This document shows positions 1 to 23,252 of a stretch of 23,252 nt of DNA, piece after piece (position 1 is the first letter of the stretch; every line of letters starts with the position of its first letter). The notes below the pieces were generated by a model. That model worked only from the letters and a program-made list of their open reading frames with translations. It was not told where the DNA came from and searched no databases. The translations under genes were made by a program, and so were the position numbers. Source of the DNA: a virus; IMG/VR virus record IMGVR_UViG_3300006802_000601, positions 1 to 23,252 of that record; one strand, given 5' to 3'.

Positions 1-1
1 A

Positions 2-136
2 GTATATCAACAGATGCGTAGGAGACAAGCGTTTCTATATCATACTAAGATGGGATCAGCAATAACTATAATGGTTCTATTACTATCTTACTTAATATAC
101 TCTTTAGTAGACATGATTATGGAGGTTAGTAGATGA
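2..136 (+). CDS. C-terminal part of a small single-TM protein (5' end cut by window or start at 14)
   Basis: The frame is open from the first base and ends at TGA 134-136. An internal ATG at 14 would give a 40-aa protein. The sequence has a basic start (MRRRQAF), then a hydrophobic stretch (AITIMVLLLSYLIYSLVDM), so it looks like one membrane segment with a positive N-terminal flank. Its stop overlaps the next start as ATGA, which suggests translational coupling to the following gene. It lies just upstream of the holin and endolysin genes, so a lysis role such as a spanin or accessory holin is possible but not shown. I do not recognise the family. The gene may begin outside the window. Confidence 0.5.
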   Translation, partial: VYQQMRRRQAFLYHTKMGSAITIMVLLLSYLIYSLVDMIMEVSR

Positions 137-324
137 TTAGCATACTGTTTAGCACACTAATAGCAACTACAGTTCCACAACAAGATGTTTACTACTGTAG
201 GCTTAGTTGGTTTGAAGAAGGCTCATGTATATACCAATGTCAAAATGGATATGAAAGATTTACATGGTCTGAAGAAGAAGCAATAGATGGCTGTAAATTA
301 ATGAAGAAACTTTATAAAACGTAA
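133..324 (+). CDS. small Cys-rich protein of the lysis module, possible signal peptide
   Basis: 63 aa. The start has a GGAG Shine-Dalgarno (SD) at about 121-124 and overlaps the previous stop (ATGA). The N-terminus (MISILFSTLIATTV) is hydrophobic and could be a short signal or anchor. The rest is polar with four cysteines (C22, C32, C36, C54) and several aromatic residues, which would suit a disulfide-stabilised periplasmic domain. I do not recognise the family. Position directly before the holin suggests a lysis or envelope role, which is inference only. No lipobox is evident. Confidence 0.6.
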   Translation: MISILFSTLIATTVPQQDVYYCRLSWFEEGSCIYQCQNGYERFTWSEEEAIDGCKLMKKLYKT

Positions 325-337
325 ATGGAGTAGATAA

Positions 338-778
338 ATGTTGCAACTATTGACAGGTTTATTACCAGTAGCAGAGAAGGTACTAGATAGGGTTATCCCT
401 GACCCTAAAGCTAAACAGAAAGCATTACAAGAGCTAGCTAAGTTAGAACAAGAAGGTGAATTAGCCAAGATAGAAGCTGAGTTTGCTGATTTAGATTCTG
501 CTAGAAAACGTGAAATGGAGATAGCCACATCAGTTGCTGCACCTTTCCTAAATAAAATAGTCACCCCTGTACTAGCACTTGGAACTGTATCTCTATCATT
601 TATACTATTTTGTGTTGTTATCTTTGTTGACGTAGATGTTAACTCAGGTGCTAAAGATATATTGATATACGTACTAGGTGCGTTAAATTCAGCTATGACA
701 ATGGTTCTTGCATATTATTTTGGATCTTCTATAGGCAGTAAAGACAAAGATGATAAGCTAGACACTCTTGTTAAGTAA
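338..778 (+). CDS. holin, GTA-type 3TM family
   Basis: 146 aa, with GGAG about 7 nt before the ATG. The N-terminal third is an amphipathic, charged helix (LPVAEKVLDRVIPDPKAKQK) followed by a Glu/Lys-rich coiled-coil-like stretch. Two clear membrane helices follow, around residues 75-100 (VLALGTVSLSFILFCVVIF) and 110-133 (ILIYVLGALNSAMTMVLAY), and the tail is charged (SKDKDDKLDTLVK). This layout matches the holin family first described in gene transfer agents (GTA_holin_3TM) and common in marine phages. Holins form membrane lesions that release the endolysin. The next gene is a predicted endolysin, and its upstream possible start overlaps this stop as TAATG. Confidence 0.8.
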   Translation: MLQLLTGLLPVAEKVLDRVIPDPKAKQKALQELAKLEQEGELAKIEAEFADLDSARKREMEIATSVAAPFLNKIVTPVLALGTVSLSFILFCVVIFVDVDVNSGAKDILIYVLGALNSAMTMVLAYYFGSSIGSKDKDDKLDTLVK

Positions 779-822
779 TGTTTGGTTTTGCACATTTATG
801 GTTTCCACCAGAAAGGAATTGT

Positions 823-1200
823 ATGGTAAATTTTGGTAAGTATTTTACTAGAGATGAGTTTGTTTGTAGTCATACTGGAGAAGCAAAGATGAATCAAGAC
901 TTTCTTGATAAGCTAAACCAGTTAAGAGAGTATTATAATAAGCCTATGATAATATCTTCTGGATACAGAGACATTACACACCCCATAGAAGCTACTAAAC
1001 GTAGTGGTGGTGCACATACTACTGGTTGTGCTGCTGATGTAATGGTAGATCGTGGTGATGCTTATAAAGTGCTTGAATTAGCGTTTAAAGTGGGTATGAC
1101 AGGCATAGGAGTAGCACAGAAGGGTAGTGCTAGGTTCTTACATTTGGACTCCATAGAAAGCTCTACAGAGCGTCCTAGACCTACTGTGTGGAGTTACTAA
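823..1200 (+). CDS. endolysin, peptidase M15 family (D-Ala-D-Ala-type metallopeptidase)
   Basis: 125 aa from ATG 823, which has AAAGGA 5-6 nt upstream. A longer 140-aa form from ATG 778 overlaps the holin stop (TAATG) but has no SD and adds a non-conserved 15-residue N-terminus, so I prefer 823. Family-defining zinc residues are visible: H65 and D72 in GGAHTTGCAADV, and H107 in RFLHLD, with the usual SSGYR at 45-49. This matches the single-domain Peptidase_M15 phage lysins that cleave peptide bonds in peptidoglycan stem peptides. No separate wall-binding domain or signal peptide is seen, so export would rely on the upstream holin. Its stop overlaps the stop of a convergent minus-strand gene. 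Confidence 0.85.
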   Translation: MVNFGKYFTRDEFVCSHTGEAKMNQDFLDKLNQLREYYNKPMIISSGYRDITHPIEATKRSGGAHTTGCAADVMVDRGDAYKVLELAFKVGMTGIGVAQKGSARFLHLDSIESSTERPRPTVWSY

Positions 1201-1316
1201 TTTAGTCTTAGTATATTAAACAGAGCTATAAGTACAAGTATAGGAGAAGCCATTACCAATGAAATAGCTATTGCTCCTACAATCATTAAAAACACAGAAT
1301 CATCTTTTTCTGCCAT
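1197..1316 (-). CDS. 39-aa membrane peptide
   Basis: Tiny gene with a good SD (GGGAG about 8 nt before the ATG). The product has a polar start (MAEKDDSV) then one long hydrophobic stretch (FLMIVGAIAISLVMASPILV and on), ending in NILRLN, so it is a single-span membrane peptide. Its start overlaps the end of the upstream gene by 17 nt, and its stop TAG (1197-1199) overlaps the stop of the convergent endolysin gene. It is the last gene of the leftward transcript. Function unknown. Confidence 0.55.
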   Translation of the reverse strand: MAEKDDSVFLMIVGAIAISLVMASPILVLIALFNILRLN

Positions 1317-1518
1317 CTAAGGTCTCCCAATGTAAGTATTCACATTCTAATCTGAGTTGTTCATCAGTAAGTTTAAATTGTGCTTTGCCTACTGCTTGTC
1401 CATCATCATATCCTGTTTGATAAGCAGTCTGCCATAGCTCATGTACTTGCTTTTGATTGTTAAACAACACAAGATAGCTTACAGTAACTCCTAGTATAAA
1501 TACAAGTATATTAGTCAT
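1300..1518 (-). CDS. small membrane-anchored protein
   Basis: 72 aa from ATG 1518. A GTG at 1530 in the same frame would add four residues. Residues 3-19 (NILVFILGVTVSYLVLF) form a membrane anchor, followed by a Gln- and Asp-rich soluble part (QTGYDDGQAVGKAQF) ending in a charged tail. The start lies inside the end of the preceding gene (8-nt overlap) and lacks a strong SD, so coupled translation is likely. Family not recognised. It sits downstream of the RNR gene in a run of three tiny genes. Confidence 0.6.
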   Translation of the reverse strand: MTNILVFILGVTVSYLVLFNNQKQVHELWQTAYQTGYDDGQAVGKAQFKLTDEQLRLECEYLHWETLDGRKR

Positions 1519-1651
1519 CAAAGTCCACACATATTCTAATTATAAAAAAGTCAATAACAAGATAACTACCACTATATAGGTAGTCATCTTGAGTATTAAC
1601 GTATTCAAAGCCTAGCATAAACCCTTTTATAGGTGAGTATGATATCTCCAT
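1511..1651 (-). CDS. 46-aa conserved-looking phage protein downstream of RNR
   Basis: The ATG at 1651-1649 shares a base with the RNR stop codon (TAATG), so it is probably translated by re-initiation after the RNR gene. The product starts MEISYSPIKGFMLGFEY and contains a short beta-rich pattern (SGSYLVIDFFIIRICVDF). Small proteins with a similar MEI-Y-P-GF-LG-EY opening occur near replication genes in marine phages as I recall them, but I cannot name a family. No catalytic motif is visible. It overlaps the next gene start by 8 nt. Confidence 0.55.
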   Translation of the reverse strand: MEISYSPIKGFMLGFEYVNTQDDYLYSGSYLVIDFFIIRICVDFDD

Positions 1652-3543
1652 TATTGCACCTCACAGCTTCCACTAGAACAAGCTAGTTCTTGAACTCCTT
1701 TAACATTATCTTCAACCTCTACCAAGCTATTCCAATCTATCTTAGATGGCGTAGCTTTTACTAGCTCTTCATACTGCTCTTTAGTACACTCCTCATATGG
1801 TGCTTGTCTGTAGCTACCACCATCATAAGGTAGGAATGATATGCCTGATATGTTATCAAAGTTCTTCCATACCCATGAGCCTACTTCAAGCCATTCTTCT
1901 TCTTTAACACTAATGGTTACACTAGGCTTATGTTCACACCAGTAGTTCTGATACATTAACCATATCTCCAGGTTATCTGTAACTGTTAAATCTTCCCTAA
2001 CTCTAGCACCATCTGGAGCTTTTATAGGAAACGAGAATACTACTGTTGAGTCTGGTTTCATAACACAATCTTCAGTATGTACTCCTACTTCTTGTAAAAA
2101 CTTTGACAAAGGGTCTTTTTTATCTCCACGAACCCTGCGTATGTAATAAGGACTATGCCTAGTGTGTATGCCACTGGAAGAGTCAACAAGCTGAGAAACA
2201 GTACCAGAGGGCTTAACACAAGTAATAGCAGTAGATTGAGGTATTCCAAGAAGAGTGGATAACTCAGCATTAGTTTTAACTGAAGTTTCTCTAAGTATTT
2301 GTAGGTTTTCTTTTGTTGTATCATTTACCTCTCCCATCATCTTATTATCTAAGATACCTGTTAAAGATACTCCAAGCAACCTTTCTTCTTCTGTGTTATT
2401 TTTCCACACTTTACGCAAGTAAGGAAACTTAGTTAATGTAGACTGCCAAGTACCAAGTATAGTTGCTATCTCTACCTTGTTCTTTAGCGTATCTAAAGTA
2501 TCTTCTGCCCTTACTACTACCTCTGTAAGGTTACAGAACTGATATGGACGTAAAATTATCTCACTACAGGGGTTTGTACCAAACTCAAAGTTATCATCTC
2601 TTCTACCATTCTTAGCTACCTGTCTCTTAGAAGCTGCTCTGCTAAATATACCTCTTTCACCAGATTTGCTTTCATATAGACTATGCCATTCTTTCATAAA
2701 CTGACTAACAGTAGGTTTTTCAGTATAAACAGCAGAGTTGTTTGCTAAAGCTCTTTGTGGATTATATTCCCACCATGCTCCATACTTACAATGACGCATC
2801 TTATCATCTTCTAGTTCTGATAAAGATATCATAGCTGATCTTCTTACACCACCAACTACAACAACTTCTCCAATCTTACACAACAAGTCGTGACAGTCTA
2901 TAGAAGATAGTTTCTTACCTACTGACTGTTTAAACTTAAATATAGTAAACTGAAACAACTGGTCTAGTGGTGCTGATCCTGATGCCCTACCACCAAATGT
3001 TTTTAATCTAGCACCTGCTGGTCTTACTTTAGATAAATCATACTTAGGAACTTCGCCACTATATAACAAAGCTATTAGCTGTCTTAATGCCTTAGCCCAA
3101 CCTTCTTTGCTATCTGCTACTGCTATGGTTGTATCTGACTCAAACAACTGCTCTGGTATCTCTGGTAGCTGTGATACATATTGCTGCTCTACACTAAACC
3201 CTACACCTGTACCACACAAGAGTATATACATAGCTTCATCAAAGGCTTTTGCATCATCTATAGGCAAGTATGAGCAGTTATAACCAGCGGTGTTGTCTCT
3301 ATCAAGTGCTTTACCAGCAGTCATTATAGCCCTCATGCTAGGCATTACTTCAAAGTTCTCTATAGCACTTTGTACTCTAGTAAGTGTTATAGGGTCTACC
3401 ATATGTCCATGTTCACTTTCTAAATGTTTTACCATAAAACCAACATAACGCTCTACTGATTCTTTCCAATCTTCTCTTCTACTTTGCTCTGGTAAGTACC
3501 TTGCGTATCTGCTCTTTGCAATAAATTGACTATATGTGTTCAT
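1651..3543 (-). CDS. nrdJ: ribonucleotide reductase, class II (adenosylcobalamin-dependent), monomeric type
   Basis: 630 aa. It reduces ribonucleotides to deoxyribonucleotides using a coenzyme-B12 radical and supplies precursors for phage DNA synthesis. The active site FGTNPCSEI gives N324, C326 (thiyl radical) and E328. C90 (GYNCSY) and C337 (QFCNLT) fit the redox pair; the C326 to C337 spacing of 11 equals that of the Lactobacillus enzyme. The C-terminal tail carries the C622/C627 pair (ACSSGSCEVQ) that re-reduces the active site. GVRRSA and CVKPSGTVSQ are further RNR signatures. An AGAGGA SD sits 9 nt before the ATG, which overlaps the preceding stop (ATGA). No small R2 subunit or thioredoxin is seen here, as expected for class II except that the electron donor would be from the host. 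Confidence 0.95.
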   Translation of the reverse strand: MNTYSQFIAKSRYARYLPEQSRREDWKESVERYVGFMVKHLESEHGHMVDPITLTRVQSAIENFEVMPSMRAIMTAGKALDRDNTAGYNCSYLPIDDAKAFDEAMYILLCGTGVGFSVEQQYVSQLPEIPEQLFESDTTIAVADSKEGWAKALRQLIALLYSGEVPKYDLSKVRPAGARLKTFGGRASGSAPLDQLFQFTIFKFKQSVGKKLSSIDCHDLLCKIGEVVVVGGVRRSAMISLSELEDDKMRHCKYGAWWEYNPQRALANNSAVYTEKPTVSQFMKEWHSLYESKSGERGIFSRAASKRQVAKNGRRDDNFEFGTNPCSEIILRPYQFCNLTEVVVRAEDTLDTLKNKVEIATILGTWQSTLTKFPYLRKVWKNNTEEERLLGVSLTGILDNKMMGEVNDTTKENLQILRETSVKTNAELSTLLGIPQSTAITCVKPSGTVSQLVDSSSGIHTRHSPYYIRRVRGDKKDPLSKFLQEVGVHTEDCVMKPDSTVVFSFPIKAPDGARVREDLTVTDNLEIWLMYQNYWCEHKPSVTISVKEEEWLEVGSWVWKNFDNISGISFLPYDGGSYRQAPYEECTKEQYEELVKATPSKIDWNSLVEVEDNVKGVQELACSSGSCEVQ

Positions 3544-3698
3544 TCAGTTAAATCCTCTTCTAATTGGTCTGCTTTATCTTCTACTTTATCTAAAAATCTA
3601 TCTACTATTTCTTCTGATGTTATATCTAATACTTCTAATAATGTTATCTCATCAAGTTGATAGAGCTTATCACAAATATCTCTAATTGTCAATGCCAT
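3540..3698 (-). CDS. 52-aa acidic protein upstream of RNR
   Basis: Short gene with a clear GGAG SD 7 nt before its ATG and a stop that overlaps the RNR start (ATGA), so it is probably coupled to RNR. The product is helical and strongly acidic (LDITSEEIVDRFLDKVEDKA, ending QLEEDLTE). I recall small proteins with an L-EVL-I-SEE-V-RF pattern beside RNR genes in marine podoviruses, but no function is known to me. A role linked to RNR is inference from coupling alone. Confidence 0.65.
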   Translation of the reverse strand: MALTIRDICDKLYQLDEITLLEVLDITSEEIVDRFLDKVEDKADQLEEDLTE

Positions 3699-3700
3699 AA

Positions 3701-4000
3701 TTAACTCCAGTTAATACCTTTAGTTTCTTCTAGCAACTTTATCATCTTATCAAGATACCATCTTGCTTTCTTAGCATCTTCAATAGGCTTACCTTTACTA
3801 AACAACCTAGAACCTGTGTACTTAATTACGTTACCTTGACAGTATGATATAGCCTCATACTTACCTAACACATCTACTATATAGTCTATTGTTTCTATGT
3901 TCCCACTGTTATAGTGTGGCGGGTGATTAACATTGTCCATATCTTCCCATAAAGAGTCTTTCTGTTTTTCCCACTTTTGTACTTCATCTTTTATAAGCAT
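3701..4000 (-). CDS. DUF3310 family protein
   Basis: 99 aa. The core NHPPHYNSGNIETIDYIVDV (about residues 25-44), followed by YCQGNVIKY and KKARWYLDKMIKLL, is the DUF3310 pattern found across phages. T7 gp1.7, described as a nucleotide kinase, belongs to or resembles this group, so a role in nucleotide metabolism is plausible but not shown by any motif here (no Walker A). AAGGA lies 7-8 nt before the ATG; M21, just before the conserved core, is an alternative start. The first 17 nt overlap the end of the phosphoesterase gene. It ends 2 nt before the 52-aa gene. Confidence 0.85.
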   Translation of the reverse strand: MLIKDEVQKWEKQKDSLWEDMDNVNHPPHYNSGNIETIDYIVDVLGKYEAISYCQGNVIKYTGSRLFSKGKPIEDAKKARWYLDKMIKLLEETKGINWS

Positions 4001-4754
4001 ATTTTTTCCTTAAATAATCTAAGCTAACAAACATTTCATCAAACTGTCCATCTTTTACTTCATGTAATACTACTAAACCTCTCCAATGATTATTACCCTG
4101 ATTACCCATGTATTCTTCATTGTGTAAATAACAAGAACCAGCAATAATACAAGTAATAGATGATCCATCTGCTCTTCTACCGTATGCCACTTGTCTGCCT
4201 TGTTGGTGTCCTACAACACAACTCTGGTGAGTCTTAGAAATCATACATGAAGCTGATCCTATCGGTCTACCCATAACACCACTAACTAGGTAATGAGAGT
4301 AAACCACACCATCAATAATAACAGGATCAAGGAAATCAAACACCTCCCAACCAGCTTCTGCGTATCTGAGATCATCAATACCAATAGTGCCGTAGAGTTT
4401 AGGGTCTCCTTCTGTTGCTCTGTCAATTCTGTTTTCGTGGTTGCCAAGCGTGAGAACCATTCTTGGTCTATATTGCTTCTTCTTATCTTTTCTACATTTT
4501 TCATTGTAATCCCTCAAAGGTGCTAATAAAATATTCATACCTTTAACTGCTGCTTTAATATCATCTTTATATCTTCTGCCTTCAAATGACTTTTTACCAA
4601 CATCATAGCTTGATAGTGATGGCATATCTGCAAAGTCACCAATCTGAATTAAAACATCTGGCTTCTTCTCTACTATATATTGTCCAATCCACTCCAAGTA
4701 AGATAAATCAACACCTGGTTTTACTTGAGTGTCGGGTATAATTAAATGTTTCAA
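3984..4754 (-). CDS. metallophosphoesterase (calcineurin-like)
   Basis: 256 aa with the metal-binding motifs of the calcineurin-like fold in order: D8 with Q10 (IPDTQ, in place of the usual D-x-H), D40 (IGDFAD), N105/H106 (LGNHENR), H154 and H183 (VVGHQQG). Phage members are typically annotated as phosphoesterases or DNA-repair-like nucleases; the substrate cannot be told from sequence. The start is a TTG at 4754-4752. It overlaps the preceding TGA stop, has GGAAAGG about 7 nt upstream, and is the only start that keeps the conserved LIIPDTQ strand. The gene sits between the PD-(D/E)XK nuclease and DUF3310 genes. Confidence 0.88.
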   Translation of the reverse strand: MKHLIIPDTQVKPGVDLSYLEWIGQYIVEKKPDVLIQIGDFADMPSLSSYDVGKKSFEGRRYKDDIKAAVKGMNILLAPLRDYNEKCRKDKKKQYRPRMVLTLGNHENRIDRATEGDPKLYGTIGIDDLRYAEAGWEVFDFLDPVIIDGVVYSHYLVSGVMGRPIGSASCMISKTHQSCVVGHQQGRQVAYGRRADGSSITCIIAGSCYLHNEEYMGNQGNNHWRGLVVLHEVKDGQFDEMFVSLDYLRKKYAYKR

Positions 4755-5092
4755 TGGTTAACCTTTCCCAAAAGTTTAAAATAATATTCAGCATCAACAA
4801 TAGCTAAAGGTTTACTTCTGTTTTGCTTGACTATCACTACTGGTTCTGCTCCTCTACAGTTAGTGCTTGCTTGCTCATAAAAACCATATACTGCTACCTT
4901 TTGTCTTGACTTACATTCAATAGATATATTAGCTTTCTCTCTTGCTGTAGGACTTAATAGCACATCTTCACCACCACAACCCATAGATGTTGACCTAACA
5001 TCATCAGTCTGTAAATGTAATTTCGATACTATCTGATCCCTCACCCACTGTTGTAACATTCTTCCCTTGTTCTTTCTGCTGCTGGTTTTCAA
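4751..5092 (-). CDS. PD-(D/E)XK-type endonuclease, Holliday-junction-resolvase-like
   Basis: 113 aa. E42/D43 (CGGEDVLLS) and E59-C-K61 (SIECKSRQK) fit the PD-(D/E)XK nuclease core; the pattern RSTSMG-GGEDVLLSP-A is typical of small phage endonucleases often called Holliday junction resolvases. It probably cuts branched or host DNA during replication or maturation. The start is TTG at 5092-5090, with GAGG 9 nt upstream. The internal ATG at 5059 would remove the basic KNKGR segment that normally belongs to the domain, so TTG is preferred. That start puts the first 89 nt inside the preceding gene. The stop overlaps the TTG start of the phosphoesterase gene. Confidence 0.78.
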   Translation of the reverse strand: MKTSSRKNKGRMLQQWVRDQIVSKLHLQTDDVRSTSMGCGGEDVLLSPTAREKANISIECKSRQKVAVYGFYEQASTNCRGAEPVVIVKQNRSKPLAIVDAEYYFKLLGKVNH

Positions 5093-5342
5093 AATATATA
5101 ACCTCTTTTTTAGTTATCCATTTCTTAGGAATGTGCATACGAGTATTAGAGTGATCTATTGATATTGTAGAAGCAATACAGATAGCTTCTTTATTTTCAT
5201 CTACTACATAACCAACTGTAATACATTTATGCGTTTCTGCTGTGGCTGTCTCTTCCCAACCACAGTCTGCTACAGCATCTTGCCAAACTATTCTATATAC
5301 TCTGGTAGAGTCCACATTTGGTCTTTTTGCTTTCTTATCCAC
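5004..5342 (-). CDS. conserved phage protein of unknown function
   Basis: 112 aa, with a GTG start supported by AAGGA 8 nt upstream. The central part (YRIVWQDAVADCGWEET, then ITVGYVVDENKEAICIA and MHIPKKWI) has the look of a small all-beta protein that I recall as common in T7-like and other phage replication modules, without a known function. The C-terminal third (YFENQQQKEQGKNVTTVGEG) is low-complexity and encoded over the start of the nuclease gene. The first 55 nt overlap the exonuclease gene end. The long overlaps on both sides are unusual but each end has its own ribosome-binding logic. Confidence 0.65.
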   Translation of the reverse strand: MDKKAKRPNVDSTRVYRIVWQDAVADCGWEETATAETHKCITVGYVVDENKEAICIASTISIDHSNTRMHIPKKWITKKEVIYFENQQQKEQGKNVTTVGEGSDSIEITFTD

Positions 5343-5974
5343 AATAACTGTCCTTGTTCTAGTAAGTATTCTCTATTGTATTTATATTCTTCAAGCACTG
5401 CGTTATATAAATCTTTTTCATCTTCTAAGTCTGCAAGTATCTTTTCTGCTCTTTTATCTCCAATACCTTTTAATCCTGGAATGTTATCTGTTCTGTCTCC
5501 TGTTAATAATTGTTTATAGAAATGTTTTATTGTTTCTTTCTCTGATAGATAATAAAGATCGTTTCTTTGAAAGTTATAGTGCCAACCTCTGATATTATCT
5601 AAATCTTTATCAATAGTACATATGACATAATCTTGTTCATTCATCTCATATGCTTTTATTCCTATGGCATCATCAGCTTCTTGGTTCTCCTGTACTTCAA
5701 AGCCCCATGCTTTCTCCATGTATTCTCTAAGTATAGGTAAGTGTTTAGGCTTACCTGACTTTCTGTGTCCTTTGTAGCTTTGTGTCTTAGCTATCTTGTC
5801 TCTATAATTATTACTACCAGTTAGGTAGCCAACTGCATCATCACAGTTGGCATTTATAAACACTAACTCCTCTAAATATTCTGCTAATTTGTTGATGGCG
5901 TATTCTTGCTTATAATCTTCACAACCAAACCCTATTTTATAGGCTAGGATATCACCATCAACTATAGCAATCAT
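5288..5974 (-). CDS. 5'-3' exonuclease (T7 gp6-like, PIN/H3TH)
   Basis: 228 aa. Metal-binding acidic residues are in the expected order: D6/D8 (IVDGDIL), E99/D101/D102 (NQEADDAIG), D122/D124/D126 (TIDKDLD) and D160/D163 (TGDRTDNIPG). A helix-3-turn-helix DNA-binding segment (GLKGIGDKRAEKIL, 167-180) follows. This is the flap endonuclease/5'-3' exonuclease family; T7 gp6 removes RNA primers, degrades host DNA and assists recombination. The ATG shares a base with the SSB stop (TAATG) and has GGAG 10 nt upstream. Confidence 0.92.
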   Translation of the reverse strand: MIAIVDGDILAYKIGFGCEDYKQEYAINKLAEYLEELVFINANCDDAVGYLTGSNNYRDKIAKTQSYKGHRKSGKPKHLPILREYMEKAWGFEVQENQEADDAIGIKAYEMNEQDYVICTIDKDLDNIRGWHYNFQRNDLYYLSEKETIKHFYKQLLTGDRTDNIPGLKGIGDKRAEKILADLEDEKDLYNAVLEEYKYNREYLLEQGQLLWIRKQKDQMWTLPEYIE

Positions 5975-6390
5975 TAGAGAACATCTCCATCATCTTCTTC
6001 ACCATCATTAGGCTCTTCATAGGCTACTAGCTTGTCTATAACGAGTCTACGCAAACTAGGCGATCTTCCCTTACCAAACTTGCCTTCCCAATCATAATAG
6101 CTTACTATAGCAACTGCAACAGAACCATTACCTATAGCAATATCAGATAAATCATTACCTTCTGAGTCTATTACCTTGATAGGTCTTTTACTTTTACAAA
6201 CAATAAAATCACCCTTTTCTGGCTTATCAGCTTTGTTGTTAACTGATAGTCCTATCTTCTCAAGAGCTTTTACTGCTGGTTCTGATAAGTTGCACAAGTC
6301 AACTGTGTACTTCTCTGCCATAGCATTAATTTTGTTATGAAAACACCACATAATGTTGGCTTTGATCTTAACTGGTTTAGCTACTTCCAT
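5974..6390 (-). CDS. single-stranded DNA-binding protein, T7 gp2.5-like
   Basis: 138 aa, with a strong AAGGAG SD 6 nt before the ATG. It lies between the polymerase and exonuclease genes, the usual place of gp2.5-type SSB in T7-like phages. The body carries an OB-fold-like alternation of basic and hydrophobic strands (KGDFIVCKSKRPIKVID, GSVAVAIVSYYDW). The C-terminus is very acidic (EEPNDGEEDDGDVL), the hallmark tail by which such SSBs contact polymerase and helicase. The terminal aromatic residue typical of T7 gp2.5 is absent (ends V-L). The assignment rests on the tail, size and context more than on residue-level identity. Confidence 0.8.
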   Translation of the reverse strand: MEVAKPVKIKANIMWCFHNKINAMAEKYTVDLCNLSEPAVKALEKIGLSVNNKADKPEKGDFIVCKSKRPIKVIDSEGNDLSDIAIGNGSVAVAIVSYYDWEGKFGKGRSPSLRRLVIDKLVAYEEPNDGEEDDGDVL

Positions 6391-6399
6391 AGTTTCTCC

Positions 6400-8049
6400 T
6401 TAATGAGTTTCTTTCCAATTATTACCTACTTTATATTCACCATCTAAAGGACAATTAAGATTTAATGCTTTACCTGCTTCTACGATAGCTTTAACTCCTA
6501 ACTGTCCTACTAGCTCTGCATCATCAACACTAGCTTCTACTTGCCATTCATCATGTACGTTTGCTACAAAGTATGCGTCTAACTGATAAGTCTTTATATA
6601 CTTGTTAAATATTATTAGTGCTTTCTTCATAACAACTGCACCAGCCCCTTGAAGCAATGTGTTTAATGCTGAGTGTGCTGACCTAACGTGTAATCTTCTG
6701 CCATCTAAACTAGGTAATGTTGGTGTTTGTTGCATAGTCTTTTCAATACGTTTTTTTAACTTTGCTAGTGCTGGTACATTCTCCATAAATTTATCTATGG
6801 TTTCTTGTCCGTCACTTTGCACCATTGTACCTATCTTTCTGGCTGAAGCACCATAGAGAAAAGCATATATAAAAGTTTTAGCTTTGGCTCTAGTGTCAAG
6901 TCCAGCAGCTTGCTGGTTCTTACTGTGTATATCTCCGTCTAAAATCTCCTTAGTGTAGTTATCATCATTCATATAATGTGCCAACATTCTCAGTTCCAAC
7001 CCTGAAGCATCAATACCAACTAACTTATGACCAGGATCAACAGTCCATAGTTCCCTACACTCTGCACCATATGGTGCTGATACTGAAGGCACTTGAGCTA
7101 GATTAGGGCTGTGGTGTGTCATTCTACCTGTGACTGCTCCGTTGGTAATGACCTTACCACAAACCCTTGATCTGTCATTCGTATGCTTAATCCATGATTC
7201 AGATTGAGCCAACCTTTTCTGAAGGAGTAAGTATTCGCAGATGAGTTTTGCTTCTGGAATATCAACTGATCCCAAAACTGCTTCATCAACAATGACTGTA
7301 CCTTTGTCTGTAAACTTCTTGGGATTCCAGCCAAGTGTTGTAAGTCTTTTGGCAATCTGTTGTCTTGATGCTGGGTTGAATATTTCAATGTCATCTTTTA
7401 ATCTTTTTCCTGTTTTTTCCGAGAACCTTTCTGTGATGATGGGTCGAAAGGATTGTTGAAGCTGTTTTTCGAGGTTTTCCATTCTTGTGCGTAATCGTTC
7501 CACCAGTTCCTTGCATTTCTGTAAGTCAATCCTAAAACCTCTGCTGACTTGTCTTGAAACGATTGAAGCAACCTCATGTTCGAGGATAATACATTCTTGA
7601 GAAAATCCATAGTCTGTCCTTTCTTTTTTTAGTTCTTGATAAACTTTCTCTAATACTTCTACGTCATTAATACAGTATTGTTGCATCTCTTCTGAGTACT
7701 CGTCAAACTCTTTAAAATCAGTCTTTGGAAACTTTAGTGTTTCTCCCCAAGCAGCTAAACTGTGTTTCCTCTGTGGGTTCATTAATCTTGACAGAACTAA
7801 TGTGTCCAAAACTTGGTTCAATCTTATCTTTGTGTTCCATAGTTTGTTTAAAACTGGAAAATCGAAACCTATGCCATTGTGAGCTATTAATGTTTTGCCC
7901 TTTATTGATTGGTTTAGACTTTCCACGTTTCTGTGACATTCAACCTTTCCCTGTTGATTTTTTGTTACTACTAGATGTATTCTTGAGTGATCCATTGTTG
8001 TTTCTATATCCAGAAACATCAACTGGTCTTTCTTCTTGCCATTGCTCAT
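6400..8049 (-). CDS. polA: DNA polymerase I family (T7 gp5-like) with 3'-5' exonuclease
   Basis: 549 aa. The exonuclease domain shows D14/E16 (FLDIETT), D63 (NGIGFDFPVL) and Y125/D129 (YCIND). The polymerase domain shows motif A D347 (VGIDASGLELRMLAHY), motif B R387-K391-Y395-Y399 (RAKAKTFIYAFLYGA) and motif C D500/E501 (VHDEWQ). Y395 aligns with T7 Y526 and E. coli F762. At 549 aa it is about 150 residues shorter than T7 gp5, so the thioredoxin-binding thumb insertion is probably missing. The ATG at 8049 has AAGG about 9 nt upstream and overlaps the preceding gene by 110 nt; M11 (8019) directly before the exonuclease motif is an alternative start. Confidence 0.95.
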   Translation of the reverse strand: MSNGKKKDQLMFLDIETTMDHSRIHLVVTKNQQGKVECHRNVESLNQSIKGKTLIAHNGIGFDFPVLNKLWNTKIRLNQVLDTLVLSRLMNPQRKHSLAAWGETLKFPKTDFKEFDEYSEEMQQYCINDVEVLEKVYQELKKERTDYGFSQECIILEHEVASIVSRQVSRGFRIDLQKCKELVERLRTRMENLEKQLQQSFRPIITERFSEKTGKRLKDDIEIFNPASRQQIAKRLTTLGWNPKKFTDKGTVIVDEAVLGSVDIPEAKLICEYLLLQKRLAQSESWIKHTNDRSRVCGKVITNGAVTGRMTHHSPNLAQVPSVSAPYGAECRELWTVDPGHKLVGIDASGLELRMLAHYMNDDNYTKEILDGDIHSKNQQAAGLDTRAKAKTFIYAFLYGASARKIGTMVQSDGQETIDKFMENVPALAKLKKRIEKTMQQTPTLPSLDGRRLHVRSAHSALNTLLQGAGAVVMKKALIIFNKYIKTYQLDAYFVANVHDEWQVEASVDDAELVGQLGVKAIVEAGKALNLNCPLDGEYKVGNNWKETH

Positions 8050-8152
8050 TTGTTTCTAGCCTTGAGTAAATTGTGCCGTCATCAAAAAGAACATAATGTG
8101 TTTTAACACCATTGTTATTTTCAGTGACGCTGTGGTTTATTAGTTTTTTCAT
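7940..8152 (-). CDS. small hypothetical protein between coiled-coil and polymerase genes
   Basis: 70 aa. The N-terminal part (THYVLFDDGTIYSRLETNEQW) has a plausible folded beta-hairpin character, while the C-terminal 20 residues (NNNGSLKNTSSSNKKSTGKG) are low-complexity and basic. GAGGA lies about 10 nt before the ATG. It overlaps the upstream gene by 32 nt and the polymerase gene by up to 110 nt. I do not recognise it. The low-complexity end lies mostly in the overlap, so the polymerase frame probably constrains it. Confidence 0.55.
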   Translation of the reverse strand: MKKLINHSVTENNNGVKTHYVLFDDGTIYSRLETNEQWQEERPVDVSGYRNNNGSLKNTSSSNKKSTGKG

Positions 8153-8432
8153 AGTTTAGCAGTTCCTCTAGCTTTTCTTCTAATGAAGAATCATTATTGC
8201 ATACAATTTCGTCTATGTCAAGTAGTTTAGCATAGGCTTCATTAGCTTGTTGTAATTTTGCAACAGTAATTTTCCACTGTTTAATTTCTTTGGAAAGTAG
8301 TTGTGTACTCTTCTCAAAAAAGGCAGCATCTACTTCTGCTGACTTTAATGATTGTTTTAAATCATGCACTTGATTCTCTAAGTGGTAGATAACATCATTA
8401 ATGTTTTCATCTTGATATTCATCTTCATACAT
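8121..8432 (-). CDS. acidic coiled-coil protein
   Basis: 103 aa, with a strong AAAGGAG SD 7 nt before the ATG. Residues 10-70 have heptad-like hydrophobic spacing (VIYHLENQVHDLKQSLKSAE and on), followed by an acidic Glu/Leu helix (SLEEKLEELL). No catalytic motif. It is the first gene after the 25-nt conserved element at 8448-8472, which makes it the head of the downstream polymerase-RNR segment. Function unknown; a structural or adaptor role in the replisome is speculation. Confidence 0.7.
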   Translation of the reverse strand: MYEDEYQDENINDVIYHLENQVHDLKQSLKSAEVDAAFFEKSTQLLSKEIKQWKITVAKLQQANEAYAKLLDIDEIVCNNDSSLEEKLEELLNYEKTNKPQRH

Positions 8433-8447
8433 ATTAATTCTCCTTTG

Positions 8448-8472
8448 TTAGGGTGGTAGACATAACGGTATA
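8448..8472 (-). promoter_or_regulatory. 25-nt conserved element, copy 1 (candidate phage promoter or RNA signal)
   Basis: On the minus strand this reads TATACCGTTATG followed by TCTACCACCCTAA, ending 15 nt before the ATG of the coiled-coil gene. An identical 25-nt stretch lies at 16119-16143 on the plus strand in front of the portal gene. Both are in short intergenic gaps, and both lead directly into an SD. Upstream similarity continues loosely (ACAGA, GTA). It has no sigma70 boxes. Confidence 0.75.
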
Positions 8473-8492
8473 TGTGTTACTTCTGTGCTGTG

Positions 8493-10118
8493 TTAGTTCT
8501 CTTCTAAGTCCTCGTCAATCACTTCTTCCATGCGTCCTGTCTTGTGATTATAATACAACGCACAAGCCTTACCTGTCAAGCCTGAATATCTATTTTTAAC
8601 TACTCTGACTCTTGTGGTGTGTCTTTCAACAGGATCATCATTCTGGCTATCTCTTTCCAGACCAAGCACCATATCACTTAGTTGACCTATTGCACCGCTG
8701 CCTCTAAGCTGTGATAGAGATGTAGCTGCGCCATCTTCGTGACCTGTACCACTAGGTCGTTTTAAGTGTGAAACAGCAAAGAGAGTTATATTACACTCCT
8801 GAACCAAGATTCTAAGTCTAGTTGTAATCTCATCTAAAGCTCTTCTCTCATCACCATGTTGCTGATCTGATACTACGATTGATATGTGATCTAAAAAGAC
8901 ATATTTACAAGATAGAGCCTTTGCCATATACCTTACCCTGTTGACTATGTTATCAACAGATGTTGATCCAAACGAATCAAACAAGTAAACCCTGTTAGTT
9001 CCCAGAGTTGACTCAAACGCAAGGTTCTTTTCTTCTTCTGATGCTTCAGTTTCTGATAAGTGTAGTGGCTTATTAGCATCTAAAGACATCAGCGATAGTG
9101 CAGTGCGTTTAACTGACTCTTCTAAAAACAATAAACCAATGTTTTCTTCAGTACTCTTTAAGAGTTTATAAATAATCTCTTTTAAAAATAAAGACTTTCC
9201 GAGTCCTGATCCAGCACACACAGTAACCAATTCACTTGACCTAACTCCGCCAGTAAGATCATTTAAGCCACCAAAAGGGTAGTAAGCTATTGACTTTTCT
9301 AACGGCTCTAGCACCAAGTCTTTCAATGTTGAGCCTGATATAATCCCATCTGGCATAAAAGTTTGAGCAGCCCAAAAGTCTTTGATAAACTCTTGTTGTT
9401 TATTTGCTACAAGGTAATCGTTAGCGTCTTTGAAACCATCTCTAAACTTCATCAACTTAACTTTTTTTGGTGGCAGTAACTCAGCTACTTGAAGCATAGC
9501 ATCTTGCCCTTGCCTATCAGAATCAAATGCAAGCACAATATTAGGAAAGCTGTTTATATATTCATATGCTTCTTTACAACACTTTAAAGAAGAGCCAGCA
9601 CCATCTCTTATAGAAACGTGAGCGCCAACACCGTTTGACATTTGGTATGAAGATAGACAGTCAAGCTCGCCTTCTGAGATCAGTAAATATTTTGCAGAGC
9701 TTGGGAGAAATTTATCGCAGCCAAAGAGTGGCAGTCTTTCAGTATCTTTTGAGTCTGAGCCAACCCAATAAAACCTCTTAGATTTATCTCTGACTTTGTA
9801 AACTGATTTGCCGTAAGGAAACATAATTTTACCAGAGCTATCAACAGTAACATTGTATTTTTCACAAGTAGACCTGGTAATATTCCTATCTGAGAGGCTC
9901 TGAGAAGCTCCTGAAGGGTCTTTTATGGCTTTAGGCTTGATAGACAACACTTCAGCCGTAGAAGGCTGTCTAGGAGCTTCTGATGGCTTTTCTGATGGTG
10001 CTGGAAAATGAGTGTTGCAGCTGAAACAATACTCGTGTCCGTCATCATATACTGCTCTAGCATCAGAAGAGCCACACTTGTCGCAAGGATTACCTGAGCT
10101 TAGTAGTTTACTAGGCAT
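8493..10118 (-). CDS. DNA primase-helicase (T7 gp4-like)
   Basis: 541 aa. The N-terminal zinc-binding domain has C12/C15 and C31/C34 (PCDKC and CFSC). The TOPRIM primase core has E149 (LISEGELDC), D199/D201 (AFDSDRQGQD) and DAND at 231-234. The RecA-like helicase domain has Walker A CAGSGLGKS (301-309), a catalytic Glu pair (FLEES, 331-335) and Walker B ending at D410 (YVFLDHIS). Family members unwind the fork as a hexameric ring and prime the lagging strand. The acidic end (EEVIDEDLEEN) resembles the gp4 tail that contacts the polymerase. AAGGAG lies 7 nt before the ATG, which overlaps the previous gene by 8 nt. Confidence 0.95.
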   Translation of the reverse strand: MPSKLLSSGNPCDKCGSSDARAVYDDGHEYCFSCNTHFPAPSEKPSEAPRQPSTAEVLSIKPKAIKDPSGASQSLSDRNITRSTCEKYNVTVDSSGKIMFPYGKSVYKVRDKSKRFYWVGSDSKDTERLPLFGCDKFLPSSAKYLLISEGELDCLSSYQMSNGVGAHVSIRDGAGSSLKCCKEAYEYINSFPNIVLAFDSDRQGQDAMLQVAELLPPKKVKLMKFRDGFKDANDYLVANKQQEFIKDFWAAQTFMPDGIISGSTLKDLVLEPLEKSIAYYPFGGLNDLTGGVRSSELVTVCAGSGLGKSLFLKEIIYKLLKSTEENIGLLFLEESVKRTALSLMSLDANKPLHLSETEASEEEKNLAFESTLGTNRVYLFDSFGSTSVDNIVNRVRYMAKALSCKYVFLDHISIVVSDQQHGDERRALDEITTRLRILVQECNITLFAVSHLKRPSGTGHEDGAATSLSQLRGSGAIGQLSDMVLGLERDSQNDDPVERHTTRVRVVKNRYSGLTGKACALYYNHKTGRMEEVIDEDLEEN

Positions 10119-10329
10119 TATTAGACTCCTTAATTTTAGAGATAATCTGGTCTAGTGTCATTTGACCACTAGTGCTGAGAGAGTCAACCAAAAACATTAT
10201 CTCTTGTAAATCTTTAAATGCTTGATCTTGCTTTTGTTCTGCAAACCAACCATTGACCAGTTCTTCAGTATCTATGTTATTAATATTGTTATTTTTATTT
10301 AAATTTGTAAATAATTGAGAGTAATCCAT
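10111..10329 (-). CDS. small acidic helical protein before primase-helicase
   Basis: 72 aa from ATG 10329 (MDYSQLFTNL). A longer reading from 10386 is rejected because its first codons lie on the -10 box of the promoter at 10378-10405 and it has no SD. The N-terminus is Asn-rich; the rest is a predicted helix with acidic and hydrophobic spacing (NGWFAEQKQDQAFKDLQEIM). No known motif. It is the first gene after a sigma70-like promoter and overlaps the primase-helicase start by 8 nt, so it is probably co-translated. Function unknown. Confidence 0.6.
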   Translation of the reverse strand: MDYSQLFTNLNKNNNINNIDTEELVNGWFAEQKQDQAFKDLQEIMFLVDSLSTSGQMTLDQIISKIKESNNA

Positions 10330-10377
10330 AATTATCACTTTCTTGTTTAAGTGGTTAAAATTGCTCTTTAGAGAAGC

Positions 10378-10405
10378 ATTATACACATTTATAAAAATCT
10401 GTCTA
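10378..10405 (-). promoter_or_regulatory. sigma70-like promoter for the replication operon
   Basis: Minus strand: -35 TAGACA (10405-10400, 5 of 6 to consensus), 16-nt spacer, -10 TATAAT (10383-10378, perfect). The expected start near 10371 gives a leader of about 40 nt before the ATG at 10329. It lies in the gap between the 58-aa gene and the replication genes. Confidence 0.65.
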
Positions 10406-10424
10406 TAAGTGTTTATACTTAGTT

Positions 10425-10601
10425 TCAGTTCTTTAATTTCTCATAAATTAATTGGTGAATTGGACTTGTTGCTATAATTTCTATATAAACTTCACTCCAA
10501 TTTTCATTATCAATTCCACCATTTTTAAATAATGGTGCTGAAAATAAAGCATTATTAATTAATTTGTAAGCACTTCCAGTTTCTTCGTGTAATAAAATCA
10601 T
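10425..10601 (-). CDS. 58-aa hypothetical protein
   Basis: Short gene with a strong AAAGGAG SD about 7 nt before its ATG; the SD overlaps the stop region of the preceding gene. The product opens MILLHEETGSAYKLINNALF and ends SPIHQLIYEKLKN, a mixed, moderately acidic sequence with two Trp/Tyr-containing segments (NENWSEVYIEII). No motif or family recognised. It is the last gene of the small-gene block before the replication promoter. Confidence 0.65.
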   Translation of the reverse strand: MILLHEETGSAYKLINNALFSAPLFKNGGIDNENWSEVYIEIIATSPIHQLIYEKLKN

Positions 10602-10614
10602 TTTTAAATCTCCT

Positions 10615-10824
10615 TTACTTTAAAAACTTCATGTCTGAGTCATCAAGATAACCAACATCATCATAATTATAACTTAAATCCTCATTGGTTATTAATGATT
10701 CATTGCCATAAACAACAACAGAATTAGGCAGACAACTAGAACACATTTGAACGTACTCATGCGACGTTGTTTTTAAAGAGTTTTCGTAATCTGTAAGAAT
10801 TGTATTGCAAGAAATACACTTCAT
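10615..10824 (-). CDS. small zinc-ribbon-like protein
   Basis: 69 aa. Two CxxC pairs (C3/C6 in KCISCN and C28/C31 in MCSSCL) suggest a four-Cys zinc knuckle or ribbon. An acidic tail (NYDDVGYLDDSDMKF) follows. AAGGAGC lies 8 nt before the ATG, which overlaps the preceding stop (ATGA). Such small Zn proteins in early phage regions can bind host proteins or nucleic acid, but nothing here fixes a target. The tail rich in Asp and Tyr is notable. Confidence 0.7.
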   Translation of the reverse strand: MKCISCNTILTDYENSLKTTSHEYVQMCSSCLPNSVVVYGNESLITNEDLSYNYDDVGYLDDSDMKFLK

Positions 10825-11039
10825 TTGTTTAGCTCCTTGTTAATTAAATCATAGAGATATTTGCAGCTTAAAGCTAATGTAAAGCCACCAAAAGTAGTTA
10901 ACAATAAAGCTATTAAACCAGTTAACTGCAAGTACATAGGTAGCATTTGACAAAATACTAAGCATATTAACAATGTTGACAGAAAAAAACTAATTAACAA
11001 TAAAGTTAATTTAATATTAGTTTTAATTATATATTGCAT
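10821..11039 (-). CDS. two-TM membrane protein
   Basis: 72 aa with two hydrophobic segments, about 11-31 (LTLLLISFFLSTLLICLVFC) and 38-60 (LTGLIALLLTTFGGFTLALSC), short polar ends and a basic N-terminus. AAGGAA lies about 6 nt before the ATG. It follows a 27-aa hydrophobic peptide and is coupled to the zinc-ribbon gene by ATGA. Membrane proteins in this early block could affect superinfection or membrane physiology; this is inference. Family not recognised. Confidence 0.65.
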   Translation of the reverse strand: MQYIIKTNIKLTLLLISFFLSTLLICLVFCQMLPMYLQLTGLIALLLTTFGGFTLALSCKYLYDLINKELNK

Positions 11040-11048
11040 TACAGTTCC

Positions 11049-11132
11049 TTAAAATTGATTAATGTAAATAAATGAAAGTATAGCACAAGATTGCACTACA
11101 AAGAGTAAAATAAATATTAAAAATGTTTTCAT
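11049..11132 (-). CDS. 27-aa hydrophobic peptide
   Basis: The ATG overlaps the preceding stop as ATGA. The product is MKTFLIFILLFVVQSCAILS plus 7 residues: one membrane span with a Cys that does not fit a standard lipobox (Gln at -2). Only a weak AGG lies upstream, so translation would depend on coupling. It fills a gap of almost 90 nt that otherwise has no gene. Real but very small, or chance. Confidence 0.4.
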   Translation of the reverse strand: MKTFLIFILLFVVQSCAILSFIYINQF

Positions 11133-11425
11133 TGGAAAAACCTATATTTTGGTATTAATTGGAATCCTGGACAATCCTTGGCTTGTTTAATTGTGTAAGT
11201 AGTGCCACTAGGAAACTCAAGCAATATGTCACTAATTGCTTGTTGTAGTAGTGGCTGGTACTCATGCGGCACACAGTAGACATATGTAGATTGTTCAGAG
11301 TGGTTGTATATATACACCACAATATCAAGCTCAGAAACTACCCTAGGCGAGGGTTTTAAATCCTTTTTAGGTCTAAATTTGAATTGATGATATCGTGCTA
11401 AATCAATACTAGTTAAGTTAGTCAT
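11129..11425 (-). CDS. hypothetical protein A, paralogue of the gene at 12321-12623
   Basis: 98 aa. It shares with the upstream gene at 12321-12623 the opening SID-A-YHQ, a central V-E-S/D-xx-D-VV-I strand, Y-Y--P, an AI-x-FP stretch and a C-terminal T-KD/A. The copy is divergent, so the duplication is old or under diversifying selection. AAAGG lies 9 nt before the ATG. Together with the B gene upstream it forms one half of a duplicated B-A cassette. Function unknown; no motif of a known enzyme. Confidence 0.7.
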   Translation of the reverse strand: MTNLTSIDLARYHQFKFRPKKDLKPSPRVVSELDIVVYIYNHSEQSTYVYCVPHEYQPLLQQAISDILLEFPSGTTYTIKQAKDCPGFQLIPKYRFFQ

Positions 11426-11427
11426 TG

Positions 11428-11487
11428 TTATTTACCTTTAGTTTGTAGTTTAACAAAATCTAATTTATTTTTAAAATAATCTTTTTT
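11428..11487 (-). pseudogene. decayed C-terminal remnant of a copy of the gene at 11783-12019
   Basis: The gap between B and A reads, in one frame, KKDYFKNKLDFVKLQTKGK then stop. This resembles the end of the intact 78-aa protein (LDYFDNREDAKNFVKLQIKEL), including an identical 18-nt DNA stretch (11442-11459 and 11797-11814). No start codon remains, and an in-frame stop lies just upstream. It marks a third gene that took part in the local duplication and was mostly deleted. Confidence 0.45.
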
Positions 11488-11780
11488 TACTTTCTAAAGT
11501 AACTTTCTAATATACCTTCTACTTCATCAACTATTCCACAAAAATTATCTTCAGATCTTTCACTTTCTTCTGGGTAACATTTATTTTCTACATATGAAGA
11601 AAGCTCAGAATATAATTCAACCCACAATTCTGTTGGTATTTTTATCTTTTTTTCTTTTTCAGCACATTCTTTTCGCCATTCTATTTCACCTTCAACCATA
11701 CTTTTTAATTCATCCACAGACTCCCACAGTTCTTCTTCTGTTAAATTAGATAAGTTATGAATTTCAAAATCTCTAGACAT
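11487..11780 (-). CDS. hypothetical protein B, paralogue of the gene at 12669-12878
   Basis: 97 aa. The C-terminal half (IPTELWVELYSELSSYVE, then NFCGIVDEVEGILESYFRK) matches the gene at 12669-12878 residue for residue at W-V-E-L-Y, F-C-x-I-V-x-x-V-E-x-I-L-E-S-x-F-R-K. The two DNA ends agree at 27 of 30 bases (11491-11520 and 12682-12711). The N-terminal half (NLTEEELWESVDELKSMVEG) is an extra acidic helix absent from the other copy. Strong AAGGAGC SD. Acidic and helical overall; function unknown. Confidence 0.72.
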   Translation of the reverse strand: MSRDFEIHNLSNLTEEELWESVDELKSMVEGEIEWRKECAEKEKKIKIPTELWVELYSELSSYVENKCYPEESERSEDNFCGIVDEVEGILESYFRK

Positions 11781-11782
11781 TT

Positions 11783-12019
11783 TTAAAGCTCCTTAATTTG
11801 TAGTTTAACAAAATTTTTTGCGTCTTCTCTATTATCAAAATAATCTAATACCTCATAAATTGGAGAATCCCAAATTATTGTATCATCAAACTCTTTCCAT
11901 ATTTGAAATTGAGAAGGTTTTTTAATCTTTTTTGCTTTATACAACATTAGTTTTTTAATCCAATACGGATGGCTAAAATCATTCTTAAACACTATAAAAA
12001 ACGGTTTAATTTTCTTCAT
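11783..12019 (-). CDS. small basic hypothetical protein
   Basis: 78 aa. The N-terminal half is basic and aromatic (KIKPFFIVFKNDFSHPYWIK), the C-terminal half acidic (DYFDNREDAKNFVKLQ). AAAGGAG lies 8 nt before the ATG; the gene ends one base before the start of B, and its last codons form the SD for B. A decayed copy of its C-terminus lies at 11428-11487. No family recognised. Confidence 0.65.
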   Translation of the reverse strand: MKKIKPFFIVFKNDFSHPYWIKKLMLYKAKKIKKPSQFQIWKEFDDTIIWDSPIYEVLDYFDNREDAKNFVKLQIKEL

Positions 12020-12035
12020 TTTAAAACTCCTTTAT

Positions 12036-12260
12036 TTATATTTTGTTTAATGTATTTTGTATTTCTTGGTTTATGGTTCTATCATAAGTAATTTGAGTCT
12101 CTAATTTTCTTTGATAGTTCTTTGCCCTAGTTTTTTGTGCAAAATCTTTCATCTCAATAACTGTTTCGATTTTATTACCAAGCCCGTCATTATCAGTCTG
12201 TAATAACCAAACCATATATCTGCCATCACTACCATTTTGATTTATTTTTGTGTGTCTCAT
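12036..12260 (-). CDS. small hypothetical protein
   Basis: 74 aa with a strong AAGGAG SD. It opens MRHTKINQNGSDGRYMVWLL and continues with a basic helix (AQKTRAKNYQRKLETQI). It is the first gene downstream of the sigma70-like promoter at 12290-12319. No motif of a known family. It lies inside the duplicated block but I see no second copy of it. Confidence 0.65.
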   Translation of the reverse strand: MRHTKINQNGSDGRYMVWLLQTDNDGLGNKIETVIEMKDFAQKTRAKNYQRKLETQITYDRTINQEIQNTLNKI

Positions 12261-12289
12261 TTTTAAAGCTCCTTATTTAATATAATAAT

Positions 12290-12319
12290 ATTGTAATCCA
12301 ATTAAAATTAATTTGTCAA
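12290..12319 (-). promoter_or_regulatory. sigma70-like promoter inside the early block
   Basis: Minus strand: -35 TTGACA (12319-12314, perfect), 18-nt AT-rich spacer, -10 TACAAT (12295-12290, 5 of 6). It sits in the 60-nt gap after the stop of the A-type gene and would drive the gene at 12036-12260 and everything to its left. Confidence 0.6.
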
Positions 12320-12320
12320 A

Positions 12321-12623
12321 CTATTCTTTAATTATATAGTCACCGTAATCTTTTACAGTCATTATCCAATCTGTAACATTCTCACTAGGAAAAGCCGTAG
12401 CAATGAAATTGTTTAAACTTTTATTAACATTATCTTTTCTACTAAAAACTTTATCCAAATTGTGATATAAATGTTGAGGTAACAAATACAAATATTTTTT
12501 ACCATGGGTAAAACTCTCTAAAATGACTACCAAATCTTCTTTTGATTCAGCCTCAACAGTTTTAAAATTACCATTCATTTTCACAGTTTCTTGGTGGTAC
12601 AAAGCAATGTCTATACTTAACAT
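12321..12623 (-). CDS. hypothetical protein A', paralogue of the gene at 11129-11425
   Basis: 100 aa from ATG 12623, which has AAAGGA 7 nt upstream; an earlier ATG eight codons up lacks an SD. It shares SID-A-YHQ at the start, then V-ES--D-VV-I, Y-Y--P and A-FPS with its partner. With the B' gene just upstream it forms the second half of the duplicated cassette. No known domain. The two copies are clearly related but differ at most positions. Confidence 0.7.
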   Translation of the reverse strand: MLSIDIALYHQETVKMNGNFKTVEAESKEDLVVILESFTHGKKYLYLLPQHLYHNLDKVFSRKDNVNKSLNNFIATAFPSENVTDWIMTVKDYGDYIIKE

Positions 12624-12668
12624 AATAAATCCTTTCTTAATTAACATAATTAAACTTGATGGTTAATA

Positions 12669-12878
12669 CTAATCATTCTCTTTTCTAAAGTGACTTTCTA
12701 ATATACTTTCAACATCCTCAACAATTTCACAAAACTGGTCTTGCTTGTCCTCAGTGTAACGCTCTACTCCGTTTTCATCTATCTCGAAAACTGGGTCTAG
12801 GGAAGAATACTCAAGAATGTGAGCGGATATTTGGGTGTATAATTCAACCCACACTTCTTCTGGTATTGTTATTTTCAT
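12669..12878 (-). CDS. hypothetical protein B', shorter paralogue of the gene at 11487-11780
   Basis: 69 aa with AAAGGA 7 nt before the ATG. It begins directly at the shared domain (KITIPEEVWVELYTQISAHI) and ends FCEIVEDVESILESHFRKEND, so it is the domain without the N-terminal extension seen in the other copy. Strongly acidic. Function unknown. Small acidic helical proteins are often host-protein inhibitors or DNA mimics in phages, but nothing here demonstrates that. Confidence 0.7.
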   Translation of the reverse strand: MKITIPEEVWVELYTQISAHILEYSSLDPVFEIDENGVERYTEDKQDQFCEIVEDVESILESHFRKEND

Positions 12879-12896
12879 TATTAATCCTTTATTTAA

Positions 12897-13307
12897 TTAA
12901 AATTGTCTAGTTACTTCAAAAACACTACTAACTCTTTTTCTACTATTAGGCTTAACCCAATCTTGAAGTGATCCATCAATATAAGTTGAAACGTGTCCAT
13001 TAGTCATAATTAAAAATATACCCTTAGTGGGTAAATCTCTCACAACTTGGTTAACAGTTTTATTAAAATGAGCTTTCTTAAAACGTGAAACAACACAATT
13101 TAAACTTTCTATGACTGTTAAGTATTGATCTATAAACAAACCTCTTTTATGCTTTCTATTAACTAGCTCTTTAGTCTTACCATAAGCTATCCCAAATGGA
13201 ACTTTACAACTAATAGCAATAGCCACAAGCGTACAAAAGTTAGTATCTTTGTAATGCTTGTGTCCTACCTTTTTCAATTGTTCATAAGTGTACTGTCTAC
13301 GTTTCAT
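12897..13307 (-). CDS. predicted papain-like cysteine peptidase/amidase, first leftward gene
   Basis: 136 aa; AAAGGG lies 9 nt before the ATG. C25 at the start of a hydrophobic helix (DTNFCTLVAIAIS) and H105 followed by D111 (TNGHVSTYIDG) are arranged like the Cys-His-Asp triad of papain-fold proteins. The strand before the His (KGIFLIMTNGHV) and the strand after it are as expected for this fold. The protein is basic elsewhere (NRKHKRG, NSRKRV). It is the first gene after the leftward promoter region, the usual place for host-takeover functions. Whether it cleaves a host protein, a conjugate or nothing at all cannot be told. Not an NlpC/P60 lysin by context. Confidence 0.6.
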   Translation of the reverse strand: MKRRQYTYEQLKKVGHKHYKDTNFCTLVAIAISCKVPFGIAYGKTKELVNRKHKRGLFIDQYLTVIESLNCVVSRFKKAHFNKTVNQVVRDLPTKGIFLIMTNGHVSTYIDGSLQDWVKPNSRKRVSSVFEVTRQF

Positions 13308-13330
13308 TAAATATGCCCTTTAAAATTTTA

Positions 13331-13379
13331 TTATTACTCATTGAATTACTTTAAATTAAAATAATTTAATGAATAATAA
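13331..13379. repeat. 18-bp imperfect inverted repeat in leftward leader
   Basis: Arms 13331-13348 and 13362-13379 pair at 16 of 18 positions around a 13-nt loop. It is almost pure A/T, so stability is low. It lies 24 nt before the first leftward ATG and could affect access to that start. Confidence 0.5.
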
Positions 13380-13384
13380 CATTT

Positions 13385-13439
13385 TGTATAATTATTATAA
13401 CCTGTATTGCATAATCGCAAACACCAGAATAATTATACA
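13385..13439. repeat. 12-bp perfect inverted repeat with 31-nt centre
   Basis: TGTATAATTATT at 13385-13396 and AATAATTATACA at 13428-13439. A minus-strand TATAAT (13399-13394) overlaps the left arm, with only a weak -35, so a secondary leftward promoter is possible. Confidence 0.55.
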
Positions 13440-13479
13440 GCTATTATTCAAATATGGTTAGGAATCTATCACTAATTTG

Positions 13480-13608
13480 ATTAGTCTGGCTCACAATACT
13501 GCTCATAGGCTCTTCAGACAGTTTAAACCGATCAAGGCTAACTATATTACTCATTTGTTAGTCTTGGTTCTATCTTTTCAGAGAGCCTATATGTGTGAGC
13601 CATCTAAT
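13480..13608. other. large three-helix hairpin, possible structured RNA
   Basis: Three nested helices: ATTAG (13480-13484) with CTAAT (13604-13608) continuing as TGGCTCACA (13487-13495) with TGTGAGCCA (13594-13602); ATAGGCTCT (13505-13513) with AGAGCCTAT (13582-13590); CAAGGCTAAC (13533-13542) with GTTAGTCTTG (13557-13566), complete if one G-U pair is allowed in the plus-strand RNA. A TTG-started frame over it (13477-13680) is judged spurious. It could act in RNA on either strand or as cruciform DNA. Confidence 0.6.
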
Positions 13609-13785
13609 AGAACTGGTAATTTACAAACTAACAAACTTACCAACTATATTACAGGAATCGACCAACAAAGCAAGTATTAATATACTAATTATCATTAAAT
13701 AATAGTAATGATATTAATTAATATTACCTAATGATAATCATTAGTAAATCATTGATATGCAATACTAAAGTATGATTAACTGTAT

Positions 13786-13873
13786 TGCACTGTATTAGTG
13801 CATAATGGTACTATGTGGTGCATAACAGACACACGCACCAACACAGTACACAACGCACCAATGTAGTGCATAA
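13786..13873. repeat. short iterated motifs (GTGCATAA x3, ACGCACCAA x2)
   Basis: GTGCATAA occurs at 13798-13805, 13818-13825 and 13866-13873. ACGCACCAA occurs at 13833-13841 and 13853-13861, exactly 20 bp apart. TGCACT/AGTGCA at 13786-13802 forms a small hairpin. The spacing suits repeated protein-binding sites on one face of the helix. Confidence 0.5.
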
Positions 13874-13894
13874 CCGATTAAACTGGCATGATTA

Positions 13895-13908
13895 TTGCTT
13901 GCAAGCAA
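13895..13908. promoter_or_regulatory. 14-bp perfect palindrome over the leftward start site (candidate operator)
   Basis: TTGCTTGCAAGCAA is its own reverse complement. It sits immediately downstream of the leftward -10 box and covers the expected transcription start, where a bound repressor would block RNA polymerase. Confidence 0.6.
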
Positions 13909-13910
13909 CA

Positions 13911-13939
13911 TTTATACCACTATTGAATAACCCTGACAA
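13911..13939 (-). promoter_or_regulatory. leftward sigma70-like promoter (early operon)
   Basis: Minus strand: -35 TTGTCA (13939-13934, 5 of 6), 17-nt spacer, -10 TATAAA (13916-13911, 5 of 6). The expected start near 13904 gives a long leader of about 600 nt, including the large hairpin, before the first leftward gene at 13307. Confidence 0.65.
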
Positions 13940-14048
13940 CATTGTGGCATGATTATTGCATGACAAACTTGGCACAGTTGTTGCTTAGTTCAGTTTTATA
14001 TGGGGGGGTGGGGTAGTGCTGTGCTGTATAATTATGCTGAACCCACAC

Positions 14049-14092
14049 AATCACTAAAAAAGTCAAAATAGGACTTGACAAATCACTAAAAA
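14049..14092. repeat. 12-bp direct repeat at the rightward promoter (candidate operator pair)
   Basis: AATCACTAAAAA at 14049-14060 and 14081-14092, 32 bp apart (about three helical turns). The second copy lies within the spacer between the -35 and -10 boxes; the first lies just upstream of the -35 box. Confidence 0.6.
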
Positions 14093-14103
14093 TATGCTAT
14101 AAT
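14075..14103 (+). promoter_or_regulatory. perfect-consensus sigma70 promoter with extended -10 (packaging/structural operon)
   Basis: TTGACA at 14075-14080, a 17-nt spacer, and TATAAT at 14098-14103 preceded by TGC (extended -10). The expected start near 14110 gives a leader of about 210 nt before TerS. A promoter this close to consensus should fire strongly with host RNA polymerase unless repressed. Confidence 0.85.
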
Positions 14104-14126
14104 CTCTACATTGTATAAAGGGGTAT

Positions 14127-14167
14127 ATAGACAATAAAGACTCAGCACAGAAGTATAACGAACACTC
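14127..14167 (+). repeat. partial copy of the TerS 5' coding end in the leader
   Basis: 41 nt matching 14328-14368 at 35 positions. In the TerS frame it reads DNKDSAQKYNEHS against DNKDSTQSYDEHS in TerS. No start codon is present in the copy. See the finding on this echo. Confidence 0.65.
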
Positions 14168-14169
14168 TT

Positions 14170-14239
14170 GCTCTCAACTTAGACCAATGCGGTCAAGTGG
14201 GATTGAGAGCGTCTCTTGGGATTGAGAGTGATAATCACT
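14170..14239 (+). promoter_or_regulatory. structured leader RNA with alternative hairpins
   Basis: GCTCTCAA (14170-14177) can pair with TTGAGAGC (14203-14210), enclosing a second stem CTT(A)GACC/GGTCAAG (14178-14185 and 14191-14197). The same arm can instead pair with a second TTGAGAG at 14222-14228, since TGGGATTGAGAG is repeated at 14198-14209 and 14217-14228. A palindrome AGTGAT-A-ATCACT follows at 14227-14239. No U-tract, so it is not a simple terminator. Confidence 0.55.
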
Positions 14240-14321
14240 TATAGTTACCATTTAGAACCCTTAAGAACACTTTAGATTAATAAAATCAATATTGATCTAT
14301 ATTAACAATATAGGCAAATCA

Positions 14322-14849
14322 ATGACAATAGACAACAAAGACTCAACACAGAGCTATGATGAACACTCAAAGAATGTTGTATCAGGAGTAACTTCTCTCT
14401 CTCCTTCCTCAACTGAGCCTGAGAAGAGGATTAGAACATATGCAAACAAAGCTAAACAACTAACACCTGTAGGCTCTAAACAGAAACGTAAGCGAGGTAG
14501 ACCCTCTAAGAAAGAGATGGAGTATGTAGCTCTTAAGACAAAGAGAAAGAAAAGCCCTTTAGTATCTAAAAGAGAAGAAACAGCCAAGATCAGAGAACTG
14601 ATGGCTAGAATGTTGATTACTAATGGTGATAGGGTTCTAAAGAAAACTATAGACATAGCTATGCAAGATGAACACCCTCATCAGATGGCAGCACTAAAGC
14701 TACTGATGGATAGAGCATTACCTGTATCTATATTTGAAAAGGATAAACAAGTTAATAAAGGTGTAACAATTAACATATCTAATGTAGCAACAGAACCCCA
14801 ACAAGTCACTATAGACTCTGTAGACTCTATAGAAACAGTAGAACAATAA
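14322..14849 (+). CDS. terminase small subunit (TerS)
   Basis: 175 aa from ATG 14322 (AGG about 9 nt upstream); a TTG at 14292 opens the frame further but lacks support. It lies directly before TerL and overlaps it (TAATG). The N-terminus is polar and disordered-looking; residues 55-64 (KRKRGRPSKK) resemble an AT-hook for minor-groove DNA binding. A helical core follows (REETAKIRELMARML, then PHQMAALKLLMDRALPVS), typical of phage TerS-like proteins that recognise the packaging site and stimulate TerL. Its first codons are echoed in the leader at 14127-14167. Identity rests on position, DNA-binding motif and the helical core. Confidence 0.8.
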   Translation: MTIDNKDSTQSYDEHSKNVVSGVTSLSPSSTEPEKRIRTYANKAKQLTPVGSKQKRKRGRPSKKEMEYVALKTKRKKSPLVSKREETAKIRELMARMLITNGDRVLKKTIDIAMQDEHPHQMAALKLLMDRALPVSIFEKDKQVNKGVTINISNVATEPQQVTIDSVDSIETVEQ

Positions 14850-16102
14850 TGGAATTAGATATTGAGTTGTTAAAGTGGCAACAGAGTGTGTGGAATGACT
14901 CTACAAGGTTTAAGGTAGTAGCTGCTGGTAGAAGAACTGGTAAGTCCAGACTAGCTGCGTATATGCTAATAGTTAATGCTTTACAGACTGAGAAGGGTCA
15001 TGTGTGGTATATAGCCAACACTCAGGGGCAGGCAAGAGATGTTATGTGGTCTACCTTGCTAGAGATAGCACACCCTGTAATAGAATCCTCTCATATTAAC
15101 AACTTACAGATTAAATTAATTAATGGTACTAAGATATCTCTAAAGGGTGCTGATAGACCAGAAACAATGCGAGGAGTGTCACTTAAGTTTGTAGTATTAG
15201 ACGAGTACGGCTCTATGAAGTCTGAAGTATGGGAAACTATTATCAGACCAGCTTTAGCTGACCAGAAAGGCTCTGCGTTGTTTATAGGTACTCCTTTTGG
15301 TCGTAATCACTTCTATGACCTGTATAACTACGCTAACTCTGATAAAGATGAAGAGTTTAAAGCATGGCACTACAGTTCATTTGATAATGAGTTACTAGAC
15401 CCTAAAGAGATAGAAGCAGCTAGAAAGTCTATGTCTAGCTTTGCATTTAGACAAGAATTTATGGCTTCGTTTGAAGCAGCTAGTGGTGGTATATTTAAAG
15501 AAGAATGGATTAAGTTTGATAGAGATGAGCCTAAAGATGGTAGATACTTTATTGCTGTAGACTTAGCTGGTTTTGCTGATGTAGTTCATGCTAACACAGC
15601 TAGAAAGAAAAGACTAGACCAGACAGCCATAGCGGTTGTTAAAGTAGACCAGAATAAATGGTGGGTTAAGTCTATTGAACATGGTAGATGGGGAACAAAA
15701 GAAACAGCACAAAAGATATTTCAAGCTGTATCAGACTATGAGCCAATATGTGTAGGTATTGAGAAAGGCTCATTAAAGAACGCTGTGTTGCCTTACATAT
15801 CAGATTTAATGAGAAAGTACAATAGATACTTTCGTATAGATGATGTTACTCATGGTAACAAGAAAAAGATTGATAGAATTACATGGGCTTTACAGGGTAG
15901 GTTAGAACATGGTAGACTCTATCTTAATAAAGGTAGTTGGAATATGGAGTTTTTAGACCAGTTGTTACAGTTTCCTAACCCACAAGTACATGATGATTTA
16001 GTAGATGCTTTGTCTTATATAGACCAAATACAGATACCAGAATATATGCAACACTATGAAGAAGAAGAGTTTGAACCACTAGACATAGTAGCAGGATACT
16101 AG
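14849..16102 (+). CDS. terL: terminase large subunit
   Basis: 417 aa. The ATPase domain has Walker A AAGRRTGKS (25-33) and Walker B FVVLDE (114-119), followed by the coupling segment FIGTP (145-149). The RNase-H-like nuclease domain has D238 (IAVDLAG), a middle acidic residue around GIEKGS, and D382/D383/D386 (HDDLVDALSY). It packages DNA into the prohead and cuts concatemers. The ATG shares a base with the TerS stop. The length is at the short end for the family, with both domains complete. The acidic tail (YEEEEFEPLD) may contact the portal. Confidence 0.95.
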   Translation: MELDIELLKWQQSVWNDSTRFKVVAAGRRTGKSRLAAYMLIVNALQTEKGHVWYIANTQGQARDVMWSTLLEIAHPVIESSHINNLQIKLINGTKISLKGADRPETMRGVSLKFVVLDEYGSMKSEVWETIIRPALADQKGSALFIGTPFGRNHFYDLYNYANSDKDEEFKAWHYSSFDNELLDPKEIEAARKSMSSFAFRQEFMASFEAASGGIFKEEWIKFDRDEPKDGRYFIAVDLAGFADVVHANTARKKRLDQTAIAVVKVDQNKWWVKSIEHGRWGTKETAQKIFQAVSDYEPICVGIEKGSLKNAVLPYISDLMRKYNRYFRIDDVTHGNKKKIDRITWALQGRLEHGRLYLNKGSWNMEFLDQLLQFPNPQVHDDLVDALSYIDQIQIPEYMQHYEEEEFEPLDIVAGY

Positions 16103-16118
16103 CCAAACTACAGAGTAG

Positions 16119-16143
16119 TATACCGTTATGTCTACCACCCTAA
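16119..16143 (+). promoter_or_regulatory. 25-nt conserved element, copy 2
   Basis: Identical over 25 nt to the minus-strand element at 8448-8472, beginning TATACCGTTATG and ending TACCACCCTAA. It ends 12 nt before the portal ATG and runs directly into the AAAGGA SD. It is in the 53-nt gap between TerL and portal. Confidence 0.75.
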
Positions 16144-16155
16144 AGGAATAGCAAT

Positions 16156-18129
16156 ATGTATAATGAAAGTTTTTCAGTAAACCCTTTAGTATCATGGGTA
16201 CTAGGTCAATGTGACCAATGGAGAGTAAACAGAGATACTAACTATCTTGACACATGGAAAGAGTATGAAAGGCTCTGGAGAGGCATATATGACTCTTCTG
16301 ATCGCACCAGAGACTCTGAGAGGTCTCGTATCATTACTCCTGCTCTACAACAGGCTATAGAGGCTCATACAGCAGAAATAGAAGAAGCTGTGTTTGGTAG
16401 AGGTGAAAAGTTCTTTGATATCTCTGATGATAGAATAGATATTCAAAAACTTGATATAGAAGCTATCAGAAACCAAATGACAGAAGATTTTAAAAAAGGA
16501 TATATTAGAAAATCTATATCAGATATAATACTGTTATCTGCTTTATATGGTACAGGTATTGGTGAAATAACTGTATATGAGAAGAAAGAACTAAAACCAG
16601 CTATGCAACCTATCATAGAATCTGGTAATACTGCTGTTGGTGTAATAGAACAAGAAAGATTCTGTGTTGGCTTAAAACCAATTACACCATACAACTTCTT
16701 AATTGATCCTACAGCTTCTAATGTTCAAGAAGCTCTTGGTTGTGCTATAGAAGAGTTTGTATCACTACACTCTGTAACACAAGCTATGGAAGATGGTGTA
16801 TATAATACTATTACAGACTTATCTTCTACTTCTGTTGATTCTGACTTAGAAGTATCTCAGGAAGTATCAGACTATGGAGGTAATAGAGTAAAGTTATTAA
16901 GGTACTATGGACTCATACCAAAGTATATGTTAGATAATCAAGATAATGAAGATAAGTACCAAGAGTTATTTAACAAGAAGTCAGATGAGTATGGTTCAGA
17001 AGCAGCAGACTACACAGACTTAGTAGAAGCAATAGTTGTTATAGCTAATGATGGTCATTTATTAAAAGCAGAAGAATCTCCATATATGATGAATGACAGA
17101 CCTATAGTAGCTTTTCAAAGCGATACCATACCTAACAGGTTCTGGGGTCGTGGTATAGCTGAAAAAGGTTTTAATATGCAAAAAGCTATTGATGCACAAA
17201 TAAGGGCACACTTAGATAGTGTAGCTTTATCTACTGTGCCTATGATGGCTATAGATGCTACTAGACTACCTAGAGGAGCTAAGTTTGAAGTTAAAGCTGG
17301 TAAAACAATACTTACTAATGGCAATCCAGCAGAAATACTACAACCATTTAAGTTTGGTAATACTGATCCATCTAACATAAATACTGCTAGTAGCTTTATG
17401 AATATGTTACTAATGGCTACCAGTACAGTAGACAGTGCTTCTTTACCTGCTATGACTACAGGTGAAGGACAGGGAATGTCAGTAGCTTTATCATCAATTA
17501 TAAAAAAGAACAAAAGAACTTTAGTAAACTTTCAAGAACAATTTTTAATTCCTTTTGTTACTAAAGCTGCTCACAGGTTTATGCAGTTTGATCCTGAAAG
17601 ATATCCTGCACAAGACTTTGTATTTGTACCTTCTAGTAACTTAGGTATAATAGCAAGAGAACATGAACAAATGCAATTCCTTAATTTATTAAAAACATTA
17701 GGAGCAGAATCACCTATAGTTCCTTTGATACTATCAGCAGTTATAGAAAACTCTGGTTTAAGTAACAGAGAAACACTTATAGCACAGTTACAACAGATGA
17801 TGCAACCTGATCCACAACAAGCACAAGCTCAACAGGCAGCTATGCAAATGGAAATGCAGAAAACACAACTAGAATTAGCTGATTTACAGGCAGATATACA
17901 GCTAAAACAGGCTAAAACACAGTCTGAAGCAGTAGAAACACAGCTAAAACCTACAGAAATGCAAGCAAAAGTAGCTGCTAGTGCTTCTAAGTACTTAGGA
18001 GAGGCTGATGATCCTACAAAAGAGTTTGAAAAGCGTATAAAACTAGCTAATGTTGCTTTAAAAGAAAAAGATATAGATACAAAAGCAAGAATAGCAGAAT
18101 TACAGCTACAATCTTCAAGAAACACTTGA
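16156..18129 (+). CDS. portal protein
   Basis: 657 aa; AAAGGA lies 8 nt before the ATG. It is located between TerL and scaffold, the standard portal position, and has a size typical of podovirus-like portals. The early segment (WKEYERLWRGIYDSSDRTRD, then SRIITPALQQAIEAHTAEIEE) and RFWGRGIAEKGFNMQKAID in the middle are characteristic of portal proteins of marine podoviruses as I know them. The C-terminal 130 residues are Gln-rich and coiled-coil (QAQQAAMQMEMQ, then QLELADLQADIQLKQAKTQS), fitting the barrel at the inner end of the dodecameric ring. Its stop codon lies in the -35 box of the next promoter. Confidence 0.9.
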   Translation: MYNESFSVNPLVSWVLGQCDQWRVNRDTNYLDTWKEYERLWRGIYDSSDRTRDSERSRIITPALQQAIEAHTAEIEEAVFGRGEKFFDISDDRIDIQKLDIEAIRNQMTEDFKKGYIRKSISDIILLSALYGTGIGEITVYEKKELKPAMQPIIESGNTAVGVIEQERFCVGLKPITPYNFLIDPTASNVQEALGCAIEEFVSLHSVTQAMEDGVYNTITDLSSTSVDSDLEVSQEVSDYGGNRVKLLRYYGLIPKYMLDNQDNEDKYQELFNKKSDEYGSEAADYTDLVEAIVVIANDGHLLKAEESPYMMNDRPIVAFQSDTIPNRFWGRGIAEKGFNMQKAIDAQIRAHLDSVALSTVPMMAIDATRLPRGAKFEVKAGKTILTNGNPAEILQPFKFGNTDPSNINTASSFMNMLLMATSTVDSASLPAMTTGEGQGMSVALSSIIKKNKRTLVNFQEQFLIPFVTKAAHRFMQFDPERYPAQDFVFVPSSNLGIIAREHEQMQFLNLLKTLGAESPIVPLILSAVIENSGLSNRETLIAQLQQMMQPDPQQAQAQQAAMQMEMQKTQLELADLQADIQLKQAKTQSEAVETQLKPTEMQAKVAASASKYLGEADDPTKEFEKRIKLANVALKEKDIDTKARIAELQLQSSRNT

Positions 18130-18154
18130 CAAAACAGTAAAAGTGTGTTATAAT
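18126..18154 (+). promoter_or_regulatory. perfect-consensus sigma70 promoter giving a near-leaderless mRNA
   Basis: TTGACA at 18126-18131, a 17-nt spacer, TATAAT at 18149-18154. The portal stop TGA is inside the -35 box. The expected start at about 18160-18162 is only 3-5 nt before the ATG at 18165. An ACACTT/AAGTGT dyad (18122-18127, 18141-18146) spans the -35 region. Confidence 0.85.
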
Positions 18155-18164
18155 ACTTTCCATT

Positions 18165-18416
18165 ATGGATAAAAAATTACAAAAGTATTATGATAATCGT
18201 TTTGATATGATGTCAAGTCAGGGTTGGAAAGACCTTGAAGAAGACTTAACAAAGATGTATGACGAGTATAAAGACATTAACAATTGTAAAGGTGTTGATG
18301 ACTTTTACTTTCAAAAAGGTCAAGTAGATATGCTTAAATATATTTTAAGTTTAAAAACAATGTCAGAAAAGGTGTATGAAGATATTAATAATGAAGAAGA
18401 ATATACTAATACTTAA
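18165..18416 (+). CDS. small acidic head-module protein
   Basis: 83 aa. There is no SD before the ATG; transcription from the promoter just upstream would begin 3-5 nt away, so initiation is probably on a leaderless mRNA. The product (RFDMMSSQGWKDLEEDL, then DDFYFQKGQVDMLKYILSL) is helical and acidic. I recall similar small proteins between portal and scaffold in marine podoviruses, without assigned function. It is coupled closely to the following zinc-ribbon gene (2-nt gap). Confidence 0.75.
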   Translation: MDKKLQKYYDNRFDMMSSQGWKDLEEDLTKMYDEYKDINNCKGVDDFYFQKGQVDMLKYILSLKTMSEKVYEDINNEEEYTNT

Positions 18417-18418
18417 GT

Positions 18419-18682
18419 ATGGCTAAAAGAATATTTGAATTTATTTGTACTAATAATCATCTGTTTGATAGATACATAGATGATGAACAGTTTACAACAT
18501 CTTGTCCACATTGTAATACTAACGCTAAACGCATAATTAGTATTCCAAGAATAGATTTAGATGGTTGCTCTGGTGACTTTCCTACAGCATCTGATGCTTG
18601 GTTAAAAAAAAGAGAGAGCCACATGAAGTATGAAAGAAAAATGGGTATTGGAGATGCTTATCGTAGTGAAGTCGAGGTATGA
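18419..18682 (+). CDS. zinc-ribbon protein (FmdB-like)
   Basis: 87 aa. C10 (EFICTNNH), then C29/C32 (SCPHC) form an FmdB-type putative zinc-ribbon, with the later C50 or a His completing the site. After the ribbon comes RIISIPRIDLDGCSGDF and a basic helix (DAWLKKRESHMKYERK). No SD is present; it starts 2 nt after the previous stop. FmdB-like proteins are common in head modules of marine phages with unknown role, perhaps in transcription or assembly. Confidence 0.72.
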   Translation: MAKRIFEFICTNNHLFDRYIDDEQFTTSCPHCNTNAKRIISIPRIDLDGCSGDFPTASDAWLKKRESHMKYERKMGIGDAYRSEVEV

Positions 18683-18759
18683 TAAGTATTTAAGGGATAA
18701 GGAGACCCCCTGTTATGTAAGTGTCTTTCCTAAAATGTCTATATGACACAGGAGATATA

Positions 18760-19518
18760 ATGGCTGAATTTGTAGAAGAAGTTAAGGAAGAAGAAACTAA
18801 AACAGAAGAAGAAGAAGTTGTCCAAGAACAACCAAAAGTTGAAGAAGAGATACCAGAGAAGTATAAGGGAAAATCTTTATCAGAAATTGTTGGTATGCAC
18901 CAGGCGGCTGAAAAGCTAATAGGTAGGCAGGGTTCAGAGTTAGGAGAACTACGCAGAGTTGCTGATTCTTATATCCATAACCAAGCTGAACAGACAAAGC
19001 AAACAGAACAAGAAAATAATGAAGATGATTTTTTTACTGACCCTAAAAAGGCTGTAGATAAAGCAATACAAAATCACCCTAAGATTAAACAAGCAGAACA
19101 AGCTAGTTTAGAAATGCAAAGAGCTAAAGCATTATCAGCATTAAAAGAGAAACACTCTGATTTTGCTGATGTTGTTAAAGAGCAAGGATTTCAAGATTGG
19201 GTAAATAATTCTAAAGTTAGATCAGAGTTATTTGTTCGTGCTGATCGTAGGTATGATTATGACGCTGCTGACGAGTTAATATCTTTGTATAAAGATAGAA
19301 GAGAAACTGGTAAAAAAACAGCAGAGATGGAGAAACAATCTCGATCTCAAAGCGTTAAAACTGCTACTACAACTGTACCTAGTGGAAGTAATGAAGCACC
19401 ATCTAAAAAGATTTTTAGGCGTTCTGATCTTATTCGACTGAATCAAACTGATCCTGACAAGTATGATTCTATGTGGTCTGAAATAGAATTAGCTTATAAA
19501 GAAGGAAGGGTCAGATAA
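18760..19518 (+). CDS. scaffolding protein
   Basis: 252 aa from ATG 18760, which has GGAG 6-7 nt upstream; a GTG at 18721 in the same frame is rejected for lack of SD. Highly charged and helical: an acidic N-terminus (KEEETKTEEEE), the IPEKYKGKSLSEIVGMHQAA segment, a Gln/Glu-rich middle, and a basic C-terminal part (KKIFRRSDLIRL) ending in KEGRVR. The position directly before the major capsid gene, the composition and the basic capsid-binding end fit a phage scaffold that shapes the prohead and is then released. Confidence 0.85.
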   Translation: MAEFVEEVKEEETKTEEEEVVQEQPKVEEEIPEKYKGKSLSEIVGMHQAAEKLIGRQGSELGELRRVADSYIHNQAEQTKQTEQENNEDDFFTDPKKAVDKAIQNHPKIKQAEQASLEMQRAKALSALKEKHSDFADVVKEQGFQDWVNNSKVRSELFVRADRRYDYDAADELISLYKDRRETGKKTAEMEKQSRSQSVKTATTTVPSGSNEAPSKKIFRRSDLIRLNQTDPDKYDSMWSEIELAYKEGRVR

Positions 19519-19544
19519 ATTACATTTTATAAAGGATATTTATC

Positions 19545-20471
19545 ATGGGTCTAGGTACTAATCACGTTATTCAATCAGAGGTAAATACAGCAGGTTTTAT
19601 ACCTGAAGTTTGGTCTGATGAAATAGTCGCAGCATATAAGAAAAATCTTGTTGCTGCTAATTTAGTTAAAAAAATGAATATGAAGGGTAAGAAAGGTGAT
19701 GTAGTTCACTTTCCTTCACCAGCTAGAGGAGCAGCCAGTACTAAAGCTGCTGAAACTGAAGTAACTCTTATTCAAGAATCTGGTTCAGAAATTACTGTTA
19801 CCATTGGTTCTCATTATGAATATAGTAGATTGATTGATGATTTTGCTGAAGTACAGGCATTAAACTCATTAAGACGTTTCTATACTGATGATGCTGGTTA
19901 TTCATTAGCTACAAGAATCGACACAGACGTTTTAGCTTTAGGTGCTTCTGCACAAGGTGGTGCTGCTAACACAGCTTACACTAAAGGCTATATTGGTGGA
20001 GACGGTTCTACACTTTATGTAGCTGGTTCAAATAACGAGTCAGCTATTACAGATGCAGGTTTTAGAAGAGCTATTCAGCGTCTTGATGATGCTGATGTTC
20101 CAATGGAAAATCGTAGTTTTGTTATACCACCTGTAGCTCGTAATACAATGATGGGTCTTTCAAGATTTACAGAGCAAGCCTTTACAGGCGAGTCTGGAAA
20201 TGCTAACACAATTAGAAATGGTCAGATTGGTGACATATATGGAGTTAAAGTATATGTTTCTACTAATGCTGCTACTACTTCTGGTTCTGGTGGTGCAAGG
20301 GCTTCGTTACTTTTCCACCCTGAGTGGGCTGTATTGATTGAGCAATTATCTTTAAGAGTGCAAACACAATATAAGCAAGAGTACTTAGGTACTTTACTAA
20401 CTGCTGATACCCTTTATGGTGTTGGTGAGTTGCGTGATAGCTCTGCTGTTGCGTTAATTGTACCTGCTTAA
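19545..20471 (+). CDS. major capsid protein
   Basis: 308 aa; AAGGA lies 8 nt before the ATG. It follows the scaffold gene and is followed by a strong terminator, as usual for capsid genes. The sequence (FIPEVWSDEIVAAYKKNLVA, then GDVVHFPSPARG, HYEYSRLIDDFAEVQAL and GDIYGVKVYVSTNA) has the pattern of HK97-fold capsid proteins of marine podoviruses: an N-terminal arm, long helix, then beta-rich E-loop and A-domain. No protease gene or obvious cleavage site was seen. Confidence 0.9.
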   Translation: MGLGTNHVIQSEVNTAGFIPEVWSDEIVAAYKKNLVAANLVKKMNMKGKKGDVVHFPSPARGAASTKAAETEVTLIQESGSEITVTIGSHYEYSRLIDDFAEVQALNSLRRFYTDDAGYSLATRIDTDVLALGASAQGGAANTAYTKGYIGGDGSTLYVAGSNNESAITDAGFRRAIQRLDDADVPMENRSFVIPPVARNTMMGLSRFTEQAFTGESGNANTIRNGQIGDIYGVKVYVSTNAATTSGSGGARASLLFHPEWAVLIEQLSLRVQTQYKQEYLGTLLTADTLYGVGELRDSSAVALIVPA

Positions 20472-20480
20472 TTAACTATA

Positions 20481-20513
20481 AGGGTTGGCTTTAATTAGTC
20501 AACCCTACTTTTT
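20481..20513 (+). terminator. intrinsic terminator after the capsid gene
   Basis: AGGGTTGGCT (20481-20490) pairs with AGTCAACCCT (20497-20506) over 10 bp including one G-U pair, 6-nt loop, followed by a T-rich run (20509-20513). Confidence 0.8.
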
Positions 20514-20529
20514 ATCTTAAGGAAAAACA

Positions 20530-20847
20530 ATGGCTACAAAAGTACAAAGAGGACAGCATAGACAGTTTCAAAATGCTTTTACAGACACATGGGCTGTATC
20601 AGATAGTTTTAATTTTGGAAGTGTTGGTGACGGAAACGAAGAAGTTACGGCTGTTACAGTTTCTGGAGTAAACTTAGGTGATATGGTATTAGGAGTTGCT
20701 ACAAGTAGCTCTGCATTAGATACTAATTTAGTTGCTAGTATTACTGGAGCAAATACATTAGAGTTTATGATAGAAAATAACACAGGCGGTGCTATTGATT
20801 TAGCAACAGCTACTTATAGTTGCTTTATAGGTAGACCTAACTTTTAA
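20530..20847 (+). CDS. head decoration/stabilisation-like protein
   Basis: 105 aa with AAGGA 6 nt before the ATG. The sequence alternates short beta strands rich in Thr, Val and Gly (VTAVTVSGVNLGDMVLGVAT, then NNTGGAIDLATATYSCF). This pattern recurs in small virion proteins next to capsid genes and in fibre-like domains of marine phages. Position between two terminators and directly after the capsid gene suggests a capsid cement or head-fibre protein made in high amount. Not recognised at family level. Confidence 0.6.
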   Translation: MATKVQRGQHRQFQNAFTDTWAVSDSFNFGSVGDGNEEVTAVTVSGVNLGDMVLGVATSSSALDTNLVASITGANTLEFMIENNTGGAIDLATATYSCFIGRPNF

Positions 20848-20850
20848 TAT

Positions 20851-20876
20851 AACCCACCTAGTGTGGGTTTTACTTT
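20851..20876 (+). terminator. intrinsic terminator after the decoration-like gene
   Basis: AACCCAC (20851-20857) pairs with GTGGGTT (20863-20869) around a 5-nt loop, followed by a T-rich stretch (TTTTACTTT overlapping the arm). Shorter stem than the preceding terminator, so read-through is likely. Confidence 0.7.
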
Positions 20877-20888
20877 ATAAGGGTTATC

Positions 20889-21422
20889 ATGGCTTTTTTT
20901 AGAGGCACAGGAGGTGCTGATACTGCTACATTTGAGCAACTGCCTTTAGCTGTTAGCGAAGGCGGTACAAGTGCTACTACTGTTGCTTCTGCTAGGTCTG
21001 TTTTATTACCATCATATGCAGGAGCTGATTTTGTATTAACAGTTAATGCAGATGCTACTGATGTTACGTTTGCAACTGCTGCTGGTGTTGATAGTGTTTC
21101 TCTTAGCGAAGCAACAGCAAACTTTACAGGAGTATTACAGAATGGCGGTAGTAATGTGGTGGTCGATACAGATATCGGTTCAACTGTGCAAGCACACGAT
21201 GCTGATACAGCCAAGTTGGATACTACTGCAAACTTTACAGTCTTATTACAACAAAGTGCTAGTAATGTATTAAAAGCATCTGATTTAGGAGTATCAGTAC
21301 AAGCATATGACGCAGATACAGCAAAACTAGACGCAGCAACTGCTAACTTTACAGGAGTATTACAAGATGGCGGTATAAACGTCTTAACAACAGCCAGCAC
21401 CATTGAAGGGGGTACATATTAA
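20889..21422 (+). CDS. virion/tail-fibre protein with internal repeats
   Basis: 177 aa with AAGGG before the ATG. The N-terminal part has the fibre-like phrase LPLAVSEGGTSATTVASAR and then YAGADFVLTVNADATDVTF. The C-terminal half is built of repeats: ANFTGVLQNGGSNV, ANFTVLLQQSASNV and ANFTGVLQDGGINV, separated by S-VQA-DADTAKLD linkers. Such repeats are typical of phage fibre or head-fibre shafts with triple-beta folding. The stop overlaps the next start (TAATG). Probably a structural protein of the tail or a capsid fibre; the exact location in the virion is unknown. Confidence 0.7.
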   Translation: MAFFRGTGGADTATFEQLPLAVSEGGTSATTVASARSVLLPSYAGADFVLTVNADATDVTFATAAGVDSVSLSEATANFTGVLQNGGSNVVVDTDIGSTVQAHDADTAKLDTTANFTVLLQQSASNVLKASDLGVSVQAYDADTAKLDAATANFTGVLQDGGINVLTTASTIEGGTY

Positions 21423-22024
21423 TGGCTACTATATTAACAAAAAAGAAAGACAGTTCTGGAATACCAGCAACTGCTGATTTAACAAATTCTACTGGTGGTG
21501 CTGAACTAGCTATTAATACTGCTGATAAAAGACTATACACTAAAAATAGCAGTAATGTTATTGTAGAAGTAGGAGTTAATCCTGCTACTTTAGATGTAGT
21601 AGGTAATGCTTCAGTTGGCGGTACTTTATTAGTAGAAGAAACTTTTACTTTTGCTACTGCTAATAGTACAGGAACATTATTAGTCTCAGGCGGAGTATCT
21701 GACTCTGATGGTAGTTTAAGAGATGTTCCTCAATCTAGAACAGTAGATAATAGTGCTAATTTAGCAACTACTGATTTAGGTAATTTTGTTTTAGCAATTT
21801 CAGCAGGTGTAACAATGACTATACCCGCTAGTACTTTTGATAGTGGAGATATATTATCTATTATTGCTAGAGGTTCTTCAGCACAAATTAGTGCAGCTAT
21901 AGGAGGCATGATTGTAGCTGGAAATGCTAGTGCTACAGCAGTAGCAACTATAGCAGATAATGGAGTAGCTAGTTTAATCTTTACTTCCGCTGCTGGTTGT
22001 TTTGTTACAGGAAATGTGAGTTAA
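21422..22024 (+). CDS. tail-fibre-like structural protein
   Basis: 200 aa; AGGGGG lies about 10 nt before the ATG. The opening (ILTKKKDSSGIPATADLTNS, then GAELAINTADKRLYTKNSSN) is the widespread N-terminal segment of phage fibre proteins that present short beta repeats. The rest is Thr/Ala/Gly-rich and beta-structured (GNFVLAISAGVTMTIPAS, then SGDILSIIARGSSAQI), ending CFVTGNVS. It lies between the repeat-containing fibre gene and the glycine-rich adhesin, so a tail fibre or fibre-base component is likely. Confidence 0.7.
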   Translation: MATILTKKKDSSGIPATADLTNSTGGAELAINTADKRLYTKNSSNVIVEVGVNPATLDVVGNASVGGTLLVEETFTFATANSTGTLLVSGGVSDSDGSLRDVPQSRTVDNSANLATTDLGNFVLAISAGVTMTIPASTFDSGDILSIIARGSSAQISAAIGGMIVAGNASATAVATIADNGVASLIFTSAAGCFVTGNVS

Positions 22025-22027
22025 ATT

Positions 22028-23252
22028 ATGACAGGTATTCATCAACTTCTTTTTACTAACTTTGCTGCTGCTAGTGGCGGTGGAGAATTAACTGAAATTT
22101 TGCAGTTTACTGGAACAGGTTCTTGGACTTGTCCTACAGGTGTAACTGAAATAGATTATTTAGTTGTTGGTGGAGGAGGTGGAGGAGGTACAAGTGGTGG
22201 CGGTGGTGGTGCAGGTGGTTTTAGAACAGGCACTGGACTTACTGTAACTGCTGGACAAACTTATACAATAACTATAGGATCAGGAGGAGCAGCTTCAGGA
22301 GGTAGTGGTAATGGTAGTATTGGAGCATCTTCTGAAATAAGTAAAACTGGTTTTATAGATATTAGTGCTGCTGGAGGTGGTTTTGGGGCTGGAGGTTTAG
22401 GTGTTTCTGGAGGCCCAGGAGGTTCTGGAGGTGGAGCATCAAAAGATAATTCAGGTTCTGGAGGTTCTGGAAATACTCCTAACACAACTCCTTCTCAGGG
22501 AAATGATGGAGGTGGTACTGGGGCAGGAGGTGCTCAAGGTGGCGGTGGTGGTGGAGGTGCTGGTGCTGCTGGTCAGGATGGAGGATCAAACTCCCCAGGA
22601 GAAAGAGCAGGAAATGGGGGTAATGGGTCTGCCTCTGATATAACAGGTTCAAGTGTTACTAGGGCTGGTGGTGGTGGTGGAAGTGTAAATCATTCAACAG
22701 CTAGTTCAACTGTAGGTTCTGGTGGCTCTGGAGGTGGTGGAGCAGGGGCTGCTAGTGGAGCAGTAGGCACATCTGGAACAGTAAATACAGGAGGAGGAGG
22801 AGGTGCTGGATTTTACTCTAATGGTAATTCAGGTGCTGGTGGATCAGGAATAATAATTATTAAATATTCAGGCCCAACAGATGAAGTTATTTCTTTTACA
22901 GGCTCTGGACAATGGACTTGTCCTACAGGAGTTCCTTCAATTAGATATTTAGTTATAGCTGGTGGAGGAGGCGGTGGCGGTGCTGCTGGTGGTGGAGGAG
23001 GAGGTGCTGGAGGGTTTAGAACAGGCACTGGACTTACTGTTGCCGCAGGAGACACTTATACTATCACCGTAGGTGCAGGAGGCACTGGTTCGGCACCAGG
23101 CTCTGCTCCAACCATAGGATCAAATAGTGCAATATCTGGACCTTCTCCTTTTTCAACTATAACTTCTAATGGCGGGGGTAAGGGCGGTGGTTTTGGAGTT
23201 GCAGCAGGTGCTGGAGGATCAGGCGGAGGTGGTGGTAGTGCTGCTGGTGCTG
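22028..23252 (+). CDS. glycine-rich tail adhesin/fibre protein (3' end beyond window)
   Basis: Open frame of 408 codons from ATG 22028 to the window end, so the C-terminus is missing. It contains two copies of a glycine-rich domain: TGTGSWTCPTGVTEIDYLVV at about residues 31-50 and TGSGQWTCPTGVPSIRYLVI at about 290-309. Each is followed by long Gly tracts (GGGGGGG, GGGGGAGG), then FRTGTGLTV and YTIT-G-GG. Gly-rich domains of this type are found in phage adhesins and fibre tips that bind the host surface (T4-type gp38-like loops). Only a weak SD is present. High local GC comes from the GGT/GGA codons. Confidence 0.8.
   Translation, partial: MTGIHQLLFTNFAAASGGGELTEILQFTGTGSWTCPTGVTEIDYLVVGGGGGGGTSGGGGGAGGFRTGTGLTVTAGQTYTITIGSGGAASGGSGNGSIGASSEISKTGFIDISAAGGGFGAGGLGVSGGPGGSGGGASKDNSGSGGSGNTPNTTPSQGNDGGGTGAGGAQGGGGGGGAGAAGQDGGSNSPGERAGNGGNGSASDITGSSVTRAGGGGGSVNHSTASSTVGSGGSGGGGAGAASGAVGTSGTVNTGGGGGAGFYSNGNSGAGGSGIIIIKYSGPTDEVISFTGSGQWTCPTGVPSIRYLVIAGGGGGGGAAGGGGGGAGGFRTGTGLTVAAGDTYTITVGAGGTGSAPGSAPTIGSNSAISGPSPFSTITSNGGGKGGGFGVAAGAGGSGGGGGSAAGA

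Follow-up and report, generated by a model that had tools for sequence, protein, structure and literature searches.

A repeated 25-nt element next to Shine-Dalgarno sequences in an uncultured phage lineage: a putative leader signal

Described start-proximal repeats and the present element

Short, asymmetric and conserved sequences located directly before the start codons of unlike genes are known from Cluster K mycobacteriophages as Start-Associated Sequences (SAS/ESAS) (PMC3203893). The SAS is 13 bp long (GGGATAGGAGCCC), includes the Shine-Dalgarno core and occurs in 11–19 copies per genome, nearly always in one orientation. Some sites carry imperfect inverted repeats without RNA covariation, and the function of the sequence is unproven (PMC3203893). 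The halovirus HF2 contains intergenic repeats of 29 and 58 bp, which are conserved in sequence and position within the virus genus, have AT-rich motifs and display promoter activity in reporters (PMC8707807).

Here we analyzed a virus record of 23,252 bases (hereafter the window), which is probably a fragment. A first-pass annotation of its sequence had pointed out a 25-mer, TATACCGTTATGTCTACCACCCTAA, ahead of two genes on opposite strands. The nearest parallel to this element is the SAS: like it, the element keeps a constant position and orientation directly ahead of gene starts in all contigs that carry it. However, the element measures 25 bp, adjoins but mostly excludes the Shine-Dalgarno sequence, is present in one or two copies and by inspection shows no sequence kinship with the SAS. 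As the two differ in sequence, in copy number and in whether the Shine-Dalgarno core is included, we do not claim that the element belongs to this group. Like the HF2 repeats it is short, intergenic and conserved, but it has no recognised promoter motif. The mobile regulatory cassettes of T4-type phages, reportedly described by Arbiol et al. in 2010, a paper that PMC4177764 cites, are said to be short intergenic regulatory sequences at gene-turnover junctions, composed of an early promoter plus a stem-loop. Both junctions of the element show gene turnover; no promoter or stem-loop was found at them. T7-type phage promoters are of similar length and also lie before genes; in contrast, the phage studied here has no detected polymerase gene and too few copies of the element, which presumably does not resemble the known T7-type promoter consensus either.

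The exact repeat reported by the first-pass annotation was confirmed at both positions (Table 1), and no longer inverted repeat than this pair occurs in the window. No further copies within 3 mismatches were found elsewhere in the window. In 100 dinucleotide shuffles of the window the 25-mer did not occur within 3 mismatches, and the chance expectation for inverted 25-nt pairs is about 1.7e-6, in line with the statement of the annotation that a chance repeat is very unlikely. Independent assemblies also carry the copies, L110/G004 the minus one (G004 is 99.4% identical over 12.6 kb) and L016 the plus one, and the element is therefore not an assembly artefact. The 3′ ends of both copies lie 0–2 bases ahead of the Shine-Dalgarno sequence, and both copies have the same orientation relative to the next gene, as had been noted before. 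The coiled-coil-like gene behind the minus copy precedes the DNA polymerase segment. A megablast search against cultured phages resulted in no match, and portal relatives among cultured phages are about 25% identical.

Table 1. Coordinates of the features discussed (positions in the window unless another contig is named).
Feature	Position	Strand	Basis or remark
Element, portal copy	16119..16143	+	exact match; also before the portal in about 20 related contigs
Element, second copy, ahead of coiled-coil-like gene	8448..8472	-	exact match; also in G004, absent in G001/G006/G007
Shine-Dalgarno AAGGA of portal gene	16143..16147	+	sequence
Shine-Dalgarno AAAGGAG of coiled-coil-like gene	8440..8446	-	sequence
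Portal gene, downstream of plus copy	16156..18129	+	phrog_1216, E 2.9e-38
Terminase large subunit, upstream of plus copy	14849..16102	+	phrog_2, E 9e-43
103-aa coiled-coil-like gene, downstream of minus copy	8121..8432	-	weak coiled-coil matches, below cut-off
Primase/helicase, upstream of minus copy	8493..10118	-	phrog_239, E 8e-157
Imperfect dyad of portal copy	16115..16138	+	sequence; 7/9 positions; not kept in minus copy
Perfect sigma70 promoter ahead of gene at 14292	14075-14103	+	TTGACA-17-TATAAT, 12/12 hexamer bases; kept in relatives
Perfect sigma70 promoter at portal end	18126-18154	+	TTGACA-17-TATAAT, 12/12 hexamer bases
Sigma54-type (-24/-12) clusters, control region between divergent arms	window 13884-13984; L003 2914-3105; L020 3638-3779; L105 11569-11669; L045 7358-7391	+ (window)
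18-nt repeats in leaders of small early genes	11442/11797 and 11778/12258	-
C5 cytosine DNA methyltransferase gene flanked by 17-bp repeats	L112 5501-6841	+
G-run GGGGGGnGGGG, then TGCTGAACCCACAC	14000-14060		conserved in clade
Duplicated start of gene at 14292	14126-14170 vs 14327-14371		about 85% over 41 nt
Palindrome CTAATGATAATCATTAG	about 13728-13746		resembles Fur box, by eye

Occurrence in relatives and gene turnover at the junctions

Searching viral contigs, we found the exact 21-mer of the element in 12 of them. A looser 17-mer matched 24 contigs, including a few chance hits in sequences that are not related. Still looser patterns added only matches outside the context of the element, which look like chance. 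A host-derived origin was rejected, as the single match in genome_contigs, an unrelated Muribaculaceae contig, is no more than the chance level. Altogether, the search of related phages that the first-pass annotation had suggested placed the element in about 20 contigs ahead of the portal gene or of a small gene inserted before it, in a single orientation throughout. The exception among the recognisable homologues is that of G004, which corresponds to the minus copy of the window. A gene located between the element and the portal uses the element as its own leader in L004 and G005, the latter with a small insertion within the element, and L003 contains two tandem copies 43 nt apart. When aligned, ten distinct versions share the core ATACCsTTATGTsTACCACyC, in which only 3 of the 21 positions are variable.

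The 50 nt upstream of the portal gene are among the best-conserved stretches near the junction. What lies to the left of the element varies by lineage (the end of the terminase, of other genes or of the helicase), while on the right the Shine-Dalgarno sequence serves as a fixed anchor. When the window is compared with a clade whose portal is 81% identical, agreement at the 4-fold sites of this gene is about 0.62. The element is nonetheless retained in L003, where the 4-fold sites of portal codons 1–40 agree at 4/9. Agreement in the same codons is 10/11 in the L020-type clade, and conservation there reaches about 100 nt into the portal gene, so that recent local exchange could account for part of it. 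For the portal copy, the general idea that a conserved signal acts in cis on the gene behind it is supported. The copy at 8448 is limited to the window and one near-identical contig (G004).

Relatives that lack the element before the orthologous genes, which the first-pass annotation had named as grounds for refuting its reading, were found as well, and this objection thus holds in part. G001, which is 93–98% identical to the window over most shared parts and whose 34.2 kb are probably complete given a 77-bp repeat near the ends, contains neither copy, and the portal copy is missing in L015, L017 and L030 despite a portal identity of 99–100%. In these contigs and in G001 an extra gene occupies the portal junction, with its stop 4 nt ahead of the portal start. 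The absence of the element from them indicates that it is not essential. Portal relatives at 70% identity or below do not carry it either. The minus copy is absent in G001, G006 and G007; a C5 cytosine DNA methyltransferase gene lies at the helicase junction of G001 and G006, and G007 aligns with the methyltransferase version. Other small genes without the element are present at this junction in G003 and G010, both of the 81% clade. As relatives have the methyltransferase gene or other small genes there, the copy at 8448 is probably derived. A homing-endonuclease target was discarded, since the helicase-junction gene of the relatives encodes this methyltransferase and the portal-junction genes, including the extra one (197 aa in G001), match no family. 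Comparison of the window with G001 showed at both junctions that homology ends near the upstream stop codon and restarts at the 3′ end of the element.

The gap between the upstream stop and the next start is 34–92 nt in all element-bearing portal junctions and 0–18 nt in most element-free ones. The starts that the script assigned to L042 and L061 seem to be placed too far downstream, and L049 has a gap of 34 nt without the element. The longer gaps are consistent with an independent start of the next gene that the element would allow; this reasoning is in part circular, since the gap is taken up by the element.

Other leaders of these phages also contain repeats. The methyltransferase gene of L112, at the junction that bears the element in the window, is located between 17-bp repeats of the following gene's leader (AACAAAGGAGAATTAAT), and that of G006 is flanked by 17-bp leader repeats. 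In the window, small early genes have 18-nt repeats in their leaders, which suggests that leaders get copied along with genes.

Readings of the element

Our preferred and still tentative reading, to which we assign a probability of roughly 45%, is that the element is a putative clade-specific, start-associated and cis-acting leader signal for the next gene. A start-associated signal is what remains when the identity of the copies, their constant place and orientation, the conservation at the portal gene and the absence of a detected phage RNA polymerase and of a conserved hairpin are considered together. From its place just before the Shine-Dalgarno sequence, the element may affect how the next gene is expressed, probably by offering a binding site, either in the leader of the mRNA or in the adjacent upstream DNA. 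The next gene would then start independently where it is uncoupled from the preceding gene. The second copy may have arisen when the portal leader element, or a similar one from a relative, was moved by recombination to the junction of the helicase and coiled-coil-like genes. If the element does affect the gene that follows, it would be a small and portable signal for expression in a lineage of uncultured phages without an identified close relative in culture, and would show how compact phage operons keep working amid gene turnover at their junctions. Its practical use lies mainly in annotation, as it marks the portal leader of the clade. It is unlikely that the element represents a new kind of transferable leader, which moves between junctions by recombination and gives any following gene an independent start of expression; if it did, genes could be gained or lost at a junction without breaking the expression of the essential gene behind.

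The main rival, which we consider doubtful, is that the element has no regulatory role and is a spacer which recombination has kept and spread, serving as a short boundary in common that marks and aids gene swaps at junctions. Both sites are points of gene turnover, with the methyltransferase at the helicase junction and unrelated small genes at the portal junction, and both the other intergenic repeats of the genome and the 17-bp repeats around the G006 methyltransferase gene fit this view. However, a spacer is expected to decay, yet only 3 core positions vary across lineages in which about 60% of the 4-fold sites are identical. In L003 the portal codons have diverged next to an undiverged element, and the orientation toward the next gene never changes.

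The element had been described as lacking a dyad, which holds for the minus copy. When the portal copy is extended by 4 bases leftwards, it contains an imperfect 9-bp dyad, GTAGTATAC-CGTTAT-GTCTACCAC (16115–16123 / 16130–16138). Such a dyad, which is found in most portal copies and is best in copy 2 of L003 (8/9), and the tandem copies of L003 would be in keeping with an operator at which a dimeric regulator of the phage or the host binds DNA through inverted half-sites like GTrGTAkAC. We regard an operator as improbable nevertheless: the left half-site is absent from the minus copy and from L022/L023, neither copy is overlapped by a promoter-like site, and no regulator gene was identified.

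The contiguous length of about 21–25 bp and the location before genes would also suit a promoter, used either by a single-subunit RNA polymerase of the phage, as the first-pass annotation had considered, or by the host enzyme with an uncommon sigma factor. This explanation is very unlikely. A PF00940 search for single-subunit RNA polymerases, which recovered that of T7 at 1e-109 as positive control, gave no match in the window, itself a fragment, and in nine other phage records including the apparently complete G001 and relatives of 31–38 kb. No RNA polymerase gene was detected in the window, G001, G002, G003 and G015. Since the most complete relatives thus show no such enzyme, the element is probably not a start site of a phage RNA polymerase. 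In addition, the element occurs 0 or 1 time per relative genome and twice in the window. None of the listed sites with sigma70 -35/-10 hexamers at 16–18 nt overlaps either copy, which agrees with the absence of sigma70 boxes noted before, whereas perfect sigma70 promoters, with TG before the second hexamer, lie elsewhere. The presence of such promoters in the phage makes transcription of the structural genes by host sigma70 likely.

Least probable is an RNA hairpin in the leader that acts in translation control, processing or termination, one form of the RNA signal proposed earlier: folding energies reach -7.8 (L003 copy 2) and -5.5 kcal/mol (G-type versions), but the portal leader of the window folds no better than its own shuffles (z 0.8), pair counts show no compensatory change or covariation at any pair, the stem is lost in two versions, a U-run is absent, and the element has no Rfam match and is not among the terminator-like sites. 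A leader peptide within the element (ATG TCT ACC ACC...) was dismissed, as the CCC/CCCC difference between versions breaks the frame and no Shine-Dalgarno sequence of its own is seen by eye.

Control region between the divergent arms

The control region of the window contains three exact matches to the sigma54-type sequence TGGCAYRN4TTGC on the plus strand, at positions 13884, 13945 and 13970 (shuffle mean 0.08). Many relatives display similar clusters at the same place on one or both strands, and 17 of the 21 distinct TGG-N8-TTGC sequences in the compared control regions fit TGGCAYR. Some of the sites form convergent pairs, which makes palindromic operators an alternative. No enhancer-binding protein (PF00158) was found in the phages. 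A literature search returned no report of a phage carrying an array of this type, which does not prove that it is new. These clustered sequences may matter more than the 25-nt element.

A stretch at 14002–14030 had been called loosely similar to the element. It proved to be the complement of the conserved G-run (Table 1), and relatives keep the G-run, not the resemblance. In the clade, the G-run has the sigma54-type sites on one side and the sigma70 promoter on the other. The palindrome of the control region that resembles a Fur box may be due to chance in AT-rich DNA. A duplicate of the beginning of the gene at 14292 lies upstream of it and resembles a truncated gene copy in its leader.

Follow-up and report, generated by a model that had tools for sequence, protein, structure and literature searches.

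The locus analysed here raises the question of which proteins read a short cluster of repeated and palindromic sequence located between the two gene arms of a phage. The source record, IMGVR_UViG_3300006802_000601, is tailed-phage DNA and was analysed as a whole (23,252 bases, in the following termed the window). The leftward arm holds small early-type genes, a primase/helicase, a DNA polymerase A, an exonuclease and a ribonucleotide reductase. The rightward arm comprises a gene in the position of terS, terL, a gene in the portal position and a capsid protein. Relatives of 34 and 38 kb indicate a full genome of about 40 kb with one control region of approximately 0.6–1 kb, from which both arms depart. 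The repeats and the palindrome are located inside this divergent region. Judged from its sequence, the phage appears to be an uncultured, podovirus-like virus of about 40 kb. Its TerL, PolA and portal proteins have only remote cultured relatives. Distant BLAST searches with the control region against cultured phages yielded no match, nor did Rfam and tRNA scans.

The reading preferred here, with a probability of roughly 0.8, is that the control region contains a cluster of sigma-54 promoters together with NtrC enhancer boxes in a layout like that of Escherichia coli glnAp2. Transcription would then track the nitrogen status of the host via the host's own E-sigma-54 and NtrC. The features are compiled in Table 1.

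Table 1. Features of the divergent control region and adjoining genes (window coordinates; sigma-54 assignments predicted).
Feature	Position	Strand	Remarks
First gene of the leftward (replication) arm	12897–13307	-	PHROG 3754, function unknown
NtrC-type box TGCACTGTATTAGTGCA	13786–13802		exact TGCAC-N7-GTGCA; about -177 of element C
Weak NtrC-like half site TGGTACTATGTGGTGCA	13806–13822		half GTGGTGCA invariant in six relatives; weak evidence
Degenerate NtrC-like box CGCACCAACACAGTACA	13834–13850		intact in L007 as CGCACCGCTGCGGTGCA
NtrC-type box CGCACCAATGTAGTGCA	13854–13870		no change among six close genomes; at about -109 relative to the expected start of element C
Sigma-54 -24/-12 element A, TGGCATGATTATTGCT	13884–13899	+	exact; start expected near 13910
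Reported palindrome	13895–13908		where elements A and B meet with their -12 ends
Sigma-54 element B, TGGTATAAATGTTGCT	13904–13919	-	inverted, leftward; one mismatch in the window
Sigma-54 element C, TGGCATGATTATTGCA	13945–13960	+	exact; start expected near 13971
Sigma-54 element D, TGGCACAGTTGTTGCT	13970–13985	+	exact; start expected near 13996; resembles glnAp2 TGGCACAGATTTCGCT
Sigma-70 promoter TTGACA-17-TATAAT	14075–14103	+	12 of 12 consensus positions; TG precedes the -10; second promoter of the rightward arm
Small-terminase-position gene (terS)	14325–14849	+	opens the rightward arm
terL	14849–16102	+	after terS; Pfam Terminase_6N/6C

Predicted sigma-54 elements at the repeats and the palindrome

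The direct repeat TGGCATGATTATTGC described in the first-pass annotation is present at 13884–13898 and 13945–13959, 61 bp apart, and so is the palindrome TTGCTTGCAAGCAA. A diverged third copy of the repeat, TGGCACAGTTGTTGC, was overlooked there; it lies 25 bp beyond the second copy. The copies are predicted sigma-54 (RpoN) promoter elements. Consensus sequences for RpoN and NtrC were taken from a published source, according to which the sigma-54 holoenzyme of E. coli selects TGGCACnnTTnTTGC (PMC8743547). The pattern TGGCAYR-N4-TTGCW, with its GG and GC doublets 10 bp apart, has three exact matches within 102 bp of the control region and none elsewhere in the window. Dinucleotide shuffles of the whole window gave an expectation of 0.033 exact matches against the three observed; when the intergenic region was shuffled 5000 times, three matches were never reached. 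Together with the spacer and degeneracy tests in relatives (see below), the three exact sites correspond to the -24/-12 signature of sigma-54-dependent promoters. Elements A, C and D point towards terS and terL, element B towards the replication arm. A conserved G tract (14001–14014) is located immediately past element D.

Close relatives carry the same cluster at the same location. In an alignment of six genomes, the elements vary at the degenerate positions of the consensus (C/T at position 6, A/G at position 7, and the spacer). Exceptions are one change of the last position (L007) and one in a -12 box (L012). Element B reaches the exact consensus, TGGCACAAATGTTGCT, in L004, L007 and L010. 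The sigma-70 promoter at 14075–14103 is invariant across the six genomes.

A leftward sigma-70 promoter, TTGTCA-17-TATAAA, had been proposed for this site, with the palindrome as a blocking operator and the direct repeats as looping or activator sites. Its letters are present, but it is missing from the promoter list of the consensus scan, and neither hexamer holds in close relatives. The -35 sequence TTGTCA occurs only in the window, while TATAAA is kept in the window and L008 and reads CACAAA in the other four relatives (L004, L007, L010, L012). The supposed -10 sequence sits inside element B, where the exchange of TATAAA for CACAAA restores the canonical TGGCAC and improves the match to sigma-54. 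Conservation had been named as a check: the sigma-54 half-sites are kept, but the centre of the palindrome varies (L010, L012). The palindrome reads as two facing -12 boxes instead of an operator, and the repeats as the promoter elements themselves. Candidate activator sites are located at 13786–13870, outside the interval reported. What persists of the earlier proposal is a regulated region in which the repeats are protein sites; the promoter class becomes sigma-54 instead of sigma-70, and the direction three times rightward and once leftward.

NtrC-type boxes and the probable origin of the regulators

Upstream of the rightward elements, two boxes resemble the NtrC consensus TGCACCAnnnTGGTGCA (PMC8743547). 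Each of them, TGCACTGTATTAGTGCA and CGCACCAATGTAGTGCA, deviates by one mismatch from TGCACYA-N3-TRGTGCA; the palindrome of NtrC promoters spans 17 bp (TGCACCA-N3-TGGTGCA). The core of the box at 13854–13870 differs in one centre base from a glnA box of E. coli; the box at 13786–13802 has one altered half-site base in L004, L007, L010 and L012. Both lie within the range of about 80–200 bp upstream of element C in which an enhancer site is sought. The gap between the box at 13854–13870 and the element at 13945 is 74 bp. In E. coli glnA, which carries TGCACCAATATAGTGCT, 73 bp separate the end of the box from the -24 element.

No gene for an activator (PF00158) or sigma-54 (PF04552) was detected in 25 related records, one of them of 38 kb and most of the family's records being fragments. 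Likewise, a sigma-54-like DNA-binding domain or an activator was absent from 74 related or tandem-site viral records. Since the searched phage records encode neither protein, both most likely stem from the host, in agreement with the earlier remark that no regulator gene is evident and that a host factor may act. The sites thus lie upstream of phage genes, and their regulator is not encoded in the records searched, mostly fragments, as expected for the exploitation of a host regulator. The host should carry rpoN and ntrC. Related TerL genes among contigs of metagenome-assembled genomes (MAGs) are scattered over unrelated phyla, probably through mis-binning. Seven such TerL relatives (60–64% identity) contain one exact sigma-54 site in total, most of them having little upstream DNA. 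The G+C content of family loci with elements ranges from 0.31 to 0.49, which makes several hosts likely.

Distribution among relatives and other viral contigs

The spacing of the half-sites was examined in 80 loci selected by TerL, with only the half-sites TGGCA and TTGC being forced. TGGCA-N6-TTGC had 112 matches in these loci; other spacers yielded 0–14 matches, except N4 with 43. The unforced positions recovered the degeneracy of sigma-54 elements: Y6, R7 and R8 were found in 78–79 of 79 cases, mostly with W16. Among relatives found by TerL only and with at least 1.6 kb of upstream sequence (n = 52, window included), the region upstream of terL contains one or more exact elements in 30 and at least two in 20; in 22 it has none. 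Upstream of terL, GCAC-N7-GTGC occurs 27 times in TerL-selected relatives, compared with at most one occurrence when the spacer is set to any other length between 1 and 14. Many relatives with sigma-54 elements have no recognisable NtrC box, and a search of clades without such boxes for another conserved enhancer palindrome gave nothing convincing. In the TerL tree, NtrC/sigma-54 modules are placed on deep and shallow branches, some of the loci having been collected by the motif itself.

The main direction of the elements varies by clade. Outside the clade of the window, they are directed mainly at the replication arm, and several relatives show a plausible first gene of this arm that begins 43–95 nt past an element. 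Clusters comprise two to nine elements. Preferred spacings are 25–29 and 35–37 bp for tandem elements, 18–21 and 32–34 bp for facing elements, and 26, 36 and 45 bp for elements back to back. They step by about one helical turn, which suggests that the bound proteins share one face of the helix. Six loci (L103, L114, L119, L130, L148, L155) hold eight to nine elements that alternate in direction and recur about every 47 bp. Among the genes of other loci, a small cytochrome c and a Mom-like DNA modification protein were noted in L244 (13600–13914 and 9588–10361, respectively) and a C5 cytosine methyltransferase in L241 (2661–3872).

Scans of 2.9 million viral contigs detected tandem sigma-54 elements in at least 119 contigs, against 4 when the spacer has 5 bases and 5 when the halves are reversed; contigs of one collection include near-copies, so that counts do not equal independent events, and the chance controls are other patterns and not evolutionary models. 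About 45 of the 119 contigs listed carry genes of the podovirus-like family. An NtrC box followed after 56–86 bp by a sigma-54 element was found in 60 contigs. A box centre of four bases, one more than in NtrC, gave none, and the reverse order gave 19. In these collection scans, NtrC boxes are situated upstream of elements three times as often as downstream. Relatives of the window phage account for 48 of the 60 contigs, and the gap is 65–75 bp in 48 of the 60. In loci chosen without the NtrC pattern, boxes stand upstream of elements in 23 cases and downstream in 18; such a near-equal placement is what divergent or facing elements would produce.

Tandem or many sigma-54 elements also occur in L126, L141 (41-bp period), L095, L172 (period of about 26 bp), L145 and L154, in which no homologue of the family's core genes was detected. 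Neither PF04552 nor PF00158 was present in those searched of L126, L141, L095, L145 and L154.

Proposed mechanism, alternatives and known systems

It is proposed that RpoN polymerase of the host waits in silent closed complexes, either on the elements facing terS and terL (A, C and D) or on element B, which faces the replication arm. Under nitrogen shortage of the host, NtrC in its phosphorylated form would reach these complexes from its sites at 13786–13870 by DNA looping and open the promoters at the expense of ATP. A gap of 4 bp separates the facing elements A and B, hence their simultaneous occupancy is probably impossible. The strong sigma-70 promoter at 14075 would offer the rightward arm a nitrogen-independent route. 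A point against the proposal is the density of the arrays, with up to nine elements, which is not known from bacterial sigma-54 promoters. A wider version of this reading is put forward tentatively, with the odds somewhat against it. It assumes a widespread lytic aquatic phage family whose whole programme is conditional on host nitrogen via host NtrC and E-sigma-54. Facing elements would decide between replication arm and virion arm, and infections would stall or proceed with nitrogen limitation.

Three observations keep two other uses of the elements under consideration at lower weight: the clade-dependent direction, the 22 of 52 relatives without exact elements, and the placement of boxes in 23 versus 18 cases. 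The elements may be genuine and yet serve another enhancer-binding protein in this clade, or chiefly a roadblock or repressor function while NtrC is inactive. Closed complexes of sigma-54 are known to be stable and silent, and other activators are likely in the many family members that have elements without NtrC boxes. For the window this is unlikely, as its clade does possess NtrC-type boxes, one of them invariant in six genomes. A little less likely is a sponge, in which the elements mainly titrate RpoN or its holoenzyme as the phage DNA multiplies, thereby silencing the sigma-54 regulon of the host instead of driving phage genes. Up to nine elements in about 200 bp, helically phased spacings and mixed orientations, including facing pairs unable to fire both, would suit such a sponge. 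However, titration requires no enhancer, whereas NtrC boxes accompany the elements at a glnAp2-like spacing, with the upstream bias of the collection scans, and genes begin shortly past an element in several relatives.

The motif could also be the site of a phage-encoded regulator sharing the specificity of sigma-54, or belong to the iterons of a replication origin. Tandem arrays with a period of 25–29 bp do look iteron-like, and the GC skew turns at the control region. This is improbable nonetheless: a phage-specific protein is expected to drift, but motif, degeneracy and exact spacer are identical in contigs without detected homologues of the family core genes. Furthermore, no fitting DNA-binding domain or activator was found in the 74 viral records, and NtrC boxes would be superfluous for an origin protein. 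The leftward sigma-70 promoter with operator and looping sites, finally, is hardly credible despite its literal presence in the sequence. Close relatives lose its hexamers and the palindrome centre but keep or improve the sigma-54 elements. It also leaves the third copy, the consensus degeneracy and the NtrC boxes unexplained. Sigma-54 promoters with NtrC enhancers are thus retained as the preferred explanation.

By mechanism, the region would be a promoter like glnAp2, the NtrC/sigma-54 promoter of glutamine synthetase, and by use it would resemble cases known from cyanophages. The NtrC boxes of window and E. coli are nearly identical (GCACCAATGTAGTGC and GCACCAATATAGTGC), the gap between box and element is 74 and 73 bp, respectively, and element TGGCACAGTTGTTGCT compares with TGGCACAGATTTCGCT. 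In contrast to the single element of glnAp2, the window shows a phage control region with three tandem elements and a facing one. T4-like cyanophages place genes behind sites of NtcA, the nitrogen-stress regulator of their host (Sullivan et al., 2010; PMC3037559). The likeness lies in phage genes being put under such a regulator, but NtcA is unrelated and cyanobacterial and its sites are scattered over myovirus genomes, whereas the window would combine NtrC and sigma-54 at one divergent region. Some cyanophage genes are under control of the host PhoBR system (Rihtman et al., 2024; PMC10976474). There, too, two-component nutrient sensing of the host acts on phage genes; the case differs in signal (phosphate), regulator (PhoB), a cyanobacterial host and the lack of sigma-54. 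Pelagiphages of the HTVC103P type possess the nearest PolA among cultured phages (49% identity), but their TerL and portal are distant, and they infect SAR11. To our knowledge, SAR11 is without rpoN. Vibrio phage 1.157.O, MW202640 and HTVC103P were considered as cultured comparators; their gene orders are unlike that of the window.

A precedent for sigma-54/NtrC control of phage transcription was not found in the open-access literature, to which the search was confined. What appears to be new is this combination, along with the arrays and the spread across the family. Nitrogen limits growth across much of the surface ocean. If the preferred reading is true, viral lysis would be linked to nitrogen stress outside the cyanobacteria, phage transcription built on sigma-54 would gain a rare case, and the host would be narrowed to bacteria with rpoN and ntrC. 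The dense arrays offer fresh material for studies on enhancer-dependent transcription.

Two further observations concern the flanks of the cluster. A 23-bp repeat of 91% identity (14127–14149 and 14328–14350) places a second copy of the beginning of the terS reading frame roughly 200 bp ahead of it. The leader of the leftward arm (13460–13640, minus strand) is conserved and shows unusually strong folding (z -4.3). Its pairing GTTCTAT/ATAGAAC is changed to GTTTTAC/GTAAAAC in relatives, and this pairing excludes the stem GGCTCACA/TGTGAGCC. The leader is possibly an attenuator with alternative structures.
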